Source: a bacterium
Lineage (GTDB): Bacteria; Hinthialibacterota; Hinthialibacteria; Hinthialibacterales; Hinthialibacteraceae
Assembly: GCA_016125385.1 (NCBI GenBank)
Contig: WGLV01000011.1
Location: 1 to 64,000 of the forward strand
Reading direction: 5' to 3'
Length of the DNA stretch: 64,000 bases
The notes under the pieces are model-generated. The model was not told the DNA's origin and searched no databases. It worked only from the letters and a program-made list of their open reading frames with translations. Of the stretch, positions 1-64,000 are shown in pieces (positions within the stretch are counted from its first letter, which is position 1; the number at the start of each line of letters is the position of its first letter). The position numbers and the translations under genes are program-made.

Positions 1-71
1 TGGACGACTTCTCGCTGCGCGTGGTCTCCGACAAGGAAGGCTTCTTCGACTCACGTCTGGCGGGTCTGTAA
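1..71 (+). CDS. 3' end of a protein-coding gene, truncated by the window edge
   Basis: An open frame enters from the left edge (codons starting at base 3) and stops with TAA at 69-71. It encodes 22 residues ending GFFDSRLAGL. A strong terminator follows 33 bases later, which supports this being a genuine gene end on the plus strand. The visible piece is too short to assign a family. Confidence 0.6.
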   Translation, partial: DDFSLRVVSDKEGFFDSRLAGL

Positions 72-104
72 TCGCCCAAGCCTGACCGGATGATCGGCAA
101 TACC

Positions 105-136
105 GGGGTGCAAGACTCACGTCTTGCACCCCTTTT
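105..136 (+). terminator. Rho-independent terminator
   Basis: A perfect 12-bp inverted repeat (GGGGTGCAAGAC at 105-116, GTCTTGCACCCC at 121-132) with a four-base TCAC loop is followed by TTTT. It closes the partial gene ending at 71. Confidence 0.9.
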
Positions 137-209
137 GCTTTGAGGCGATTTGTGTTTTGAAATAGCGTATTCGTTCAGACGGCGGGGGACGAAGATAGAT
201 TGGCGGCGA

Positions 210-1073
210 TCAGTATAAAACCAGTTCCAGCTGGTCGCGGTAATTATCCGCCAGCGTGCTGCGCTGGCCGATAATCGAAAATACTTTAACCATAGCGGTC
301 TTGGCTTTACCTTCGCCGTATTGCTTGTTCCGTTTGACGATCGACAAAAATTCCTCAAGCGCTTCCTGATACCGCTCTTCCGCCGCAAAACAGCACCCCA
401 GTGCATACCGCGCGTCGAGGTCGCCCGGATCGGCTTCGAGCGCTTCGCGCGCTGAAATTTCTCCTCCGTATTCCTGGCTGGTTTGCTTGAATTCCAATCG
501 ATTCAAAATCGCTTGTGCGTTGTCGTAGTTCGAATCGCCGAGCTCGACCGCCTTGGCGTGCAGGGCGGCGTTTTCATCGTCTCCTTGTTTCAGGGCGACT
601 TTCGCCAGACCCAGCCTCGCCGTGGAATTGTTCGGGTCCGCGTCAACCGCCTCTTGAAAACAAGCGGCGGCTTCATCCAATTTGCCCTCTTCCAGCAACT
701 GTTCTCCGTCTTTGGCGGCGTCGTCGGCTTCCGTGCTGACGAATCGCTCGATAATTCGCCGAATCTCAAACTCGGGTAATGCGCCGGTGAATTCACTGAC
801 GATCTTCCCTCCGCGTATGATCTTCACGGCGGGAATCCCTTGAATCTGAAACTGCGCGGCGAGCTGCTGGTTCTGATCGACGTTCACTTTCGCCAGTAAC
901 ACGCGCCCGTCGTATGATTCGGCGATGGACTCAAGCACGGGCGTCAGCGCGCGGCATGGCGCGCACCACGGAGCCCAGAAGTCAACGACGACGGTGACCT
1001 CCTCGGGCGCCAGCATGACGACCGATTCAAATACCGCTTCGTTTACTTCCATGATGTACGGCCCTTCAGACAT
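210..1073 (-). CDS. Thioredoxin-domain protein with C-terminal TPR repeats (CnoX/YbbN-like)
   Basis: A 287-residue protein. The N-terminal ~110 residues form a thioredoxin fold with an intact WCAPC active site (Cys37, Cys40) and a GIPAV cis-proline loop. The rest is helical TPR-like sequence, for example LDEAAACFQEAVDADPNN. This architecture matches CnoX/YbbN, a thioredoxin-like holdase that protects substrates from over-oxidation and hands them to chaperones. E. coli CnoX lacks a full CxxC, whereas this copy keeps it, so it may also be redox-active. The chosen start at 1073 has GGGAGGGAAGG just upstream. An in-frame ATG at 1112, which also has a GGAGG upstream, would add 13 residues. No signal peptide is visible, so it is probably cytoplasmic. 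Confidence 0.9.
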   Translation of the reverse strand: MSEGPYIMEVNEAVFESVVMLAPEEVTVVVDFWAPWCAPCRALTPVLESIAESYDGRVLLAKVNVDQNQQLAAQFQIQGIPAVKIIRGGKIVSEFTGALPEFEIRRIIERFVSTEADDAAKDGEQLLEEGKLDEAAACFQEAVDADPNNSTARLGLAKVALKQGDDENAALHAKAVELGDSNYDNAQAILNRLEFKQTSQEYGGEISAREALEADPGDLDARYALGCCFAAEERYQEALEEFLSIVKRNKQYGEGKAKTAMVKVFSIIGQRSTLADNYRDQLELVLY

Positions 1074-1320
1074 GCCTTCCCTCCCGGAGTGGTTTATTGT
1101 TATTTCTTTCATTATAAACGGTCCTCCGCCTGATCCGGACGGTTACGAATCGCTCATGTTTGCCGCTCATCAATTTTGAATTGCTTTGATATAATATGGC
1201 TGACTTAATTAGATGATCAAACCGGCGTTCGTCATGAAAAAGCATGACTTCGCCTCATTTGATTCCAGCGCTCTTTTGGCGGCGAATAGATAACGATTTT
1301 GCGACGGGTGAATTCATACC

Positions 1321-1536
1321 ATGATGGATGAGCGAAAAGAATGGATTCGATGTTCCGCTGTCTCTATTTCATTTTATCTGATCGTCTATATTCTGTTGGG
1401 TTCAACCGTGCTTGAATTCACCAACCCGTGGCTGATTGGAACCGTTCTCGTTCTCGCCGCGGGCGACGTGATCGCGTTGCCTTGGCTCATACGCCATTAC
1501 AGCGCTGAAGACGATAACGACGACGATTATTTCTGA
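1321..1536 (+). CDS. Small two-helix membrane protein, unknown function
   Basis: A 71-residue protein with two hydrophobic segments (about residues 12-32 and 37-55) and a strongly acidic tail, AEDDNDDDYF. This layout is common for small inner-membrane proteins, and I recognise no family. The ribosome-binding site is weak (GGGTG about 9 bases upstream). It lies alone between the divergently oriented thioredoxin gene and the MetE-like gene in the same direction. Support is the hydrophobic pattern and composition only. Confidence 0.5.
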   Translation: MMDERKEWIRCSAVSISFYLIVYILLGSTVLEFTNPWLIGTVLVLAAGDVIALPWLIRHYSAEDDNDDDYF

Positions 1537-1609
1537 ACGCCGTGATGACGAATTTACTTTCTTGATTCACGGTTGGATGAACGCCGACTGATCCCAGGGG
1601 GGAGATGGA

Positions 1610-2614
1610 ATGCCGCACGCGATTCAAACCACCGTAGTAGGCAGTTATCCCGCGCCGTCGTGGCTGCTTGGTCAGACGTCTCGTCTGGTTTTGCGTGACG
1701 CGATCATGACCGTAATGAAAACGCAGGAACTCGCCGGTCTCGATCTGATCAGCGATGGCGAGCTCAACCGCTTCGATCCGGGGCATCCTGAAACCAACGG
1801 GATGATCGACTATTTCGTTCGGCCCATGAGTGGAATCAAAACCCGTTTTTCTCTGTCCGATCTTGAACGCTTCAGGCAGGATCACGGCCTTGATTACCGC
1901 ACCGAGCCCGCTGGCGTCGTCATTGAAAAAATTGGAGAAGGTTTTCTCAATCTCCGCTCCGATTATGAATTCATTCGCCCGTTAACCGATTCTCCTATTA
2001 AGTTCACCTGCACCGGCCCCCACATGCTCGCCAAGGTGCTTGTTGACGCTCATTACCGCGACAAGGCGGCGATGGCCTTCGACATCGCCCGGATCCTGCG
2101 CGCCCAGCTTGAGACGATCGGCGCCGAGGTGATTCAGCTGGATGAAGCCAACATTTCCGGACACCCCGAAGACGCCGAATGGGCGGCGGAAGCGCTCAAC
2201 ATCGTATTCGATGGCATCAAAACAACCCGCGCGCTGCACATCTGCTTTGGAAACTACGGCGGCCAGAGCGTTCAACGCGGTCAATGGAAGAATCTCGTAG
2301 CGTTTATCAACCGGCTTGATGTCGATTTTCTTGTCTTGGAATTCGCCCGCCGTGGTTATGACGAACTCGCCGACCTGAATGATATCAAGCCCGAAGTCGG
2401 CCTCGGCATCGGCGTGGTCGACATCAAGGATAACGAAGTCGAATCGCCCGACCTGATCGCCAAGCGTATTGAAATCATCGTCGACGCTTGCGGCGAAGGC
2501 CGCCTGAAATACATCCATCCCGATTGTGGATTCTGGATGCTTCAGCGCAACGTCGCCGATCGCAAGATGAAGGCGCTGGTTCAGGGACGAAACCTCTACG
2601 AAGGCCGCCATTGA
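1610..2614 (+). CDS. Stand-alone core methionine synthase (MetE C-terminal-like) family protein
   Basis: A 334-residue protein that corresponds to the catalytic half of cobalamin-independent methionine synthase and lacks the N-terminal MetE domain. The zinc ligands are recognisable: His210 and Cys212 in ALHICFGNYG, Glu244 in LVLEFARRG and Cys306 in HPDCGFW. A QLDEAN motif at 177-182 matches the substrate-binding QIDEP region. Full MetE uses methyl-tetrahydrofolate polyglutamate. Short core-MetE proteins (archaeal MesA type and relatives) use other methyl donors or act on other thiols, so the substrate is open. GGGGGAGATGG precedes the ATG. It converges with the SIS gene, with only 20 bases between stops. 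Confidence 0.85.
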   Translation: MPHAIQTTVVGSYPAPSWLLGQTSRLVLRDAIMTVMKTQELAGLDLISDGELNRFDPGHPETNGMIDYFVRPMSGIKTRFSLSDLERFRQDHGLDYRTEPAGVVIEKIGEGFLNLRSDYEFIRPLTDSPIKFTCTGPHMLAKVLVDAHYRDKAAMAFDIARILRAQLETIGAEVIQLDEANISGHPEDAEWAAEALNIVFDGIKTTRALHICFGNYGGQSVQRGQWKNLVAFINRLDVDFLVLEFARRGYDELADLNDIKPEVGLGIGVVDIKDNEVESPDLIAKRIEIIVDACGEGRLKYIHPDCGFWMLQRNVADRKMKALVQGRNLYEGRH

Positions 2615-2634
2615 TGCCAATGGGTTGAATGCTT

Positions 2635-3699
2635 TCAGGCTTGGTTTTTCATAAATCCGGTCTCTGATGTGGTGACCTGCGGAGCGAAATGAAATACGCC
2701 GGGCTCGATCCCGCGCCATTCCGCGGTATGAATCGCCGCGGATTGCAGGTAAACCAGCTCACGGAACGCGATTTCAAATGGATGACTGCCTTGCGCCGGC
2801 CAGTGAATGACTTGATCGGCGTATTGTGATAATGGCCCGATTGCAAAGACCCGCCCGCCGATCTGGACCAGGTCGTTGGCCAGACTCTGATTCAGTTTCT
2901 GGGTTGAGTCGCCGGGCGCGAAAACAACCGCGAGAGTTTTCCGGTTGACCGCTTCCACCGGTCCATGTCTGAACTGACCGGCTTCCATGCTGACGGCGGA
3001 TAATTTCGCCGTTTCATGAAACAACAGCGCTCCTTCTTCCGCCGATCCGATCGAAGCGCCCCGCGCGAGAAGATAGAGCGAGTGAATGCCTTCAAAAGCG
3101 GCCTTTGAGTTTTGAACCCGCCTGTCGCAATCCAATAGCCATGCGGCCCAATCGGATGAGAGTATGGCGTCCAGCTCATCCGCCGCCGCGTCGAATTCCC
3201 GCCCCGTGCATAACGATTCCAATAGTGACAGGATCAGCATCGTCGTTGAATAGGTCTGGATGGCGACGTATTGATCGGTGGGGCAGTGCGTCAGCAGCGT
3301 AACGTCCGCTGACCGGCCGAGAGTGCTGTTCGGTTCATTCGTGACGGCGATGATGGATGTGGCTTTTCCATTGATCGCCTCCAGTAGTTTGACGACTTCC
3401 ACGCTCTCGCCTGACCGTGAAATCAACACCACCACGGCGTCATCGCAAAGCGGTGTGAGATAATGGATCAGTTCGGCGCTGCTGATGAGATGGGCGCCGA
3501 GACCGCGTTGACAGAGCCCATGCCGCAGAGCTTCGGCTACGTGACATGAACCGCCCATCCCGCTGATGACGATGCGTTTCGCCTTGTTGATTAGACGAGC
3601 CGCGTTACGAAAAAGGCGAATCCCCGAGCGGCGGCTGGCGGCGAGCGTTGTGCGCAGGCTTTGGGGTTGCGCGAAAAAATCTCCTTGAATGGGCGTCAT
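2635..3699 (-). CDS. SIS-domain sugar-phosphate isomerase/deaminase-like protein (GlmS C-terminal type)
   Basis: A 354-residue protein with two tandem SIS domains and no glutaminase domain. Diagnostic stretches are the phosphate-binding LISRSGESVEV, TNEPNSTLGRSAD and the GlmS-like METGQ/AGQFRHGP region (here SMEAGQFRHGPVE). This group includes AgaS, FrlB and related ketose/aldose isomerases or deglycases acting on amino-sugar or fructoselysine phosphates. The exact substrate is not decidable from sequence. The ATG at 3699 lies two bases after the stop of the upstream Gfo/Idh/MocA gene (TGAGCATG), which argues for translational coupling and a joint role in sugar or amino-sugar use. An upstream in-frame ATG at 3723 is possible but overlaps the neighbour. 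Confidence 0.85.
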   Translation of the reverse strand: MTPIQGDFFAQPQSLRTTLAASRRSGIRLFRNAARLINKAKRIVISGMGGSCHVAEALRHGLCQRGLGAHLISSAELIHYLTPLCDDAVVVLISRSGESVEVVKLLEAINGKATSIIAVTNEPNSTLGRSADVTLLTHCPTDQYVAIQTYSTTMLILSLLESLCTGREFDAAADELDAILSSDWAAWLLDCDRRVQNSKAAFEGIHSLYLLARGASIGSAEEGALLFHETAKLSAVSMEAGQFRHGPVEAVNRKTLAVVFAPGDSTQKLNQSLANDLVQIGGRVFAIGPLSQYADQVIHWPAQGSHPFEIAFRELVYLQSAAIHTAEWRGIEPGVFHFAPQVTTSETGFMKNQA

Positions 3700-3701
3700 G
3701 C

Positions 3702-4802
3702 TCAATCCAGCGGGCCTTTCCATAACTCGATTGGGCGCTTGGCCGCGCCGGGGTGGAACGGGATATCGACTTTGGCGCCTCGACGCGCTGACTCATACCC
3801 TGCGTATAACAGCTCCATCACCAGCCGGCCGTCTTCACCTGTGGCGGCTGGTTCTTCCTTCCCTCGAACGCATCGCGCGAAATGGCGCATCTCATGCGGA
3901 AACCCATAGTTCCATAACTCTTCATAGACCGGAAAACTCCATCCCGTCGTCGTGGGCGCTTTTTCGACGGCGTAGTCGTAACCGGTTTCGCTGTAGGTAG
4001 GCGAGGCGATGCCGATGTGAAGCGTACCGTAGGTTAAACCGCCCGATCCATACACCTCGATCCGATCGTCCATGCCGCCGCGCCGCGCCCAGCTGTTTTC
4101 AATCAATCCTCGTGCGCCGTTTTCAAATTCAACGATGCAGATGCAGTCGTCTTCACCGATGGTTTTGCCATGATGAACGTAAGTGCCCATCTGACAGAAA
4201 ATCGATTTCACTTTCGGACGGTTTAAAAACCATGAACAAAAAGCAAGACCGTGACACCCCATGTCCATAAATACGCCGCCGCCCGAACGTTTTACGTCCC
4301 AGAACCAGTCTGAATGCGGTCCGAAGTGTTTTTCACATTGCTTGACCAGATAAATTTCGCCAAAGGCTCCCAGGTCGGCCATCTCTTTGGCGCGGACGTA
4401 TTTCGGCGTGAAAAACAGTTCTTCCGCGTACATCAGCAACACGCCTCGCTCCCGGCAGACCGCGATCATCTCGTCCGCTTCGTCGAGCGTCATGCACAGC
4501 GGTTTTTCACACACCACGTGTTTGCCCGCCCGAGCGCAGTCGATCGTCATCTGTGCGTGCAATAAATTCGGCGCCGCGATGGTGATCATTTCAATGTCCC
4601 GCTCTTTGATCATCTCGCGGTAATCGAGAAAGACGCGCGGAATGTTGTATTTTTTCGCGAATGCTTCCACGTGGGCGGGCGTTGGCGAGGCCGCCGCTAC
4701 GACTTCCGCTTCTTCCGGCATCAGTTGAAATGAGGCGGCGTGAATGTCCGCTTCAAATTGCGACCCGATGATCCCCACTTTTACTTTTCCATGAGACGCC
4801 AT
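3702..4802 (-). CDS. Cytoplasmic Gfo/Idh/MocA family oxidoreductase
   Basis: A 366-residue NAD(P)-dependent sugar/cyclitol dehydrogenase-like protein. The N-terminal Rossmann fold begins KVKVGIIGSQFEADIHAASF, the EKP motif is CEKPLC, and the C-terminal alpha/beta domain includes GGGVFMDMGCH. The start at 4802 is chosen because GGGAGGG lies directly upstream and because it gives the normal family length. The frame stays open for another 122 codons, but those would run into the divergent gene. It has no Tat leader, unlike the other four paralogues in this window, so it should act in the cytosol. It is the first gene of a two-gene operon with the SIS protein. Confidence 0.9.
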   Translation of the reverse strand: MASHGKVKVGIIGSQFEADIHAASFQLMPEEAEVVAAASPTPAHVEAFAKKYNIPRVFLDYREMIKERDIEMITIAAPNLLHAQMTIDCARAGKHVVCEKPLCMTLDEADEMIAVCRERGVLLMYAEELFFTPKYVRAKEMADLGAFGEIYLVKQCEKHFGPHSDWFWDVKRSGGGVFMDMGCHGLAFCSWFLNRPKVKSIFCQMGTYVHHGKTIGEDDCICIVEFENGARGLIENSWARRGGMDDRIEVYGSGGLTYGTLHIGIASPTYSETGYDYAVEKAPTTTGWSFPVYEELWNYGFPHEMRHFARCVRGKEEPAATGEDGRLVMELLYAGYESARRGAKVDIPFHPGAAKRPIELWKGPLD

Positions 4803-5022
4803 CTCGATACCCTCCCGGAGACGTGGATTGATCTTCATCTTGAAATGCTCGAACAGGAGAACCCGTGTTTTTGCTGGATTCCGATTGCGGCGAACGGGTC
4901 TGATAATATACAATGCCTTTCGTTGATTTGGTATCAAAATCATTATCCGGCTCGTCTGCCGAATGGACTGTTCGCCGGATGATTTCATCAACAATCCCTG
5001 ATTCATCAGCCGAGGTTCAATC
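4803..5022. promoter_or_regulatory. Divergent intergenic control region between two Gfo/Idh/MocA genes
   Basis: This 220-base gap separates the minus-strand operon (start 4802) from the plus-strand gene at 5023. It is AT-richer than its neighbours around 4905-4960 and contains TATATT-like hexamers on the minus strand (ATAATATACAA on the plus). I could not assign a confident -35/-10 pair on either strand. Confidence 0.4.
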
Positions 5023-6306
5023 ATGTCCTTGACCGCTCGCCGTGCGTTTTTGCAATCAGCCGCCGTTTCTATCGCCGCCGTGTCGGCGGATCGTGTACTG
5101 GGCGCCAACGACCGCCTCCAGGCCGGATTCATCGGCTTGGGTGGCCGTGGGAGCTGGCTCCATCGCATGGTGATGCGCCGGGCTGAAGAGCATAACGACG
5201 TAGCGATCGTCGCGCTCTGTGACGTATACGCCCGCCGTCTCGCTCAGGCGAAAGAACGTACTCCCGAGGCGCAAACCTATGTCCATCATCCGGAACTGTT
5301 GCGGCGCGAAGGTCTCGACGTGGTCTTCATCGCCACGCCCGATCACTGGCACGCTCCCATCACGTTGGCGGCGATGCAACAGGGCCTCGACGTCTATTGT
5401 GAAAAGCCGATGACGCATACCTGGGAAGAAGCCCGGCAGGTGGTTCACGCCGCCCAAAAACAGAAACGCATTCTGCAGATCGGCGTCCAGGCTCTATCGT
5501 GGACCAAGTGGCATAAGGCGAAAGAACTCGTCGATCAGGGGATGGTGGGCAAGGTCGTATGCTGCCAGGGTACTTACAGCCGCAATGCGCCCGGCGGCGA
5601 CTGGAATTGGCCCATCGACCCCGCCGCCGGCCCGGACGGCAAGGGAGATGATTACATCGATTGGAAACATTGGCTGGGTTCAGCCCCGGCGCACAAATTC
5701 GATCCGGATCGCTTTTTCCGGTTCCGCAAATATTGGGATTACTCCGGTGGAATCGCTACGGATCTTCATTACCACACCGTCGCCCCATTTCACCTCGCCG
5801 TAAAAAACGAACACCCCTCACGCGTCGCGGGAATGGGCGGAATCTGGATTCATAACGATGGCCGCGAGACGCCCGACACCTTCCTCACCGCCGCCGATTA
5901 CCCCACAAAATGGTCGTTGACGGTGCAGTCGTCTCAAGCCAACGCGGTGGGCCCTCGTACGCTGATCCGGGGCGAGAAGGCGACGCTGTATTGCGGCGCC
6001 GACTGGGAAGGGGAATCGTATGGACTGCTGCGCGTCGTCGCGGAAGAACCGTTTAAAGACGAATTCAAGCAGAAATGGGGCAAAGAAGAGATCGTTGTTC
6101 CGGATATTCAGGATGAAGGCGATGAAAAACACGTTGCGAATTTCATTGAGTGCGTTCGTTCGCGCCGCCAGACGAACTGCAATCCAGACATCGCTTTTAC
6201 CACGATGACCGCCATCGCGCTGTCGGTGCGCGGTTGCCGTGAAGGGAAGGTTTTTTATTGCGACGGCGAAAAAGAGGCGATCTTTAGTCACCCCATCAAA
6301 ATGTAA
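5023..6306 (+). CDS. Tat-exported Gfo/Idh/MocA family oxidoreductase
   Basis: A 427-residue protein. The N-terminus MSLTARRAFLQSAAVSIAAV is a Tat-type leader (ARRAFLQ). A Rossmann fold follows (AGFIGLGGRGSW), with ATPDHWHAP and CEKPMTH motifs near residues 105-130 and a C-terminal domain containing DYSGGIATDLHYH. Exported members of this superfamily are abundant in PVC-type bacteria. They are thought to fold with a tightly bound nucleotide before Tat export and to act on extracellular sugars, as in the GH109-like group. The actual reaction here is unknown. It is a single gene, divergent from the SIS/Gfo operon and convergent with the DUF4185-like gene at 7488-6337. Confidence 0.9.
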   Translation: MSLTARRAFLQSAAVSIAAVSADRVLGANDRLQAGFIGLGGRGSWLHRMVMRRAEEHNDVAIVALCDVYARRLAQAKERTPEAQTYVHHPELLRREGLDVVFIATPDHWHAPITLAAMQQGLDVYCEKPMTHTWEEARQVVHAAQKQKRILQIGVQALSWTKWHKAKELVDQGMVGKVVCCQGTYSRNAPGGDWNWPIDPAAGPDGKGDDYIDWKHWLGSAPAHKFDPDRFFRFRKYWDYSGGIATDLHYHTVAPFHLAVKNEHPSRVAGMGGIWIHNDGRETPDTFLTAADYPTKWSLTVQSSQANAVGPRTLIRGEKATLYCGADWEGESYGLLRVVAEEPFKDEFKQKWGKEEIVVPDIQDEGDEKHVANFIECVRSRRQTNCNPDIAFTTMTAIALSVRGCREGKVFYCDGEKEAIFSHPIKM

Positions 6307-6336
6307 ATTAAGAGTTTGTTATTCTGACAATTCGCT

Positions 6337-7488
6337 CTATTCGCCCAGCCTCAGCCTGACGAAACGGGGATGATAAATCGAGGCGTCGCGCGCCATCTCA
6401 AAAAAGTCGGATGAATTGCAGACGTAACTGAACACCAGTTCGCCGGGCCTGGAGAGCGCGGGATGTCCTTTCCCCGCGTATGTGAAATAATTTTTGTTCT
6501 GCTTCGCGTCAGGACAGTGAAAGACCGTCCGCCCTTCGCTCCACGGTCCCCACGGATGAGGCGCTGTGTGAATCTGAATCTCGTCTGACAGCCCGTTGCG
6601 TGTGGTAAGCAGAACGTACTGGCTGGTCGCCTTATCGTAGGAGACTGAAAACTCGGCGCCCACCTCGCCGCACAGGCGCTCCGACTGTTGATAATCTCCG
6701 CTCCAACCGCCGTCGTGATAAAAACGCCATTGATCGAAATCCAGAATCGAATCTTTCATCACCCGGGCGACAACGAGATATCGTTTCAACCAGCCATCCG
6801 TCCTCTCTTCGTCAACGCCATAAATATAAAAATATCCTTCCTCTTCCATCACGTAAGACCCGAACTCGAAGTTGCCGTTGTCGCTTGAACGGTCCCACGG
6901 AACGCGCACCTGTGTGATCGACCAGTCTTCCGGTTCTTCTTCTGGGTTCTCAATGTAACCGATCCATGTCGCCGCGTGTTGAAATCCCCACGCGCCATCC
7001 CCGGTCTTCACCATCTGTTTCAAAAACAGGTAGAGGCCCGAAGGCGCCAGACCGCCATGAAAAATCCAGTACCAGCCAAGACCGTCCGCCGGGTTGATAA
7101 AGGCGTCCGGTTTGCCGTCAAGGGTTCGTCCGTAATAAAACTCCACGTTTTCCGGCGCGGGCGTTTTGCCGTTCTGAATCGCGATGGAGTTGTGAATCAT
7201 GATTGAGTTGACATGCACGTTGTCCCTGACTTTGCCCACCCATCCGTCGCTGAACAGCCACAGTACTTTGTTGTTGCCCAGTTCCACGGTGTAGTCGCCG
7301 TCCGCGCCGGTCCAGCCGTCGCTACGCTGAAAAACCGCGTCGAATTCGGGCAGTAAAGTGGTTTCCCGCGTCGTTTCGCGGCTGGTGGGAAGCGCGGGTT
7401 CAGATTTCGCCACATCGGTCTGAACGCATCCGGCGCTGATGCTGATTACGAACAGGCATGTGATGAACAACGAATGGTGATGTCTCAT
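6337..7488 (-). CDS. Lipoprotein with DUF4185/DUF5005-like beta-propeller
   Basis: A 383-residue protein. The leader MRHHHSLFITCLFVISISAGC ends in a lipobox with Cys21, so it is probably anchored in the outer membrane or periplasm. The body shows repeated blade-like segments: GDYTVELGNNKVLWLFSDGW, DGLGWYWIFHGG, EGYFYIYGVDEE, SQYVLLTTRNG and a PWGPWSEG motif. These resemble the five-bladed folds of DUF4185/DUF5005 and GH43/GH117-like proteins. I therefore infer a carbohydrate-binding or hydrolysing role without a defined substrate. Its ATG overlaps the TGA of the upstream pirin gene by four bases (ATGA), so the two are translationally coupled. Confidence 0.7.
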   Translation of the reverse strand: MRHHHSLFITCLFVISISAGCVQTDVAKSEPALPTSRETTRETTLLPEFDAVFQRSDGWTGADGDYTVELGNNKVLWLFSDGWVGKVRDNVHVNSIMIHNSIAIQNGKTPAPENVEFYYGRTLDGKPDAFINPADGLGWYWIFHGGLAPSGLYLFLKQMVKTGDGAWGFQHAATWIGYIENPEEEPEDWSITQVRVPWDRSSDNGNFEFGSYVMEEEGYFYIYGVDEERTDGWLKRYLVVARVMKDSILDFDQWRFYHDGGWSGDYQQSERLCGEVGAEFSVSYDKATSQYVLLTTRNGLSDEIQIHTAPHPWGPWSEGRTVFHCPDAKQNKNYFTYAGKGHPALSRPGELVFSYVCNSSDFFEMARDASIYHPRFVRLRLGE

Positions 7489-8183
7489 GCGAGATCGAAA
7501 AATAAAAATTTGGTGGTCTGAACGGCGTCGAGCGCGAGGCCGTGTTCGTTTTCAATCGCCAGCCCGTCGCCTGCGGATAATACGATATCACGAATTCGCG
7601 CTTCTCCCGAGATGATTTGCAGCCATCCGCTTCGTTTCGCTTCGAGCGGCGGTTCGATCCGGCGCCCCGCCTCCTGTACGCTGGCGTAAATCACGGCGTC
7701 CTGATGAATCGTTAATGACCCGTCGCGCCCGTCGGGGCTGGCGATGGGGACCAGGTTGTTGCCCAACAGCTCGTCTGAAAACGCGCTCTGCTCATACTCT
7801 GGTTCCAAGCCTCGCCGTTCGGGAAACAGCCAGATTTGCAGAAAATGAGTCGGTTCGCTCGGCGAAGGGTTAAACTCGCTGTGCGTGACGCCCGTTCCCG
7901 CGCTCATGCGTTGCACGTCACCCGCCCTGACGACGGAGCCCGTACCCATGCTGTCTTTGTGTTCGAGCGCGCCCGAGAGCACGTAACTGAGAATCTCCAT
8001 ATCGCGGTGCGGGTGTTCGCCAAATCCTTTCGCGGGGGCGACGCGGTCTTCATTGATGACGCGCAACGCGTGAAACTGATGGTGTTTGGCGTCCATGTAT
8101 TCGCCGAAAGAAAATGTATGCTGGCTTTTCAGCCATCCCCAGTCGGTCAGGCCGCGATCTTCTGATTTACGAACGGTTAACAT
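7485..8183 (-). CDS. Pirin family protein (YhhW/quercetinase-like bicupin)
   Basis: A 232-residue protein matching the length of YhhW. The cupin metal ligands are present: His57 and His59 in GEHPHRDME, and His101 and Glu103 in GTGVTHSEF. Pirins of this type bind Fe or Ni. Some show quercetin 2,3-dioxygenase activity, while others act as redox-responsive regulators. The ATG at 8183 is the first plausible start: the frame is open farther upstream, but that part lacks pirin similarity and invades the gene ending at 8413. It shares an ATGA overlap with the downstream DUF4185-like lipoprotein gene. Confidence 0.92.
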   Translation of the reverse strand: MLTVRKSEDRGLTDWGWLKSQHTFSFGEYMDAKHHQFHALRVINEDRVAPAKGFGEHPHRDMEILSYVLSGALEHKDSMGTGSVVRAGDVQRMSAGTGVTHSEFNPSPSEPTHFLQIWLFPERRGLEPEYEQSAFSDELLGNNLVPIASPDGRDGSLTIHQDAVIYASVQEAGRRIEPPLEAKRSGWLQIISGEARIRDIVLSAGDGLAIENEHGLALDAVQTTKFLFFDLA

Positions 8184-8412
8184 GATGAGGTTTCGCTTTC
8201 CCGCGCCGTAAAAACCTGCCTGCGATTCAAAAATGAGATTCCGAATCGCTCTCGCTCGGCGCGTATTGATAAATAAAAGCGTAAACTCGCCATTGGCGGC
8301 GGGGAGGGAATTTGAGCGCCCGAGCCTGTTCAAAGCGCGGGAACCGGCTTCCCGAATTAGGTGGGTCTCCAACCATTGGGATTCCAGGCGTCCCACAGAA
8401 AATATGAATAAT

Positions 8413-8877
8413 TTACCGCGTGCTGGAGGCTTCCGGTTCGCGCCAGTCGGCGGGGAGCATGCGGTTTTCAAACAGATCAAACCGCCTCTGCCAGCGAATT
8501 TGCTGGTCGGGGTTCAGGACGGCGTTGATATCCTCGAACAGGCCGTCCAACTCGTGTTGAACGTCAGGTTTGACGCGCCGCCGTATCTCATTCAGATTCG
8601 ACAGTCGGTTTTGAAGAATTTCACGAACCCGGTCCGTCTGCGTTGCGTCCAGATCGAGCGTTCTTTCCAAGCGGTGCGATACCCGGCCCACGATGTTTTG
8701 TTGATCCTGCATGGCTTCGGTCCAGCGATTCCAGAGAAAGCGTACGGTCAGCCCGCCGCCCACTACGCATCCACTGAAAAAGATAACCAGCCCACACAAC
8801 CCCAGAATCATTCTGCGTCGTAAGGGGCTGGGCGCCGTGCGGATTCCATCGGGATGAGACGCCGAGGCGTTGTTCAT
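8413..8877 (-). CDS. Membrane-anchored Spy/CnrX-like periplasmic sensor protein
   Basis: A 154-residue protein with one transmembrane segment (about residues 22-45, ILGLCGLVIFFSGCVVGGGL) and a periplasmic helical domain. Its arrangement, LDLDATQTDRVREIL followed by LNPDQQIRWQRRF, mimics the two LTxxQ-like motifs of the Spy/CpxP/ZraP/CnrX superfamily. The ATG at 8877 overlaps the stop of the small anti-sigma-like gene (ATGA), and GGAG lies nine bases upstream. Together with the ECF sigma factor two genes upstream, this recalls CnrYXH, where CnrX senses metal or envelope stress and controls an anti-sigma factor. The inducing signal is unknown. CnrX-type metal ligands are not obvious. Confidence 0.7.
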   Translation of the reverse strand: MNNASASHPDGIRTAPSPLRRRMILGLCGLVIFFSGCVVGGGLTVRFLWNRWTEAMQDQQNIVGRVSHRLERTLDLDATQTDRVREILQNRLSNLNEIRRRVKPDVQHELDGLFEDINAVLNPDQQIRWQRRFDLFENRMLPADWREPEASSTR

Positions 8878-9131
8878 AAGAAAAACTCCAGTGAGAGCAT
8901 GAACACCGATTGCAGTGGATCGGTCGCGACGTCGGCCCATGCGGCAAGATACAGGGCCATGCACGCGGCGCTGATCGCGGCGGCGGCGGTCAGCCAGTAA
9001 AACGGCCGATTGTCGGCGTAATCGCGTTCACCGAGGCTCCGCATAACCGAGTCGGCGACGTCGACCCCGGGCGTTGCCTCCAACCGGGCAAGCGCCGCCA
9101 GTTCGTCAAATGTCCGGTTAGGCCTGCTCAT
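8874..9131 (-). CDS. Putative small membrane anti-sigma factor
   Basis: An 85-residue protein with a soluble N-terminus of ~45 residues (LEATPGVDVADSVMRSLGERD) and one transmembrane helix (about 44-66, FYWLTAAAAISAACMALYL). GGAGGAGTCACG sits directly before the ATG at 9131. It overlaps the sigma gene upstream and the CnrX/Spy-like gene downstream by four bases each. Position between an ECF sigma factor and a periplasmic sensor, and its size and topology, point to a CnrY-like anti-sigma role. It has no zinc-binding HxxxCxxC motif, so it is not a ZAS-type anti-sigma factor. Confidence 0.65.
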   Translation of the reverse strand: MSRPNRTFDELAALARLEATPGVDVADSVMRSLGERDYADNRPFYWLTAAAAISAACMALYLAAWADVATDPLQSVFMLSLEFFL

Positions 9132-9697
9132 CGTGACTCCTCCATTCCCTTTTGCAGCAGCAGCCGCTTCAATTTTCCTCGCGCGCGGTGCAGCCTGACT
9201 TTGACGTAAGTCTGGCTCCAGCCGAGCCGCTCCGCGATTTCGTTCACCGAATACTCTTCCCAATAATACAACGTCAGTACGACGCGGTCGTCCGGCTCGA
9301 GACGTTCGAGAAGACGGAACAATTCTTCCGCCGCTTCATGCGATGCGCCGCGCGGGTCCGGCGTAACCGCTTGCGGCGCCTCTTCCAGCGGAACAAACGC
9401 CGCCAGTCGCCTGTTTCGTTTCCAGTACCGGTAGCCGGTGCGAATCGCGATTGTTCGCAGCCAGCCGCCGAAGGCTCCATCGCCCCGGTAGGTCCGCAAC
9501 GAGTCGAAGGCCGCGACGAAAGCGTCGTGAGTCAACTCTCTCACCATGCGTTCGTCGCGCGAAAAGCGCCACATCAACCGGGAGACCGATTGCTGATGGC
9601 GCTGGATCAATCGTTCGAACGCGGCTGAATCTCCCCGCTGCGCGGCGGCGGCGTCTCTCCGGTCGTCGTGGATGGATTGGTCGTCCGCTTCGTTCAT
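9128..9697 (-). CDS. ECF-subfamily RNA polymerase sigma factor
   Basis: A 189-residue sigma-70-family protein with region 2 (AFERLIQRHQQSVSRLMWRF, ELTHDAFVAAFDSLRTYRG, GWLRTIAIRTGYRYWKR) and region 4 (LLERLEPDDRVVLTLYYWEEYSVNEIAERLG, WSQTYVKVRLHRARGKLK). Regions 1 and 3 are absent, as in ECF sigma factors. The start at 9697 (MNEADDQ) is preferred. An in-frame upstream start at 9775 would add 26 atypical residues. It forms a tightly overlapping operon with the anti-sigma-like and CnrX/Spy-like genes. A Spy/CpxP-like gene lies immediately upstream on the same strand, probably as part of the same regulon. Confidence 0.93.
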   Translation of the reverse strand: MNEADDQSIHDDRRDAAAAQRGDSAAFERLIQRHQQSVSRLMWRFSRDERMVRELTHDAFVAAFDSLRTYRGDGAFGGWLRTIAIRTGYRYWKRNRRLAAFVPLEEAPQAVTPDPRGASHEAAEELFRLLERLEPDDRVVLTLYYWEEYSVNEIAERLGWSQTYVKVRLHRARGKLKRLLLQKGMEESR

Positions 9698-9736
9698 TCG
9701 TATGATCCATCGTGGAGAATCACCGTAGCGTAGACG

Positions 9737-9767
9737 AAGCGGCCCGCCATAGGAGGGCGAGCCGCTT
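9737..9767 (-). other. Stem-loop between the Spy-like and sigma genes
   Basis: AAGCGGC (9737-9743) pairs perfectly with GCCGCTT (9761-9767). After one mismatch, CGCC (9745-9748) pairs with GGCG (9756-9759). No U-tract follows on the minus strand, so it is more likely an mRNA stability or processing hairpin that sets unequal expression of the upstream chaperone and the sigma gene than a terminator. Confidence 0.5.
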
Positions 9768-9823
9768 GAGTCCACATGCGTTCAAGACGCCTTGTTTTCG
9801 GTGTGGCGCATGGGCGCTTAGTG

Positions 9824-10381
9824 TTAATTCGCCAGAAGGCTGTCCAGCAGCGGCTCGACCTTCTCTCTGATCGCCTCACGGCGAGCTTGCCGCTCGGTTT
9901 TGCGCTCTTCCATAAACTCCTTCACCTTCGTGTACTGTTCCGCCGTCAGAATCGAACGGATTTTTGCCAGCGTCTCAGACGCTTTCACCGCGGCGTCGGA
10001 AATCGATTGGCCCAGCTGATCGGCCGCCGCGCGGATGGCGTCTTCGCGGGCTGTGTCGGATGTCACGGCGTCGCGCAGCGCTTCGCCGCTGGCTTTGAGC
10101 GCTTCGCGGTCATCCTTCATCGAGCCGCGCAGAGCGAGAAGTTTTACTTTTTGTTCGGCGGTCAGGTCCAAACTTTTTAGAAAAGCGGCCAGTTCACCGC
10201 GCTCGCCCAGAATGCGATCCAGAATGACGGATTGCAGCGCACCACCCGAATTGGATGCGCCCAGAAAACGCGCTCCAGCCCGCCGGCCCAGGCTCTGTCC
10301 TTCGGCGTCCTGATACGACAGTGCTGCGAGAACCGAGCACACGGCGAGCGATGCGATAAAAAGGGGATGAATTCGTTTCAT
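9824..10381 (-). CDS. Periplasmic Spy/CpxP-family (LTxxQ) protein
   Basis: A 185-residue protein with an N-terminal signal peptide (MKRIHPLFIASLAVCSVLAAL...AEGQ). It is an all-helical domain carrying two LTAEQ motifs (DLTAEQKVKLL and ILTAEQYTKVKEF), the hallmark of the Spy/CpxP family of ATP-independent periplasmic chaperones and stress sensors. The C-terminus is rich in Arg, Lys and Glu (EERKTERQARREAIRE). RBS AAAGGA precedes the ATG. Its position 126 bases upstream of the ECF sigma operon on the same strand suggests it is a target, a co-transcribed partner, or both. Confidence 0.8.
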   Translation of the reverse strand: MKRIHPLFIASLAVCSVLAALSYQDAEGQSLGRRAGARFLGASNSGGALQSVILDRILGERGELAAFLKSLDLTAEQKVKLLALRGSMKDDREALKASGEALRDAVTSDTAREDAIRAAADQLGQSISDAAVKASETLAKIRSILTAEQYTKVKEFMEERKTERQARREAIREKVEPLLDSLLAN

Positions 10382-10685
10382 GACTTGGGTTCCTTTACCG
10401 TTGAATGAATGCCCTGATCGATCCGGGGGTCTGCCTATACTGTGCCCGGCGAAACCGGAAAGGTTACAGTTTTCTTTTAACTCTTCCCAGAATTACGTCT
10501 GGATTTTGGTTGAGATGGAAAAAAGAAAATGGCGGCGGACGATCGCCGGGTGAAACTTTTACAAGCGAATGAGACTTCGAGCGGAGCGTCTCTTGAACGG
10601 GAAAAGTTTTACCCAAGGTTGTTCGAAACAGGGATGACTGAACGAGAGAGTAAAAAAAACGCCGTGCCGGCGCGCGGGGGGGGGC
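10382..10685. other. Intergenic region upstream of the Spy-like gene
   Basis: A 304-base non-coding stretch. It holds the rpoN terminator at its right end and should hold the promoter of the Spy-like gene. On the minus strand TGTAACC (10468-10462) resembles an ECF-type -35 element, but I could not find a -10 at the usual spacing. No ORF here looks convincing. Confidence 0.4.
10652..10672 (-). terminator. Terminator of rpoN
   Basis: On the minus strand CGCCG-GCA-CGGCG is followed by eight T residues, 14 bases after the rpoN stop codon. The stem is short but GC-only and the U-tract is strong. Confidence 0.7.
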
Positions 10686-12209
10686 TCAGACGCGTTTGCG
10701 TTTGCTGGTGGGGAGAATACCCATCTTCTCGCGGTATTTCGCCACAGTGCGGCGCGCGATGTTCAGGTTGTAATCGCGGTGAAGAATCTCGGTGATCTTC
10801 TGATCCGACAGCGGCCGCTTGGGGTCTTCTTCGTCGATCAGGTTGCGGATGATTTCCATCACGCTCTTGGCCGACATATCGTCGCCGCCGGTGGCGTCGA
10901 GCCCGGTGGAGAAAAAGTATTTCAGTTCAAATAACCCGCGCGGCGTCTGCACGTATTTTTTATTCACCACGCGGCAGACGGTCGCTTCGTGTATGCCCAG
11001 TTCATCGGCGATGTCGCGCAGTTTGAGCGGTTTGAGCGCCGTCAGCCCCTCTTCCAGAAAACCTTCCTGCTTGTCCATGATCGCCCGCGTGACGCGGTAG
11101 AGCGTTCGCTTGCGCTGTTCGATATTACGAATCAGCCAGATCGCTGATTGAAACTTTTTCTTGATGAAGTCGAAATCCTCGGCGCTCATGCTGTCGGGGT
11201 TCTGCAGCATCTCGCGGTAACGCCGGCTGATTCGAAGCGGCGGCGCTGAATCGTCGCTGACGCGTACCTGCCACTCGTTGCCGATTTTTTCCACGAATAC
11301 GTCGGGCGAGATGTATTCGTTGGAGAGAATCTGGTATCGCGCGCCGGGCCGGGGGTCAAGGTTTGAGATAATATCGGCGATTTCCTGAACGTGTTTTTCG
11401 GTCACGCCCAGCGAACGCGCGATTTCCTTATACCGCCGCCGTTCCAGCTCGTCGAGATGATGGCGGATCACCTGGATGATATCGTCGTCGTCGATCTCCA
11501 GGTGGCGGCATTGAATCTCCAGGCATTCCTCCAGGCTGCGCGCGCCGATGCCGGGCGGGTCGAAACGCTGAATCACCTTCAGAATGCGCTCGATCTCTTC
11601 CAGCGGTTTGTCAAACGTCAGCGCGATGTCTTCGACGCTGACCTTCAGATAACCGTCTTCATCCAGCTGATCGAGTATGTACTCGCCGATGACGTAGTCT
11701 TCTTCACCGCCGATCGAGACGCCCAGCTGCCAGATCAGGTGGTCTTTGAGCGATTCTTCATGCGCCAGCTGAACGTTGCTTTCTTCGTCGTCCGATTCCG
11801 AATACGACGACGCCCCGTAGGTGACCGAGCCGAGATCGCTGCTGTCGCTGAAATAGTCCGCCCAGTTTTCATCCAGTTCGATATGCCCGCTGTCGGTCAG
11901 GGCGCTGGAGTCGTATTCCGGCGTGGCTTCCGTATCCGAAAAATCGTCTCTCTCTCCGGCGCTTGCGCCGTCCGAGTTCCCGTCCATTCGGCGATCGTCA
12001 GGTAATTCGCTTTCAAATTCGGGAGCGCTTTCGTCGGAGCCGTCAGTAGGGTCTCCATCCTCCAGCAGAGGATTTTCGACCATCTCTTCTTGTAGGAGTT
12101 CGTTTAACTCCAGCGTCGATAGCTGCAACAGCTGAATGGACTGCTGCATCTGCGGCGTCATAATGAGCCGCTGCGACATCTTCTGTTGGAGTTGAAGTCT
12201 CTGATCCAT
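10686..12209 (-). CDS. rpoN: RNA polymerase sigma-54 factor
   Basis: A 507-residue sigma-54. The N-terminal activator-interacting region is the Gln/Leu-rich LQLQQKMSQRLIMTPQMQQSIQLLQLSTLELNELL split over residues 5-39. An acidic linker (about 50-130) is followed by the core-binding region. The DNA-binding part ends with the RpoN box ARRTVAKYRE and the tail KRKRV. It needs AAA+ enhancer-binding activators, none of which is encoded in this window. A good sigma-70 promoter (TTGACA, 17 bp, TAAATT) lies upstream and a terminator follows the gene, so it is monocistronic. Confidence 0.97.
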   Translation of the reverse strand: MDQRLQLQQKMSQRLIMTPQMQQSIQLLQLSTLELNELLQEEMVENPLLEDGDPTDGSDESAPEFESELPDDRRMDGNSDGASAGERDDFSDTEATPEYDSSALTDSGHIELDENWADYFSDSSDLGSVTYGASSYSESDDEESNVQLAHEESLKDHLIWQLGVSIGGEEDYVIGEYILDQLDEDGYLKVSVEDIALTFDKPLEEIERILKVIQRFDPPGIGARSLEECLEIQCRHLEIDDDDIIQVIRHHLDELERRRYKEIARSLGVTEKHVQEIADIISNLDPRPGARYQILSNEYISPDVFVEKIGNEWQVRVSDDSAPPLRISRRYREMLQNPDSMSAEDFDFIKKKFQSAIWLIRNIEQRKRTLYRVTRAIMDKQEGFLEEGLTALKPLKLRDIADELGIHEATVCRVVNKKYVQTPRGLFELKYFFSTGLDATGGDDMSAKSVMEIIRNLIDEEDPKRPLSDQKITEILHRDYNLNIARRTVAKYREKMGILPTSKRKRV

Positions 12210-12259
12210 GAAAAGTCCCGAACTTTTGGAACGAAAATTTAAATATAAATTTGCATGCC

Positions 12260-12288
12260 AATTTATCAGGGTTTTTCGGGTTTGTCAA
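12260..12288 (-). promoter_or_regulatory. Sigma-70 promoter of rpoN
   Basis: On the minus strand TTGACA (12288-12283), 17 bases, TAAATT (12265-12260), about 50 bases before the rpoN ATG. The -35 is perfect and the spacing is consensus. Confidence 0.75.
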
Positions 12289-12444
12289 TGGAACTGTTTG
12301 GAAAAGTGAGGGGAGATCGAAGAAAAGAATTAAATCATTGCATACGTTGCAGTTATTGTAATGAATATTACAATAAATAAATTTCACTTATTACCTATTG
12401 TAATCAAACTTAAAGACGGAATCAAGCCGAAATCCAGCCGGTTT

Positions 12445-14367
12445 TTAACTTTCCAACAGTTCAATTGTCTGCGCGAACAGGTCTTCCAGTTGGCTTGCCT
12501 GGGCGACGAACGCATTAAGAACCCGCCCGCAGGCGCGCAGATACGCCTCCGCCGCTTCGGTTTCCGGCAGGGCGATCATGCGCCAGCGCGTGTCGTCGCG
12601 GTCGAAATGCGCTTCCTGCAACAGTTCATTGAGCAGCCGCATCGCCAGAGGATGGTTGCGGGTGCATCCGCTGATGGCCGCTTCAAGTTCTTCAGTCCGG
12701 CGCTTCTTGTCGGCGACGCTCTCGTTGGGTTTAACCTCTTCGGGCAGTTTCGTCAGGCCCTCGCGCGCCTCCTCGGCGAACCGCCTCAGCTGAATGGACG
12801 CGTCACGCAGCGCCTCGCGCAATACCTTTCGATTGGTGACGGGCGTAAATTGACTGGCGATGTCATGCATGGCCCGGTTCGCTGCTACGGGTGAGCCTTC
12901 CAGCGCTTCAACCAGGCGGGGCAGGGGCGCCGCTGGAGCCCCCGCGATGGCCGCGCCCGAACTGGCGTTATAAACGGGGACTCCGAACCGCATGATTTCA
13001 TGTTCCAGCAGGCGTTTATATAAATACAGCGTGTCGCTGGTTCCCACCTTGCCCCCGTCGACGCTCTCCACCCAATGCGAAACGGCGTCGTCGCGGGGCA
13101 GGTTCTTGTCATCAAAAATCGCGCCCGAGGCGTACGCTTTATCTTGCGTAAACGCTAGGTCCTGCCCCACCAGTACGATCGGCTGGCAGCCCATGCGCGC
13201 AAGGATATGAAACCCGGCCACCGCCACGCTGCCCGGCCCGTGAACATCCCCTTTCTCTCCCGCGAGGCCTTGCAGCCAGCCGTAAATCTCGTTGCCGCTT
13301 CGCTCCGGCGTGGGAATCTCGCCAATGGGGGCGGGCGAGCCGATTGTTTCCAGATTGGTCCGCCACGCCGATAAGAACACGTTGGGGTCAAAATGCTTGA
13401 TGATGCGCGGCGAGATGCGCGGGTCGGCGATCAGCATGGTTTTCTCCGCTGGGGCCGGTTCGTCAAACGATTTTACGTTGCGTTCGTGATGGTCCATCGT
13501 GAAGACGGCGTCGGGTTCGATTCCCGCCCGCCGCAGGATGGGGTAGGCGGTGTTGACGCATGCGATCAGCAGGCGATCCGACGCGGCGCGCAACGCATCC
13601 AGATTGCCTTCCAGCGAAGGGCCGGGCGAGACCAGCGCCGCCGGTTGTCCGGCGAATCGTTCAAATAACTGATTGACGCCGGGGCGCCGCAAAATCGCTT
13701 CAATATTTCCGATCGTGTTCCGCGCCGACTCCAGCCCGTGTTCGATGCGCGAATTCCGGTACATGATCTCGCGTTGCAGCGTATCGCGCCACAACTGGGC
13801 GAAACGGGTGGGGTAATCCGGCCGCGACTGGCGAAGCAGGGGAGTCGCTACCGCCTGATGAGGCAATACGATGAAGCGGGACCAGTGCATTTCAGACCCG
13901 ATGCACTCCACCGTTTTTTCCAGCGTTTGACCGACATACAGGTGAACCCGCGGATCGCTCAACAGGCGCGACAGGTCGATATGAACGAACGCGGTCAAAA
14001 AGAGCAGCGCGTCCGGCTCAATCAGCGCCATCGCCCCGTTTTGCGGCAGCCGTTCCAACACCGCTTGTGGATGAAACCCCAGACCCATCCCCAACAACAA
14101 AACGGCGTGTACTTTGTTTTGCTGAAGCTTCAGCGATTCGGCCCATTCGGTCAGTTCGGCGGCGGGGTTTCGGGTATAGAACAAACGGTGAGTTGATCCG
14201 TCGCGGGTATTCGGGACGTACACTTCCGCCCATCCGCCCTCGTATCGGCGCACGGGATACATCCGCTCGATAAACTGGGGAGCGGCGGCTTGAATCGCAT
14301 TGGCCTGATCGGCGTTGATGGTGCGCAGAACGGCCAGATTTTTCTGCAGAAACTGTTCCTGGGTCAT
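12445..14367 (-). CDS. Maf/MptE-like protein (DUF115, 6-hydroxymethylpterin pyrophosphokinase-like fold)
   Basis: A 640-residue cytoplasmic protein. The central part has the DUF115/Maf signature: PAALVSPGPSLEGNLDALR, LIACVNTAYPILRRAGIEPDAVFTMDHHE and PIVLVGQDLAFTQDKAYASG. Flanking helical regions are typical of motility-associated (Maf) glycosyltransferases, which add nonulosonic acids such as pseudaminic or legionaminic acid to flagellin or other surface proteins. No flagellin or nonulosonate genes lie in this window, so the acceptor here is unknown. The ATG at 14367 is chosen because the 34 codons before it look non-coding. It is followed downstream by a non-coding gap and then rpoN. Confidence 0.8.
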   Translation of the reverse strand: MTQEQFLQKNLAVLRTINADQANAIQAAAPQFIERMYPVRRYEGGWAEVYVPNTRDGSTHRLFYTRNPAAELTEWAESLKLQQNKVHAVLLLGMGLGFHPQAVLERLPQNGAMALIEPDALLFLTAFVHIDLSRLLSDPRVHLYVGQTLEKTVECIGSEMHWSRFIVLPHQAVATPLLRQSRPDYPTRFAQLWRDTLQREIMYRNSRIEHGLESARNTIGNIEAILRRPGVNQLFERFAGQPAALVSPGPSLEGNLDALRAASDRLLIACVNTAYPILRRAGIEPDAVFTMDHHERNVKSFDEPAPAEKTMLIADPRISPRIIKHFDPNVFLSAWRTNLETIGSPAPIGEIPTPERSGNEIYGWLQGLAGEKGDVHGPGSVAVAGFHILARMGCQPIVLVGQDLAFTQDKAYASGAIFDDKNLPRDDAVSHWVESVDGGKVGTSDTLYLYKRLLEHEIMRFGVPVYNASSGAAIAGAPAAPLPRLVEALEGSPVAANRAMHDIASQFTPVTNRKVLREALRDASIQLRRFAEEAREGLTKLPEEVKPNESVADKKRRTEELEAAISGCTRNHPLAMRLLNELLQEAHFDRDDTRWRMIALPETEAAEAYLRACGRVLNAFVAQASQLEDLFAQTIELLES

Positions 14368-14488
14368 CCCGATGGTATCGCGGTTTTTTGAAGTGCGCCC
14401 AACTGCCTGCTTCCTGCCCCCGGTTCGGGAAATAGGATGGCGCCGGTAGTCTGAAGCCGGCCAAATCAACGCAACCTACTATAAATCA

Positions 14489-14536
14489 AACGCCCCCGTG
14501 CGGCGAGCGCAGGGGGCGTTTTGGTTTCTTTTTTTT
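14489..14536 (+). terminator. Terminator-like hairpin, copy 1
   Basis: AACGCCCCC (14489-14497) pairs perfectly with GGGGGCGTT (14512-14520) and a T-rich tract with eight consecutive T follows on the plus strand. No plus-strand gene ends here. An almost identical copy lies 377 bases to the right. On the minus strand it could terminate msrB read-through. Confidence 0.7.
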
Positions 14537-14580
14537 CGACGTCTCGAATCGGGCTCGCGTTCACCGCCTCACAGACGCGG

Positions 14581-15085
14581 GAGCGGTTAGTGCGTGCTTC
14601 CCAAAGAATGGGAAACCGGCACTGCCGACTCAATCTCGCATCTATCAGCGACCAGCGGGAGCGGTTAATGCGCGCCACCCAAAAACCGGGGAACCGGCAC
14701 TGCCGACTCAATCTCGCATCCATCAGCGACCAGCGGGAGCGGTTAATGCGCGCTACCCAAAAACCGGGGAACCGGCACTGCCGACTCAATCTCGCATCCA
14801 TCAGCGACCAGCGGGAGCGGTCAATGCGCGCCACCCAAAAACCGGGGAACCGGCACTGCTGGTCAAACGCCCCCGTGCGGCGAGCGCAGGGGGCGTTTTG
14901 GTTTCTTTTTTTTCGACGCCTCGAATCGGGCTCGCGTTCACCGCCTCACAGACGCGGGAGCGGTTAGTGCGTGCCACCCGAAGACCGGGAAACCGGCACT
15001 GCAGACTCAATCTCGCATCTATCAGCGACCAGCGGGAGCGGTTAATGCGCGCTACCCAAAAACCGGGGAACCGGCACTGCCGGTC
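14581..15085. repeat. Tandem 78-bp repeat array in two blocks
   Basis: A 78-bp unit beginning GAGCGGTTAATGCGCG starts at 14581, 14659, 14737 and 14815, and again at 14958 and 15036. Units differ by a few substitutions only. The two blocks are separated by a second copy of the flanking terminator segment, so a region of about 377 bp seems to have been duplicated as a whole. Because 78 is a multiple of three, several frames stay open on both strands. I regard these as non-coding: they lack start signals and give Arg-rich low-complexity peptides. Confidence 0.9.
14866..14913 (+). terminator. Terminator-like hairpin, copy 2
   Basis: A repeat of the 14489-14536 hairpin at an offset of 377 bases: AACGCCCCC (14866-14874) pairs with GGGGGCGTT (14889-14897), followed by the same T-rich tract. 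It separates the two blocks of 78-bp repeats. Confidence 0.7.
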
Positions 15086-15102
15086 GAGGTGTTTCGGGAT
15101 GA

Positions 15103-15516
15103 TCAGGCTTGCATTGCGTTCACCGACTCATCCAGATCCAGCGAGATCGAGTTGATGCAATACCGCTGGTTCGTCGGCGGTGGACCGTCGTCGAACACGT
15201 GGCCCAGGTGAGCCCCGCATTGATCGCATACCACTTCGGTACGAACCATGCCGTGGCTGGCGTCGCTGACCGTCCGAACGCTGTCTTTGCTGAACGGGGC
15301 CCAGAAGCTCGGCCAACCAGTGCCCGAATCAAATTTCGCTTCCGAACTGAACAACGCGTTGTCACAACACACGCAACGGTAGATCCCGTCTTTATCGCAT
15401 TGGTAATACTCGCCGGTAAAAGCCGGCTCGGTCGCTTTTTTTCGGGTTACCGCGTATTGTTCAGGATTCAGATGACTCTGCCATTCCTCATCCGTTTTTT
15501 GAATTTTGTAACTCAT
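15103..15516 (-). CDS. msrB: Peptide-methionine (R)-S-oxide reductase
   Basis: A 137-residue MsrB that reduces methionine-R-sulfoxide in proteins. All key residues are visible: zinc ligands Cys48/Cys51 and Cys97/Cys100 (CVCC and CDQC), the substrate loop GTGWPSF and catalytic Cys120 in QRYCINS. The start at 15516 has AAGGAG upstream. It lacks a signal peptide, so it is probably cytoplasmic. A TACAAT -10-like box lies near 15617 on the minus strand. No msrA is nearby. Confidence 0.95.
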   Translation of the reverse strand: MSYKIQKTDEEWQSHLNPEQYAVTRKKATEPAFTGEYYQCDKDGIYRCVCCDNALFSSEAKFDSGTGWPSFWAPFSKDSVRTVSDASHGMVRTEVVCDQCGAHLGHVFDDGPPPTNQRYCINSISLDLDESVNAMQA

Positions 15517-15667
15517 ATCGCCATGCTCCTTGCGCTGAAACGTCTCCCGTTTCCAGCGGATCAAGATCGGCCGATGACTCGGCTCGAATGACGAATGCTT
15601 CCGTCATCCGTATTGATATTGTACCCGTAATGCAATTATAACGTGAAGTAATTTGATTGACTTTGTC

Positions 15668-15696
15668 TTGGTTCCGGGGCCATCTCGCGGCACAAT
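15668..15696 (+). promoter_or_regulatory. Possible sigma-70 promoter of the DinB-like gene
   Basis: TTGGTT (15668-15673), 17 bases, CACAAT (15691-15696), 55 bases upstream of the ATG at 15751. Spacing is consensus but both hexamers are imperfect. Confidence 0.45.
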
Positions 15697-15750
15697 AAAA
15701 ACAGGAGATCGTTTATATCTCCACATTTCCCGTCAGGAGAAAAAAAACGC

Positions 15751-16248
15751 ATGTTTAGCAAAGAACAGTGGTTGCGTTCCGCAAGGCATGAAACCCAGGT
15801 CTGCAAACACCTCTATGGAAAGATCGGAGAGGGCATGCTTGACTATCGCCCCGCTCCGGGCCAGCGCTCAATGCTTGAACTGCTTCAATACCTGAGCGTT
15901 TGCATGATCGGCCCCATTCGCGGCATGATTGAGGGAGATTTTAATGTAGCGCGCGCCATGATTAAAGATTCGGCTGAGATGAAAGCCGAAGAATTTATCG
16001 CCGCGCTCGATAAGCAGATGGCCGCGGTGGAAGAACTGGTTCAGTCATTCACGGAAGACGAGCTCCTCACTCGCGAAGTTCCCTTGCCGACCGGGCAGAC
16101 CACCATCCTGGGCGAAGGGCTGATCAACTGGCCGCTCAAGTTTGTGACCGCCTACCGAATGCAGCTGTTTCTGTACATTAAGGCGAACGGCGTTGAAGGC
16201 CTGACGACCTGGAACTGCTGGTTCGGCATGGATAACCCTAAAAGCTGA
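15751..16248 (+). CDS. DinB/YfiT-like four-helix protein
   Basis: A 165-residue mostly helical protein. The first helix carries RHETQVCKHLYGKI, followed by a DYRPAPGQRSMLELLQYL region typical of the DinB-like superfamily, whose members are metal-dependent thiol transferases or of unknown function. The usual triad of metal-binding histidines is incomplete: I see no His in the last helix (AYRMQLFLYIKANG). It may therefore be a non-catalytic member. CAGGAGA lies at proper distance from the ATG. A strong terminator follows. Confidence 0.65.
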   Translation: MFSKEQWLRSARHETQVCKHLYGKIGEGMLDYRPAPGQRSMLELLQYLSVCMIGPIRGMIEGDFNVARAMIKDSAEMKAEEFIAALDKQMAAVEELVQSFTEDELLTREVPLPTGQTTILGEGLINWPLKFVTAYRMQLFLYIKANGVEGLTTWNCWFGMDNPKS

Positions 16249-16280
16249 TCGCCCGCGTTTTCATTACTCATCCAGACTGA

Positions 16281-16307
16281 AAAGAGGACGTTCCCGTCCT
16301 CTTTTTT
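16281..16307 (+). terminator. Rho-independent terminator
   Basis: AAAGAGGACG (16281-16290) and CGTCCTCTTT (16295-16304) form a perfect 10-bp stem with a TTCC loop and run into T residues. It ends the DinB-like gene. Confidence 0.92.
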
Positions 16308-16334
16308 GTTTTGAAAAAAAACTTGGCGATCGCC

Positions 16335-16383
16335 CTGATTACATTCGTGATGAACCTTGATACAATCGGCGAAATTCATCACG
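16335..16383 (+). promoter_or_regulatory. Promoter with overlapping inverted repeat upstream of the glycoside hydrolase gene
   Basis: A TACAAT -10-like box (16361-16366) lies about 35 bases before the ATG. It is enclosed by a perfect 9-bp inverted repeat, CGTGATGAA (16346-16354) and TTCATCACG (16375-16383), so a dimeric repressor could block it. The 40 bases 16335-16374 align without gaps to a segment upstream of the FAD oxidoreductase near 62.4 kb (31 of 40 identical). See the findings. Confidence 0.55.
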
Positions 16384-16400
16384 CGATCAAAAGGGCCATC

Positions 16401-17711
16401 ATGAAACGATTCCAATATCTCCTCATTCCATTGCTCGCCATAACATGGCTGATCCCGGTTTCATTCGCTTCCGCCGAGAGCGATCTCGCGCGCCGTATTC
16501 TCGACGACCCAAGCCTTGACGCCGTACTCAAAAAAGGCGACGCCCTGATCGCGTCCGGGTTTGAGGCGGGCGAGGGCTATGGAGAAATCTGGATCCGTGA
16601 CTTCGCTACTTTTCTCGATATGGCGATGCGGGTTCAGTCTCATACGCTGGTCGAAGATAAACTCGCGGTGTTTTTCAAATTCCAGGGCGAAGATGGAAAC
16701 ATCGTCGATGGTTACATTCCCAAAGAAAAAGCCAGCGTGGGGTACAAGTTCATCAAGAGTCCGCTGGCGCCCGAGTATCTCGCCCATAAAAACACCGTCG
16801 AGACCGATCAGGAAACCTCGCTGATTCAAGCGGTGTATCTGTACGTCAACGCGGGCGGCCCCAAAGGTTTCGTCCAGAGCGAGATCGGCGGTCAGGCCGT
16901 GCTGACCCGCATGGAGCGGGCGTTGAATTATCTGCTCGAACATCGCTACGCGCAGCAATACGGCTTGTTGTGGGGCGCCACCACCGCCGACTGGGGCGAC
17001 GTTCAGCCCGAGCATGAATGGGGCGTCGAGTTTGACGAAAACACCCACCGCGCCATCGATATCTATGACAACGCCATGTTTCTGATCGCGATTCAGAATT
17101 TCATCGAATTGCTTCCCGAAGGCGATGTCCGCGCCTCCGAATGGACTGAAAAAGCCAAAGAGTTAAAACTCAACATCCGCCGCAATCTGTGGGATAAGGA
17201 AAACCAGAAGTTCATCCCTCACATCTATCTCGACGGCTCGCCGTTCCCCGCCGATTTTGATGAGAACGAGATCGTCTATCACGGGGGTACGGCGGTGGCC
17301 GCGCTGGCGGGCGTTTTGACGCACGCTGAAGTCGTCGAATCCCTGCGCCGTATGGATGAAGACGTCAAACTCAGCGGCGCCGGTTCCATCGGTCTGACCA
17401 TGTATCCGCCTTATCCGGCGGGATTTTTCAAAAATCCCAGCATGGCCAAACCGTACTCCTATCAGAATGGCGGCGACTGGACGTGGTTCGGAGGCCGCAT
17501 GATTATCGCCCTGATTCAGCAGGGCTTGGTCGAAGACGCGTATCGCGAGATTCAACCCATGCTGAAGCGCGTGATTGATAACGATGGCTTCTACGAATGG
17601 TATAGCGTTGACAACCAGCCGCGTGGATCGGGCTCGTATCGCGGCTCGGCTGGCGTGCTGGGCAAGGCGATAATCATGTTACAGAAATGGGCGAAAGACC
17701 ACGCTGAGTGA
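16401..17711 (+). CDS. Secreted (alpha/alpha)6-barrel glycoside hydrolase-like protein
   Basis: A 436-residue protein with a clear Sec signal peptide (MKRFQYLLIPLLAITWLIPVSFASA). The mature part is helical with motifs typical of inverting (alpha/alpha)6 glycosidases: GEIWIRDFATFLDMAMR, ETDQETSLIQAVYLY, GATTADWGDV, DIYDNAMFLIAIQNF and NGGDWTWFGGRM. Glycogen-debranching-like, GH63/GH37 and GH125-like families share such patterns, and I cannot decide between them. It should act in the periplasm or outside the cell. AAGGG precedes the ATG at 16401. The frame is open further upstream but that stretch overlaps the promoter element. It stands alone and is convergent with a Gfo/Idh/MocA gene. Confidence 0.75.
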   Translation: MKRFQYLLIPLLAITWLIPVSFASAESDLARRILDDPSLDAVLKKGDALIASGFEAGEGYGEIWIRDFATFLDMAMRVQSHTLVEDKLAVFFKFQGEDGNIVDGYIPKEKASVGYKFIKSPLAPEYLAHKNTVETDQETSLIQAVYLYVNAGGPKGFVQSEIGGQAVLTRMERALNYLLEHRYAQQYGLLWGATTADWGDVQPEHEWGVEFDENTHRAIDIYDNAMFLIAIQNFIELLPEGDVRASEWTEKAKELKLNIRRNLWDKENQKFIPHIYLDGSPFPADFDENEIVYHGGTAVAALAGVLTHAEVVESLRRMDEDVKLSGAGSIGLTMYPPYPAGFFKNPSMAKPYSYQNGGDWTWFGGRMIIALIQQGLVEDAYREIQPMLKRVIDNDGFYEWYSVDNQPRGSGSYRGSAGVLGKAIIMLQKWAKDHAE

Positions 17712-17812
17712 TCGCGCATAGAAGTCCGGCGGCGTGTACGAACATCAGGCTCAATGACGCCGACCGGCGTTTAATAGGGATAAAATAGAAAACCGGCGGC
17801 GCCGGTGATAAT

Positions 17813-17843
17813 AAAAAGGCCCAACCGGATAACCGGTTGGGCC
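17813..17843 (-). terminator. Terminator of the Gfo/Idh/MocA gene at 17869-19203
   Basis: On the minus strand GGCCCAACCGG-TTAT-CCGGTTGGGCC (perfect 11-bp stem, 17843-17818) is followed by TTTTT. It sits 25 bases after the stop codon. Confidence 0.9.
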
Positions 17844-17868
17844 GATTGCTTTGAAACACAACGTAATC

Positions 17869-19203
17869 TTACAGGCTCCAGCCTTTGCGATACGTGCGTT
17901 TGACGTACTGATTGGCCTCGGGGTAATTGGTGACGCGCATGTTGGGGCCGTCCCACAGGAGCTTCTGGCCCGGGCAATGGATCGCCAGGTTGCCCAGAAG
18001 AACCACTTCCGCGAACGGAGCGGCGTAATCGAAGTTTGAGCAGGGTTTGGGGCCGCCCTTAATGCCGTTGGTCCAGTCGAAATGATGATTGGGAATCCGG
18101 GGGATGTATGGCGCGGGGCGCTTGTAGTCTTTGAACTTCGCCGCCGGATGCAGAGTCGGGTCTTCGCCGTAGGTGCGGGTGGTGATGTAACCCTTATCGC
18201 CCACAAACAGCGAGCCATTGTCGCCGTCGCCCAGTTTGGCGTCGGGATCGATCTCTTTCGGACGTTCCGGCATGAGGCCGCCGTCGTACCAGTAAAGCGT
18301 GACCGGGGGCATGCTGCCGCGCGCCGGAAATTCATACTTGATCTTCGACTTGGTGGGCGGCGACTGATCGCTCGCGCCTTCCTGATAAACGCACTCGACG
18401 CTGGAGGGATAACCCAGCATCAGCGCCCAGTTGGGGGCGTCGAGAATGTGGCACGCCATGTCGCCCAGGGCGCCGGTGCCGAAGTCCCACCAGCCGCGCC
18501 AGTTAAACGGCGCATAGCCGTGGTTGAAGGGACGCCACGGCGCCGTACCCAGCCACAGATCCCAGTCGATTTCTTCGGGAATGGGCTCGGGATCGAGCGG
18601 AGCCTGAATACCCTGCGGCCAGATCGGACGGTTGGTCCAGCTGTGAACTTCACGAACGTCGCCGATCGCGCCGTCCCAGATCATTTCGCAGCATTCGCGC
18701 ACGCCGTCGCCGGAGTGACCCTGGTTGCCCATCTGGGTCACGACGCCGTATTTGTGCGCGGCCGCCTGCAACTGGCGCGATTCAAAAATGTCGTGAGTCA
18801 GCGGTTTTTGAACGTAAACGCCCAGACCGCGCTTCATGCAAGCCATCGCCGCCACCGCGTGCATGTGGTCGGGAGTCGAAACCGTGACGCCGTCCAGCGT
18901 GGGTTCGCTGTCAAGCATTTCACGGAAATCCTTGTACTTCCGCGCATCGGGGCATTTGCGGAACGAATCCGCCGCGCGCCGCCAGTCGGCGTCGCAGAGC
19001 GCGATGATGTTTTCTTTACCAATGTGAACCTGAATATCCGATGCGCCTTTGCCGCCCGCGCCAATCGCCGCCAGGTTCAATTTTTCGTTCGGTGACTTGT
19101 AGCCCATCCGTTTCAGCGAAGGCACGGTGCTGGTTGCGCAACCCGCCATACCCGCCGCGGCGCCCATCAGGAAAAATCGTCTGGAAACAGTATACTTGCT
19201 CAT
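17869..19203 (-). CDS. Tat-exported lipoprotein-like Gfo/Idh/MocA oxidoreductase
   Basis: A 444-residue protein. The N-terminus has a Tat motif (SRRFFLMGAAAG) followed by AGC, so it may become a lipoprotein after Tat export. The Rossmann domain (LAAIGAGGKGASD) and STPDHMHAVAA are normal, but the usual EKP motif reads QKP (VYVQKPLTHD), changing the acidic neighbour of the catalytic lysine. The C-terminal domain contains GTGALGDMACHILD, matching a large group of exported PVC-type paralogues. The start at 19203 is supported by AAAGGGA just upstream. A terminator follows, so it is probably monocistronic. Confidence 0.9.
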   Translation of the reverse strand: MSKYTVSRRFFLMGAAAGMAGCATSTVPSLKRMGYKSPNEKLNLAAIGAGGKGASDIQVHIGKENIIALCDADWRRAADSFRKCPDARKYKDFREMLDSEPTLDGVTVSTPDHMHAVAAMACMKRGLGVYVQKPLTHDIFESRQLQAAAHKYGVVTQMGNQGHSGDGVRECCEMIWDGAIGDVREVHSWTNRPIWPQGIQAPLDPEPIPEEIDWDLWLGTAPWRPFNHGYAPFNWRGWWDFGTGALGDMACHILDAPNWALMLGYPSSVECVYQEGASDQSPPTKSKIKYEFPARGSMPPVTLYWYDGGLMPERPKEIDPDAKLGDGDNGSLFVGDKGYITTRTYGEDPTLHPAAKFKDYKRPAPYIPRIPNHHFDWTNGIKGGPKPCSNFDYAAPFAEVVLLGNLAIHCPGQKLLWDGPNMRVTNYPEANQYVKRTYRKGWSL

Positions 19204-19295
19204 CTGAGTCCCTTTCCGCACAAAGAGTGTCAACCACGCTTTGCGTTGCATTCCACCCCGTGTCAGCGTGATCTATATTTCGTAACCTTTCCATA

Positions 19296-19508
19296 CTAAG
19301 GAATTTTTTTAGAACCCTCAAGGCGTTGACCCAACTCCCGGCAAATAAATAAAGTCGCCGGCTGTTGATTTGTCGCCATTTCCTCCATCTGATGGACGGT
19401 GGGATAAAGGCGGGTTTTCCTGCACGGCGGACAACCCAATTCATGTAAATCGCCACCCCATTGTTTAGGACGTTTACAGTCCTGTTTTTTTTTCTGTAAG
19501 CGCAGCAA
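19296..19508 (-). CDS. Doubtful small zinc-ribbon-like protein
   Basis: A 70-residue frame with a TTG start. Its sequence after residue 10 looks coding: HELGCPPCRKTRLYPTVHQM, then ATLFICRELGQRLEG. A CPPC pair with a further Cys (QDCKRP) upstream and one downstream could bind zinc. No ribosome-binding site is evident. An ATG-initiated frame (MGFAALTEKK) starts seven bases farther upstream in another phase and meets this one at a run of nine A, so a frameshift or homopolymer error may hide the true N-terminus. Family unknown. Confidence 0.3.
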   Translation of the reverse strand: MLRLQKKKQDCKRPKQWGGDLHELGCPPCRKTRLYPTVHQMEEMATNQQPATLFICRELGQRLEGSKKIP

Positions 19509-19661
19509 ATCCCATGTAGGCCGGTTTGACGCGGCGAAAATCCATTCCAGATTGATGGATCAACCCCGGTTTTGCTCCACAATCGGGTCTGCCGCCGTTT
19601 TTTTTCGTTCGCTTGGGAACATTTTTTCGAAACTGAGAGACGAATCACAAACAACAATTGA

Positions 19662-19690
19662 TTGACAAAACAAATCAGCATTAATATTCT
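19662..19690 (+). promoter_or_regulatory. Sigma-70 promoter of the pseudopilin gene
   Basis: Consensus TTGACA (19662-19667), 17 bases, TATTCT (19685-19690), about 75 bases before the ATG at 19766. Confidence 0.7.
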
Positions 19691-19765
19691 TTGTCGAAAT
19701 TCAGCCCTCCGCGTCATCGGATTCGCAACCCGAACCGGCATAGAAAAAAATCGTGAGGATATACC

Positions 19766-20377
19766 ATGACCCAGACGCATTGCATGCGCCCCGGCCGAAC
19801 CGTATCAAGTGGTTTTACCCTGATTGAACTTCTGATCGTCGTGGCGATTATCGGTATTCTCGCCGCGATCGCCGTTCCAAACTTTTTGAACGCTCAGATC
19901 AAAGCCAAAGTCGCTCGTGTACAGTCCGATATCCGCTCGCTGATCAGCGCCTGCGAGATGTACCGAGTCGATCACAACACCTATCCGCCCGACGGCGACG
20001 ACCTGGAAAACTTCAATCCGCAGGATTTCCATTCCGCCGCGCGGATGCGGTTGCTGACCACGCCGATTTCCTATATCTCATCGCTGCCGCTTGATCCGTT
20101 CCACACAGAGATCGTCGAATTTCCCGGATTCGAACTGCTTTTCCCCGGCGACCCGCCCTACACATACGCTTATAACTCGTTCGGAACCTTCACCGGCGAT
20201 GGATTCCAGCCCGCCAATCACGGCAAGCCCGATAATATCGGCATCTCGTCGATGGGCCCCAACAAGATATTCGACGCCGTGGTGGGATATCCCATTCTCT
20301 ACAACGCCAGCAACGGCATCGTGTCGGATGGAGACATCACCATGAATTCCGGCAACCGGACGCCGCTCAGCCAGTAA
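19766..20377 (+). CDS. Type II secretion/type IV pilus-like pseudopilin (prepilin with N-terminal methylation site)
   Basis: A 203-residue protein with a class III leader MTQTHCMRPGRTVSSG, cleaved before FTLIELLIVVAIIGILAAIA. Glu5 of the mature protein is conserved. The helix continues as NAQIKAKVARVQSDIRSL. The globular part resembles GspG-type or orphan pseudopilins that occur in many copies in PVC-like and candidate-phylum genomes (SMGPNKIFDAVV, YNASNGIVSDGDI). It would be processed by a prepilin peptidase encoded elsewhere. GAGGATATACC precedes the ATG. It has its own promoter and terminator, so it is an orphan monocistronic pseudopilin. Its specific role is unknown. Confidence 0.9.
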   Translation: MTQTHCMRPGRTVSSGFTLIELLIVVAIIGILAAIAVPNFLNAQIKAKVARVQSDIRSLISACEMYRVDHNTYPPDGDDLENFNPQDFHSAARMRLLTTPISYISSLPLDPFHTEIVEFPGFELLFPGDPPYTYAYNSFGTFTGDGFQPANHGKPDNIGISSMGPNKIFDAVVGYPILYNASNGIVSDGDITMNSGNRTPLSQ

Positions 20378-20452
20378 AGCGCGGCGCCATTCCCGTACTT
20401 ATTCATCAGAACATAAAACACGTTTGACCGTGTTCCCACTGTGAAGTGAGCG

Positions 20453-20483
20453 GCCGGAGGCTTTCGCCTCCGGCTTTTTTTTT
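20453..20483 (+). terminator. Rho-independent terminator of the pseudopilin gene
   Basis: GCCGGAGGC (20453-20461), TTTC loop, GCCTCCGGC (20466-20474), then nine T residues. A textbook hairpin. Confidence 0.95.
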
Positions 20484-20563
20484 GCCGCCTCTCCCTGTTG
20501 CCTGCATAATTGAGACGAGTTTCAATACATTGGAGTTTTCCCATTTCATACCGCGAGAACGCT

Positions 20564-21031
20564 ATGAAACTGTTCATCTCATCGCCGCTGGGGTTCGCCG
20601 AAAGCACCAGCCTTTTCCGCGAACCGCTCAAAAAAATGCTGACCGAACAGGGCTTCGATGTGGTCGATCCCTGGGCGAACGCCGCCGATCTCGAAACCGA
20701 ACTGGCCGAGGCTGAACACCTCGCGGTTTCAACCGCGCGCCGCGAGCGGCTTCATGAGATCAGCATGCGCATCGCCGAACGCAATCAACAGGCGATCGAC
20801 GGCTGCGAGCGCATGCTGGCCATTCTCGATGGCGTCGACGTCGATTCGGGCACGGCGTCTGAAATCGGCTATGCCTTTGCGCGGGGCAAACGCATCGACG
20901 GCTATCGCGGCGATTTCCGCCGCACGGGCGAAAACGACGGCGTCGTGGTCAATCTTCAGGTTCAGTATTGGATCGAAAAGAGCGGTGGGCGGATATTTCG
21001 CGGATTGATCGAACTGGCAAAATTTTCCTGA
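20564..21031 (+). CDS. Nucleoside 2-deoxyribosyltransferase family protein
   Basis: A 155-residue protein. The fold starts KLFISSPLGFAES, continues with MLAILDGVDVDSGTASEIGYAFA (the catalytic-site region of nucleoside deoxyribosyltransferases) and ends with a Tyr/Arg-rich loop GYRGDFRRTGEN that binds the nucleoside. Such enzymes swap bases on deoxynucleosides for salvage. Related family members hydrolyse nucleoside monophosphates, so either activity is possible. Start 20564 gives the normal family length. The ribosome-binding site is weak. Confidence 0.85.
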   Translation: MKLFISSPLGFAESTSLFREPLKKMLTEQGFDVVDPWANAADLETELAEAEHLAVSTARRERLHEISMRIAERNQQAIDGCERMLAILDGVDVDSGTASEIGYAFARGKRIDGYRGDFRRTGENDGVVVNLQVQYWIEKSGGRIFRGLIELAKFS

Positions 21032-21078
21032 AAAAATGAGCGTAACAATCAGAATATTGCTTTGATGATAAATTCAAC

Positions 21079-21113
21079 CTCCCCCCGCCGAGAGGTGACC
21101 GGGGCGGGGGGAG
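21079..21113. other. Strong GC-rich stem-loop between convergent genes
   Basis: CTCCCCCCGCC (21079-21089) pairs perfectly over 11 bp with GGCGGGGGGAG (21103-21113). There is no T-tract on either side. It lies between genes ending at 21031 (plus) and 21152 (minus) and may act as a shared Rho-independent-like barrier or 3'-end stabiliser. Confidence 0.55.
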
Positions 21114-21151
21114 TCCCTCAGCATATAACATCAACTAAATCAGACAATCAT

Positions 21152-21856
21152 TCAGTTGTTAAAATTAACGATTTTCAGCCGCGCGGCGGTTTGCGTTGAA
21201 AGCCCCGCTCGCCTGACCCCCTGACGCCGGGCGCTTACTGACCACGCCTCGCCAAACGCATCGTCATAAACCCGGGTCTCCCCATAATACAGATATGACA
21301 GGCGTGTCGCCTCGGCGATGAGGTGCGGCTCAGGGATCAGTAACAGATCGTCCAGTGAACGCAGCCCCGGCGAAAACAGCGGCGACAGTCGGCTCTCATC
21401 CAGCCCGCGATGAAGAATCAGTTCAAATAATCCCAATACCAGGCATTGACGGTTGAGTTCTTCTTCAGCGTGGCGGTCCAACCGGCGGCCCACGGGTTTA
21501 ATCCGTCCGATCTCTGCTTGATGAAACTTGAAAAACTCGGCGATAAGCCCCGATTTCATGGAGGGATCGTCTGGTCCAGGGCCGTACTGGAACCCACCGA
21601 GGCTCTCGTCCGCGCACCAGCAGGCGCCCTCCCAGGCGGGCAGCGTCTCAACCCGAGGCGTATCCGTATAATATTGAAGGCGATAGGGTAACGAAACCCG
21701 CAGCCATTGCGCCTCGTCACGCGTCAGAATGTCGGGTGAAAAGCGAGTGGAAAGTCGAAACCCCGATGTCAGAAAGGCGTTCCATTCCGTTTCGAGGCGG
21801 TTTTCATAACAAAGCGCGCGCCGGGCGTCAGGCTGGAGTCGAGTGACGAGGTTCAT
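21152..21856 (-). CDS. Hypothetical protein, 234 residues
   Basis: I do not recognise a family. The start at 21856 is convincing (AAGGAG nine bases upstream), and composition matches neighbouring genes. The protein is soluble, with no signal peptide or membrane segment. Visible features are ACWCADESLGGFQYGPGPDD, a helical stretch RLDRHAEEELNRQCLVLGLFELIL and ATRLSYLYYGETRVYDDAFGEAW. The preference for Arg, Leu and Trp and a region of alternating charged helices suggests a globular cytoplasmic enzyme or binding protein. It is a single gene, convergent with the deoxyribosyltransferase gene. Confidence 0.65.
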   Translation of the reverse strand: MNLVTRLQPDARRALCYENRLETEWNAFLTSGFRLSTRFSPDILTRDEAQWLRVSLPYRLQYYTDTPRVETLPAWEGACWCADESLGGFQYGPGPDDPSMKSGLIAEFFKFHQAEIGRIKPVGRRLDRHAEEELNRQCLVLGLFELILHRGLDESRLSPLFSPGLRSLDDLLLIPEPHLIAEATRLSYLYYGETRVYDDAFGEAWSVSARRQGVRRAGLSTQTAARLKIVNFNN

Positions 21857-22093
21857 GAGATTCGCTCCTTAAGTGAATAAATAATCACTGATCATATTAT
21901 CATCTTCGGCTGTCTACGTCAAATACTTTAATGAAAAAATGTTCACTGCCGGCGGGCTGGTAATTTTTACCATCCGTTCCTGGTGATTTCGCTGCCTGCT
22001 GACGCGAGCGAAATAAGCTGCATACCATGAATCGGTCTCATCAAAAAAATCTCAATTCAGATGCCGCTAGCCGTCCATCCCGATTCAGACTAT

Positions 22094-22178
22094 CTGATTC
22101 AGACTAGAAGAACGAAACCAATCTCAATCTCACTCACCTCAGCGCCAACAAGCGCGCTTGACTCGCACAACCCAAATA
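22094..22178. repeat. 85-bp direct repeat, copy A
   Basis: Starts CTGATTCAGACTAGAAGAAC and matches copy B (22349-22433) at 76 of 85 positions without gaps. The first 36 bases are identical. A short extra copy of the first dozen bases precedes it (22081-22093). Confidence 0.9.
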
Positions 22179-22249
22179 TACGCCCCAGGCGCTGCCTGTT
22201 CAGCCTTTCAAGGATGGGTGCAACACAGGCGAATACCACCATTTGCTTT

Positions 22250-22285
22250 TTTCGTGTGTTTCGTCTTTTTCGTGTTTTCGTGATT
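22250..22285. repeat. 9-bp periodic repeat (TTTCGTGTN type)
   Basis: TTTCGTGTG, TTTCGTCTT, TTTCGTGTT and a slightly shortened TTCGTGATT follow each other directly. It lies between the two copies of the 85-bp repeat. Confidence 0.75.
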
Positions 22286-22318
22286 CAATCCGTCACCAGT
22301 TTTCCAACAGCTGCTTTT

Positions 22319-22354
22319 ATCCTGTTCATCCTTCCAATCCTGTCCATCCTGATT
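22319..22354. repeat. 9-bp periodic repeat (ATCCTGTCC type)
   Basis: ATCCTGTTC, ATCCTTCCA, ATCCTGTCC and ATCCTGATT run in register and lead directly into copy B of the 85-bp repeat. Confidence 0.75.
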
Positions 22355-22433
22355 CAGACTAGAAGAACGAAACCAATCTCAATCGCACTCGCTTCAGCGC
22401 CAACGAGCGCGCTCGATACGTACAACCTAAATA
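22349..22433. repeat. 85-bp direct repeat, copy B
   Basis: Second copy of the element at 22094-22178, at an offset of 255 bases, with nine substitutions concentrated in the second half. Confidence 0.9.
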
Positions 22434-22533
22434 CTCGGCGGCGGACACTGTCCCCATCCTGCCCCTGCGTGGTATAGTAAATGGTTCGCGTTGAAATCGC
22501 CGCGCGGCGTAATCCGTCATCGGGGGAGATTCC

Positions 22534-23862
22534 ATGAGCAAGCCATCCACGTCCGTCTCACGCCGATCGTTCATCAAGCGCGCTTCCGCTCTGGCCGCCG
22601 CCGCCAGCGCCCCGCTCGTATTACCCTCCCGCGTATTGGGACTCGGAAAAGAAACCCCGCCCAGTGAACAGATTACTCTCGGCGTGATCGGAACCGGCGA
22701 CCACGGCGTCAATCGCAACATCAAGCGTTTTCTCACCGAACCGGATAACCGCATCCTCGCGGTCTGCGACGTCGACCGCTCGCGGCGGCTGGGCGCGAAA
22801 AGCCTGATCGAAGAGCGCTACGCGGAAACGCTGCGTAAGGGATCGTACAAAGGGTGCCGCGATTACAATGACTTTCGCGACGTGCTCGCCCGAAAAGATA
22901 TCGACGCCGTCATGGTGGCGACGCCCGACCACTGGCACGTCATCATCAGCGTGATGGCCGCCAAAGCGGGCAAGGACGTGATGTGCGAAAAGCCGCTCTC
23001 GCTGACGGTGAAAGAAGGGCGCATTCTGGCTGACGCGATCAAGAAGCACGGCCGAGTGTTTCAAACCGCGACTGAAAACCGATCCGTGCCTGAGTATCAC
23101 CGCATGGCCGAGCTGGTGCGAAACGGACGCATCGGTAAAGTGAAAGAGGTACACGTCTTTCTGCCCAGCGGTTATTCGATTCAGGAAGCCAGTATGGAGA
23201 CGCAAGACCCGCCGGATGGATTCGACTACGACATGTGGCTGGGGCAGGCGCCGGAAGCGCCCTACTGTCCGGCCCGATGCCATTGGAACTTCCGCTGGAT
23301 CCTCGACTACTCGGGCGGAATGCTCACCGACTGGGGCGCCCACCTGATCGATATCGCCCAGTGGGGGCTCGATACCGAACACACCGGCCCCATCGAAGCC
23401 GATGGCCGCGGTGTTTTCCCCAAAGAAGGCCTGTATAACGCCGCCACGCGCTTCATCATCGAATATCTGTACGCCAACGGCGCGACGCTGACCGTTACCT
23501 CAAAAGAACCGGGGCTGCGCTTTATCGGGACGGACGGCTGGATCGGCAACGAAGGCTGGCGCGGTCCGTTGCAAGCCGAACCCAGGTCGATTCTTGACGA
23601 GGTCATCGGTCCGGATGAAACCCATCTCTATACCTGCGAGGGAGGCGAACAGCGTAACTTCCTCGATTGCGTCAAATCGCGCGATCTCTGTTACGCGCCC
23701 GCCGAGGTAGGCCACCGCACCATCACCATCGCCCATATCGGACATATCTCGATGCAGTTGGGGCGCCGGTTGAAATGGAACCCCGATAAAGAAGAATTCA
23801 TCGGCGATCCCCCCGCTAACTGGATGCTGTCACGGCCGATGCGCGAACCCTGGGCTTTGTGA
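22534..23862 (+). CDS. Tat-exported Gfo/Idh/MocA family oxidoreductase
   Basis: A 442-residue protein with a Tat leader (SRRSFIKRASALAAAASAP) and a Rossmann domain (LGVIGTGDHGVNR). Motifs ATPDHWHVI and CEKPLSLT are intact. The C-terminal domain includes DYSGGMLTDWGAHLIDIAQWG, a signature shared with the paralogue at 31685-33028 ([21 protein letters not shown]), so these two form a subgroup. GGGGGAG sits eight bases before the ATG. The substrate is unknown, but a periplasmic sugar or glycoside is likely. It is monocistronic with its own terminator. Confidence 0.92.
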   Translation: MSKPSTSVSRRSFIKRASALAAAASAPLVLPSRVLGLGKETPPSEQITLGVIGTGDHGVNRNIKRFLTEPDNRILAVCDVDRSRRLGAKSLIEERYAETLRKGSYKGCRDYNDFRDVLARKDIDAVMVATPDHWHVIISVMAAKAGKDVMCEKPLSLTVKEGRILADAIKKHGRVFQTATENRSVPEYHRMAELVRNGRIGKVKEVHVFLPSGYSIQEASMETQDPPDGFDYDMWLGQAPEAPYCPARCHWNFRWILDYSGGMLTDWGAHLIDIAQWGLDTEHTGPIEADGRGVFPKEGLYNAATRFIIEYLYANGATLTVTSKEPGLRFIGTDGWIGNEGWRGPLQAEPRSILDEVIGPDETHLYTCEGGEQRNFLDCVKSRDLCYAPAEVGHRTITIAHIGHISMQLGRRLKWNPDKEEFIGDPPANWMLSRPMREPWAL

Positions 23863-24239
23863 TCTGACGAAGCGCTTCCAGTCATTCGATTGGATAAAAA
23901 GACGGGGCTGCCGACAGGCGGTCCCGTTTTTTTATGCGATCACTCGAGATGGACTAACCCCCTAACCTGATTGCACTTGTGTCACATTATATATTACTGG
24001 AGTGAATTAGAATATGAAAATAATTTTACTAAATCTTCTTGAAACGGAAACTATTATTTCATATTATTTAAAATCCGTTCAATAAATCAGGCGAGAAAAA
24101 ACAATTAAAAATCCGTGAAATCCGCTTCTTCTATCTGGCGTTAGAGACGGTTTCGCGGTAAAACTAGAGTGTGGGAATTTTGGATTATTTTTCTTGTTTG
24201 ATTTGGATGGAAAAGGCAAAAAGAGGTTGAGGTGTACCG
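23863..24239. other. AT-rich 377-base intergenic region
   Basis: Apart from the terminator it is markedly AT-rich compared with the surroundings. It includes a 23-codon frame (24014-24085, MKIILLNLLETETIISYYLK...) preceded by GGAGTG, which could be a tiny peptide gene or remnant, and a 9-bp periodic AAATCCGTG motif at 24109-24126. No clear function. Confidence 0.45.
23902..23933 (+). terminator. Rho-independent terminator
   Basis: ACGGGGCTGCC (23902-23912), GACA loop, GGCGGTCCCGT (23917-23927), then T residues. Two internal mismatches. It closes the gene ending at 23862. Confidence 0.8.
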
Positions 24240-24473
24240 ATGAAGGCTGACAAACGGTATTCCCTGTATCCCGTGTGTGAACAATCCTTGAAATGTTTAC
24301 CATTTAACTGGTGGTTTAAGCGCACGCTGGAAGACATGAATCGCCGTCCCTATTACCGCATCAACCAGGTGGGCAAAGTCTGGACATCCACCATCTGGAA
24401 CGAAAAGGGAACGATCAATCTCGCCAGGCGCCGCCGCGGCATCCTGACAGCCGTGTCAACCATGGTTTCATAA
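24240..24473 (+). CDS. Small basic hypothetical protein, 77 residues
   Basis: The frame has a good ribosome-binding site (GAGGTG five bases before the ATG). It encodes a basic, aromatic-rich protein (KRYSLYPV, FNWWFKRTLEDMNRRPYYRI, INLARRRRGI). No family is recognised and no toxin motif is evident. Its position beside an AT-rich spacer and an orphan antitoxin gene suggests an accessory islet. It could also be chance coding. Confidence 0.4.
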   Translation: MKADKRYSLYPVCEQSLKCLPFNWWFKRTLEDMNRRPYYRINQVGKVWTSTIWNEKGTINLARRRRGILTAVSTMVS

Positions 24474-24660
24474 GGATTCTCGTCTCCAGGTCAAGACGCT
24501 CATCGCACCATTGACGGTTGTCTGATGAGATTCGGCGCGTCACACACGGTTTTTTCGAATACAACCAGATATGATCCCCTCCGAATTTGATTCGCGGTTC
24601 ATTGCATACCGCGAAGGGGTTGAGATATTGCCATCCCGAGCCAGTGGATTGATTAAATCA

Positions 24661-25014
24661 CTATTTTGCTTTGATTGGGCGGATAGTCAGGCTATCCCCC
24701 AACGCGTTCAAAATAGACCAGATGGTCTCCAATCGTGGATTCCCATCAGCGGAAAGCGCTTTATACAATGCCTGTCGGCTCAAGTTCGTTTTTGGGGCTA
24801 GAGACGTCATCCCTTCCTTGGTTTCGGCGATTACTCTGAATGCCAGAAGAAACGCACTCGTGTCTCGATCTTTTTCAAAATCCTCGGCGGCGATCTCCAG
24901 ATACTGTTCGATATCTTCTGGATGTTGACGCAGTCGCTCGATGAAAAACGCGTTGAATTCAGGAAACGCGTCTGGTCGAGGCTTTGATTTGATCTGGGTC
25001 TCAACCGCCTTCAT
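24661..25014 (-). CDS. HigA-like addiction-module antitoxin, apparently without toxin
   Basis: A 117-residue protein. The C-terminal half is a helix-turn-helix of the addiction-module antidote type: EGMTSLAPKTNLSRQALYKALSADGNPRLETIWSILNALG. The N-terminal part matches the preceding helices of that family (PEDIEQYLEIAAEDFEKDRDTSAFLLAFRVIAE). Normally the gene pairs with a RelE/HigB-type toxin gene immediately adjacent. I find none on either side. AAGGA precedes the ATG at 25014. It lies 17 bases after the sialidase-like gene on the same strand, so it is probably transcribed with it and may act as an ordinary regulator. Confidence 0.8.
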   Translation of the reverse strand: MKAVETQIKSKPRPDAFPEFNAFFIERLRQHPEDIEQYLEIAAEDFEKDRDTSAFLLAFRVIAETKEGMTSLAPKTNLSRQALYKALSADGNPRLETIWSILNALGDSLTIRPIKAK

Positions 25015-25031
25015 AGGATCAGTCCTTACCC

Positions 25032-26108
25032 TCACCTTTCCCCCGTAATCGCCTCTTCATCGAAGACGGCGCGCATGATGACAGTGCGGTTGTTAGTGGT
25101 GAAGACGACGTGAATCTTGCCGTCGCTCGCCTGAATCGCGTAGGGATACGCGAAGGTGTTGTTCCCCTCCATGATGTTGCGCTGGTACGGATACGTTTTG
25201 TCTCCATCGGTGGAGATGGCGACGGTCAGGGGAGTGCGATCGTTCATATTATCGTTATAGATCAGGGCGAGATGGCCGTTTTTCAGGCGGAGAAAGTCGA
25301 CCGCCGCGTTGGGATTGGGAAAGCGCGTGTTTTTCCCCTCGCTCCAGGTCAGGCCGCCGTCATGCGACTCGGCGCGTTGCATCCAGCCCTCGGTGGTGGG
25401 TTCGTAGTTTCCCGCGCGGCGCAGATACGCGATGAGGTAGTCGCTGGTCAGTTGCGCGACGGCTGGTTGCAGATTACCGGTTGCCGAGTGGATGTGGCCA
25501 CTTTCCGTCCACTGATTGGTCTCAGGGTGATAGCGTAAAAAATACGAAGTGGTATCGGCGGCGGTGAACTCGGTATCGGCGCCGGTTTCGAGATAAACGG
25601 GCAACAGATAGTCTCCGCCGTCGAGAACGATGGGCTTGCCGCGCACCATCGTGCCTTCTTCCATCGTCAACATGAATGAATCAGACCAGGTGCGGGCGTT
25701 GTCGCGCGATATCTTCGCCTTGATGCGCGAGGTCGACCACGTTTCCCCGTAACGGTTAACGTAAAACAGCCAGACAAGGCCGTCCGGCGCCTGCCAGACG
25801 ACGGGATTGCCTTCAGAACGAAAGGGCGTATCGGCGATCACCAGCGGACAGCTCCACGCGGTCGCGCCCTTGATCAGCCGCGCGCCGAACACGGCGGTAT
25901 CGGTTCCATACTCGCCCGAGCCTCCATAATACGACAGGTAGAAATCGCCGTTCTCCAGCTCCGTGATCGAGGCGGGGTGTTTGTAGGGCGCTGGGTGTTC
26001 CGGCCCGAATATCCGCTCAACGAATATCTCTCCCGCCGTGGCGGATGATATCATCACCCCCATAAAAAAAGCGAAACAAAGCGTTCGGATAGAAATTCGG
26101 CGATTCAT
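25032..26108 (-). CDS. Secreted sialidase-like BNR-repeat protein
   Basis: A 358-residue protein with a signal peptide (RTLCFAFFMGVMISSATA) and a six-bladed sialidase-like propeller. Asp-box motifs SRDNARTW, SHDGGLTW and STDGDKTY are visible. An FRSEGNPVVW segment carries the acidic residue and context of the family's active site. Members hydrolyse sialic acids or act on other sugars or lyase substrates. The catalytic arginine triad cannot be confirmed by eye. Its ATG overlaps the aldolase stop by four bases (ATGA), which couples the two genes. Sialidase plus an HpcH-type aldolase suggests extracellular sugar release followed by cytosolic cleavage of a derived oxo-acid. Confidence 0.8.
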   Translation of the reverse strand: MNRRISIRTLCFAFFMGVMISSATAGEIFVERIFGPEHPAPYKHPASITELENGDFYLSYYGGSGEYGTDTAVFGARLIKGATAWSCPLVIADTPFRSEGNPVVWQAPDGLVWLFYVNRYGETWSTSRIKAKISRDNARTWSDSFMLTMEEGTMVRGKPIVLDGGDYLLPVYLETGADTEFTAADTTSYFLRYHPETNQWTESGHIHSATGNLQPAVAQLTSDYLIAYLRRAGNYEPTTEGWMQRAESHDGGLTWSEGKNTRFPNPNAAVDFLRLKNGHLALIYNDNMNDRTPLTVAISTDGDKTYPYQRNIMEGNNTFAYPYAIQASDGKIHVVFTTNNRTVIMRAVFDEEAITGER

Positions 26109-26983
26109 ATTTCGACGGCTCCTTCAGGGGAAGCGTTGGGTTCAGAGTCGAGCTCATCTCCCGTCATGCGGCGGATCGCGTCGAGCGAAGCATTCGCGGA
26201 GTTGCGCATGATGGCGAAATCGTGCGAGAAAAGAATAAAGTTCAGCCCCGCGCTGAGGTATTGCCTGAGGATCGGCTCCGGCGCGTTTTCCGGTTTGAGG
26301 TGCATCCCCGCGCCCAGCCCGGCGGCGCGCGCGGCGCGGATGATTCCCGTCACGGCCTCCACAAATTCGGGATGCTGGTACTGTTCGGGAATCCCCATCG
26401 AGATGGAGAGGTCGTGCGGCCCGATAAATACGGCGTCGACCCCCGGCGCGGCGCAAAGCGAATCCAGTCGCTCAATGGCGGGCACGCTTTCGATTCCGAT
26501 CAGCAGCGACTGATGCCGATTGTATTGTCGCAGATATTCACGCGTTGTTTCATTCAATTCAAATTCGCCCGAGGCCGCCTGATGAAGGCGTTCACCTTTG
26601 AGCGGGCGGTATCGCGTGATGGCGCCAATGAGTTCGATTTCCCGCGACGATTCAACGTATGGAACCACAACGCCCCAGGCGCCGGCGTCCATCGCCTGAG
26701 CGGCGAGATGGGCGTCGGGGAAGGGAACGCGCACCACCGGCGTGATTCCGCCCGCGGCGTAAAATCGGCACATCGTGGCGATTTCGGCGCGGCTGATGGG
26801 GGTGTGTTCTGAATCGATGAAGGCGAAATCGATATGAAGTCCGAGGTTCTGGTGCGCTGCGTGAGCCCCGCCCCAGTGAGACAGATGAATCCCGTATGAA
26901 CGCTGACCTGAATGCAGACGCAGGCGAAATTCTTCTCCCGTCATGTGAACGCTCGTTTCATCATTAGGTTGATTCTGAATCAT
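26105..26983 (-). CDS. HpcH/HpaI family aldolase
   Basis: A 292-residue class II pyruvate aldolase-like protein. Motifs are FIDSEHTPISRAE, VRVPFPDAH, GAWGVVVPYVES, IGIESVPAIERLD with the metal-binding Glu, and GVDAVFIGPHDLSISMG with the metal-binding Asp. The family splits 2-keto-3-deoxy sugar acids or 2,4-dihydroxyhept-2-enedioate to pyruvate and an aldehyde. The start is uncertain: ATG codons at 27031, 26983 and 26944 all lack a strong Shine-Dalgarno. I use the middle one. It is the first gene of an operon with the sialidase-like and antitoxin-like genes. Confidence 0.88.
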   Translation of the reverse strand: MIQNQPNDETSVHMTGEEFRLRLHSGQRSYGIHLSHWGGAHAAHQNLGLHIDFAFIDSEHTPISRAEIATMCRFYAAGGITPVVRVPFPDAHLAAQAMDAGAWGVVVPYVESSREIELIGAITRYRPLKGERLHQAASGEFELNETTREYLRQYNRHQSLLIGIESVPAIERLDSLCAAPGVDAVFIGPHDLSISMGIPEQYQHPEFVEAVTGIIRAARAAGLGAGMHLKPENAPEPILRQYLSAGLNFILFSHDFAIMRNSANASLDAIRRMTGDELDSEPNASPEGAVEI

Positions 26984-27133
26984 TCGGCGCCGGTGAAACG
27001 CCCTCAAGAACGCGCCGGGTACAGCCGCCATGAATCCATTCGCAACGAACCCCGGCGGAACAAGCGAACATCACAAGCCGAACGTGAGTTTCGCTGCGAT
27101 CCATCTGGACTTGGGGCTGGCGGCTCAATTACT

Positions 27134-27391
27134 TTACACGGTTTCGGATTCTTTGACGATGGTGGGTTTGGCCTTGGCGGGGACTTCTTCTTTCAGCGAG
27201 GCGAGCACTTTCTGCGAATACATCTCGGTGAATCCGCACAAGCCGCAAACCACCAGCAGGTAGGGCTCTTCGGGGGGGCGGATGATGCCCCGCTTGTTGC
27301 GGTTGCGCACGCACACCTCTTCGGTCATGAACGAGCGTCCACGGCATTTGGGGCACTGGTAATTCGCGAAGAGTTTTTGCGGGCCGGTCAT
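27134..27391 (-). CDS. Small zinc-ribbon protein
   Basis: An 85-residue protein with two CxxC knuckles (YQCPKCRG and VVCGLCGF) separated by a basic stretch (CVRNRNKRGI), a typical zinc ribbon, followed by a Lys/Glu/Pro-rich tail. Such proteins are often nucleic-acid binding or subunits of larger complexes. Family unknown. The ATG at 27391 has only a poor Shine-Dalgarno. A TACAAT -10-like box (27399-27404 on the minus strand) lies so close that the transcript could start at or next to the ATG. It is followed by 100 non-coding bases and the HpcH aldolase gene. Confidence 0.7.
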   Translation of the reverse strand: MTGPQKLFANYQCPKCRGRSFMTEEVCVRNRNKRGIIRPPEEPYLLVVCGLCGFTEMYSQKVLASLKEEVPAKAKPTIVKESETV

Positions 27392-27487
27392 GAATGTCCA
27401 TTGTATCGAGCCCGCGCGAATACACAACAGACGAGACGCGCTTCGGCTCGAATGAGAGACCGGCGGCCGCCTCGCACGGGCGTAAAG

Positions 27488-27517
27488 AAAGGGATGCGGT
27501 GGTTTCCGCATCCCTTT
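27488..27517 (-). terminator. Bidirectional terminator
   Basis: AAAGGGATGCGG (27488-27499) and CCGCATCCCTTT (27506-27517) form a perfect 12-bp stem. On the minus strand CCCTTTCTTT follows. It ends the gene at 27548-28081. Confidence 0.85.
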
Positions 27518-27547
27518 TGATCTCATCCAGTCATCGTCAATGCTGAT

Positions 27548-28081
27548 TTATTTGGTGAAATCGCCTTCGATCTTGCTGAATCCGATCAGTTTGCTGTTCC
27601 AGATCACGGTTTTCAGGCTGCTGGGCAGGTAGTCTTCAGAAAACTCGACGGCGGTGTGGTCGCTCAGCGAAAGGCCGGTTTCAGCCTTGCCGTCCTGTTC
27701 GAAATTTTTCACGTAGACGTCGCCGCCCATCAGGTTTTTCCCGACCGATTTGAGCTTCAGAATAAACAACTTGGGCTCGTCGCCATCCGATTTCAGAACG
27801 ACAACCAGAGAGCGGACGCCGTCCACCATGGGGGTGTAGTAAAATTTTTCCAGTTTGGCTTCGCCATCGTCCACCGATGCTTTACCGGTCACCCAGCCGT
27901 CCGTATCGATGTTGATCTCAAGCTGATAGTCGATTGAATCGACGCCTTCATACTGGGTCATAAACCAGGAGACGCCCTTGCCCGCCCAGGTGAGGGGCAG
28001 TTCGGGTTCCTGTTGAGCCAGGCAGGGCGCGCTCAGCGCCAGAAGCAGTGCGAACGTGCAGAATGCTGATTTCAGACTCAT
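27548..28081 (-). CDS. Secreted hypothetical protein, 177 residues
   Basis: A Sec signal peptide (MSLKSAFCTFALLLALSAPCLAQ) precedes a beta-rich domain of ~150 residues, with alternating strands such as YQLEINIDTDGWVTGKASV, RSLVVVLKSDG and LFILKLKSVG. It resembles lipocalin- or calycin-like barrels in pattern only. TGGAGG lies eight bases before the ATG, and a promoter is visible upstream. It is monocistronic with its own terminator. Function unknown. Confidence 0.65.
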   Translation of the reverse strand: MSLKSAFCTFALLLALSAPCLAQQEPELPLTWAGKGVSWFMTQYEGVDSIDYQLEINIDTDGWVTGKASVDDGEAKLEKFYYTPMVDGVRSLVVVLKSDGDEPKLFILKLKSVGKNLMGGDVYVKNFEQDGKAETGLSLSDHTAVEFSEDYLPSSLKTVIWNSKLIGFSKIEGDFTK

Positions 28082-28132
28082 CGAAAGACCTCCAGAACGT
28101 GAAAATTGTTACGGCACACAAAGAATACGACC

Positions 28133-28162
28133 AGTGTACCAAAAATCTTTACTCCGGGCCAA
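28133..28162 (-). promoter_or_regulatory. Sigma-70 promoter of the secreted 177-residue protein
   Basis: Minus strand TTGGCC (28162-28157), 18 bases, TACACT (28138-28133), about 50 bases before the ATG at 28081. Confidence 0.5.
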
Positions 28163-28245
28163 TGAGTTTTTGATTTAATTTGAACGTAATGCTGTTTATC
28201 GGCTTCCAGCCACGCTCATGATTTGGTCAATTCTGATCGAAAAAC

Positions 28246-31125
28246 TTACTCATTTTGCGAAACCACCGCCTCAAACAGCGTGGGGATGTGGTCTTTGATG
28301 AGGGGAACGAGACGGAAGACGACGGCGCGGGCGTCTTCAGGAAGGTCCTTAAGCGGCGCGGGATAACGGGTGGGGTACGATCCCGTCCCCTTACCCGCCA
28401 CGGCGGCGTTGATGAAGACGCGGGTTCCTTCGGGCGCTGACTCCCAGCCGATGTTTCCCCGCCAGGTTACGATTCCCAGTCCGTATCCGTGCTCGCCCAT
28501 CAGCGCGAGAAGTTGTACGTTGGCGCGGTTGCCCTCGGTAAGCCGGTCAATCGGCGTCAGTGGAAAAAAAGAATGCAGGTTGAGATGGTCTTTGCCGGGG
28601 TAGGAGGGGTAGGGCCCCTCGCCCAGCCAGCCCGCGCGGTTCAGCGTGGGCGGAACGGTGAACGACAGCCCCGCCTCCGAGCACGAATCCCATTCATCGC
28701 CGGGCTGAAGTATACAGCGCACATCGAGATATCCCCACGGTGAAGTCAGCACGTCGATTTGAGCCGGTAACGCGCGGGTTGCGCTTTCGGGCGCGGAAGC
28801 GACGACGAGCGTCTTGATCTCGATATCCTTGACCCGGCGATCGACGTTGCGGTTCAACGGTTGCAGCACCGAAAGCAGCCGGGGGCCGCTCTGGGCGCTC
28901 CCCTCGGCGAAAGCGGCTTCCGGCGGCGTCAGCGACCGCCCCACGCGAATCTGCGGGCCGTCGGCGATCAGCCGGGTGTTGCCCTCCCGCGCGAACAAAA
29001 ACCACGCGGCGTTGGTCAGGCTGGCGTGAAAGATAAAGTCACGGTGTTCGACGAGCGTCTCTTCGCTGTTGGTGGTGACCTTCCAGGCGGGGTCCCAGCG
29101 GAGATCGCTCAGGCGCATGATAAAGTTCTTTCGCCAGTCGTCGGGCTTGAGCCAGACGGTGTGTTCGTATATCACGCGGCCTTCACGCAGAAATTGCAGC
29201 GCGGCGTGATATTCGGCGTTGGGGTCGGGTTTGTTGAACGTGGGGCGAACCGCGAGTTGCATCGACTGGCGCGGCGGCAAATCGACCAGCATGTCTCCCT
29301 GCTCGATGGAGCGTCCGTTTTCGGCGAGACTCCAGCGGCACTCCAGATCGCGCAGATTGGTAAAGTCGTACTCATTGCGCAAGGTCAGTTCAATGCTGCG
29401 GCCGGGGCGCCAGTCGGCTTCTGATTCAGCGATCTGAACAGGCGACAGAGCGCGGCGGACTTCATACGAATCCGTTTGCGGCGCCCGGTTCAGATCGAGC
29501 AGGCCGTCATGACCGAACGCCCGGCGCCGCATCGCGGTGGAATCGGTCGACTCGGCGGGCGGCCAGTCGCGTTGAAACGCGCCCGAGTCAGTACAGAGAT
29601 CGGCGAACTGTTGCAGAAACCCGCCGCTGAGGTCGGCGCCCGCGCGCGCCAGCGCCCAGAAATCAGCCGCGCCTTCCATGCAATCCGCCGCGGCGGGCAT
29701 CAGGTTCAGCCCCAGCACGGGCCGCGGCGCGCTGAGCAGGCGGCGCCATTCCGGCAACGGAGGGTCGATCACGCCGAGCACGTCAACGTGATCCGGAAAC
29801 GCCTCTCCGGAAGACAGCGGCGCGGCCAATAGCCGCCCGGCGAGCGCCTCGCGATGGCCTCCCATCCATGACGCTCCTGCCGAGCCGGTGAGGCTCTCGG
29901 GATCCACGATCCAGAGAAAGAGACTCGGATGACGCGAAAAAGCGCTTACATACTCGGCGAATCGGTCGGGTGGCGGGGCGAGCGCGACGTAAAGCCCCGC
30001 CCGGTCGCAGAGCGACAGAAACTCATCGGAGGGAGCGCGCCCGGTGACGCACACGGCGTTGAGGTTCATCTCTTTCATCAGGGCGGCGTCGCGGCTGAAT
30101 TCCCGCGCGCCCAGTGCGTACCCTCGCTCCCCATCGAACGGCGTGTAATTGACTCCACGAATTTCGATGGGCGTTCCATCGCAGAAAATCGAAGCGCCGT
30201 CGGTTTGATAATCGATCAGCCCGAAATCGCGTTGAACGCGATGAATCACCTGCCCCCGCTGGCTTAACTCAACCGTCAGCGTGTACAACGCGGGCGATTC
30301 GGCGTTCCACGGGACCGGATTGTCTATAGTGAATTCATGATGCAGAAAGGCGCTTCCGTTTGAGGGAGACAACGCCCGGTTGTCGAGCGAAGCGGCGCGA
30401 TCTCCGGAGGGGTTTTTCAGTGAAAGAGAAACGGAGCATCCATCTTCATCGCCGGGCAGATCGAAATAGGCGTCCACCGAGACGGAAAACGACGACACGC
30501 CCCCCCGCGAAGTTTGAATGCTGACGCGGTCGATGGCCAGGCGCGGCGTTGAATACAATGTGACGGCGCCGTCGATTCCGCCGAGCCGCCACCCGGGGCG
30601 TTGAGCGTCCTTTTCACGCCAGACCTTCATCGCGGCAAGATGCGCACCGCTCGTCAGGCGATCGGTTAACTCAAAGGTTTGAGGTAAATCGCCCGCCCAA
30701 TCGCCACCGATACGCTGGCCATCGATCCATAGCGCATAGAGTTCCGATACTCGCTCGATCCTGAGAAACACGCGGCGGTCCTGCCAGTTCGCGGGAACCG
30801 TCACCTCCTTGCGATACAACCCCACGCCCGAAGGCGCATCGCCCCATGCGGGCGGCTCGGCGCCCGTGAGTTCCCAATCCGAAGGCGCGGCGATCGCGTT
30901 CCAGCTGGAGTCATCGTACCCCGGTTGGGCGAATGCGTCTGAATCGGTCGGCGCTTCCACCAATTGAAAACGCCAATCGCCGTTCAGCGAGATCGACCAG
31001 CGCGCCTCATCGCCGGGCGGGGGTGCCGCCGCCGCGTAAAGCGTGGCGAGACAAAACAGCGGAATGAGCGGGATTCGAAAACGGTTCACATTTAAATAAC
31101 GTGCGTCGTGTAATGGATGAAACAT
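28246..31125 (-). CDS. GH2 (LacZ-type) family protein with altered active site
   Basis: A 959-residue secreted protein with a hydrophobic leader ending near APPPGDEARW. Domains in order are a GH2 sugar-binding jelly roll (about 40-200), an Ig-like domain (about 200-305), a TIM barrel (about 305-520) and a C-terminal beta-galactosidase small-chain-like domain (AGWLGEGPYPSYPGKD). In the barrel the acid/base region reads HPSLFLWIVDPES, keeping the Glu but not the preceding Asn. The nucleophile region aligns without gaps to LacZ ILCEYAHAMGN yet reads VLGLNLMPAAAD: Glu is replaced by Asn (codon 29704-29706) and His by Pro. It is therefore probably a non-catalytic sugar-binding protein. The start is tentative (ATG 31125, weak ribosome site). 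Confidence 0.85.
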   Translation of the reverse strand: MFHPLHDARYLNVNRFRIPLIPLFCLATLYAAAAPPPGDEARWSISLNGDWRFQLVEAPTDSDAFAQPGYDDSSWNAIAAPSDWELTGAEPPAWGDAPSGVGLYRKEVTVPANWQDRRVFLRIERVSELYALWIDGQRIGGDWAGDLPQTFELTDRLTSGAHLAAMKVWREKDAQRPGWRLGGIDGAVTLYSTPRLAIDRVSIQTSRGGVSSFSVSVDAYFDLPGDEDGCSVSLSLKNPSGDRAASLDNRALSPSNGSAFLHHEFTIDNPVPWNAESPALYTLTVELSQRGQVIHRVQRDFGLIDYQTDGASIFCDGTPIEIRGVNYTPFDGERGYALGAREFSRDAALMKEMNLNAVCVTGRAPSDEFLSLCDRAGLYVALAPPPDRFAEYVSAFSRHPSLFLWIVDPESLTGSAGASWMGGHREALAGRLLAAPLSSGEAFPDHVDVLGVIDPPLPEWRRLLSAPRPVLGLNLMPAAADCMEGAADFWALARAGADLSGGFLQQFADLCTDSGAFQRDWPPAESTDSTAMRRRAFGHDGLLDLNRAPQTDSYEVRRALSPVQIAESEADWRPGRSIELTLRNEYDFTNLRDLECRWSLAENGRSIEQGDMLVDLPPRQSMQLAVRPTFNKPDPNAEYHAALQFLREGRVIYEHTVWLKPDDWRKNFIMRLSDLRWDPAWKVTTNSEETLVEHRDFIFHASLTNAAWFLFAREGNTRLIADGPQIRVGRSLTPPEAAFAEGSAQSGPRLLSVLQPLNRNVDRRVKDIEIKTLVVASAPESATRALPAQIDVLTSPWGYLDVRCILQPGDEWDSCSEAGLSFTVPPTLNRAGWLGEGPYPSYPGKDHLNLHSFFPLTPIDRLTEGNRANVQLLALMGEHGYGLGIVTWRGNIGWESAPEGTRVFINAAVAGKGTGSYPTRYPAPLKDLPEDARAVVFRLVPLIKDHIPTLFEAVVSQNE

Positions 31126-31162
31126 CCGCGCTGAAAAATAACAGGACGAATACGCGCGCCGC

Positions 31163-31480
31163 TCACTGGATGGTATCAAATACCTGGAGTTTTTTGAAAT
31201 AGGGTTTGTATTTGCCCACGAAGGCCACGTGGCGGGGATCGATCTGGTAGGCGTCATGCCCCGCTGAGTCGTCCAGCACGACGATCAGGCCGAGATCGTA
31301 TGAATTATCGACCACGTCGCGCGGCGTCCCCGCCGGTTTGCCCGCCCAGATGGATCGCACGCCAGGGATGGCGCCCAGATCGGTCAGACAGTCTTCCTGC
31401 ATTTTCTGTTTGAGTTCATCGCTTGCTTCATCATTCAGCCAGAAAAAAACCATGTGGACAAACGCGGATGACTGAGACAT
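31163..31480 (-). CDS. Dabb (stress-responsive A/B barrel) domain protein
   Basis: A 105-residue single-domain protein of the dimeric alpha/beta-barrel family: FVHMVFFWLNDEASDELKQ at the start, a GVRSIWAGKPAGTPRDVVDNSYDLGLIV core, and DPRHVAFVGKYKPYFKKLQVFD at the end. Family members range from stress proteins to small decarboxylases or cyclases. No specific reaction can be inferred. AAAGGAG lies ten bases before the ATG at 31480. It is immediately upstream of the GH2 gene on the same strand and may be co-transcribed with it. Confidence 0.88.
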   Translation of the reverse strand: MSQSSAFVHMVFFWLNDEASDELKQKMQEDCLTDLGAIPGVRSIWAGKPAGTPRDVVDNSYDLGLIVVLDDSAGHDAYQIDPRHVAFVGKYKPYFKKLQVFDTIQ

Positions 31481-31684
31481 TCGTTCAAACTCCTTTAAAA
31501 GATCATTCAGAATATACGCCGGATGCTTTGTGGTTAACGTTTCTATGGCGACAAAAACATTTAAGACCAAAGCGTCTTTCTTGAAAACGGATTACGCCAA
31601 ACACCGCGCGCTTTTCGATTCATCGCCCCGTATGGTATCGTGAGATATGAATTTGCCATTTGACATCCGGAGGAGTGTGTTCTC

Positions 31685-33028
31685 ATGAAGCGGACCTTCC
31701 AGCGCAGATCGTTTTTACGCGGAACGGCGGCCGGGCTGGCGTGGAGCCTCGCCCCGGTCTTCGTTCCAGCGCGAATATTCGCGGCGCCGGCGCCCAGCGA
31801 CCAGATCGTCGTGGGCTGGATCGGCATCGGCTCGCGCGGCAATCAGCTATTGGGTGAAAACCGGCGCAAAGAAACCATGCGGATCGCGGCGCTGGCTGAT
31901 GTGGACCGCGTTCATCTGTTGCGCGCCCGCCAGATCATTGAAGATCAATATGGCATCGAGCGCCCCGAGCCCAAAATCGTCAACGGCTGGCGGCTTGAAC
32001 AACAACCCGTGCCGGCGGGCGCGGTGGCGGCGTATAACGACTACCGCCGGCTGCTCGACCGGGGCGATCTCGACGGCGTGGTCTGCGCCGTGCCCGATCA
32101 CTGGCACGCCAAAATCTATATCGATGCGTTGGACGCCGGTCTCGATGTGTACGGAGAAAAACCGCTGAGCCTGACTATCAACCAGGGGCGTCATATCGCC
32201 CGCAAGGTGGAAGAAACAGGGCGCGTCTTTCAAACCGGGAGCCAGCAACGCTCCATGAGCACTTTCCGCACTGCGGTGAATTACGTGCGCAACGGCGCGC
32301 TGGGCGAAATAAAGAGCGTCCGCTGTAACATCGGCGGAGGCCGCGCCGGCGAAATGCCTCCTGATGAACCCGCGCCCCCCAATCTGGATTGGGAGATGTG
32401 GCTGGGCCCGGCGCCGTTGGTTCCGTACAATCCCCGGCGATGTCACTTGCGCTTCCGCTCGTTTTACGATTATTCAGGCGGCAACGTCACCGACTGGGGC
32501 GCCCATCACTGCGACATCGCGCAATGGGGCTTGGGCATGGATGGAACCGGTCCGCGCAAAATTGAAGGGGGCGGAACCTTCAACCCCGCGCCATTCAACA
32601 CGCTGGCTGATTTTGAATTCACTTATACCTATGGAAACGGCGTTCCGGTCACGCTGGTCAGCGGTGGAAAAAACGGCGTCACCTTTACCGGCGAAAAGGG
32701 AGAAATATTCGTCTCTCGTGACGAAGTCGCCTCCACGCCGGACGCCATTCTCAAAGAACCGCTGCCCGCCAGCGCGGTCCGGGTTGAAGAGAGCAACGAT
32801 CATTTTCAGAACTGGCTCGATTGTATCAAATCGCGCAACACCCCCATCGCCAGTGCTGAAATCGGACATCGCTCCATTACCGTACCCCACCTGTGCAACA
32901 TCGCCGCTCGCGTAGGACGCACGTTGGAATGGAATCCAGACGAGGAATTGTTCGTCAACGATCCGGAAGCGAACGCTCACCTCAATCGGGATGAACGCGC
33001 GCCGTATTACCACATGGCGGGTTATTAA
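31685..33028 (+). CDS. Tat-exported Gfo/Idh/MocA family oxidoreductase
   Basis: A 447-residue protein with a Tat leader (QRRSFLRGTAAGLAWSLAP), a Rossmann domain (VGWIGIGSRGNQ), AVPDHWHAK and a GEKPLSL motif. The C-terminal part (DYSGGNVTDWGAHHCDIAQWG, then NHFQNWLDCIKSR) is very close to the paralogue at 22534-23862. GGAGGAG precedes the ATG by nine bases. It is divergent from the Dabb/GH2 genes, which supports a role in periplasmic sugar metabolism. The substrate is not known. Confidence 0.92.
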   Translation: MKRTFQRRSFLRGTAAGLAWSLAPVFVPARIFAAPAPSDQIVVGWIGIGSRGNQLLGENRRKETMRIAALADVDRVHLLRARQIIEDQYGIERPEPKIVNGWRLEQQPVPAGAVAAYNDYRRLLDRGDLDGVVCAVPDHWHAKIYIDALDAGLDVYGEKPLSLTINQGRHIARKVEETGRVFQTGSQQRSMSTFRTAVNYVRNGALGEIKSVRCNIGGGRAGEMPPDEPAPPNLDWEMWLGPAPLVPYNPRRCHLRFRSFYDYSGGNVTDWGAHHCDIAQWGLGMDGTGPRKIEGGGTFNPAPFNTLADFEFTYTYGNGVPVTLVSGGKNGVTFTGEKGEIFVSRDEVASTPDAILKEPLPASAVRVEESNDHFQNWLDCIKSRNTPIASAEIGHRSITVPHLCNIAARVGRTLEWNPDEELFVNDPEANAHLNRDERAPYYHMAGY

Positions 33029-33041
33029 GAATGATTCATTT

Positions 33042-33076
33042 GAATGGAGCGGCGCTGGATGGACGCCGCTCCATTC
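33042..33076 (+). other. Strong stem-loop downstream of the Gfo/Idh/MocA gene
   Basis: GAATGGAGCGGCG (33042-33054) and CGCCGCTCCATTC (33064-33076) form a perfect 13-bp stem with a nine-base loop. No T-tract follows, so it is more likely a 3'-end stabiliser or part of a Rho-dependent end than an intrinsic terminator. Confidence 0.65.
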
Positions 33077-33169
33077 GGATTTCCGCGTTGCGATCTTTCT
33101 CTCCGCTTTTCCATCCGCTTCAAACAATCTATCTTCCTTGAAGCATCTTCATGAAATCGAGGAGAGACG

Positions 33170-33541
33170 ATGACACGGATATTTTTCATGCTTGGCGCGT
33201 TATTGGGCTTCACGGGTGTGGCGCTGGGCGCGTTCGCGGCGCACGGCCTTAAAGACAAACTCGACGCGGACCTGCTGACCATTTTCGAAGTGGGCGTGCG
33301 CTATCAGATGGTCCACGCGCTGGCGCTATTGGCGGCGGCGTGGGCGGCCACGCGCTTTCCCGGCGGAGCGGCGAACGCGGCGGGATGGTGTTTCGTATTC
33401 GGCACGCTGATTTTTTCAGGCAGCCTGTACATTCTCGCGCTGTCGGGTATCCGTTGGCTGGGTGCGATCACGCCCATTGGCGGCGTGTTGTACCTGATCG
33501 GTTGGGCCGCGCTGTTTTACGCGGCATGGCGGGCTGAGTGA
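33170..33541 (+). CDS. DUF423 family inner-membrane protein
   Basis: A 123-residue protein with four predicted transmembrane helices. The signature GFTGVALGAFAAHGLKDKL at the N-terminus and FSGSLYILALSG in the third helix identify the DUF423/YgdD family, a widespread small membrane protein without an established function. GAGGAG lies just upstream of the ATG. It is convergent with the YjbQ gene, 15 bases apart. Confidence 0.92.
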   Translation: MTRIFFMLGALLGFTGVALGAFAAHGLKDKLDADLLTIFEVGVRYQMVHALALLAAAWAATRFPGGAANAAGWCFVFGTLIFSGSLYILALSGIRWLGAITPIGGVLYLIGWAALFYAAWRAE

Positions 33542-33556
33542 CGCAAAACGTTGCGA

Positions 33557-33958
33557 TTATTCCACCACGCTGACGATCAGCCTGCGCGTACGCGGGCCGT
33601 CGAATTCAGCGAAGAAGATTTCCTCCCATTGACCCAATACCAGACGTCCGCCTTCAACCAGAACCTGGCGGCTGTTGCCGATCAATATCGACTTGATATG
33701 CGCGGCGGCGTTGCCCTCGGCGTGCGCGTAGCCCGCGTTCCAGGGCACTTGCCGGTCGAGCGAGGCTTCCACGTCGCGCATCACGTCGGGGTCGTATCCC
33801 TCATTGATGAAGACGGCGGCGGTGGTGTGTGGAACGTACAGCGTACACACGCCGTCCGCCGCGCCCATCTCTTCAATGGCTGACTGCACCCGCGGCGAGA
33901 TCGCGACGAAATCGGTGCGGCCCGTGGTTTTGATGGTCAGGGTGTGGGTTTTCATCAT
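33557..33958 (-). CDS. YjbQ family (UPF0047) protein
   Basis: A 133-residue protein with the family motifs GVCTLYVPHTTAAVFINEGYDPDV and GNAAAHIKSILIGNS, and the C-terminal LGQWEEIFFAEFDGPRTRR. YjbQ proteins show weak thiamine-phosphate synthase activity in complementation tests, and their real role is unsettled. The conserved His in PHTTAAV and the AHIK His are both present. The stop of the upstream cysQ-like gene is 12 bases away, so the two form an operon. An alternative start is the second ATG (33955). Confidence 0.92.
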   Translation of the reverse strand: MMKTHTLTIKTTGRTDFVAISPRVQSAIEEMGAADGVCTLYVPHTTAAVFINEGYDPDVMRDVEASLDRQVPWNAGYAHAEGNAAAHIKSILIGNSRQVLVEGGRLVLGQWEEIFFAEFDGPRTRRLIVSVVE

Positions 33959-33970
33959 AACAATCCGTTG

Positions 33971-34963
33971 TTATACGGCGGCCGATGCGGTGATCGCGTC
34001 CATCAGCGCCGTCTGCAACGCGCCGTTGGTGACCGCCACGCCGCGATTGGCGCTCAGGCGGCGGCCCAATGAAAAATCGAGCGGCTTGCCATCGATATCG
34101 CTCACCGCGCCGCCCGCCTCGGACACGATAATAGCCCCGGCGGCGTGATCCCAGATACATTCGCGGTAATCGGCGCGGGTGGGCATGCGCAGGTAGATCG
34201 ACGCCTGGCCGCGCGCCACGGCGGCGTACTTGCACTGGCTGTCGATGCGCAGAGGCGGCGCCGACACGCCCAGATGTCGGGTGATGCGTTCCGACTCATC
34301 GTGCGCCGAGTGGCCCGCCTCGACCGACTCGCAAAACACCGCCCGGGCGGGGTCGGTTTCATCCGAAACCCGAATCGCTGATGGTTCGCCGCCGGATAGC
34401 GCGATCTGAAACGCGCCCGCCCCTTTTTCAGCCGCGAAAATGCATCCCTTTTCGCCATCGGGCTTTTCGGGATCGACCGGCATGTTGGGACAACCCAGTA
34501 CGCCCAGCACGACTTCGCCATCCACCAGCCGGGCCAGCGCGACGGCGTATTGTTCGCCGCGCAGAAAGCCTTTGGTTCCATCGATGGGGTCGATCGTCCA
34601 GAATGAGCCCGTCGCCCCGCCTTCGGCGCAGCCGCGATCGATGGCGTCGAGCACGTCGTTTTCAGCGGGCAGGGGCCAGATTTTTTTCTGCACCAGGCTG
34701 ACCACCCGATCCTTCAATTCGCTGTTATCGGGCGAGCGTAGTTCATCGGCTGATTCCTCGCCGATCACGGCCGCCTCCGGGTCGGCTTCAATCAGGTTGA
34801 GCGTGATGAGCGCCTGCGCGCAGAAGTCGGCGACGGTGACCGGCGAGCGGTCTTTTTTGGTGAGCGTTTCTTCGGTGACCAGCGTCTGCTGAATATCCCG
34901 GCAGAGCAGACTCGCGCGGCGGACGGCGTCAACGGCGGATTGCAGTTCGTTCGATATCGTCAT
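33971..34963 (-). CDS. cysQ: 3'(2'),5'-bisphosphate nucleotidase (CysQ/HAL2-like, inositol monophosphatase fold)
   Basis: A 330-residue protein that should remove the 3' phosphate from PAP and PAPS. Metal-binding motifs are VADF (Asp46), GEES (Glu69-Glu70), WTIDPIDGTKGF (Asp125, Asp128) and a C-terminal WDHAAG. Its length and FLRGEQYAVALA motif favour the yeast HAL2/plant SAL1-type nucleotidase over inositol monophosphatase. In a sulfatase-bearing organism it may serve sulfur metabolism. Its ATG overlaps by four bases (ATGA) the stop of a short, probably broken reading frame upstream, and YjbQ follows. Confidence 0.9.
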   Translation of the reverse strand: MTISNELQSAVDAVRRASLLCRDIQQTLVTEETLTKKDRSPVTVADFCAQALITLNLIEADPEAAVIGEESADELRSPDNSELKDRVVSLVQKKIWPLPAENDVLDAIDRGCAEGGATGSFWTIDPIDGTKGFLRGEQYAVALARLVDGEVVLGVLGCPNMPVDPEKPDGEKGCIFAAEKGAGAFQIALSGGEPSAIRVSDETDPARAVFCESVEAGHSAHDESERITRHLGVSAPPLRIDSQCKYAAVARGQASIYLRMPTRADYRECIWDHAAGAIIVSEAGGAVSDIDGKPLDFSLGRRLSANRGVAVTNGALQTALMDAITASAAV

Positions 34964-35190
34964 TTTTTAGCCAGATCGTTTAATGGAATGGCCTCGCGCC
35001 GGCCGGGCTGATTAAATCGCATGGTCATGGGATGAAATCCGTCGAGGCGGGCGTACAGAGTGTATAAGCCCGGCGCCTGAAATCGCAACCCCGCTGGACT
35101 CATGCCACGTCGCGGGCGCGGCGCGTTCGATTCGCGCTGGCCAATCCGCGTGAAATGTGGTATTGAATGAGTCGATGATTCCATGAGATG
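34960..35190 (-). pseudogene. Possible frameshifted remnant upstream of cysQ
   Basis: The last 47 codons (34960-35103) read MSPAGLRFQAPGLYTLYARL and on to PLNDLAKK. The stop overlaps the cysQ ATG by four bases, as in a real operon. Upstream, the most coding-like frame is a different one (FNTTFHADWPARIERAAPAT, then WHESSG). Removing one G from the GGGG run near 35093 would join the two into one protein. No start codon is found for the joined frame before the sulfatase start region, so it looks like the 3' end of a decayed gene. Family unknown; the pattern suggests an Ig-like or beta-sandwich tail. Confidence 0.35.
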
Positions 35191-35200
35191 GAGAGCCATG

Positions 35201-36706
35201 ATGCAACGACGCCGCTTTTTGAAAACCGCGCTGGCGCTGGGCGCCGCGCCCGCCCTGATTCGCAACGCCGCCGCGCGCAAGCGGCCCAACATCCTCTACG
35301 CGATGTCCGACGATCAATCATATCCTCACGCCAGCGCGTACGGCGCGCGATTCGTTAACACGCCCGCCTTCGACCGGGCGGCGAGCGAGGGATGCCTTTT
35401 TACCAACGCATTCGCCGCTGCTCCGCAATGCTCGCCCAACCGCGCCGCCATCCTCACCGGACGGCACATCTGGCAGCTGCGCGAAGCAGGCACGCACAGC
35501 AGCTATTTTCCCAAAGATATCACCGTGTTTCCCGATCTGCTTGAGCGGACGGGGTATCACATCGGCTATACCGCCAAGGGATGGGGGCCGGGAAACTGGC
35601 AGGACGCGGGGCGTGACCGCAACCCCGCCGGCCCGGCGTATAACGCGCGCAAGATGAAAGAAGCGCCCGAAGGCGTCAATAAAAACGATTACGCGGGCAA
35701 TTTTGAAGACTTCCTCAAGCAGCGCCCCAAAGACGCTCCGTTCTACTTCTGGTACGGCGGCACCGAACCGCATCGCGGTTACAGTAAGGGCATCGGGCTG
35801 GCGTCGGGTAAAAAACTCGAAGACGTCGACGTCCCGCCGTTTCTGCCCGATACCGAAGAGGTCCGAAGCGATCTGCTCGATTACGCGTTTGAAATTGAAT
35901 GGTTTGACATGCACCTGGCCCGCATGATGGAGACGCTGGAAAAACGTGGCGAGCTCGACGATACGCTGATCGTCGTGACCAGCGATAACGGCATGCCTTT
36001 CCCCGGCGCGAAGGCGACCTTGTACGAATACGGCGTCCACATGCCTCTGGCGATCCGCTGGGCGAATGGAGCGCGGGCGGGGGCGGAGATCGGCGATCTG
36101 GTTTCGTTCATCGATTTCGCGCCGGTTTTTCTCGAAGCGGCGGGCGTTGACATCCCCGGGTCGATAACGGGTCGAAGTTTTCTTTCCACACTGCAAGGCG
36201 GCTCGCAATCGCCGCGCGAATGCGTTTTCGCGGGGCGCGAGCGCCACTCGCACTCACGCTTCGATAACCTGGGGTATCCGGCGCGTTGCGTCCGCGCCGC
36301 TACGAGGCTGTATATCCGTAACCTGAAGCCGGACCGCTGGCTGGCGGGCGATCCGCCTCGCTATCACGATATCGACGACGGCCCCACAAAAGCATTCATG
36401 ATCGACCGTCGGAACGATGACGCGGTCCGCGCGCTTTTCGCGCATGGCTACGGCGAACATCCCGCCGAGGAATTATATGACGTCGCCGCCGACCCCGGTT
36501 GCCTGAACAATCTGGCGGGAGACCCCGCGCATGAGGCTGAACGGAAGCGTCTGTTTGAAACGCTCTGGGCGGAGATGGAGCGCACCGGCGATCCGCGCGC
36601 GGTTGGCGATGAGGTGTTCGACAGTTACCCACGATTTGGAAAGATGCGTCCCGAGCTGGGCGGCTTCGCCGAGCAAGGAAAGTATAACCCGAAATATCAG
36701 AGATAA
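35201..36706 (+). CDS. Tat-exported sulfatase
   Basis: A 501-residue arylsulfatase-family protein. A Tat leader (QRRRFLKTALALGAAPAL) is followed by RPNILYAMSDDQ, which holds the metal-binding Asp pair, and CSPNRAAILTG. There Cys77 of the CxPxR motif would be converted to formylglycine by an FGE-type enzyme. SDNGMPFPGAKATLYEYGVHMPLAIRW supplies further metal ligands and the substrate lysine/arginine region. It should desulfate a polysaccharide or glycoside in the periplasm. The start at 35201 fits GGAGAG five bases upstream. An in-frame ATG at 35183 is less likely. It is monocistronic. Confidence 0.93.
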   Translation: MQRRRFLKTALALGAAPALIRNAAARKRPNILYAMSDDQSYPHASAYGARFVNTPAFDRAASEGCLFTNAFAAAPQCSPNRAAILTGRHIWQLREAGTHSSYFPKDITVFPDLLERTGYHIGYTAKGWGPGNWQDAGRDRNPAGPAYNARKMKEAPEGVNKNDYAGNFEDFLKQRPKDAPFYFWYGGTEPHRGYSKGIGLASGKKLEDVDVPPFLPDTEEVRSDLLDYAFEIEWFDMHLARMMETLEKRGELDDTLIVVTSDNGMPFPGAKATLYEYGVHMPLAIRWANGARAGAEIGDLVSFIDFAPVFLEAAGVDIPGSITGRSFLSTLQGGSQSPRECVFAGRERHSHSRFDNLGYPARCVRAATRLYIRNLKPDRWLAGDPPRYHDIDDGPTKAFMIDRRNDDAVRALFAHGYGEHPAEELYDVAADPGCLNNLAGDPAHEAERKRLFETLWAEMERTGDPRAVGDEVFDSYPRFGKMRPELGGFAEQGKYNPKYQR

Positions 36707-36809
36707 GCGTGACTGCCCCTTTAAATATTTAACCTGAATGGGATAACCTTACGGCGGGTAGGGAATATCGATTCCTCAAACGCACGGTGGGGCGGAAGCG
36801 TACGCAACC

Positions 36810-37631
36810 ATGGAACCAGCATTCACCCTGACGAAGCGAATCATCTTTGACGCCTGGGAATGTTATCGAACGAATTTCGGCCCCTTACTCGGCGCCAGTC
36901 TGATCTTGCTCATATCGGCGCGGATTCTATTCGTTTTGCCGTATCTGTTCGATCCGTTTCACGCCGTGTCGATTCTTCAACTCGCCGCGCTCTGGATACT
37001 CGGCAGCTATTTTCTGTTTACGCTGATTCTGTTTTACGATTCAGACCGCGATTCGATCCTCGGCCCCGCGAAACAGGCGCTCGAACACCCCGACATCATG
37101 CTGAAGATCGTCCTCGCGCAATTGATGTCCGGCGCGTTCAACGCCGTGATCGTCGTCATACTAATGACGGGTTGGCTCGCCGCGTCGTTTTTAATCTCCC
37201 TGTTTTTAAACCCGCTGATCGGGGTTTTGTTATTTCTCGTCCTGTTGCCGCCGTGCGCGTTCATCCTGATCTCTTTGATTTTTTCGCTGCTGCTGAACGC
37301 GCCGTTTCTTGTGTATGAAGAATGTGAACTCTGGGCCTCGTTCACACACAGTTATTCACTCGCCCGGCGCCGGTTTTATCCGTTAATGCTGCTATCTCTC
37401 TTTTTTATATTGATTCTTTCTCCTGCGTTTTTCCTGGCGGTTCCCGTCGTGGTTTTTCAGAGCCAGCCGGGACAACCGGTGTTTGAAACCGCGAATTTTC
37501 TCGCGTCGCTTTGGGGCGCCCTGTTCGCCCCTTTCATGATGCTTTGTGTTCCCGCCGCGTATTTCGCGCTGCTATCCACCGGCGAAGATGGTGAATCCAC
37601 CGCTCCGCTTTCAGGCGGGGCTTCCGCCTGA
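36810..37631 (+). CDS. Integral membrane protein of unknown function
   Basis: A 273-residue protein with five or six transmembrane helices. The soluble N-terminus (LTKRIIFDAWECYRTNFGPL) precedes the first helix. A longer loop (YDSDRDSILGPAKQALEHPD) lies between helices 2 and 3. The arrangement resembles the many 'glycerophosphodiester phosphodiesterase membrane domain'/YIP1-like or DUF975-like bacterial proteins, but I cannot assign one. Immediately downstream starts a fragment with the same N-terminal motif, so the locus was once a tandem pair. Confidence 0.65.
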   Translation: MEPAFTLTKRIIFDAWECYRTNFGPLLGASLILLISARILFVLPYLFDPFHAVSILQLAALWILGSYFLFTLILFYDSDRDSILGPAKQALEHPDIMLKIVLAQLMSGAFNAVIVVILMTGWLAASFLISLFLNPLIGVLLFLVLLPPCAFILISLIFSLLLNAPFLVYEECELWASFTHSYSLARRRFYPLMLLSLFFILILSPAFFLAVPVVVFQSQPGQPVFETANFLASLWGALFAPFMMLCVPAAYFALLSTGEDGESTAPLSGGASA

Positions 37632-37655
37632 GCGTCTCGCGCTCCGAGGAGACCC

Positions 37656-37784
37656 ATGCAAGTAACCAACGAATTGACGTCGCGAATTCTCCGATCCGCG
37701 TGGCGGTGTTACCGCGGCCGCTTCTGGACGAAATTCTGTGTGTTTTTTAACCAGAAAGAAAACGGATTTGGTACTATTATTTAA
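37656..37784 (+). pseudogene. Truncated paralogue of the preceding membrane protein
   Basis: A 42-codon frame with an excellent ribosome-binding site (GAGGAG five bases before ATG). Its first part, LTSRILRSAWRCYRGRF, aligns without gaps to LTKRIIFDAWECYRTNF of the gene just upstream (10 of 17 identical). After this the sequence diverges to WTKFCVFFNQKENGFGTII and stops, with none of the membrane helices. I read it as a tandem duplicate whose body has been deleted, leaving the translation start in place. It lies 24 bases after the parent gene and just before the nuclease gene. Confidence 0.6.
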
Positions 37785-37812
37785 TTCAGCTATTCAGGGG
37801 AGCCAATCTATC

Positions 37813-38787
37813 ATGAACAGGCTGTTTCGCGCGATTGGTTTCGCCGCGTTTGGATTTTTTTCATTTTCGCTGGTCTCATTCAGCGGCGAGGTCTGCCCGG
37901 GATGCGATGTTTCAAAAGCCCTGCGGGTTCAATACAACCGTGCGCTCGAACTCAGCGAATCAGAGCAGCGAGACGCGCTCGACTATCACCTTCCTTTTGG
38001 AGTCCCACGCTCGGCGACGGACGCCACCAACGAGTTTCTGCTCTGCCAGAAGGATTACATCATCGGCTACGACGGCGACCTGCGCGAACCGATATGGACG
38101 GCGTACCGCCTGACGAAGGCCGATGTCGAAAACGGAGTCGCGCGTAAGGATTGCTTTCGCGAAGATCCACGGCTCGATCCGGCTCAGCGCTCGACGTGTG
38201 ACGATTACGACGAGCCCGTGTTCGACCGGGGGCACCTTGCGCCCAGCGGCGACCTGCGCATGAGCGAAGAAGCCTCGATCAACAGCACCATCCTTTCAAA
38301 CATCACCCCGCAGCACGATTGTTTTAACCGGGTGATCTGGCAGTGGCTGGAGACATATGTAAGAGAGTGGGCGCTGGCGAAGGACGAGATCTTCGTCATT
38401 TCGGGATGCATTTACGACAAAGACGGCGACGGCGCGCGCGATGATGACGACGCGGCGTCTCGAGTGAAACCGCTTGGACGCGTCGCGATTCCCACCCATT
38501 TTTACAAGATCATCCTTCACGCTCGCACGAACGGGTTCATCGACGTCATGGTGTTTCTGTTGCCCCATCTCGATCGTGACATGCAGACCAGCGCTTTTCC
38601 CGCCTATCTGGCGCGGCACGTCACTTCCATTGATGACATCGAATCGCGAACCGGTCTCGATTTTCTCAACGGTTTACACGAACGCAAAGAAGCGGCGGTC
38701 GAGCGCTTCATCGCGTCTTCACTCTGGCCGATGGTGAACAGACCGCGCTACTTCCATCCGCCCTGTTCAGAAAATTCAGACTTTTAA
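37813..38787 (+). CDS. Secreted DNA/RNA non-specific endonuclease (NUC1/Serratia type) with a calcium-loop insert
   Basis: A 324-residue protein with a signal peptide (MNRLFRAIGFAAFGFFSFSLVSFSG). The beta-beta-alpha-metal nuclease core has the DRGH motif (residues 138-141, catalytic His141), Asn172 and Glu180 in the metal-binding helix (NRVIWQWLE), and VAIPTHFYKIIL. Between the strand EIFVISGCI and the core lies DKDGDGARDDDD (202-213), which looks like an EF-hand or thrombospondin-type calcium loop. It could degrade extracellular nucleic acids for nutrition or defence. GGGAG lies twelve bases before the ATG. Confidence 0.9.
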   Translation: MNRLFRAIGFAAFGFFSFSLVSFSGEVCPGCDVSKALRVQYNRALELSESEQRDALDYHLPFGVPRSATDATNEFLLCQKDYIIGYDGDLREPIWTAYRLTKADVENGVARKDCFREDPRLDPAQRSTCDDYDEPVFDRGHLAPSGDLRMSEEASINSTILSNITPQHDCFNRVIWQWLETYVREWALAKDEIFVISGCIYDKDGDGARDDDDAASRVKPLGRVAIPTHFYKIILHARTNGFIDVMVFLLPHLDRDMQTSAFPAYLARHVTSIDDIESRTGLDFLNGLHERKEAAVERFIASSLWPMVNRPRYFHPPCSENSDF

Positions 38788-38808
38788 AAACACGAATCTC
38801 TTTAACGT

Positions 38809-38840
38809 AAAAAACGCCCCCTTCCATTGGGAAGGGGGCG
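38809..38840 (-). terminator. Terminator of the secreted beta-sandwich protein gene
   Basis: On the minus strand CGCCCCCTTCC-CAAT-GGAAGGGGGCG (38840-38815) is followed by six T residues. The perfect 11-bp stem lies 30 bases after the stop at 38870. Confidence 0.95.
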
Positions 38841-38869
38841 CCATTGTATTCATGAAACGAAAGAGAATA

Positions 38870-40567
38870 TCAGTACAAGTCCCAGCCCTGGACGTCGCCA
38901 ATGACTTCCAGTTTCACATCTTTGAACCAGGTATATTGTATCGAGCCAACCTGGTGCGCGGTAACCGCGAGACCGACGTAGATCGGATCTTCCAGAACCA
39001 GGGTTTGAGTCGATTGAACCTGAATCCAGTCTCCACTTCCCAGTTCATCCTTATAGAAGATCGACCACTCATCGCCTCGGCGTTCAACGCGAACCGGCGG
39101 AAACGCGTCGGCTGTATAACCTTCGGATGAGAAAGTCACGCGGTTGTTGCCGTCGCTGGAACTACCGCCGTCCTGCGTGGCGCGCAACTGCCAACTGTAC
39201 TGGCCGTCGCGCCGCATCCGGTTGCCGAAGTTGGGCGAGCCCGGCGTCAGGTTCTGCCGAGCCATCAACATGCCCTTGATCCAGACGTCGGTGCTGGTGC
39301 TTCGGGCCGATTCGTCGTGAATGATTCGGGCTTCCATGTTGAAGTCGCCGGAGACGGTGGTGTACAGGAAGTGGAAGTTATCGTAATTGCCCCAGATGTC
39401 ATTTCCGGAACCGGACAGCGTATAGGTCTGCGTCGCCGGATCGTATTCCGCCGTACCGAGCAGGTCTTCGCCGCCCACTTCATCAATGCTGTGGATGATA
39501 TCGGCGTGCTGATCGAAGATCTGGTCGCCTTCCGGCTTGTCCTGAGCCTGAGTCATCACCGAGGCGCCGGCGGTATTCGTGGAACCAATGCTGCCCGTCC
39601 ATGCGTTGACAGGAGGGGGAGAGGTGGGGGCGGTGGCGGTGTAGGTCAGGGTCGTATAGCCATGCGGCGCCTGGATGTTCCAGGTGACGGTGGGGCCTGT
39701 GATCGTGCCGCCGTTGCTGGCGCTTGACGCAGCCCAGCCATCCGGGGCGCTGTCGATCACGTTGACTGAGGCGTCGGCGGTGTTCGGGTTCAACACCGTG
39801 ACGCTGACGGTGACCGCATCGCCGGCCTTGAAACTGCCCGATGAAAACGACCGCATCGCCGTCGTCGGGAGCGTGGGAAGGTTGGTGGAAATCTCCACGT
39901 TATAAAATTCACCCACGGCGACGTTCTCGTCGTTTTCGTGATTGGTGACCGCCAGACCTGCCGTTACGGCGTCGCCCATCTCGATCTGCTGTTGCGTACC
40001 GTAATGCCAGGTTGAACCGTCTTCAGACCATTCCGAATAAAACAGGTTCAGATCGGCGATTCGGGTGGTTCTCACCCAGATGCCCTCAATGGTCGCTTCA
40101 ACCGCGACGTCCGCGTCGCCGGGGTTGGGGCCGGGGCGGAAGAACTGAAAACTGGTTGAACCGCCGTCTTCATTGGTCCGCCAGGTCGCGTGAACCTGAT
40201 CGCCGTAGTTCGCTCCGCGCAACTGGCTGCCGAAGTATTTCGAACCCGGCAGGTCGCCTTTTTCGCGGATCATGGTGATCATTTTCGACCAGTCATTTGT
40301 CCCCGGGTCGAGCCAGCTCATCAGTGAGGTGATGCTGAAACTCCCCGTCATATCTTTGTAGATGTAATAGCCCTCGTCGGCGTTGTTCCAGATGTCGTCG
40401 CCGTTCCCTTCCAGCGTATAAACGCCGTCGCTGAACGAGGCCATACCGGGGGCTTTCAGGTTCCCATCGGCGGTTAACGTCCAGTCCGCCGATTGGTCGA
40501 AGATGCCTTGCGAAAACGCGGGTAAGACGGCGACGCAAAGCAGAAGTACACATAAAGCTTTTTTCAT
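38870..40567 (-). CDS. Secreted protein with two DUF1349-like beta-sandwich domains flanking an Ig/DUF11-like domain
   Basis: A 565-residue protein with a signal peptide (MKKALCVLLLCVAVLPAFSQ). An N-terminal and a C-terminal domain share the layout IFDQxADW/I...YTLxGxGxDIWxNxD, a fluorescence-like repeat of substrate-binding beta sandwiches (LamG/DUF1349 type; concanavalin-like fold). Between them (about residues 240-345) lies an Ig-like domain with NPNTADASVNVIDSAPDGW typical of DUF11/conserved-repeat domains. Such modules bind glycans or form surface structures, and no catalytic motif is seen. GGGAGG lies six bases before the ATG. It is monocistronic with a strong terminator. Confidence 0.7.
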   Translation of the reverse strand: MKKALCVLLLCVAVLPAFSQGIFDQSADWTLTADGNLKAPGMASFSDGVYTLEGNGDDIWNNADEGYYIYKDMTGSFSITSLMSWLDPGTNDWSKMITMIREKGDLPGSKYFGSQLRGANYGDQVHATWRTNEDGGSTSFQFFRPGPNPGDADVAVEATIEGIWVRTTRIADLNLFYSEWSEDGSTWHYGTQQQIEMGDAVTAGLAVTNHENDENVAVGEFYNVEISTNLPTLPTTAMRSFSSGSFKAGDAVTVSVTVLNPNTADASVNVIDSAPDGWAASSASNGGTITGPTVTWNIQAPHGYTTLTYTATAPTSPPPVNAWTGSIGSTNTAGASVMTQAQDKPEGDQIFDQHADIIHSIDEVGGEDLLGTAEYDPATQTYTLSGSGNDIWGNYDNFHFLYTTVSGDFNMEARIIHDESARSTSTDVWIKGMLMARQNLTPGSPNFGNRMRRDGQYSWQLRATQDGGSSSDGNNRVTFSSEGYTADAFPPVRVERRGDEWSIFYKDELGSGDWIQVQSTQTLVLEDPIYVGLAVTAHQVGSIQYTWFKDVKLEVIGDVQGWDLY

Positions 40568-40973
40568 GACATCCTCCCATTAGTTAATTTTGAAGTACGC
40601 AGGATTGTAAATATACTCAGTCCGTCCATCGCAAAAATCCGGGCCGGGCAAAGGCGAGTTTGCTTTTTTCCCCTCCTTGGTCATGATTTGTTTTTGGCTG
40701 TGGGGTAAAGGCTCATCCCATAGGTCAAATAAGCATAATACAAATTAAGACAATCGATTGTTCCATGAACTTTTGCCCGATGTCAACCCAAAACTGGCTG
40801 AATCGGTCTTTTTTTGTGTGGCGGCATCATTTTTATAAGTTGAATCTCATGAACCAGATATTTTATGTTTGGGTAAGAATCCTATTATACTGAACTTAAG
40901 CAGGAGATCATTCTGAAGTGATCTTTTTGTGAATATTATTTGCTTCGGGTCAGGAAAGGAGTAAAAAACGGCT
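40568..40973. other. AT-rich 406-base intergenic region
   Basis: It contains a TACAAT-like -10 on the minus strand near 40605, likely serving the gene at 40567. A weak plus-strand hairpin (AGATCA...TGATCT followed by TTTTT) lies near 40907-40929 and TATTATACT near 40885. A short transcript could run between the last two, but evidence is thin. No gene seen. Confidence 0.35.
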
Positions 40974-42770
40974 TCATGGAATCCGGTACAGATACAAAGC
41001 CGGTGTGATATACGCGTCGGGTTCGCGGGCCCGCAGCGGGGCGAGCATTTCGCTCCAGGGGAGAATGCTGACTCCCTGCAGCACGGTTGCGCTGATTACG
41101 TACGTTCCCGGTGGAAGCGGCTGGACCTCTCGTAATATCTGGTGTGGAACCTGATAGGCGTCTGGCAGCGTTTTGGGGCCAAAGTAAAACAGCGTGGGCT
41201 TGCCCAGATCGTGCTCGCGGATGTATCGCTTCAGAATGAGCAGGTCCTGCCCCCAGTCGAGATTGGAATCGACCGCGTAAAAACGCCCGTTGCGAGGTCC
41301 GCCGATCACTTCATTAAAGTAGGTCAGGTAGTGGGGATGAAGAGAAAGCGATTCAAACAGGCTCCATGCGATGAGCGCATAGAAAACCCACCGCGCGCCG
41401 GTTGACCGGGCCGGTGTGGAAAACCGGACGTCTGAATCGGGCTCGCCCGCGACGGCGTACGCCAGCGCTCCCGCGCAGGAGATCAGCAGGTAGGGCAACA
41501 CCGGCAACGCATGGCGATAACCAATCGCGGCGGTGTTGAACAGAATCAGGATGGTGAGATAGACGGCGGGAATGGTCAACAAAATCACCCATGCGGATCG
41601 TTCCAGCGTCACGCGGCGCGTGATAAGCAGCCAGGCGCCGGCGGCGAAGATCATCAGCAATGGGATGGGCGTCTTGATGAGAAACAGCACCGGGTAGTAT
41701 TCAGCGAACCCCCGGTACGAAAAACGCCCCATCAGATAACCGAGATGGCCTTCGTACAGAATACGCCGGGTGGCGAAAAATCCCTCCCAATGGCTGAACG
41801 CGGGCGTATAACGCGACAGAAACACCCAGAGCGGGTCATGAAGATCGTCGGGATCGAGCATCGTCTCGTCCTGCAGGCCCAGCGTGTAGATGCCCGACAG
41901 AAGCGGCAGCCGCATCGCTGACCACAGCGCGCTGTTTTTGGGCAAGGTTCCCTTAACCGAATCGCCGACTTCAAATCCATACCCGGCCCAGATGGTGAAA
42001 AATACGGCGGCGCAGACCACCGCAGTCATCGCCGATGCGATCGCGAAGCGCTGAAAGATCGCGGTGCATTGAGAAAGCCACTTCGGCGGATGAACGCAGG
42101 AAGGCTTTGGCAACACAGCGAAGATCACGAACAGCGCGGGCAATAACAATAATCCGGAGTGTTTGGAGAGCCACGCGAACCCCGCCGCCGCGCCGGCGGC
42201 GGCGAGCCGCTTCCATGACGGTCTTTTATAAAAGCGCCAGGTGAGCAGGCCGGTCAGCGTATAAAACGAGATGGTGGCGGCGTCCGTGGTGACAAGCCGG
42301 CCGTGAGCCATCAGGTTCGGTTCAAACGCGGCCAGCAGCAATACGCAAAACGCCGGGTGGAAGCCCCACAGTTCACGCGCCCAGAAAAACACGATTCCCA
42401 ATAGAAAAACAGACAGCGCGATCGATCCCATCCGGCCCGACATCAGCAGTTGATGAAAGTTTTCGGGATTCGCTTCCATCAGCCGGTCGCCGGAGCCGTT
42501 CCACAGCCCCTTATGCCAGCACTCGTTGTCGTAATCGAGCTGATAGTGGTTCATCGCGGCGGCGAAACCGGCGCAGATCACGTTCTGCAACGGGGGATCG
42601 ACGCGGGTGATGCGGAAGTCGCCGGTGGTGATGGCGTACAGGCCGCCCGCGAGATGGCTGAGTTCATCGACAGTGGCGCTTTTCTGGCTGGCGCTGTGAT
42701 AGAGAATCAGCGTGTGAGCGAGCAGGACGGCCGCGACCAGCGGCGCGCGTATCAGCGCGGCCCGATTCAT
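40974..42770 (-). CDS. GT39/PMT-like multi-pass glycosyltransferase
   Basis: A 598-residue membrane protein with about twelve transmembrane helices. The first luminal loop carries TVDELSHLAGGLYAITTGDFRITRVDPP, the Asp-Glu pair typical of the catalytic loop of GT-C fold dolichyl/undecaprenyl-phosphate-dependent transferases (ArnT/PMT/GT39). A conserved YFNEVIGGPRNGRFYAVDSNLDWGQDL motif near the C-terminus is common in bacterial GT39-like proteins. It likely transfers a sugar from a lipid carrier to lipid A, a protein or a polysaccharide. Its ATG overlaps the stop of the msbA-like gene by four bases, linking it to lipid export. Confidence 0.82.
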   Translation of the reverse strand: MNRAALIRAPLVAAVLLAHTLILYHSASQKSATVDELSHLAGGLYAITTGDFRITRVDPPLQNVICAGFAAAMNHYQLDYDNECWHKGLWNGSGDRLMEANPENFHQLLMSGRMGSIALSVFLLGIVFFWARELWGFHPAFCVLLLAAFEPNLMAHGRLVTTDAATISFYTLTGLLTWRFYKRPSWKRLAAAGAAAGFAWLSKHSGLLLLPALFVIFAVLPKPSCVHPPKWLSQCTAIFQRFAIASAMTAVVCAAVFFTIWAGYGFEVGDSVKGTLPKNSALWSAMRLPLLSGIYTLGLQDETMLDPDDLHDPLWVFLSRYTPAFSHWEGFFATRRILYEGHLGYLMGRFSYRGFAEYYPVLFLIKTPIPLLMIFAAGAWLLITRRVTLERSAWVILLTIPAVYLTILILFNTAAIGYRHALPVLPYLLISCAGALAYAVAGEPDSDVRFSTPARSTGARWVFYALIAWSLFESLSLHPHYLTYFNEVIGGPRNGRFYAVDSNLDWGQDLLILKRYIREHDLGKPTLFYFGPKTLPDAYQVPHQILREVQPLPPGTYVISATVLQGVSILPWSEMLAPLRAREPDAYITPALYLYRIP

Positions 42771-44623
42771 GACGGCGCGGCGGCGGAAGCCTGGTCTTCG
42801 AACTGTAGGCGATACAACCGCTGGTATAAGGCGCAGCGTTGCAACAGTTCGAGATGACGCCCCGAATCGACCACGCGGCCTTCATCCATGACCAGAATTC
42901 GATCGGCTTGCAGAATGGTGGAAAGGCGATGAGCGATGATAAAAGCGGTGCGGCCCCGCAGAAGTTTTTCCAGCGAGGCTTTAATGCGGCGCTCCGACTC
43001 GCTGTCGAGCGCGGAGGTCGCCTCGTCGAGAATCAGCACGGGCGCGTCGCGGAAAAAGGCGCGAGCGATGGCGACGCGTTGACACTGGCCGCCCGAGAGC
43101 GCGCCCCCTTCTTCATCGCCGATCACGGTCTGATAACCGTGGGGCAGATCCATGATAAATTCATGCGCGTACGCCGCGCGCGCCGCCTCGGCGACGCGGT
43201 CTTCATCTACGTCGGATTGACCGCAGGTGATGTTATTCCAGATCGAACCGGCGAAGACCGCCTGATCCTGCGGAACAAATGCGATCAACGAACGCAGGCC
43301 GGTCAAACTCATCTCGCGAAGGTCGACTCCATCAAAACGGATCGCTCCCGAGGTGGGGTCGTAAAAACGGGGGATAAGATTGACCAGCGTGGTCTTGCCC
43401 GCGCCGCTGGGGCCGACCAGCGCCACCTGTTCGCCTCGCCGCGCGGTAAACGACACGCCGGCGAGCACGGGCCGCTCTCCGTCGTAACTGAACGAGACGC
43501 CGTCAAATTCGATCGCGTCGCGCAATCCGGCGAGCTTCACGGGGGCGGCCGGTTCGGGGAGTTCGGCGTTTTCTTCCATCGCTTCAAAGACGCGCTCGGC
43601 GGCGGCGAAGCCGTGCTGCATCTCCTGAATGGTGCGTTCGATTCGGCGCAGGGGCTGATAGAGCGAAACCAGACCGCCGAGAAAAACCACGAAGTCCGAA
43701 GCGGGCATGGATTGCTGCACGAAAATCACCCACCCTCCCAGCAGCAGAATCACGCACACCGCCGCCACGCCGATCAGTTCATTAATGGGTGACGACATCG
43801 CCACGGCGCGCGCCTTGCGCAGCAGGGCGAGAAAATTGTCTTCCGTTTCACGATGAAATACGCTGCGCTGAGCGTCCTGCATGCCGTAAGCCTGCACGAC
43901 GCGAATCAGGCGGAAATGATCTTGCAGAAAGGCGCCGATGCGTGCGACGACGTCTTGCGCCTCGCGGCTGGCGCGGCGGTTTTTGCGCGCGAAATAGCGC
44001 ACGGTGAAGATCAGCAGCGGAATCACCAGCGCGTAGATCAGCGTCAGCGGCCAGTGAATCAACAGCAGCCCGATCACCAGAACCACGATCTGAAAGGGAT
44101 CGAGCAGCAGCTGGCTGAACGAATTGAATATGTTGACGCCGATCAGCCGGATGTCGGCGGTGAAGTACGACAACAACCCGCCGATCGGGCGGCGGGCGTA
44201 ATAGGCGGCGTTATAGCCGGTGATCTTGTCGTACAAGTCGCGCTGCAGATCGAGAATCACGCGATTGCCGATCCATTGAGTGACGTAGACCTGAGTGAAA
44301 CGGAACAGACAGCGAAGCGCGCTGATGAGGAAGAACAGAACGCACACCACCGCCAGCGTGCCAAGGCGGTTCCAGCGTACGAAGTATTCGATCGTCTGGT
44401 ATACCGGCGCCAGCAGAAAATCGAGCATTCCATTGCCCGCGCCGCGTGGCTGATCGAAGACCACCTCGACGATGGGCTTCAACATCGCCAGCGTGGCGAA
44501 CCCGGTCAACGCCACCAGCGCGCTGGCGGCGATCGCGAAATTCAACGCGGCGCGGTAGCGAGCCGCGCGGCGAATCAGTTCGCGGATCACATAACGGGTA
44601 TGGACGGTTTTTCGATCGGTCAT
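42767..44623 (-). CDS. MsbA-type lipid/multidrug ABC exporter (fused membrane and ATPase domains)
   Basis: A 618-residue half-transporter. Six transmembrane helices (about 25-330) are followed by an ATPase domain with Walker A GPSGAGKTTL, Q-loop FVPQDQ, signature LSGGQCQR, Walker B VLILDEATSALD and the H-loop AHRL. It works as a homodimer. The family includes MsbA (lipid A-core flippase) and related exporters. Coupling to a GT39-like lipid-linked sugar transferase and the LpxH gene elsewhere in the window favour a lipid A or lipid-linked glycan substrate. It heads a two-gene operon. Confidence 0.92.
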   Translation of the reverse strand: MTDRKTVHTRYVIRELIRRAARYRAALNFAIAASALVALTGFATLAMLKPIVEVVFDQPRGAGNGMLDFLLAPVYQTIEYFVRWNRLGTLAVVCVLFFLISALRCLFRFTQVYVTQWIGNRVILDLQRDLYDKITGYNAAYYARRPIGGLLSYFTADIRLIGVNIFNSFSQLLLDPFQIVVLVIGLLLIHWPLTLIYALVIPLLIFTVRYFARKNRRASREAQDVVARIGAFLQDHFRLIRVVQAYGMQDAQRSVFHRETEDNFLALLRKARAVAMSSPINELIGVAAVCVILLLGGWVIFVQQSMPASDFVVFLGGLVSLYQPLRRIERTIQEMQHGFAAAERVFEAMEENAELPEPAAPVKLAGLRDAIEFDGVSFSYDGERPVLAGVSFTARRGEQVALVGPSGAGKTTLVNLIPRFYDPTSGAIRFDGVDLREMSLTGLRSLIAFVPQDQAVFAGSIWNNITCGQSDVDEDRVAEAARAAYAHEFIMDLPHGYQTVIGDEEGGALSGGQCQRVAIARAFFRDAPVLILDEATSALDSESERRIKASLEKLLRGRTAFIIAHRLSTILQADRILVMDEGRVVDSGRHLELLQRCALYQRLYRLQFEDQASAAAPS

Positions 44624-44744
44624 GTCAACCAGACAGGCGCTGCGGTTTCAAGCCGGCGCGGCGCGGCCGCTGATTCGTAAATACGTAAGGCGCGCCGCTC
44701 TATTGTGCATGTTGTTTGAATTTGATGCGAGGCGTGGGGAACAA

Positions 44745-44772
44745 AAAAGGGGCGGCCGCGGCCGCCCCTTTT
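44745..44772 (-). terminator. Terminator of rho
   Basis: AAAAGGGGCGGC (44745-44756) and GCCGCCCCTTTT (44761-44772) form a perfect 12-bp stem around CGCG. On the minus strand it is followed by further T residues, ten bases after the rho stop. Confidence 0.93.
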
Positions 44773-44781
44773 CTCGTCTTG

Positions 44782-46323
44782 TTACATGCTCTGGTGAAGC
44801 GTCTGAAGAAACTCGTTGTTGTTCTTGGTTTTTCTCATCCGTTCGATGAGCAACTCGACGGCTTCGCTGGCGTTCATCTCGTTGAGCACCTTGCGCAGCA
44901 GCCAGACGCGTTCCAGCTCATCCTTATCGAGCAGCAACTCTTCCTTACGCGTCTTGGAACGGTTGATGTCGATGGACGGATAAATGCGGCGTTCGGCGAG
45001 TTTGCGGTCGAGGTGAAGTTCGAGGTTGCCGGTGCCTTTAAACTCTTCATAGATGACGTCGTCCATACGGCTGCCGGTATCGATAAGCGCGGTGGCCATG
45101 ATGCTGAGGCTGCCGCCCTCTTCGATGTTTCGCGCGGCGCCGAAAAAGCGCTTGGGCGGAATCAGCGCGCTGGAATCGATACCACCGGAGAGAATCTTGC
45201 CGCTGTGAGGCGCAACCTGGTTATAAGCGCGCGCCAGACGGGTGATCGAGTCGAGCAGAATGACGACGTCGTGACGGTATTCAACCAGGCGCTTTGCCTT
45301 TTCGATCACCATCTCGGCGACCTGAATGTGGCGATCCGGCGGCTCGTCAAAGGTGGATGATATGACCTCGCCCTTCACCGTACGCTTCATGTCGGTGACT
45401 TCTTCGGGGCGCTCGTCGATCAACAGCACGATGAGATAGGTCTCGGGGTTGTTGTGCGTGATGCTGTTGGCGAGTTCCTGCAGCAGCATGGTCTTGCCCG
45501 AGTTGGGCGGCGCGACGATCAGGGCGCGCTGGCCTTTGCCCATCGGCGTGATCAGGTCGATGATTCGTGAAGAAAGACGCTCGGACGACACTTCCATCTT
45601 GAAGCGTTCAAGCGGAAACAGGGGCGTGAGGTTATCGTAAAGGATTTTATCCTTGGCGGCCTCGGGAGGCTCGCCATTGATGCTGGTGACCTTCAGCAAC
45701 GCGAAGTAGCGTTCGCCTTCTTTGGGGGGGCGGATCACGCCGGTGACGGAATCGCCTTTGCGGAGTCCGAATCGGCGGATCTGGGACGGCGATACATAAA
45801 TGTCGTCTGGACCGGGCAGGTAGCAGTAATCGGCGCTGCGCAGAAAGCCAAAGCCTTCGGGCAGGGCTTCGAGTACGCCGGAACCTTCCATTTCGCCGGT
45901 GCTTTCCGGCTCATCTTTGGCGGCGTGTTCGAGAATCTTGTAAATGAGCTCCTGCTTGCGGAGACCGCTGACGCCCTCGATCTGCATCTCGTGCGCCATC
46001 TTGGTCAGGTCGGAGATGGTCAGCTTTTTCAGCGCCTCCATCTCGAGATGATGATGCTCTGACGAACCTGCCGCCGGCGATGAAGAAGCCGGGCGGTTCT
46101 CGGCCTGGCCGCGATCCGGGTTGGATCGATCGGGCGCGTTGTCGGGGCGTCTGCGGCTCTGGCTGTAGCGTTCGTTCATCTCGCGATGACTGTTGTTGCG
46201 CTCGGTGCGGTTATCATTGCGATCGTTCCGATCATTGCGGTCGTTACGGTCGTTTCTCCAACCGTTGCGGTCTTGCGGGCCTCGGCCCACGCGGGGTCTT
46301 CTTGATTGCGTCTTGGTCTCCAT
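44782..46323 (-). CDS. rho: Transcription termination factor Rho with long disordered N-terminal extension
   Basis: A 513-residue Rho, about 95 residues longer than E. coli Rho at the N-terminus. The extension (1-95) is low complexity with five RND units (residues 23-37) and Arg/Asn/Ser-rich sequence. The Rho N-terminal helical domain (about 95-140, [16 protein letters not shown]), the RNA-binding OB fold ([15 protein letters not shown]) and the RecA-like ATPase with Walker A APPNSGKT (271-278) follow. The catalytic core looks intact. Rho is the last gene of polA-coaE-rho, 31 bases after coaE, with RBS AAAGGA and a strong intrinsic terminator. Confidence 0.97.
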
Positions 46324-46354
46324 TTTCCTTTACTCTCTTGCTCTGAATTTTGCT

Positions 46355-47005
46355 TCAGGTCTTCATGAATTGGTCGACTCGGGCGTAGAGGCTTTCCAGC
46401 GAATCGTCGTTGGCGATCACCACGTCGGCCCGTTTGATTTTTTCTTCCTGACTCCATTGCGCGGCTTCACGCCGGGCGAACGCCTCGGCGCCGACTCCAC
46501 GCGATTTCGTATACCGTTCCCGCCGAAGGTCCAGCGGCGCGGTTACCACCGCCACGGCGTCGAATTCTTCCATATCGCCCCATTCAAAAATCAGGGCGGC
46601 GTCCACCACCAGCGGACCGAGCCGGTCTTCCGCGCGAAACCGCTCAATGCGAGCGCGGATGGCTTCGGTAATACGCGGGTGAACGATTCGATTGAGCGCT
46701 TCGAGCCGCTCGCGTGAATCAAACACGATCGCGCCCAGCCGCTTGCGGTCGATGTCTCCATCCGGCGTCAGAACCTCATCGCCGAACTCGGCGGCGATCT
46801 CACCGGTCACGGGCGAAGACGCGAGCAGCAGTTCATGCCCCAGCGCGTCGGCGTCGATCACCTCGGCGCCGTTTTGCGCCATGCGGCGGGCTACGGCGCT
46901 TTTGCCCGCGCCGGGGTTGCCGGTCAGGCCGATCACCGCGCGATCGGCGGAGCGCCCGGCGGGCGCGAACCGGCTCAGGCCCGCTCGTTCAAGCGACGTA
47001 TTCAT
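46355..47005 (-). CDS. coaE: Dephospho-CoA kinase
   Basis: A 216-residue enzyme of the last step of CoA synthesis (dephospho-CoA + ATP to CoA). P-loop GLTGNPGAGKS, the DADALGHELL substrate motif, VVDAALIFEWG and a lid region with RRERYTKSRG are typical. Its ATG at 47005 overlaps the polA stop by four bases (ATGA), so translation is coupled. The polA-coaE arrangement is seen in several bacterial phyla. Confidence 0.95.
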   Translation of the reverse strand: MNTSLERAGLSRFAPAGRSADRAVIGLTGNPGAGKSAVARRMAQNGAEVIDADALGHELLLASSPVTGEIAAEFGDEVLTPDGDIDRKRLGAIVFDSRERLEALNRIVHPRITEAIRARIERFRAEDRLGPLVVDAALIFEWGDMEEFDAVAVVTAPLDLRRERYTKSRGVGAEAFARREAAQWSQEEKIKRADVVIANDDSLESLYARVDQFMKT

Positions 47006-49674
47006 TTCAACGACGCCCAATCGCCGCCGATAGAGCATTCGACCGGCGTGGGAATATCCAGTTCGATCGCGTGTTCCATCAGTTCACGGCATTCCGCCGC
47101 GACCGCTTCGGCTTCGGCCTCGCGGGCCTCCAGCACCAGTTCGTCATGCACGGTCAACAGCGCGGCGGCGCGATCGGGGTTTTGGGCCAGATGGCGTCCC
47201 ACGTCGACCATCGCTTTCTTGAGCAGGTCGGCGGCCGAGCCCTGAATCGGCGCGTTGATGGCGGCGCGGCGCGCGTTATCGCGCTGCATGCGGTTCGGGT
47301 CTTTGACGCCCGGCGTTGGAACCCGCCGGCCCATCAGCGTCGTGATGTAGAGATGTTCCTCCGCGAATGAAACCGTTCGGTCCATATATCCCTGAACGAG
47401 TGGATAGCGTGAAAAATAGGCTTCAATGTATTCAACCGCTTCGCGGTCCGACACGCCGATGCGCCGCGCCAGGCCATACGGCGACATCCCGTAATTGAGG
47501 CCGAAATTAATTTCCTTCGCCTTGCGGCGCATATCGGGCGTCACTTCCTCCATCGCGACGTTGAAGATTTCCGAAGCGGTGCGGCGATGGATGTCCTGAT
47601 CGGCGCGAAAGGCCGAAAGCAGCCCGGGATCGCCCGACATATGCGCGAGTACGCGCAATTCAATCTGTGAATAATCCAGCGAAATGAGGCGAAAGCCTTC
47701 TCCGGCGATAAACGCCCTGCGCACGCGCCGGCCCAGATCCGTCCGAATGGGAATATTTTGAAGATTGGGATCGGTGCTCGATATGCGGCCCGTGTTCACC
47801 ACGGCCTGATTGTAGGACGTGTGAACCCGGCCGGTTTCCGGACGGATCAGCCTGGCAAGCGCGTCAAGATACGTGGATTTTATTTTCTGGCGATGGCGGT
47901 AATCCAGAATCTTTTGAGCGACGCCGACTCCGTCGGCGGCCAATTTCTCCAGCACGTCGGCCCGGGTGGAGCGGCTGCGGCCGGAGAGCAACTGTAAATC
48001 ATCATAGAGGATTTGCGCCATTTGCGAAGGGGAATTGAGATTAAACTCGCGTCCAACCGAGTCGAAGATTTCCCGTTGCAGCGCCGCCATCTCGGATTCG
48101 ATTTCATTCGACTGCGATTCCAGTATGGCGGGGTCGACCCGCACGCCGCGCCGCTCCATGGCGGCGAGTACCTCAACCAGCGGCGCCTCAATCTCGTGAT
48201 ACAGGCGCGCCGCGCCGTTTTCATCCAGCTTGTTCATCAGGATGGGGTTGATGCGGATGACGGCGTCGACGTCTTCGCAGGCGTAAGACGAAGCCCGTTC
48301 GATTTCGATTTCGGTCATGCATTTCTGCGCTTTTTTGTCCGCGCCGATGAGATCGGTAATGGGCGTCATGCGCATGGGGGTGAAGGTTTCAACCAGGGCG
48401 TCCAGCTTATGGGTGTTGCGGTCGGGCTGAGCGAGATAGGACGCGATCAGAGTGTCGCCTGTAACGGGCCGGACCTCAAAACCTTCATTCTGCAGGATGT
48501 GAAGATCGAATTTGAAATTGTGAGCGATTTTTTGAATGGATTCGTTCTGGAGGATTTCATTCAGGAGAGGACGGGCGTCGTCCAGCGGCATGTTCTTCCC
48601 CAGATCGTGCCTGAAGGGAATATACCACCCCTGTTTGGGCCGGATGGAAAGCGACAGCCCCACCATACGCGCGGCGAGGTCGTCAAGCGAATCGGTTTCG
48701 GTATCGACGGCGCAAAGCCCGGCCTGTTTGATTTCATCGACGGCGGCGCGCAGCGCGTCGATGCCGTCGAGCGTCTGGTAATCGAGTTCATCGGGCGATT
48801 CGGTTTCCGCTTCCGGCTGATACTCTTTCGACAGCCCGCGGAATTCCATTTCGTTGAAAAAATCGTATAACGCGCGTTCATCGATTGGCGCGGCCTTGAA
48901 GAAATCGTCTGAAAGCTCGAACGGAGATTCGGAATTGAGAATAAACAGTTCGCGGGAGAGGAAGGCGTTGTCACGGCCGGCGATCAGGTTTTCGAGGCGT
49001 TTTTTGCCTTTGATCTTGTCCAGATTTTCGTACAGAGTCTCCAGAGTCTGAAACTGTTTGATCAGGTCGACGGCGGTCTTTTCGCCCACGCCGGCCACGC
49101 CGGGAATGTTATCGATGGAGTCGCCCATCAAAGCGAAGACGTCGATCAGGCGCTCGGGCGTCACCCCGTAGCGGGCTTCGACCTCGGCTGGGCCGTACAT
49201 CTGGTTGGGCTGATTTCTCATGGGTGACAGCCGCAGAATGGAGATTGAATCGTTGGCCAGTTGAAGCAGATCTTTATCGCCGGAAACAATCACGGATTCA
49301 CGGCCCCGGCTCTGGAGCCAGACCGCCATCGCGGCGAGCAGATCGTCCGCCTCATACCCCGGCGCTTCGACGCCGCGCAACCCCATCAGCCCGGTAACTT
49401 GTTTAATCAGCGGCACCTGGGCGCGCAGTTCTTCGGGCGGCGCGTCGCGGTTGGCTTTATACAGGGGGTATCGCTCTTCGCGAAACGTCGGCTCTGACCG
49501 GTCGAAAGCCACCGCCATTTCTTCCGCGCCGTATTCCTTCATCAGGCTCCGCAACGTCATGACGTAGCCGTACAGCGCGTTGGTGGGGAATCCATCGGAG
49601 CGGCGCAGATCGCGAATCGCATGGAACGACCTGAAAAAGATGGAACTTCCATCAATGAGAAATACTTTGCTCAT
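47002..49674 (-). CDS. polA: DNA polymerase I
   Basis: An 890-residue polymerase with all three modules: an N-terminal 5'-3' exonuclease (about 1-290, FLIDGSSIFFRSFHAI, EADDLLAAMA), a 3'-5' proofreading exonuclease (about 310-480) with the catalytic DTETDS motif still intact, and a C-terminal family A polymerase (motif A SLDYSQIELRV, O-helix RRKAKEINFGLNYGM, motif C VHDELVLE). It is therefore proofreading-competent, unlike the versions with a degraded exonuclease. It is the first gene of the polA-coaE-rho operon. A TACAAT-like -10 on the minus strand lies near 49710. Confidence 0.98.
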   Translation of the reverse strand: MSKVFLIDGSSIFFRSFHAIRDLRRSDGFPTNALYGYVMTLRSLMKEYGAEEMAVAFDRSEPTFREERYPLYKANRDAPPEELRAQVPLIKQVTGLMGLRGVEAPGYEADDLLAAMAVWLQSRGRESVIVSGDKDLLQLANDSISILRLSPMRNQPNQMYGPAEVEARYGVTPERLIDVFALMGDSIDNIPGVAGVGEKTAVDLIKQFQTLETLYENLDKIKGKKRLENLIAGRDNAFLSRELFILNSESPFELSDDFFKAAPIDERALYDFFNEMEFRGLSKEYQPEAETESPDELDYQTLDGIDALRAAVDEIKQAGLCAVDTETDSLDDLAARMVGLSLSIRPKQGWYIPFRHDLGKNMPLDDARPLLNEILQNESIQKIAHNFKFDLHILQNEGFEVRPVTGDTLIASYLAQPDRNTHKLDALVETFTPMRMTPITDLIGADKKAQKCMTEIEIERASSYACEDVDAVIRINPILMNKLDENGAARLYHEIEAPLVEVLAAMERRGVRVDPAILESQSNEIESEMAALQREIFDSVGREFNLNSPSQMAQILYDDLQLLSGRSRSTRADVLEKLAADGVGVAQKILDYRHRQKIKSTYLDALARLIRPETGRVHTSYNQAVVNTGRISSTDPNLQNIPIRTDLGRRVRRAFIAGEGFRLISLDYSQIELRVLAHMSGDPGLLSAFRADQDIHRRTASEIFNVAMEEVTPDMRRKAKEINFGLNYGMSPYGLARRIGVSDREAVEYIEAYFSRYPLVQGYMDRTVSFAEEHLYITTLMGRRVPTPGVKDPNRMQRDNARRAAINAPIQGSAADLLKKAMVDVGRHLAQNPDRAAALLTVHDELVLEAREAEAEAVAAECRELMEHAIELDIPTPVECSIGGDWASLK

Positions 49675-50313
49675 GCTTTCACTGCGTGATTCTTTTGTAG
49701 AGAGATTTGATTGTATCGATATGAACCAAGGCCGCCGGGAGTGGCGGGCATCCAGACATTCATGTTTATGTCAGCGCGAGTTTTCTTAAACAGCCGCCAG
49801 CCCAATGCGCGGCGAACATGGCTCTCGCACTTCGCGCGCAAAATCAGCCAACGATCGTTCGGATTTCAAATATCGTGGAAACATCCCCCAAACGCATGAG
49901 GCGGGCGGTCAAACCGAAGCGAAAAAAACGAAACGCTCCAGGCGGAAAGACGAACCTGCCCGTCAAGGCCGTGTATCGTTTACCCAAACCGAAAGGAAAA
50001 TCGTTTCAACCGGGACCGGACTCTTTCATCGACGGATTGTACGGTGAGGAGGCGATCTCGGCTTGCCGGGGTGAGGATGTCACAAGAAATGTACTACGGA
50101 ATACGCACTAATTCTATCTTCATTCCACACAAATGACAAGGGAATTTTTCATATCCGGTTTTATCACGCTCGATGCGGGGCTGAAAACCCGTCTCCCGAA
50201 GCGAAAGAAGACTCGCGCCGCGTGGTTTTTTGTCCTACAATGTGAGGAACCTCTGAACATGGTTCCATTGTTCAATCCCTCCGCCCTCCACGTTTCGCGG
50301 GCCTGGAAGAGAT
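49675..50313. other. 639-base intergenic region between divergent polA and the cNMP-binding gene
   Basis: Carries the polA promoter region at its left end. A plus-strand frame at 49896-50111 has a plausible codon pattern and is listed separately with low confidence. No repeat or RNA gene is evident. The region near 50130-50260 is AT-richer and should contain the promoter of the gene at 50314. Confidence 0.4.
49896..50111 (+). CDS. Doubtful small Lys/Arg-rich protein
   Basis: A 71-codon frame encoding a very basic N-terminus (MRRAVKPKRKKRNAPGGKTN) and a more balanced C-terminus (FIDGLYGEEAISACRGEDV). Codon choice is like that of neighbours, but no ribosome-binding site precedes the ATG and an upstream in-frame start is possible. 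I recognise no family. It may be spurious. Confidence 0.28.
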   Translation: MRRAVKPKRKKRNAPGGKTNLPVKAVYRLPKPKGKSFQPGPDSFIDGLYGEEAISACRGEDVTRNVLRNTH

Positions 50314-51306
50314 ATGCCTGACGCATCCTTCGGAGATTTATCGAGAGACGTCGTACGCGCCGCCAAAGGCACCGTTCTCATGAGGCAGGACGAGATCGGA
50401 AAATGCGCTTATTTCGTGGTGGAGGGCCGGCTGATCGTCGAGCGCGAAGAAAACGGGTCCAGCATGATTCTCGCTGAAATCGGTCCACGCGATCTGGTGG
50501 GCGAGCTCGCGATTCTCGATGACGCGCCGCGCTCGGCGACGGTGATCGTCGCCGAAGACGCCCTGCTTATCCCTCTCAATAAACACCGCATCCGTTCGAT
50601 TATCCGGCGGTCGCCCAACATCGCCGAGTTGATTTTAAAACTGTTGAGCGCAAAACTGCGCAATACGCATCACCTGCTGACCAAGCATATCGACCTGTCG
50701 AACGCGACGATGTGGCTGAAGATCGGCTCGCTGCTCAGTTTGTGCGCTCGCGCCGAACAGAACCCGCAGGCGCGCATGGCGGCGTTTTATCAGCAGCTCA
50801 CCCAGACGCTGGATGCGCCGCCCGATTCGGTGATTCCCATCCTGCAGCGGTTGGAGAAAACCCGGCTGATCAAGTCGAACGGCGATCAACTCACGGCGGT
50901 GAACGTCGATCAGATTGAGCCGGTGATGTATCAGTTGAAGGAAGAATTCGTGAACGAGGAGATTCCCGAGCCGACTCTGGCGAAGGAATTCAAGGCAATC
51001 GAGGTGATTCTCCACAACTGCCGCCCCGACCCGCCCGGCGCGCCCCGCATGCCGATTTCGCGCCAGGATCTGGCGGGCGTACTGTTATACTCGAACCTGT
51101 GGTCAAAGCTGCACCCGACTTGGCAGGAACAACGGGTCGATAATATGATCGACACGCTGATCGATGTGGGGCTTGTCGAAACCAATTCGCAAGACCCGGA
51201 CTCATTCACGCTCGATCTGGAAATGATGCGGCATTTCCCTAAACCGGAAAAAGAACTGGCGATCGCCGAGTTCGTCAAATCGTCGCTTCTCGACATCCAT
51301 CGATGA
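50314..51306 (+). CDS. Cyclic-nucleotide-binding-domain protein
   Basis: A 330-residue cytoplasmic protein. An N-terminal cNMP-binding domain (residues ~10-120) has an intact phosphate-binding cassette GELAILDDAPRSATV, where Glu and Arg contact the ribose-phosphate. The ~200 C-terminal residues contain helical and winged-helix-like segments (FYQQLTQTLDAPPDSVIPIL, LEKTRLIKSNGDQL), but the classical Crp-type recognition helix is not obvious. It could be a divergent Crp/Fnr regulator or a signalling protein. The gene is followed by the Gly-rich secreted protein gene, which has its own promoter. Confidence 0.8.
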   Translation: MPDASFGDLSRDVVRAAKGTVLMRQDEIGKCAYFVVEGRLIVEREENGSSMILAEIGPRDLVGELAILDDAPRSATVIVAEDALLIPLNKHRIRSIIRRSPNIAELILKLLSAKLRNTHHLLTKHIDLSNATMWLKIGSLLSLCARAEQNPQARMAAFYQQLTQTLDAPPDSVIPILQRLEKTRLIKSNGDQLTAVNVDQIEPVMYQLKEEFVNEEIPEPTLAKEFKAIEVILHNCRPDPPGAPRMPISRQDLAGVLLYSNLWSKLHPTWQEQRVDNMIDTLIDVGLVETNSQDPDSFTLDLEMMRHFPKPEKELAIAEFVKSSLLDIHR

Positions 51307-51333
51307 GAAGTCGGGTGGAACGAGCGACTTTCC

Positions 51334-51363
51334 TTGACGCGCGGGAAGCGGTTTTACTATAAT
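51334..51363 (+). promoter_or_regulatory. Sigma-70 promoter of the Gly-rich secreted protein gene
   Basis: TTGACG (51334-51339), 18 bases, TATAAT (51358-51363), about 55 bases upstream of the ATG at 51419. The -10 is consensus and the -35 has one mismatch. Confidence 0.8.
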
Positions 51364-51418
51364 TTTAAGATGAATCAAACTTTGAATTCAAAAATCCAAT
51401 CAGAGATTTGGGGATATC

Positions 51419-52309
51419 ATGCGTAAATTCACGGCTTTATTTCTGTTCGCTCTCTTATTCGCTTTTCAGGGCGCCGTTATGGCGCAAGACGATGCGAACC
51501 TGGCGGAACCGCAGGCGGTTACTCAGCCCGCCGACGCTTCCGCTCCAGCCCAGCCCGCCGATACAACTACGGCGGACGACTCTCTGAACGACACTGGCGC
51601 GGCGCCAGTGGAAGGCTCGGGCAGTTTTGACTCCGTGCAAGCCTCGGCGAATCAGGCGTTTTCAGCCATGATGAACCGCCAGTTTCAGGGGGCGCGTCAG
51701 TTGTACGAGACTGCGGCCGGCTCCAACCCCGAATATCAGAAAATGGTCGATTTCTGCAACGCGGTCCTCAAGCGTATTCAGGAAATGACCGACAAGCAGA
51801 TCGAACTGTTCGCGAAAACCACGGCCCCCAATTTCCGCATCGAAACCTTGAGCAAGGAAGAGGTCGATCAGATGCTGGATTATCAGTTCCGCCAGCAGCA
51901 GGCCGGTCAGGGTTTTGTAGAAATGGGTGAACTGGTGAACACAACGGTCGCGGAACTGGGTCTTGACTTTGAAGGCTCCGACCGGATGACGCTGGGCGAA
52001 TATCTGGGTTGGCTTCCGCCGCGCGGCGCCAACGCCCGTATCTGGCAGCGCGCCCGGTTGCGCGCCCTCGATCGCCAGAAAGTGTTCGCCAAGTTTGAGA
52101 TTTACCAGCAGCAGCGCCAGGAACACATGCAGCGCATGGAAGAGTTCCGCCGTCGTAAACTGGAACGTCAGTCAGGCGGCTTCGGCGGTATCTCCGGCGG
52201 CGGCGGCATGAGCTTCGGCGGCGGTTTTGGCGGTGGCGGCTTCGGCGGCGGTGGTTTTGGCGGAGGCGGCTTCGGCGGCGGCGGCTTCGGCGGAGGCGGT
52301 GGATTTTAA
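51419..52309 (+). CDS. Secreted protein with Gly/Phe-rich repeat tail
   Basis: A 296-residue protein with a signal peptide (RKFTALFLFALLFAFQGAVMAQ), an Ala/Pro/Asp/Thr-rich linker (about 24-65), a helical middle (about 65-250, with TPR-like MNRQFQGARQLYETAAGSN and LSKEEVDQMLDYQFRQQQ) and a C-terminal tail of GGGFG repeats (six to eight units). Gly/Phe-rich tails are flexible or phase-separating or attach to surfaces. No enzymatic motif is seen and I recognise no family. The promoter and a terminator delimit it as a single gene. Confidence 0.75.
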   Translation: MRKFTALFLFALLFAFQGAVMAQDDANLAEPQAVTQPADASAPAQPADTTTADDSLNDTGAAPVEGSGSFDSVQASANQAFSAMMNRQFQGARQLYETAAGSNPEYQKMVDFCNAVLKRIQEMTDKQIELFAKTTAPNFRIETLSKEEVDQMLDYQFRQQQAGQGFVEMGELVNTTVAELGLDFEGSDRMTLGEYLGWLPPRGANARIWQRARLRALDRQKVFAKFEIYQQQRQEHMQRMEEFRRRKLERQSGGFGGISGGGGMSFGGGFGGGGFGGGGFGGGGFGGGGFGGGGGF

Positions 52310-52365
52310 TTCCACGCTTGACACGCCAGACGTTACGTTTGTGTATTTCTTTGAATCCAACAACG

Positions 52366-52396
52366 GGAGCGGCCAATACGGCCGCTCCTTTCTTTT
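52366..52396 (+). terminator. Rho-independent terminator
   Basis: GGAGCGGCC (52366-52374) and GGCCGCTCC (52380-52388) form a perfect 9-bp stem followed by TTTCTTTT. It lies only 15 bases before the next ATG, so downstream lpxH must rely on read-through or on a promoter within the preceding gene. Confidence 0.88.
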
Positions 52397-52402
52397 CAGA
52401 AC

Positions 52403-53104
52403 ATGGTCATGACTCAATCGGGACAAAACGTGTTTTTCGCCGATCTTCATCACCCCGGCGGTGAAAACGAGGAGATCGACGCCTTGTTCGACGAACTGCC
52501 CTCCGATACCAGCCGGGTGTTTCTGTTGGGAGACATCTTTCACGTCTGGATCAATGATCCTTATTTCATCGATACGTTATACGCCTCGTTTCTGAAGCGA
52601 TTGCGGTCGCTGGCTCACTCAGGAGTTCAACTCTTTTTTCTCGAAGGCAATCGTGATTTTCTGGCTTCGCACTATCTTGAAGAACAGCCATGGATCGACG
52701 TATTGCCCAATCCGACCGTCCTCGACCTGGGAGGGCGCGCGGTGTACGTCGGCCACGGGGATGAGCTCTGCTGGAACGACTGGGCCTATCAACTTTACAA
52801 GACGTTTATCCGTAGCGCGCCCATGCGCCTCGTTGCCGATAAACTCCCCTCCGCAATCAAACAGAACGCCGCCCGGCGGATGGAGGCGGCGAGCCAGCGC
52901 ATCGTAAAAGGCAAAACGCAGTCAACCCTGGCCGTGCCCGAACGGGCTTACCTGCAAGTGTTTTCGGCGGGAGTGGACGCCATCGTCCACGGCCATATTC
53001 ACAACACCTATCAGAAATCGATTGAAGTGCAGGGTAAAAACCGGCGGATTTACTGTTTTGGCTGGAAAGACGGCAAACGCAACATGATCCACTTTGAAGG
53101 ATGA
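52403..53104 (+). CDS. lpxH: UDP-2,3-diacylglucosamine diphosphatase-like metallophosphoesterase (LpxH family)
   Basis: A 233-residue calcineurin-like phosphoesterase. All metal-ligand motifs are visible: DLH (Asp14, His16), GDIFHVW (Asp44), EGNRDF (Asn83), GHGDELCWND (His118) and the C-terminal GHIHNT. FHVWIND and the LCWND signature are typical of LpxH, which makes lipid X in lipid A biosynthesis. The Mn2+ enzymes LpxH and LpxH2 differ in details not decided here. The presence of LpxH supports an LPS-containing outer membrane. ATG 52403 has a poor ribosome site; ATG 52409 is an alternative start. Confidence 0.87.
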   Translation: MVMTQSGQNVFFADLHHPGGENEEIDALFDELPSDTSRVFLLGDIFHVWINDPYFIDTLYASFLKRLRSLAHSGVQLFFLEGNRDFLASHYLEEQPWIDVLPNPTVLDLGGRAVYVGHGDELCWNDWAYQLYKTFIRSAPMRLVADKLPSAIKQNAARRMEAASQRIVKGKTQSTLAVPERAYLQVFSAGVDAIVHGHIHNTYQKSIEVQGKNRRIYCFGWKDGKRNMIHFEG

Positions 53105-53153
53105 AGCGTTCGCCAGTAGAATGAACAACACAACACGCCTCTGGGAGAGCGAT

Positions 53154-53639
53154 ATGCCCTTACGAGCTCAAATACTGGAAACGCTGCAACGCGACGCCCG
53201 GCTGACCGCCGCCGAAATCGCCGTCATGACGGGCAGCGATGAAAAAACCGTGACCGCCGAGATCGAGGCCCTCGAAAAAGAAGGCGTTATTCTGGCGTAT
53301 AAGACGCTGGTTGATCCCGAGCGGACGCAGTCAAAAGTCACCTGCCTGATCGAAGTTTCGGTTCAGCCGGAGCGGGGATCGGGATTCGACAGCATCGCCG
53401 AGCGGGTATACCGCTTCCCCGAAGTGAAGACCGTCTTTCTGGTTTCGGGCGGATACGACCTGCTGGTGATGGTGGAGGGCGACGCGATCCGCGACATCGC
53501 CGATTTCGTCACCGACAAACTCTCGACTCTGCCGAACGTCCGGTCGACGGCTTCCCATTTTCTGCTGAAGAAATATAAAGAGATGGGAACCATTCTGGTC
53601 GAACACCGCGAACGGGAACGCATGCCCGTATCACCCTGA
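53154..53639 (+). CDS. Lrp/AsnC family transcriptional regulator
   Basis: A 161-residue protein with an N-terminal winged helix (LRAQILETLQRDARLTAAEIAVMTGSDEKTVTAEIEALEKEGVI split over residues 2-45) and a C-terminal RAM ligand-binding domain (CLIEVSVQPE, VKTVFLVSGGYDLLVMVEG). Lrp-type proteins sense amino acids. The ATG at 53154 has GGAGAG five bases upstream. An earlier in-frame start at 53094 would overlap the LpxH stop. The aminotransferase gene follows after 29 bases, so it probably regulates this enzyme and is autoregulated. Confidence 0.9.
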   Translation: MPLRAQILETLQRDARLTAAEIAVMTGSDEKTVTAEIEALEKEGVILAYKTLVDPERTQSKVTCLIEVSVQPERGSGFDSIAERVYRFPEVKTVFLVSGGYDLLVMVEGDAIRDIADFVTDKLSTLPNVRSTASHFLLKKYKEMGTILVEHRERERMPVSP

Positions 53640-53668
53640 AAGCGAACTCGCGTAAAGGCGCACGCCGA

Positions 53669-54874
53669 ATGAAACCCCAAACCATTGAATCCAGTCAGGA
53701 AACCGTGTCACCTCCTTCACGCCGGCGCGTAAATCGCGTCATTGAAGCCATGCCGCCTTCGGGAATTCGAAAATTTTTCGATCTGGTGATGGGCCGCCCC
53801 AACGTAGTTTCGCTGGGGGTGGGCGAACCCGATTTCGTCACGCCGTGGCATATCTGCGACGCCGGCATCCATTCGCTGGAAATGGGCAAGACGAGTTACT
53901 CGTCCAACCAGGGGATCACCGAACTGCGTGAAGAGATCGCCGCGTACCTGAAACGGGTTCATCAGGCGGAGTACAACCCCGCCGACCAGATCATCGTGAC
54001 GGTGGGGGGCAGCGAGGCGCTCGACCTGGCGTTCCGCGCCGTTCTTGAGCCGGGCGATCAGGCGCTGGTGGTCGACCCGTCGTTCGTTTCGTACGCGCCG
54101 CTGGCCGCGATGGCGGGCGGCGAACCGGTACGCGTCGCCACTACCCAGGAAGAAGGCTTCACTCCGCGGATTGAAGATCTCGAACGCGCCACGACCGAGC
54201 GCACCCGCGCCATCATCGTCAACTACCCCAACAACCCGACCGGGGCGACCATCACGCAGGAGAAACTGGAAGCGATCGCGCAATTCACGCTCGATCACGA
54301 TCTGATTCTGATCAGCGACGAGATGTACCATCCATTGACCTACGAGGGAACCTCGCCGACTTTCGCGGCGCTGCCCGAGTTGCGGGACCACCTGATTCTG
54401 GTTCACGGGTTTTCAAAAGCGTGGGCGATGACCGGCTGGCGCATGGGCTTTACCGCGGGGCCGGTCGACATTATCAACGGCATGCTGAAGATTCATCAAT
54501 ACTGCATGATGTGCGCTTCGACGCCCTCTCAGTTCGCGGCGTTGGAGGCGTTGCGTCACGGCGCCGACGAAGTGGAAAAAATGCGGCGGGAGTACGACGC
54601 CCGGCGGCGGTTCGTGGTTCACCATTTTAACCGTATTGGGCTCGATTGTCCGACGCCGTACGGCGCGTTTTACGCGTTTCCATCCATCCGCTCAACCGGG
54701 TTAAGTTCGGAGGATTTCGCCCAGCGGCTGCTGGAGCGGGAAAACGTGGCGGTCGTTCCCGGGACGGCGTTCGGCGAGTGCGGTGAAGGGCATATCCGCT
54801 GTTCGTACGCGACCTCAATGGCCGACCTGCGGAAGGCGATGCAGCGCATCGAGTCGTTCGTTCAGTCTCTCTGA
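53669..54874 (+). CDS. PLP-dependent aminotransferase, class I/II
   Basis: A 401-residue aspartate-aminotransferase-superfamily protein. Motifs include VVSLGVGEPDFVTP, a substrate/PLP segment IIVNYPNNPTG, ISDEMYHPLTY, SKAWAMTGWRMGF with catalytic Lys250, and the C-terminal Arg in GEGHIRCSYA for carboxylate binding. It resembles the Iβ/Iγ subgroup of alanine, aromatic or acetylornithine-type aminotransferases. Adjacent Lrp-type regulation suggests an alanine, branched-chain or lysine-related role. Its stop overlaps the convergent HD-GYP gene by 13 bases. Confidence 0.92.
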   Translation: MKPQTIESSQETVSPPSRRRVNRVIEAMPPSGIRKFFDLVMGRPNVVSLGVGEPDFVTPWHICDAGIHSLEMGKTSYSSNQGITELREEIAAYLKRVHQAEYNPADQIIVTVGGSEALDLAFRAVLEPGDQALVVDPSFVSYAPLAAMAGGEPVRVATTQEEGFTPRIEDLERATTERTRAIIVNYPNNPTGATITQEKLEAIAQFTLDHDLILISDEMYHPLTYEGTSPTFAALPELRDHLILVHGFSKAWAMTGWRMGFTAGPVDIINGMLKIHQYCMMCASTPSQFAALEALRHGADEVEKMRREYDARRRFVVHHFNRIGLDCPTPYGAFYAFPSIRSTGLSSEDFAQRLLERENVAVVPGTAFGECGEGHIRCSYATSMADLRKAMQRIESFVQSL

Positions 54875-55989
54875 TAAAACGTGGTGGGGAGCTGCTGTCT
54901 GCTGAACGGGTTTTTGAGAAAGGCCTCGCCCTTGCGGTTGAGCAGGGCCAGCAGGGCTTCTACAACGCCGCAATCGAATATAGTTCCGGCGGATTTTGTG
55001 AAATAATCAACGATTTCATGCAGCGGCCATGCTTTTTTGTAGCATCGGTCGGTGGCTAATGCGTCAAGCACTTCGGCGGCCATCAGAATCCGGCTGTTGA
55101 AGTGAATCTCATCGCCCGACAATCCGCGAGGATATCCTTCTCCATCCATCCGCTCATGATGTTCATACACATATCGGCTCACTTCGCGCAGCGATGGAAT
55201 CGGCGAAAGGATTCTGTAGCCGATCTCAACATGCTCTTTCATCTTTTCATATTCGTCCGTGGTTAACGGCCCCGGTTTGAGCAGAATCGAATCAGGCACG
55301 CCGATCTTGCCAATGTCATGCAGCAGAGCGGCCAGACGCAGACTCTGAAATTCCGGCTCGGGAACCCCACATTCGGCGGCGATCTCCAGAACGGTTTGCG
55401 ACACGTATTCCCCGTGCCCCTGGGTATACGGGTCGCGCGCTTCGAGGGCGTGACTGAGCGACTGGACGGAGTGAAAGAGAAACTCACTGAGTTCATGAGT
55501 CCGCTGATCGACGAGAACTTCAAGATTGGTCTGGTATTCGAGGTTTTCCATTTGCAGGCGCCGGTACTGGAGCGCCTTGATTAATGTGAGTTTCACTTCT
55601 TCAAGGTGAAATGGCTTGAGCAGAAAGTCAAACGCGCCAAGTCGAATCGCATTGATCGAGTGGTCGAGGGTCGGTTTGCCGGTCATCAGAATGACCGGGG
55701 TATTTGGACAGATTTCGTTGACCAGCGCTACGATGTCGTTTCCGGATATTTCCGGCATATTGATGTCGGAGAGGATGACGTCGTATTCACTGGATTGAAT
55801 CCAGTCGATTACATGGGCGGGATGAGTGGTTATACGGCAGTCAGCGCCCAATGACGAGAGATAATCCTGCAATACCATGCCGATATTCTCTTCATCATCC
55901 GCGACAATAATACGGGCGTTTTGAAAAAGGCGATCCGGATTCAATTTATCGGATCCTGACGATATGGGATTATCTTGTTGAGATTTCAA
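54862..55989 (-). CDS. Response regulator with HD-GYP c-di-GMP phosphodiesterase domain (RpfG-like)
   Basis: A 375-residue protein with an N-terminal receiver (about 25-145, phosphoacceptor Asp in DVILSDINMPEISG and conserved Lys in FDFLLKPFHLEE) and a C-terminal HD-GYP domain (LLHDIGKIGVPDSIL, HHERMDGEGYPRGLSGDEI). This architecture hydrolyses c-di-GMP to GMP upon phosphorylation. The partner histidine kinase is not in the window. The start at 55989 is TTG because no ATG is available before the receiver domain. The gene converges with the aminotransferase gene, sharing 13 bases at the 3' ends. Confidence 0.9.
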   Translation of the reverse strand: MKSQQDNPISSGSDKLNPDRLFQNARIIVADDEENIGMVLQDYLSSLGADCRITTHPAHVIDWIQSSEYDVILSDINMPEISGNDIVALVNEICPNTPVILMTGKPTLDHSINAIRLGAFDFLLKPFHLEEVKLTLIKALQYRRLQMENLEYQTNLEVLVDQRTHELSEFLFHSVQSLSHALEARDPYTQGHGEYVSQTVLEIAAECGVPEPEFQSLRLAALLHDIGKIGVPDSILLKPGPLTTDEYEKMKEHVEIGYRILSPIPSLREVSRYVYEHHERMDGEGYPRGLSGDEIHFNSRILMAAEVLDALATDRCYKKAWPLHEIVDYFTKSAGTIFDCGVVEALLALLNRKGEAFLKNPFSRQQLPTTFYQRD

Positions 55990-56366
55990 GAGTTGAATTG
56001 CCCCAAATCCCGGTGAAGATAAGATGGATTGGCGATCGATTTTATCAAAATAAAGTCATGAAACAAAGAATCGAGAACTACTTTTCAAAAAAATCGCTGG
56101 ATTCCATTTTCGAAATTGTATCTTAGAACCAGCGAATAAACAGTGTAATTTTTTACTGCGTGTGGGTCATCTCTATCCGTAACATCAGAGACAGGAACAC
56201 ACTCCTTTTATCGATCTGCGTAGTATTTTTTTATGTTGACAGGCAAGCATGGCGTTTTTAGTATCAATAATAGATAATAGAACGATTGTGTCTGTTTGAC
56301 GTCCCGATCTGATTCGGAGTCGAACGGAACAGTACAGCACTTTGAGAGAGGAAAGGAAAGTTGGTT
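55990..56366. other. AT-rich 377-base divergent intergenic region
   Basis: Lies between the minus-strand HD-GYP gene and dapA. It contains the dapA promoter and an imperfect ~10-bp inverted repeat (TCGCTGGATTC near 56093 and GAACCAGCGA near 56127). No gene is seen. Confidence 0.45.
56236..56264 (+). promoter_or_regulatory. Sigma-70 promoter of dapA
   Basis: Perfect -35 TTGACA (56236-56241), 17 bases, TAGTAT (56259-56264), about 100 bases before the dapA ATG. Confidence 0.7.
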
Positions 56367-57287
56367 ATGTTCGAGGGTTCGGCTGTTGCGTTAATAACCC
56401 CCTTCACAAAGGATGACAAGCTCGATTTCGCCGCGCTGGAAAAGTTGATCGACTTCCACGCCGCCGCGAAAACGGAGTGCATCCTGGTTTGCGGAACCAC
56501 GGGCGAGTCAGCCACGTTGACGCATGATGAGCACAAACAACTGGTTCGCCACTCAGCGCAGTACATCCGCGAGAAACGGGGGCATGACCGGTATCCGCTG
56601 TTGATGGCGGGCACGGGCAGCAACAGCACCCGGGAAGCGCTGGAACTGACCAAAGCGGCGAAAGACGCCGGCGCCGACGTGGCGCTGTTGATCTCGCCTT
56701 ACTATAACAAGCCGACTCAAGCCGGTTTGCTGGAGCATTTTCGGGTAATCGCACGCGAAGTCGATCTGCCGCAGGTGGTGTATAACATCCAGGGGCGCAC
56801 GGCGGTCAACATCACCGCCGATACCATGGTTGCGCTTTCTGAAGAGAAAAACATCATCGGCGTCAAGGAAGCCAGCGGGAACCTCACCCAGATTTCCGAT
56901 ATCGCGCGCCGCACCGCCGATGATTTTTACGTCTGGTCGGGCGACGACGGCCTGACATTGCCGATTCTCTCCCTTGGCGGCAAAGGCGTGATTTCGGTGT
57001 CGGCGAACATAGTTCCGAAAGACGTGCGCGCGATGGTTCACGCCTATCTGAAAGGCGATCACGCCGAAGCGTTGCGTATTCATCGCAAGATGGCCGAGTT
57101 GAATTCAACCCTGTTCGTCGAGACCAACCCCATCCCGGTCAAAACCGCAGTGAACTGGCTCAGCCAGAGTCCTGAAACCGGGCTGCCGCATTGCGGAGGC
57201 ATGCGGCTTCCCCTGACGCCTTTGTTGGCGTCAAGCGAATCGGCGTTGAAGAAAACCTTGAAGGAGTACGGCCTGCCGGTTGGCTGA
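56367..57287 (+). CDS. dapA: 4-hydroxy-tetrahydrodipicolinate synthase
   Basis: A 306-residue class I aldolase that condenses pyruvate and aspartate semialdehyde in lysine/diaminopimelate synthesis. The Schiff-base Lys167 lies in IIGVKEASG, Tyr139 in VVYNIQGRT, and the CGTTGES loop carries the two Thr of the catalytic triad. NIQGRT replaces the usual NVPGRT, a minor change. The start at 56367 fits AGGAAAGGAAAG upstream. It is followed, after 41 bases, by the TPR/C39-like gene. Confidence 0.93.
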   Translation: MFEGSAVALITPFTKDDKLDFAALEKLIDFHAAAKTECILVCGTTGESATLTHDEHKQLVRHSAQYIREKRGHDRYPLLMAGTGSNSTREALELTKAAKDAGADVALLISPYYNKPTQAGLLEHFRVIAREVDLPQVVYNIQGRTAVNITADTMVALSEEKNIIGVKEASGNLTQISDIARRTADDFYVWSGDDGLTLPILSLGGKGVISVSANIVPKDVRAMVHAYLKGDHAEALRIHRKMAELNSTLFVETNPIPVKTAVNWLSQSPETGLPHCGGMRLPLTPLLASSESALKKTLKEYGLPVG

Positions 57288-57328
57288 GCGCCTGTTTTCG
57301 CTCCGCGTCCGGAAGGCATCCCGTTTCC

Positions 57329-59875
57329 ATGATGATACGACTCTCGCGCATCGCTTTCGCGCTGCTCGCGGCGCTTCTGCTCGCGGGCGGCCCGGGGCGG
57401 GCCGTGGGTCAGGATGGGACGGTTCAGCCACTGTCGCTCGACGAGTTGCAGGAAGCGCGGCAGTTGCTTTTATCTCGTGACATCGATTATGGCCAGCGCG
57501 TCGACCTCGCGTCGAAGCTGGCCATTCATTTTGAACAACGCAATCAGCCGGGAGTCGCGCGCCGCTGGTGTCTCGATTTCGCCGCGTCGGCCGCTCCCCT
57601 GCTTGAAAGCGCGACGCAGCCGCCCGCCGTCGCCGATATGGAGACCTGGCGTAAACTGGCCGACACGATTCATCAGGGCGATTACCCCGCCGCGACGAAA
57701 GCGATTCGCGCCGCCATTCAAAACAACTCGCTCAACGGAGCCGGTCCGATCGCGATGGTCATGTCGCTGAAAGCGGACGACATGATCTCGGCTTATACCT
57801 TGCTTTACCAGGAACTGGCGAATCGAAAGCGCACGCCCTATCTCGATTACATGCTGGGAATTCTGGCGGCGCGCGAACAGCGGCTGAGCGAAGCGAAACA
57901 ATTGCTCGATCATTCGCTCGGTCAACTGATTCCGCCCCGGCTGGAAGCCTGGCTGAACATGGACCGAGCCAAACTCGCGACCGTAATGGGCGATTACGAT
58001 GAAGCGGAAGGCATTCTGAAAGATCTGGTCGCTCAGAATCCGAAAGACCCGCAGGTTCTGTATCTCAATGTGTTGCTGGAATTCGCGCGGGATCAGAAAG
58101 ATCAGGCGCGCAGGCATCTGACCCAGATGCAACCGCTGTTGAGGCCCGATCCGTACCTGCTGGCGCAAACCGCCACGCTGGCGATCAGGCTCAATGAGAT
58201 CGAAACCGCCGCGAAGATTCTTGAAACCTTTGAAGCGCAGGTTCCGCCCAACCGTGATTTTTATGAGGCCTTCGCCCTGTTACGCAAGGCGCAGGGCCGG
58301 TCGGAAGATTCAGACGCCTATCAGAAAAAAGCGCTTCAGCTGAAAGAGACGCGCGTATCGGTTGGGGCGGCTCAGGAAAAAACGCTGGCGGACGCGATCG
58401 AATCGGTGAAACAGAACGCCTCGGTCACCGCCCTGCTGGACGACGTGGCGCCCGCCGCGCGAGCCTACCTGAACCTGCTAGAAGGCCAGAACGACCAGGC
58501 CCTTTCGGTGTTAACCACCCGCATCGATCAGCAAAAAGCCGAGCCGTTTGAATACATCATGGCCGCAACCATGTTGAGACGGATTTACGATCTGATGGGC
58601 GCGGAAAAAACGCTGGTCGCCCTGCGGACGCGCTTCGGCGACTTTCAGCCTTACGCCGTTCTCTCGATGCTCTCAGACCTTTCGGTTCGGCTGGGCGATA
58701 TGAAAAACGCCAAGATCCGCTACCGCGAATTGCGCGAACGTTTTCCCGATTCGTATCAGGCTGACGCCGCGAACCGATTTTTCAGCGATCTCGACCGGGC
58801 CGAGAAAGCCGAACCGGTTTCGCTGTCGATGCGCGTTTCGCCCATGTTGACGCGATATTCGCAATACTCGGCCGCGTTCGCGTTGTCGGAGATCATGAAT
58901 TACTGGGATGAAGACACCAACTTCGCCAAAGTGAACGCCGCTATCGGCACTTCGGCAAAGCGAGGGCTGGGTTTTCATGAATTGATTCCCGTTATTCTCA
59001 GCGGCGCCCGTTTGCAGATTACGCCATTCATCCCGACCTTCGCGGCGGTTCAGGAATTCGTTGACCGCAAGATTCCCGTTCTGTATTGTCAGGGCGATCT
59101 GTTCGGCGAGCAGACGCTCGACGCGCTGTCGCTGGTGAACGGCGCCGATCCCATCCGGAAGATCGTCTACGCGGAAAACGTTCGCGCCGATGAGTTCCCC
59201 TTGCTGACCGAGCAGGAGATGCTGGGGGGAATCGCGCTGGCGGTGCATCCCGGCACGGTCAAGCCGCCGGAGACTCCCGTGGTGGAGCGCGCGGTCGAGA
59301 TGGGGCGCGATTATCTGAAATGGAACCTGGAGGCGGTGTTGCTGGCGGAAGACGACAACCGCGACCCCGCCGAGTTTAAAGAACAGATGGACGAAGCCGC
59401 TTCAAAAACCGGCCCGGAATGGATTCCGTTACAGATGGGATTCGCGCGGTGGGTATTGCGGCGCGGTTCATACGAAGAGGCGCGCGCGTATCTCGACCGC
59501 ATCGCGGCGAACTGCGGCGAACTGGGCGAGTACCGGTTTTTCATCGCGCACATGGCCTACAGCCGCAAGGAATACGACGGCGCCCTGCAGGCCGCGATGA
59601 GCGCGCTCGGCCGACGGCCCGGCGCCATCCGGTGGGAACTGGGGGTATGCCGCATTCTGAGCAAGACCGGCCAGGTCGCCGAGGCGGTGCAACGCTGCGA
59701 AAAACTGAGCCGGCAGCATCCCGAAAACCTGCTGGCGGCGTCGTACCTGTTAACGCTGTATCAGCAGACCGGCGCGCAGGACAAGATCGAGCAAGAGAAA
59801 CAGCGGCTGAAAACCATGCTGAACGTCGAGGCCCTCCCGATCGATATCGACCAGCAGGACAAAGAAGAGTTGTAA
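57329..59875 (+). CDS. Secreted TPR protein with degenerate C39-peptidase-like domain
   Basis: An 848-residue protein with a signal peptide (MMIRLSRIAFALLAALLLAGGPGRAVGQ). Residues ~40-500 are TPR-like helices (for example EAEGILKDLVAQNPKDPQVL). Around residues 500-680 a papain-like fold of the C39 type appears, with YSQYSAAFALSEIMNYW where the active site normally reads QCGPAAL. The catalytic Cys is replaced by Ser/Ala and the usual His region (IPVLYCQGDLFGEQTLDALSLVNGAD) also lacks the His. A further TPR stretch ends the protein. It may bind peptides or cell-wall material. The start has GGAAGG 12 bases upstream. Confidence 0.75.
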   Translation: MMIRLSRIAFALLAALLLAGGPGRAVGQDGTVQPLSLDELQEARQLLLSRDIDYGQRVDLASKLAIHFEQRNQPGVARRWCLDFAASAAPLLESATQPPAVADMETWRKLADTIHQGDYPAATKAIRAAIQNNSLNGAGPIAMVMSLKADDMISAYTLLYQELANRKRTPYLDYMLGILAAREQRLSEAKQLLDHSLGQLIPPRLEAWLNMDRAKLATVMGDYDEAEGILKDLVAQNPKDPQVLYLNVLLEFARDQKDQARRHLTQMQPLLRPDPYLLAQTATLAIRLNEIETAAKILETFEAQVPPNRDFYEAFALLRKAQGRSEDSDAYQKKALQLKETRVSVGAAQEKTLADAIESVKQNASVTALLDDVAPAARAYLNLLEGQNDQALSVLTTRIDQQKAEPFEYIMAATMLRRIYDLMGAEKTLVALRTRFGDFQPYAVLSMLSDLSVRLGDMKNAKIRYRELRERFPDSYQADAANRFFSDLDRAEKAEPVSLSMRVSPMLTRYSQYSAAFALSEIMNYWDEDTNFAKVNAAIGTSAKRGLGFHELIPVILSGARLQITPFIPTFAAVQEFVDRKIPVLYCQGDLFGEQTLDALSLVNGADPIRKIVYAENVRADEFPLLTEQEMLGGIALAVHPGTVKPPETPVVERAVEMGRDYLKWNLEAVLLAEDDNRDPAEFKEQMDEAASKTGPEWIPLQMGFARWVLRRGSYEEARAYLDRIAANCGELGEYRFFIAHMAYSRKEYDGALQAAMSALGRRPGAIRWELGVCRILSKTGQVAEAVQRCEKLSRQHPENLLAASYLLTLYQQTGAQDKIEQEKQRLKTMLNVEALPIDIDQQDKEEL

Positions 59876-59990
59876 GAACATCGGAGTTGAATTTATCTTC
59901 TTTCCTGAATCCCGAATTTCACGAACAAATTAACCGTTCAACAATTCCACAATACGGCAACATCAGAATCATGATAAACAAGACAGTTTT

Positions 59991-60100
59991 TTTGTTGCCA
60001 AAGTTACTTTCAATTTAACCGTGTCGAAAAATCATGCTTCCTTGTGATTTTCAGCGATTGTACCAAGGTCCAATACGAACGTAATTCTGACAACCGCTAT
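59991..60100. repeat. 110-bp direct repeat, copy 1 (downstream of the FAD gene)
   Basis: Begins TTTGTTGCCAAAGTTA and ends CTGACAACCGCTAT. It matches copy 2 at 62343-62451 in the same orientation, with about a dozen substitutions and a single-base length difference. Both contain a conserved hairpin and, on the minus strand, a TACAAT promoter-like box. Confidence 0.9.
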
Positions 60101-60249
60101 AAAAGAATGCGTTGGGCCCAACGTTTACGTCATTGTTGAGACCAGGCGTTTACTCTGGCACTGGATATCTCTTACATGCTCTTACGATTTTTTAACGGCG
60201 TCATCCCGCCATGTTCATCGAGCAGAATGATTCCGCCACCGGTCTTTTC

Positions 60250-60269
60250 TGATACACGCGCGTGTATCA
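60250..60269. promoter_or_regulatory. Perfect 20-bp palindrome, operator-like
   Basis: TGATACACGCGCGTGTATCA (60250-60269) is a perfect palindrome, located 55 bases downstream of the FAD oxidoreductase stop. Such CG-centred palindromes are typical binding sites of LacI or TetR-type regulators. No promoter or gene start lies immediately next to it. Confidence 0.5.
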
Positions 60270-60324
60270 TTGAAAAAAGAACCGCAATTCAGACGCAGTA
60301 ATCTTGCCTCGAAATCGCTTTTTC

Positions 60325-62265
60325 TCACGCGTAGGCGCGGATTTCAAACACGTTGGCGGTTGAAGAACCGTTGGTCGCCAGCACGCGCAGTTCGATCGCA
60401 TCGACGGTTTCCGGCGTGAAGCGGTGTACGCGCTTGCGCTGATAATTGCCGGTCACGCGTTCGATCACGCGGCGGCTTTCTCCATGAATCGCGATCAGTT
60501 CATAATCGCGCGCGGTTTCGGGCTGTGCGCCGCGAATCATCTGCCGGGTGGTTGAATCGCTGTGGGAAAGCGTGAGCTGGCGGTGCAGCCCGCTGTCGAA
60601 GGTAAGATGCACTTCACGGATGCGCTTCGACTCGGGGAAACGCAGCTGAATCCATTGCGGCAGCGATTGATCGGGCAGCGACTGCCACTGGTTTTTGTAT
60701 TGATACCACGTGCGGTTCCATCCATTGATGACGTTTTCTGGTCCGTACCAGCCTGGTACCGAGCTGGAGGCCCACGCCGTCGCGGAGCGGGCGAGGTCGT
60801 ACGGATCGCTGTTGGAGGCGCCGATGATGAAGGCGTCGTCTTTGAGCAGCGTCTGTTGAAGTTCCTGAATGGCTTCTTTGCGCAGAGCGCGGGGGGTGCA
60901 GCTGTTTTTTACGCACAACGCCGCCGCCGTCCCCGCCGCCTGGCCGATAACGGCGCAGGTCGCCATGACGCGGGTGCTGCCAAAGGCGACGTGTGAGGCG
61001 CTGATGTCGCGGCCCGCGAACAGCAGATTGTTGATGTTCTTCGAATAGAGGCTTCCGAAAGGCACGTTGTAGAGCGGTCCGGGGATGGAGGTATACGGAG
61101 GGCCTGGCTCCCAGATCCCTTTCGGCGGGTGAAGATCGATGGGCCAGCCGCCAAAGGCGACGCCGTCCTCGAACTGTTCGCCGGCCTGAACCTCCCGCTG
61201 AATCAGCACGTGGTCGCCGATAAAGCGGCGGCTTTCGCGCTTGCCGGGGATGGCGCCGATCCAGTCAAGCGCCCAGTTTTCGCTTTGAGGATACTTTCCA
61301 CTGTTTTTGACGTGATCCCAGATGCCCATCGCGGCGGCGAGCAACTCGTCGCGAATCATCTCGTTGTCTTTGATGATGTCGAACTCGCCGCCCCACTCGC
61401 ACCACCAGTAGCCGTATTCCCACGAGCCGATGCCGCGATGCGGCAGGCCCTCGGGCGGAAGGTCGGCGGCCCAGTCGGGCGCGATGAACGGCATGGGTTT
61501 GTCGTACTCGCGCGTCATCAGCAGAATTGAACTGCCCAGCGTTTTGCCGTCAGCCTGGTCGGGCGCGAGGTCTTCGCCGTATTCATCCTTCGCTTCGCGG
61601 CCGTGCCGGTACAACGCGCCCGCTTCGGCGCCGAGACGGCCGTCGCCAGTGCAATCGAGGAACTGCTTCGCTTGAATGGTAAACAGGTCTTCGGTGGAAT
61701 GACGCGAGACCGTCACCGCTTTAATCGTTTCGCCATCGCTCATTTCGACGCCGCAGCAGTGGCTGTTCATCATCAAGGTCACGTTCGGTTCGCGGATCAC
61801 CCACTCATACAGAATCAGATCGAAGACGTTGGCGGAACGCTGGGGGTTGGTCACCGACTCATGCAGGCGGATTTCTTCCATGATTCCCGATTCTCGCGAA
61901 TCGGTGTCTTTGCGGCCGCCGTGACGGTCGGCGCCGACGATGTGCATGCGTACTTCGCTGGATGCGTTGCCGCCCAGTACGGAGCGATCCTGCACCAGGA
62001 CGACCCGGGCGCCGTTGCGGGCGGCGGCGATCGACGCGCAGACTCCCGCCATGCCTCCGCCGATGACGACGACGTCGGTTTCGAGCAGATAACGGCTTAC
62101 CACGCCGCTTTTGCCGAGCGGGACCGCTTCGCTTTTCGCCTTGCGTTGGATCTCGGATGAGGGGGCGGCGGAAACGGGCGCGGCGCCCGCTACGGCGGCG
62201 GCGCCCGCGGTTTGCATGAATCGGCGGCGCGAAAGCCCGCCAGTCAGTTCTTCAGGAGTCGGCAT
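60325..62265 (-). CDS. Tat-exported FAD-dependent oxidoreductase with C-terminal discoidin-like domain
   Basis: A 646-residue protein of the FAD_oxidored (PF12831-like) family. A Tat leader (LSRRRFMQTAGAAAVAGAAP) precedes the Rossmann dinucleotide motif VVVIGGGMAGVCASIAAARNG. A further cofactor motif is FAGRDISASHVAFGSTRVMATCAVIGQAAG. Residues ~500-646 look like an F5/8-type-C (discoidin) carbohydrate-binding domain (WASSSVPGWYGPENVINGWNR, IQLRFPESKRIREVHLTF). The start at 62265 has GGGAG nine bases upstream. The likely substrate is a sugar or polyol in the periplasm. The gene is enclosed by 110-bp direct repeats. Confidence 0.88.
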   Translation of the reverse strand: MPTPEELTGGLSRRRFMQTAGAAAVAGAAPVSAAPSSEIQRKAKSEAVPLGKSGVVSRYLLETDVVVIGGGMAGVCASIAAARNGARVVLVQDRSVLGGNASSEVRMHIVGADRHGGRKDTDSRESGIMEEIRLHESVTNPQRSANVFDLILYEWVIREPNVTLMMNSHCCGVEMSDGETIKAVTVSRHSTEDLFTIQAKQFLDCTGDGRLGAEAGALYRHGREAKDEYGEDLAPDQADGKTLGSSILLMTREYDKPMPFIAPDWAADLPPEGLPHRGIGSWEYGYWWCEWGGEFDIIKDNEMIRDELLAAAMGIWDHVKNSGKYPQSENWALDWIGAIPGKRESRRFIGDHVLIQREVQAGEQFEDGVAFGGWPIDLHPPKGIWEPGPPYTSIPGPLYNVPFGSLYSKNINNLLFAGRDISASHVAFGSTRVMATCAVIGQAAGTAAALCVKNSCTPRALRKEAIQELQQTLLKDDAFIIGASNSDPYDLARSATAWASSSVPGWYGPENVINGWNRTWYQYKNQWQSLPDQSLPQWIQLRFPESKRIREVHLTFDSGLHRQLTLSHSDSTTRQMIRGAQPETARDYELIAIHGESRRVIERVTGNYQRKRVHRFTPETVDAIELRVLATNGSSTANVFEIRAYA

Positions 62266-62342
62266 CGCGTACATCTCCCATTCAAGGATTCGACGGCAAA
62301 TCAGAGGCTAAACCGAACGTATGGCTGAGTCTGGCTCTTATA

Positions 62343-62451
62343 TTTGTTGCCAAAGTTATTTTCAGATTAACCGTGCCGAAAATCACGTTTCCTTGTGACT
62401 TTCGGCGATTGTACCAAGGTCCAATACGAACATAATCCTGACAACCGCTAT
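62343..62451. repeat. 110-bp direct repeat, copy 2 (upstream of the FAD gene)
   Basis: Second copy of 59991-60100, in the same orientation, at an offset of 2352 bases. Read on the minus strand it has TACAAT (62415-62410) followed by a hairpin GCCGAAAGTCAC...GTGATTTTCGGC with a G-T pair, just downstream of the probable start of transcription of the FAD gene. Confidence 0.9.
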
Positions 62452-62590
62452 ACAACTGTACTCATGGTATCAAATCGAGAACGATTTTCGAATATGCGGA
62501 ATCGGGAAACTTCAGAGAGGGGAGCGGAAAGAGGATTGATAACGGATCTTCGTCAAATGACAGGCATGAGGTGTTGTTGTGGTTGTTATT

Positions 62591-62746
62591 TCATTCATTT
62601 TTATTTTTCGACGATTGGAACAGCGACAGGATGCGGCGCCAGAGAGAAGGCTTGCGGTTTTTCATCTTTTTCAGAAAATCCTGATTTACGTCATGAGAAA
62701 CCTGACGCCGTTTGCCGGATACCACGCGGAACGTCTCGTCTTTCAT
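62591..62746 (-). CDS. Small basic protein, 51 residues
   Basis: The frame is preceded by TGGAGC eight bases before ATG 62746. It encodes a Lys/Arg-rich helical protein (KDETFRVVSGKRRQVSHDVN, FLKKMKNRKPSLWRRILSLF) ending SSKNKNE. The pattern of basic and hydrophobic residues (LWRRILSLF) suggests an amphipathic, nucleic-acid- or membrane-associating peptide. I recognise no family. It is oriented opposite to folE and shares the upstream region. Confidence 0.5.
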   Translation of the reverse strand: MKDETFRVVSGKRRQVSHDVNQDFLKKMKNRKPSLWRRILSLFQSSKNKNE

Positions 62747-62798
62747 TCGATTGCTCCATTCACTGAACTGAAATAATTAAAAATTTTTGAACGTTTTT

Positions 62799-62827
62799 TT
62801 GTTCATTTTGTCTGGGCCGGGTATACT
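62799..62827 (+). promoter_or_regulatory. Sigma-70 promoter of folE
   Basis: TTGTTC (62799-62804), 17 bases, TATACT (62822-62827), about 150 bases before the folE ATG. Confidence 0.6.
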
Positions 62828-62974
62828 GTTATCATCGTCAGGGTTGATTCTATAAAATTCACCATAATAGTCAACTTGATATCTCGCATTTTTCATTCAA
62901 TCCAACCTGTATCCACAACCATCGACCCTGAAACCGCGACTTTATCTTTGAGTTCCGTAGAAAGGCGTACTCCG

Positions 62975-63577
62975 ATGATCCACTTGCAATCCGCGGCGGC
63001 GGCCGCGCAAACCATACAGGAAGACCCGATCGAATTGATAACCCACGACCTGATCGCCGAAATCGGCGAAGACCCGGGCCGTGAAGGGCTGTTGCGTACG
63101 CCCCGGCGCGTGGCGAAGGCATGGCGCGACCTGACCGCCGGATACGATCAGGACCTGAACACCATACTGAACGGCGCGGTGTTTGAGGAAGCCGTCGACG
63201 AAATGGTGATTCTGACCGACATCTCGTTTTTCAGCCTGTGTGAACATCACCTGCTGCCGTTTTTCGGCCGGGCGCACGTGGCGTACATCCCCAACGGGAA
63301 GGTGGTCGGCCTGTCGAAGATTCCCCGCGTGGTGGAGATGTTCGCGCGGCGGCTGCAACTGCAGGAACGCCTGACTCAGCAGATCGCGCAGGCAATCGAC
63401 GAAGCGATCGAGCCGCGCGGCGTGGCGGTGGTTACGGAAGCCGAGCACATGTGTATGATGATGAGAGGCGTTCAGAAGACGGGCGTTGACACTCGCGCCA
63501 GCGCCATGCTGGGCGCGTTTCGAGACAACGCCTCGACGCGGTCTGAATTTTTGAGCATGCTGCCCAGGCGAACGTGA
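62975..63577 (+). CDS. folE: GTP cyclohydrolase I
   Basis: A 200-residue enzyme that converts GTP to 7,8-dihydroneopterin triphosphate, the first step of folate synthesis. Zinc ligands are Cys89, His92 and Cys160 ([10 protein letters not shown] and [10 protein letters not shown]), with catalytic His91 and His158. The signature [29 protein letters not shown] is split across residues 110-138. The start at 62975 has AAAGG upstream, giving the usual family length; an earlier in-frame start at 62876 adds 33 unrelated residues. The SDR gene follows after ten bases, so an operon is likely. Confidence 0.96.
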
Positions 63578-63587
63578 TAACCATATT

Positions 63588-64000
63588 ATGACGCAACGTT
63601 TACTCGACCTCACAGCGATCATCACCGGCGGCGGCCGCGGCATCGGCGCCGCGACCGCCCGGTTATTCGCGCGTCACGGCGCGCGGGTTATGGCCGTCAG
63701 CCGGACGGAAAGCGAACTCCAGCAAACCGTCAATGAGATCAGGGATGAATGCGGGCCGGATCGCGCCGCGTATTGCATCGCGGACGTAAGCGACCCCGGC
63801 GACGTTCAGCGGTTGTTCGATGAGACCGGCCAGCGTTTCGGCCCGGTTGACATTCTGGTGAACAACGCGGGCGTGGCGATCGTCAAACCGTTCGACGAAC
63901 TGACTCTGGACGACTGGGAACGGACGATGGCGGTCAACCTGCGCGCGCTGTTTTTATGCAGCCAGCAGGCGTTCCGCCTTATGAAAGATCGCGGCGGCTG
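63588..64000 (+). CDS. Short-chain dehydrogenase/reductase, N-terminal part, cut by the window end
   Basis: The frame runs from ATG 63588 to the window end without a stop (137 codons visible). It shows the SDR cofactor motif TGGGRGIG, a ADVSDPGDV acidic region, NNAG and the start of the catalytic region. This is the classical SDR type; NADPH or NADH preference is unclear. It lies ten bases behind folE, so it may be a pteridine/dihydrofolate-linked or fatty-acid-type reductase. The C-terminal catalytic YxxxK is outside the window. Confidence 0.9.
   Translation, partial: MTQRLLDLTAIITGGGRGIGAATARLFARHGARVMAVSRTESELQQTVNEIRDECGPDRAAYCIADVSDPGDVQRLFDETGQRFGPVDILVNNAGVAIVKPFDELTLDDWERTMAVNLRALFLCSQQAFRLMKDRGG

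Follow-up and report, generated by a model that had tools for sequence, protein, structure and literature searches.

A conserved family of LacZ-type GH2 proteins predicted to lack glycosidase activity, with constraint concentrated in the C-terminal domains

What does a LacZ-type GH2 protein do once its catalytic nucleophile is gone? The question is raised by a gene in the stretch of bacterial DNA analysed here (64,000 nucleotides in full, referred to as the window), the product of which we call pseudo-GH2. The initial annotation of this gene, made from sequence, reported an asparagine in place of the nucleophile glutamate and suggested that the protein may serve in binding or sensing. A survey of GH2 describes the nucleophile as an 'invariant Glu in loop 7' across subfamilies (PMC12243196), whereas the pseudo-GH2 family would represent a GH2 lineage that has dispensed with this residue for good and is conserved nonetheless. 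Searches of the open-access PMC literature turned up neither an inactive but conserved GH2 family nor a GH2 pseudoenzyme.

Fold and active-site residues of the window copy

The pseudo-GH2 reading frame lies on the minus strand, with its ATG at 31125, its stop at 28246 and a further in-frame ATG upstream at 31257. Its domains and key residues are listed in Table 1 together with two neighbouring genes. Structure prediction, which the initial annotation had proposed as a check, yields the whole five-domain LacZ fold in an AlphaFold model built on 14 homologues (pLDDT 80, pTM 0.80), with low confidence for residues 1-41 and a pLDDT mostly above 80 in domain 5. The best PDB matches to the model are all LacZ-type beta-galactosidases (TM 0.74-0.78 by query) and include T. 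maritima 6sd0 (TM 0.78) and E. coli LacZ. Pfam matches above cut-off comprise GH2_N, GH2, the barrel family GH2_C (residues 312-380 only) and LacZ_4. Bgal_small_N is sub-threshold in the window copy, and domain 5 (Bgal_small) gives weak matches in all six members of the family described below, with a best E-value of 8e-7. By both Pfam and the model, the jelly-roll, Ig-like and TIM-barrel domains follow each other in GH2 order, placing the protein within GH2 as a sequence and fold family. With the LacZ-type beta-galactosidases (E. coli LacZ; T. maritima 6sd0; PF02837/PF00703/PF02836/PF16353/PF02929) it shares the five domains and their order, sequence homology and the best structural match. None of the NCBIfam LacZ equivalog models reaches its curated cut-off, the best scoring 205.8 bits against a required 999.

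Table 1. Position of pseudo-GH2, its parts and the two adjacent cluster genes in the window
Feature	Coordinates	Strand	Remarks
pseudo-GH2 gene, 959 aa, LacZ-type five-domain protein without catalytic nucleophile	28246..31125	minus	
Probable Sec signal peptide, residues 1-38, hydrophobic core IPLIPLFCLATLYAAAA	31012..31125	minus	by inspection
Domain 1, jelly-roll sugar-binding, residues 45-194	30544..30993	minus	absent in 3/6 family members
Domain 2, Ig-like, residues 198-303	30217..30534	minus	Pfam
Domain 3, degenerate TIM barrel, residues 312-559, shortened beta3-beta4 loop	29449..30192	minus	
Domain 4, LacZ_4, residues 560-660	29146..29448	minus	conserved in family
Domain 5, Bgal_small-like super-sandwich, residues 661-955	28261..29145	minus	most conserved part of the family
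Glu410, aligned with LacZ acid/base Glu461	29896..29898	minus	kept in window copy only, within family
Asn474, aligned with LacZ nucleophile Glu537	codon 29704..29706	minus	
Small secreted protein, 177 aa, predicted all-beta, apparent signal peptide	27548..28081	minus	directly downstream of pseudo-GH2
Zn-ribbon protein, Zn_ribbon_13/DUF2082-like	27134..27391	minus	downstream of small gene

Asn474 occupies the column of E. coli LacZ Glu537 in a block that aligns without gaps. All homologues compared, whether or not they are active, share a length of 32 residues over P469-G501, and the nucleophile column is therefore unambiguous and independent of alignment choices. An alignment slip at this position was ruled out, the block being ungapped in all sequences. 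The initial reading of an asparagine for the nucleophile glutamate is thus correct, as are the replacement of a metal-site histidine (His540 is Pro) and the loss of the WDW that follows it (Trp568 is Gln). The acid/base context is also retained as first described, with Glu410 in the motif WIVDPES, a PE rather than an NE motif. At the positions of Asp201, His357, His391, Tyr503, His540 and Trp568 the window copy carries P, T, G, D, P and Q, and LacZ metal-site positions 416 and 418 are deleted. The window copy accordingly has neither the pocket residues nor the metal site that mark LacZ-type beta-galactosidases.

Catalytic columns in the bacterial family and its relatives

A search of related genomes returned one orthologue in each of the five other genera sampled from the same bacterial family, at 36-42% identity to the window copy. 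A profile of the C-terminal half confirmed all six sequences (E < 1e-190), which come from six genera, have uninterrupted frames (785-1006 aa) and form a monophyletic group in the tree (support 100/100). The genomes with named records are MAGs, three of the orthologue contigs being deposited as Candidatus Omnitrophota MAGs, and six members are few for conservation statistics.

The nucleophile column reads N, D, D, A, S and G across the six members and the acid/base column E, R, T, C, Q and G, so that no member has carboxylates at both. GH2 enzymes carry a Glu nucleophile at the end of beta7 and an acid/base Glu in an NE motif; the former is missing from all six orthologues, with Asn474 in its place here, and the latter has a counterpart only in the window copy, as PE. 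The initial annotation had considered that this copy might be a lone mutant. This was ruled out by the orthologues in five genera, none of the six members having Glu at the nucleophile; distant sisters in other phyla do have it. The test proposed in the initial annotation, in which conservation of the asparagine would support a distinct non-hydrolytic family, failed as worded, and the variability of the position excludes an Asn-based family. The conserved feature is the lack of Glu and not the presence of Asn, and at the level of sequence this is the stronger evidence for a dead site.

The surroundings of the catalytic residues are similarly altered. Nearly all sugar-pocket residues (His357, His391, Tyr503, His540 and Trp568) are replaced in the family, with replacements that differ between members and stray survivals of an aligned Tyr at 503 in L004, His at 391 in L006 and Trp at 568 in L003. 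The active-site loops are degenerate across the six members, and the beta3-beta4 loop, which contributes to the LacZ metal site, ranges from 25 (the window copy) to 56 residues among the six members, compared with 42 in the active sisters described below. As a control, PF02836 was used to find further GH2 barrels in the six genomes, and 22 were aligned. All of them keep both glutamates, so the nucleophile loss is specific to one orthologous group.

Glycosidase activity in which water, Asn or Asp stands in for the Glu nucleophile is very unlikely. Asp is present in two members, and substrate-assisted mechanisms occur in other GH families, but in the two Asp-bearing members the acid/base column is occupied by Arg or Thr. 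Other members show Ala, Ser or Gly in place of the nucleophile, leaving no common residue fit for the role. Judging from these residues, we are highly confident that the protein would be incapable of GH2-type catalysis, and the data as a whole give the same confidence that it has been maintained as a pseudoenzyme. The first proposal, of a GH2 protein that is large, secreted and non-hydrolytic, is well supported, secretion being judged by inspection.

Five sister sequences (L059-L063) from KSB1, Phycisphaerae and Prolixibacteraceae MAGs and one further bacterium are similar to the family over their full length at 25-27% identity, and share with it the domain 5 motifs WLGDGPYPxYP and GNR. These sisters are presumably active. 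Unlike pseudo-GH2, these five, which include sequences from KSB1, Planctomycetota and Bacteroidota, retain Glu461, Glu537, Asn460, His391, Tyr503, His540 and Trp568.

Three full-length LacZ-type homologues from a sister bacterial family of the same order (L007-L009, in G008, G007 and G006) resemble pseudo-GH2 in the absence of the nucleophile, which is Ala, but differ in keeping acid/base Glu461, Asn460, Asp201, His540, Trp568 and all five domains. Their dN/dS of ~0.08 indicates purifying selection. Since the tree places them outside the group formed by the window family and the active sisters, on a branch whose support of 92/97 is not conclusive, they perhaps represent a second, partial and independent loss of the nucleophile. 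They could be lectins or enzymes with an external nucleophile. Their residue pattern is that of engineered glycosynthases, occurring naturally. A further LacZ-like sequence (L086, G133:C99) has Asp at the acid/base position and Glu at the nucleophile, with His357, His391, Tyr503, His540 and Trp568 replaced, and is perhaps another degenerate GH2 line.

Loss of domain 1 and the distribution of constraint

The statement that the protein keeps all five domains holds for the window copy and not for its family, in which domain 1 is missing from L002, L003 and L006. In these three members only ~130-290 bases separate the start from the next gene, and misannotated starts hiding the domain were ruled out on the grounds that this upstream space is too short. 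In L006 the first strand, LSGEWRF, is retained and joined directly to domain 2. The deletion junctions differ among the three members, consistent with separate deletions, and the tree requires three events if regain is excluded, with some inner family branches weakly supported. The deletions are thus apparently independent. In LacZ, domain 1 provides substrate contacts, and its repeated loss therefore counts against use of the old sugar pocket.

This bears on another reading, which we regard as unlikely: that pseudo-GH2, like the chi-lectins, has given up hydrolysis and employs the LacZ sugar pocket to sense or bind glycans. Such a reading would agree with the retained fold, seen in the model and its PDB matches, with the presence of domain 1 and Glu410 in the window copy, and with L007-L009, which combine an Ala nucleophile with Asp201, Asn460, Glu461, His540 and Trp568. 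A galactose-binding lectin would be expected to have a pocket conserved across its family, but here the pocket columns vary: each of His357, His391, Tyr503, His540 and Trp568 has been substituted in almost every member, and by different residues. In addition, the metal-site loop has changed and domain 1 is missing from half of the members.

Domains 4 and 5 are the most conserved part of the pseudo-GH2 family, and the barrel is among its least conserved domains. Mean identity is 0.33 in the barrel and 0.42 in domain 5; the corresponding values are 0.55 and 0.34 for the active sisters and, for canonical LacZ, 0.54 and 0.30. The family has 18 invariant columns in the barrel and 54 in domain 5, as opposed to 74 and 39 in the active sisters (Fisher p 9e-8, for columns that are not independent). 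With any one pseudo-GH2 member left out, the barrel-to-domain-5 ratio is 0.32-0.52; it is 1.9 in the active sisters and never below 2.2 in 200 random sets of five canonical LacZ sequences. The family consequently differs from LacZ-type beta-galactosidases both in the loss of the nucleophile, most pocket residues, the metal site and the active-site loops and in a shift of conservation from the barrel to domains 4-5.

Three barrel residues, Tyr327, Glu484 and Phe507, do not vary among the six members but do among the active sisters. They would suit a protein that is still an enzyme and uses other residues, located either in the barrel (Glu484, Tyr327 and the shared Asp509) or in domain 5, where Arg671, Asp674, Arg718, Asp791, Asp801, Arg803, Glu817 and Arg867 are invariant and charged; the barrel also still folds in the model. 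We nevertheless consider a new active site improbable. The low conservation of the barrel relative to other domains of the family has no counterpart in any active GH2 set tested. Galactose mutarotases of a fold related to domain 5 use His, but domain 5 has no invariant His in the six members. No Pfam family for aldose epimerases, which would correspond to a galactose mutarotase-like domain 5, is among the matches of the six members.

A decaying pseudogene or an assembly error could account for a degenerate active site in a MAG sequence, but is scarcely credible given six intact frames in six genera, 54 invariant domain 5 columns, agreement between independent assemblies and the dN/dS of ~0.08 in L007-L009.

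Overall, pseudo-GH2 is probably a secreted, non-hydrolytic pseudo-glycosidase kept for binding or scaffolding via domains 4-5, and not a lectin using the old pocket. A LacZ-type GH2 protein would have lost double-displacement catalysis in the ancestor of the bacterial family and been retained for a non-hydrolytic role. Because constraint has shifted and domain 1 is dispensable, we infer that the function now rests on domains 4-5. The C-terminal beta unit, consisting of an Ig-like domain and a large beta super-sandwich, would form the working surface and may bind a glycan or a partner protein, with the barrel possibly acting as a spacer. The first suggestion, binding or sensing, is still the best guess, although the unconserved sugar pocket of LacZ would not be the site, constraint now lying on domains 4-5.

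Glycosidase folds without catalysis have precedents. Klotho is a GH1 pseudo-glycosidase that keeps its fold, has lost catalytic function and has a binding or regulatory role shown or proposed. The same applies to heparanase-2 (PMC12406646) and to beetle polygalacturonase pseudoenzymes (PMC6549527). In contrast to pseudo-GH2, which is fixed in a whole bacterial family, all of these are eukaryotic and belong to other GH families. The sequences compared here represent several stages, namely active sisters, loss of the nucleophile only, full degeneration and domain loss, and could serve as a test bed for how an enzyme turns into a binding protein. They also carry a warning, in that automatic annotation of pseudo-GH2 as a beta-galactosidase would mislead.

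Neighbouring genes and the small secreted protein

The gene for the small secreted protein adjoins pseudo-GH2 in four of the six genera and is non-adjacent in two, and the Zn-ribbon gene is part of the cluster in five of six. Other window neighbours that were tested (Dabb, HpcH/HpaI, BNR) are not common to the genera of the family. The cluster genes are separated by gaps of ~160 bases in the window, and a scan for promoters and terminators around the cluster gave nothing above chance.

The small protein matches no Pfam or NCBIfam family, and among 290 genomes its own family occurs in this bacterial family only, plus one genome from another family of the class. Its model is all-beta with a pLDDT of 86. 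A structure search returned weak barrel matches only (NHBA and TbpB barrels, nitrobindin, streptavidin; E 0.003 or worse, TM by query <0.45), too weak for a family assignment, and none was made.

Gene order makes the small protein the first candidate for a partner of pseudo-GH2. Because the two genes stay side by side in four of six genera, their products may together make up a binding or scaffold complex in the periplasm or at the surface. More tentatively, the two could constitute a new secreted two-protein binding or sensing module, in which a pseudo-glycosidase with its site moved to the C-terminal beta domains acts together with the small beta protein; we regard this as conceivable but rather doubtful. 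In three genera paralogues of the small protein precede an ECF sigma factor and an anti-sigma-like membrane protein, an arrangement that would be in keeping with envelope signalling.

Paralogues of the small protein found elsewhere adjoin other genes and not pseudo-GH2. In three genera (L107:3773-5782, L109:7023-9028 and L110:7015-8931) the gene for a paralogue stands directly ahead of genes for an ECF sigma factor and for a predicted membrane protein that is possibly anti-sigma-like, and the arrangement possibly represents an envelope signalling unit. Another paralogue, at L075:934-2184, is fused to a 3-keto-disaccharide hydrolase domain (PF06439) and adjoins a Gfo/Idh/MocA oxidoreductase gene.

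Within the window, an open reading frame at 22061-22477 contains two near-identical repeats (IQTRRTKPISI...APTSALD) and is probably a non-coding repeat rather than a gene. Near pseudo-GH2, the segments 22534-23862, 31685-33028 and 35183-36706 encode two Gfo/Idh/MocA oxidoreductase-type proteins and one sulfatase-like protein, all three with Tat-like N-termini.
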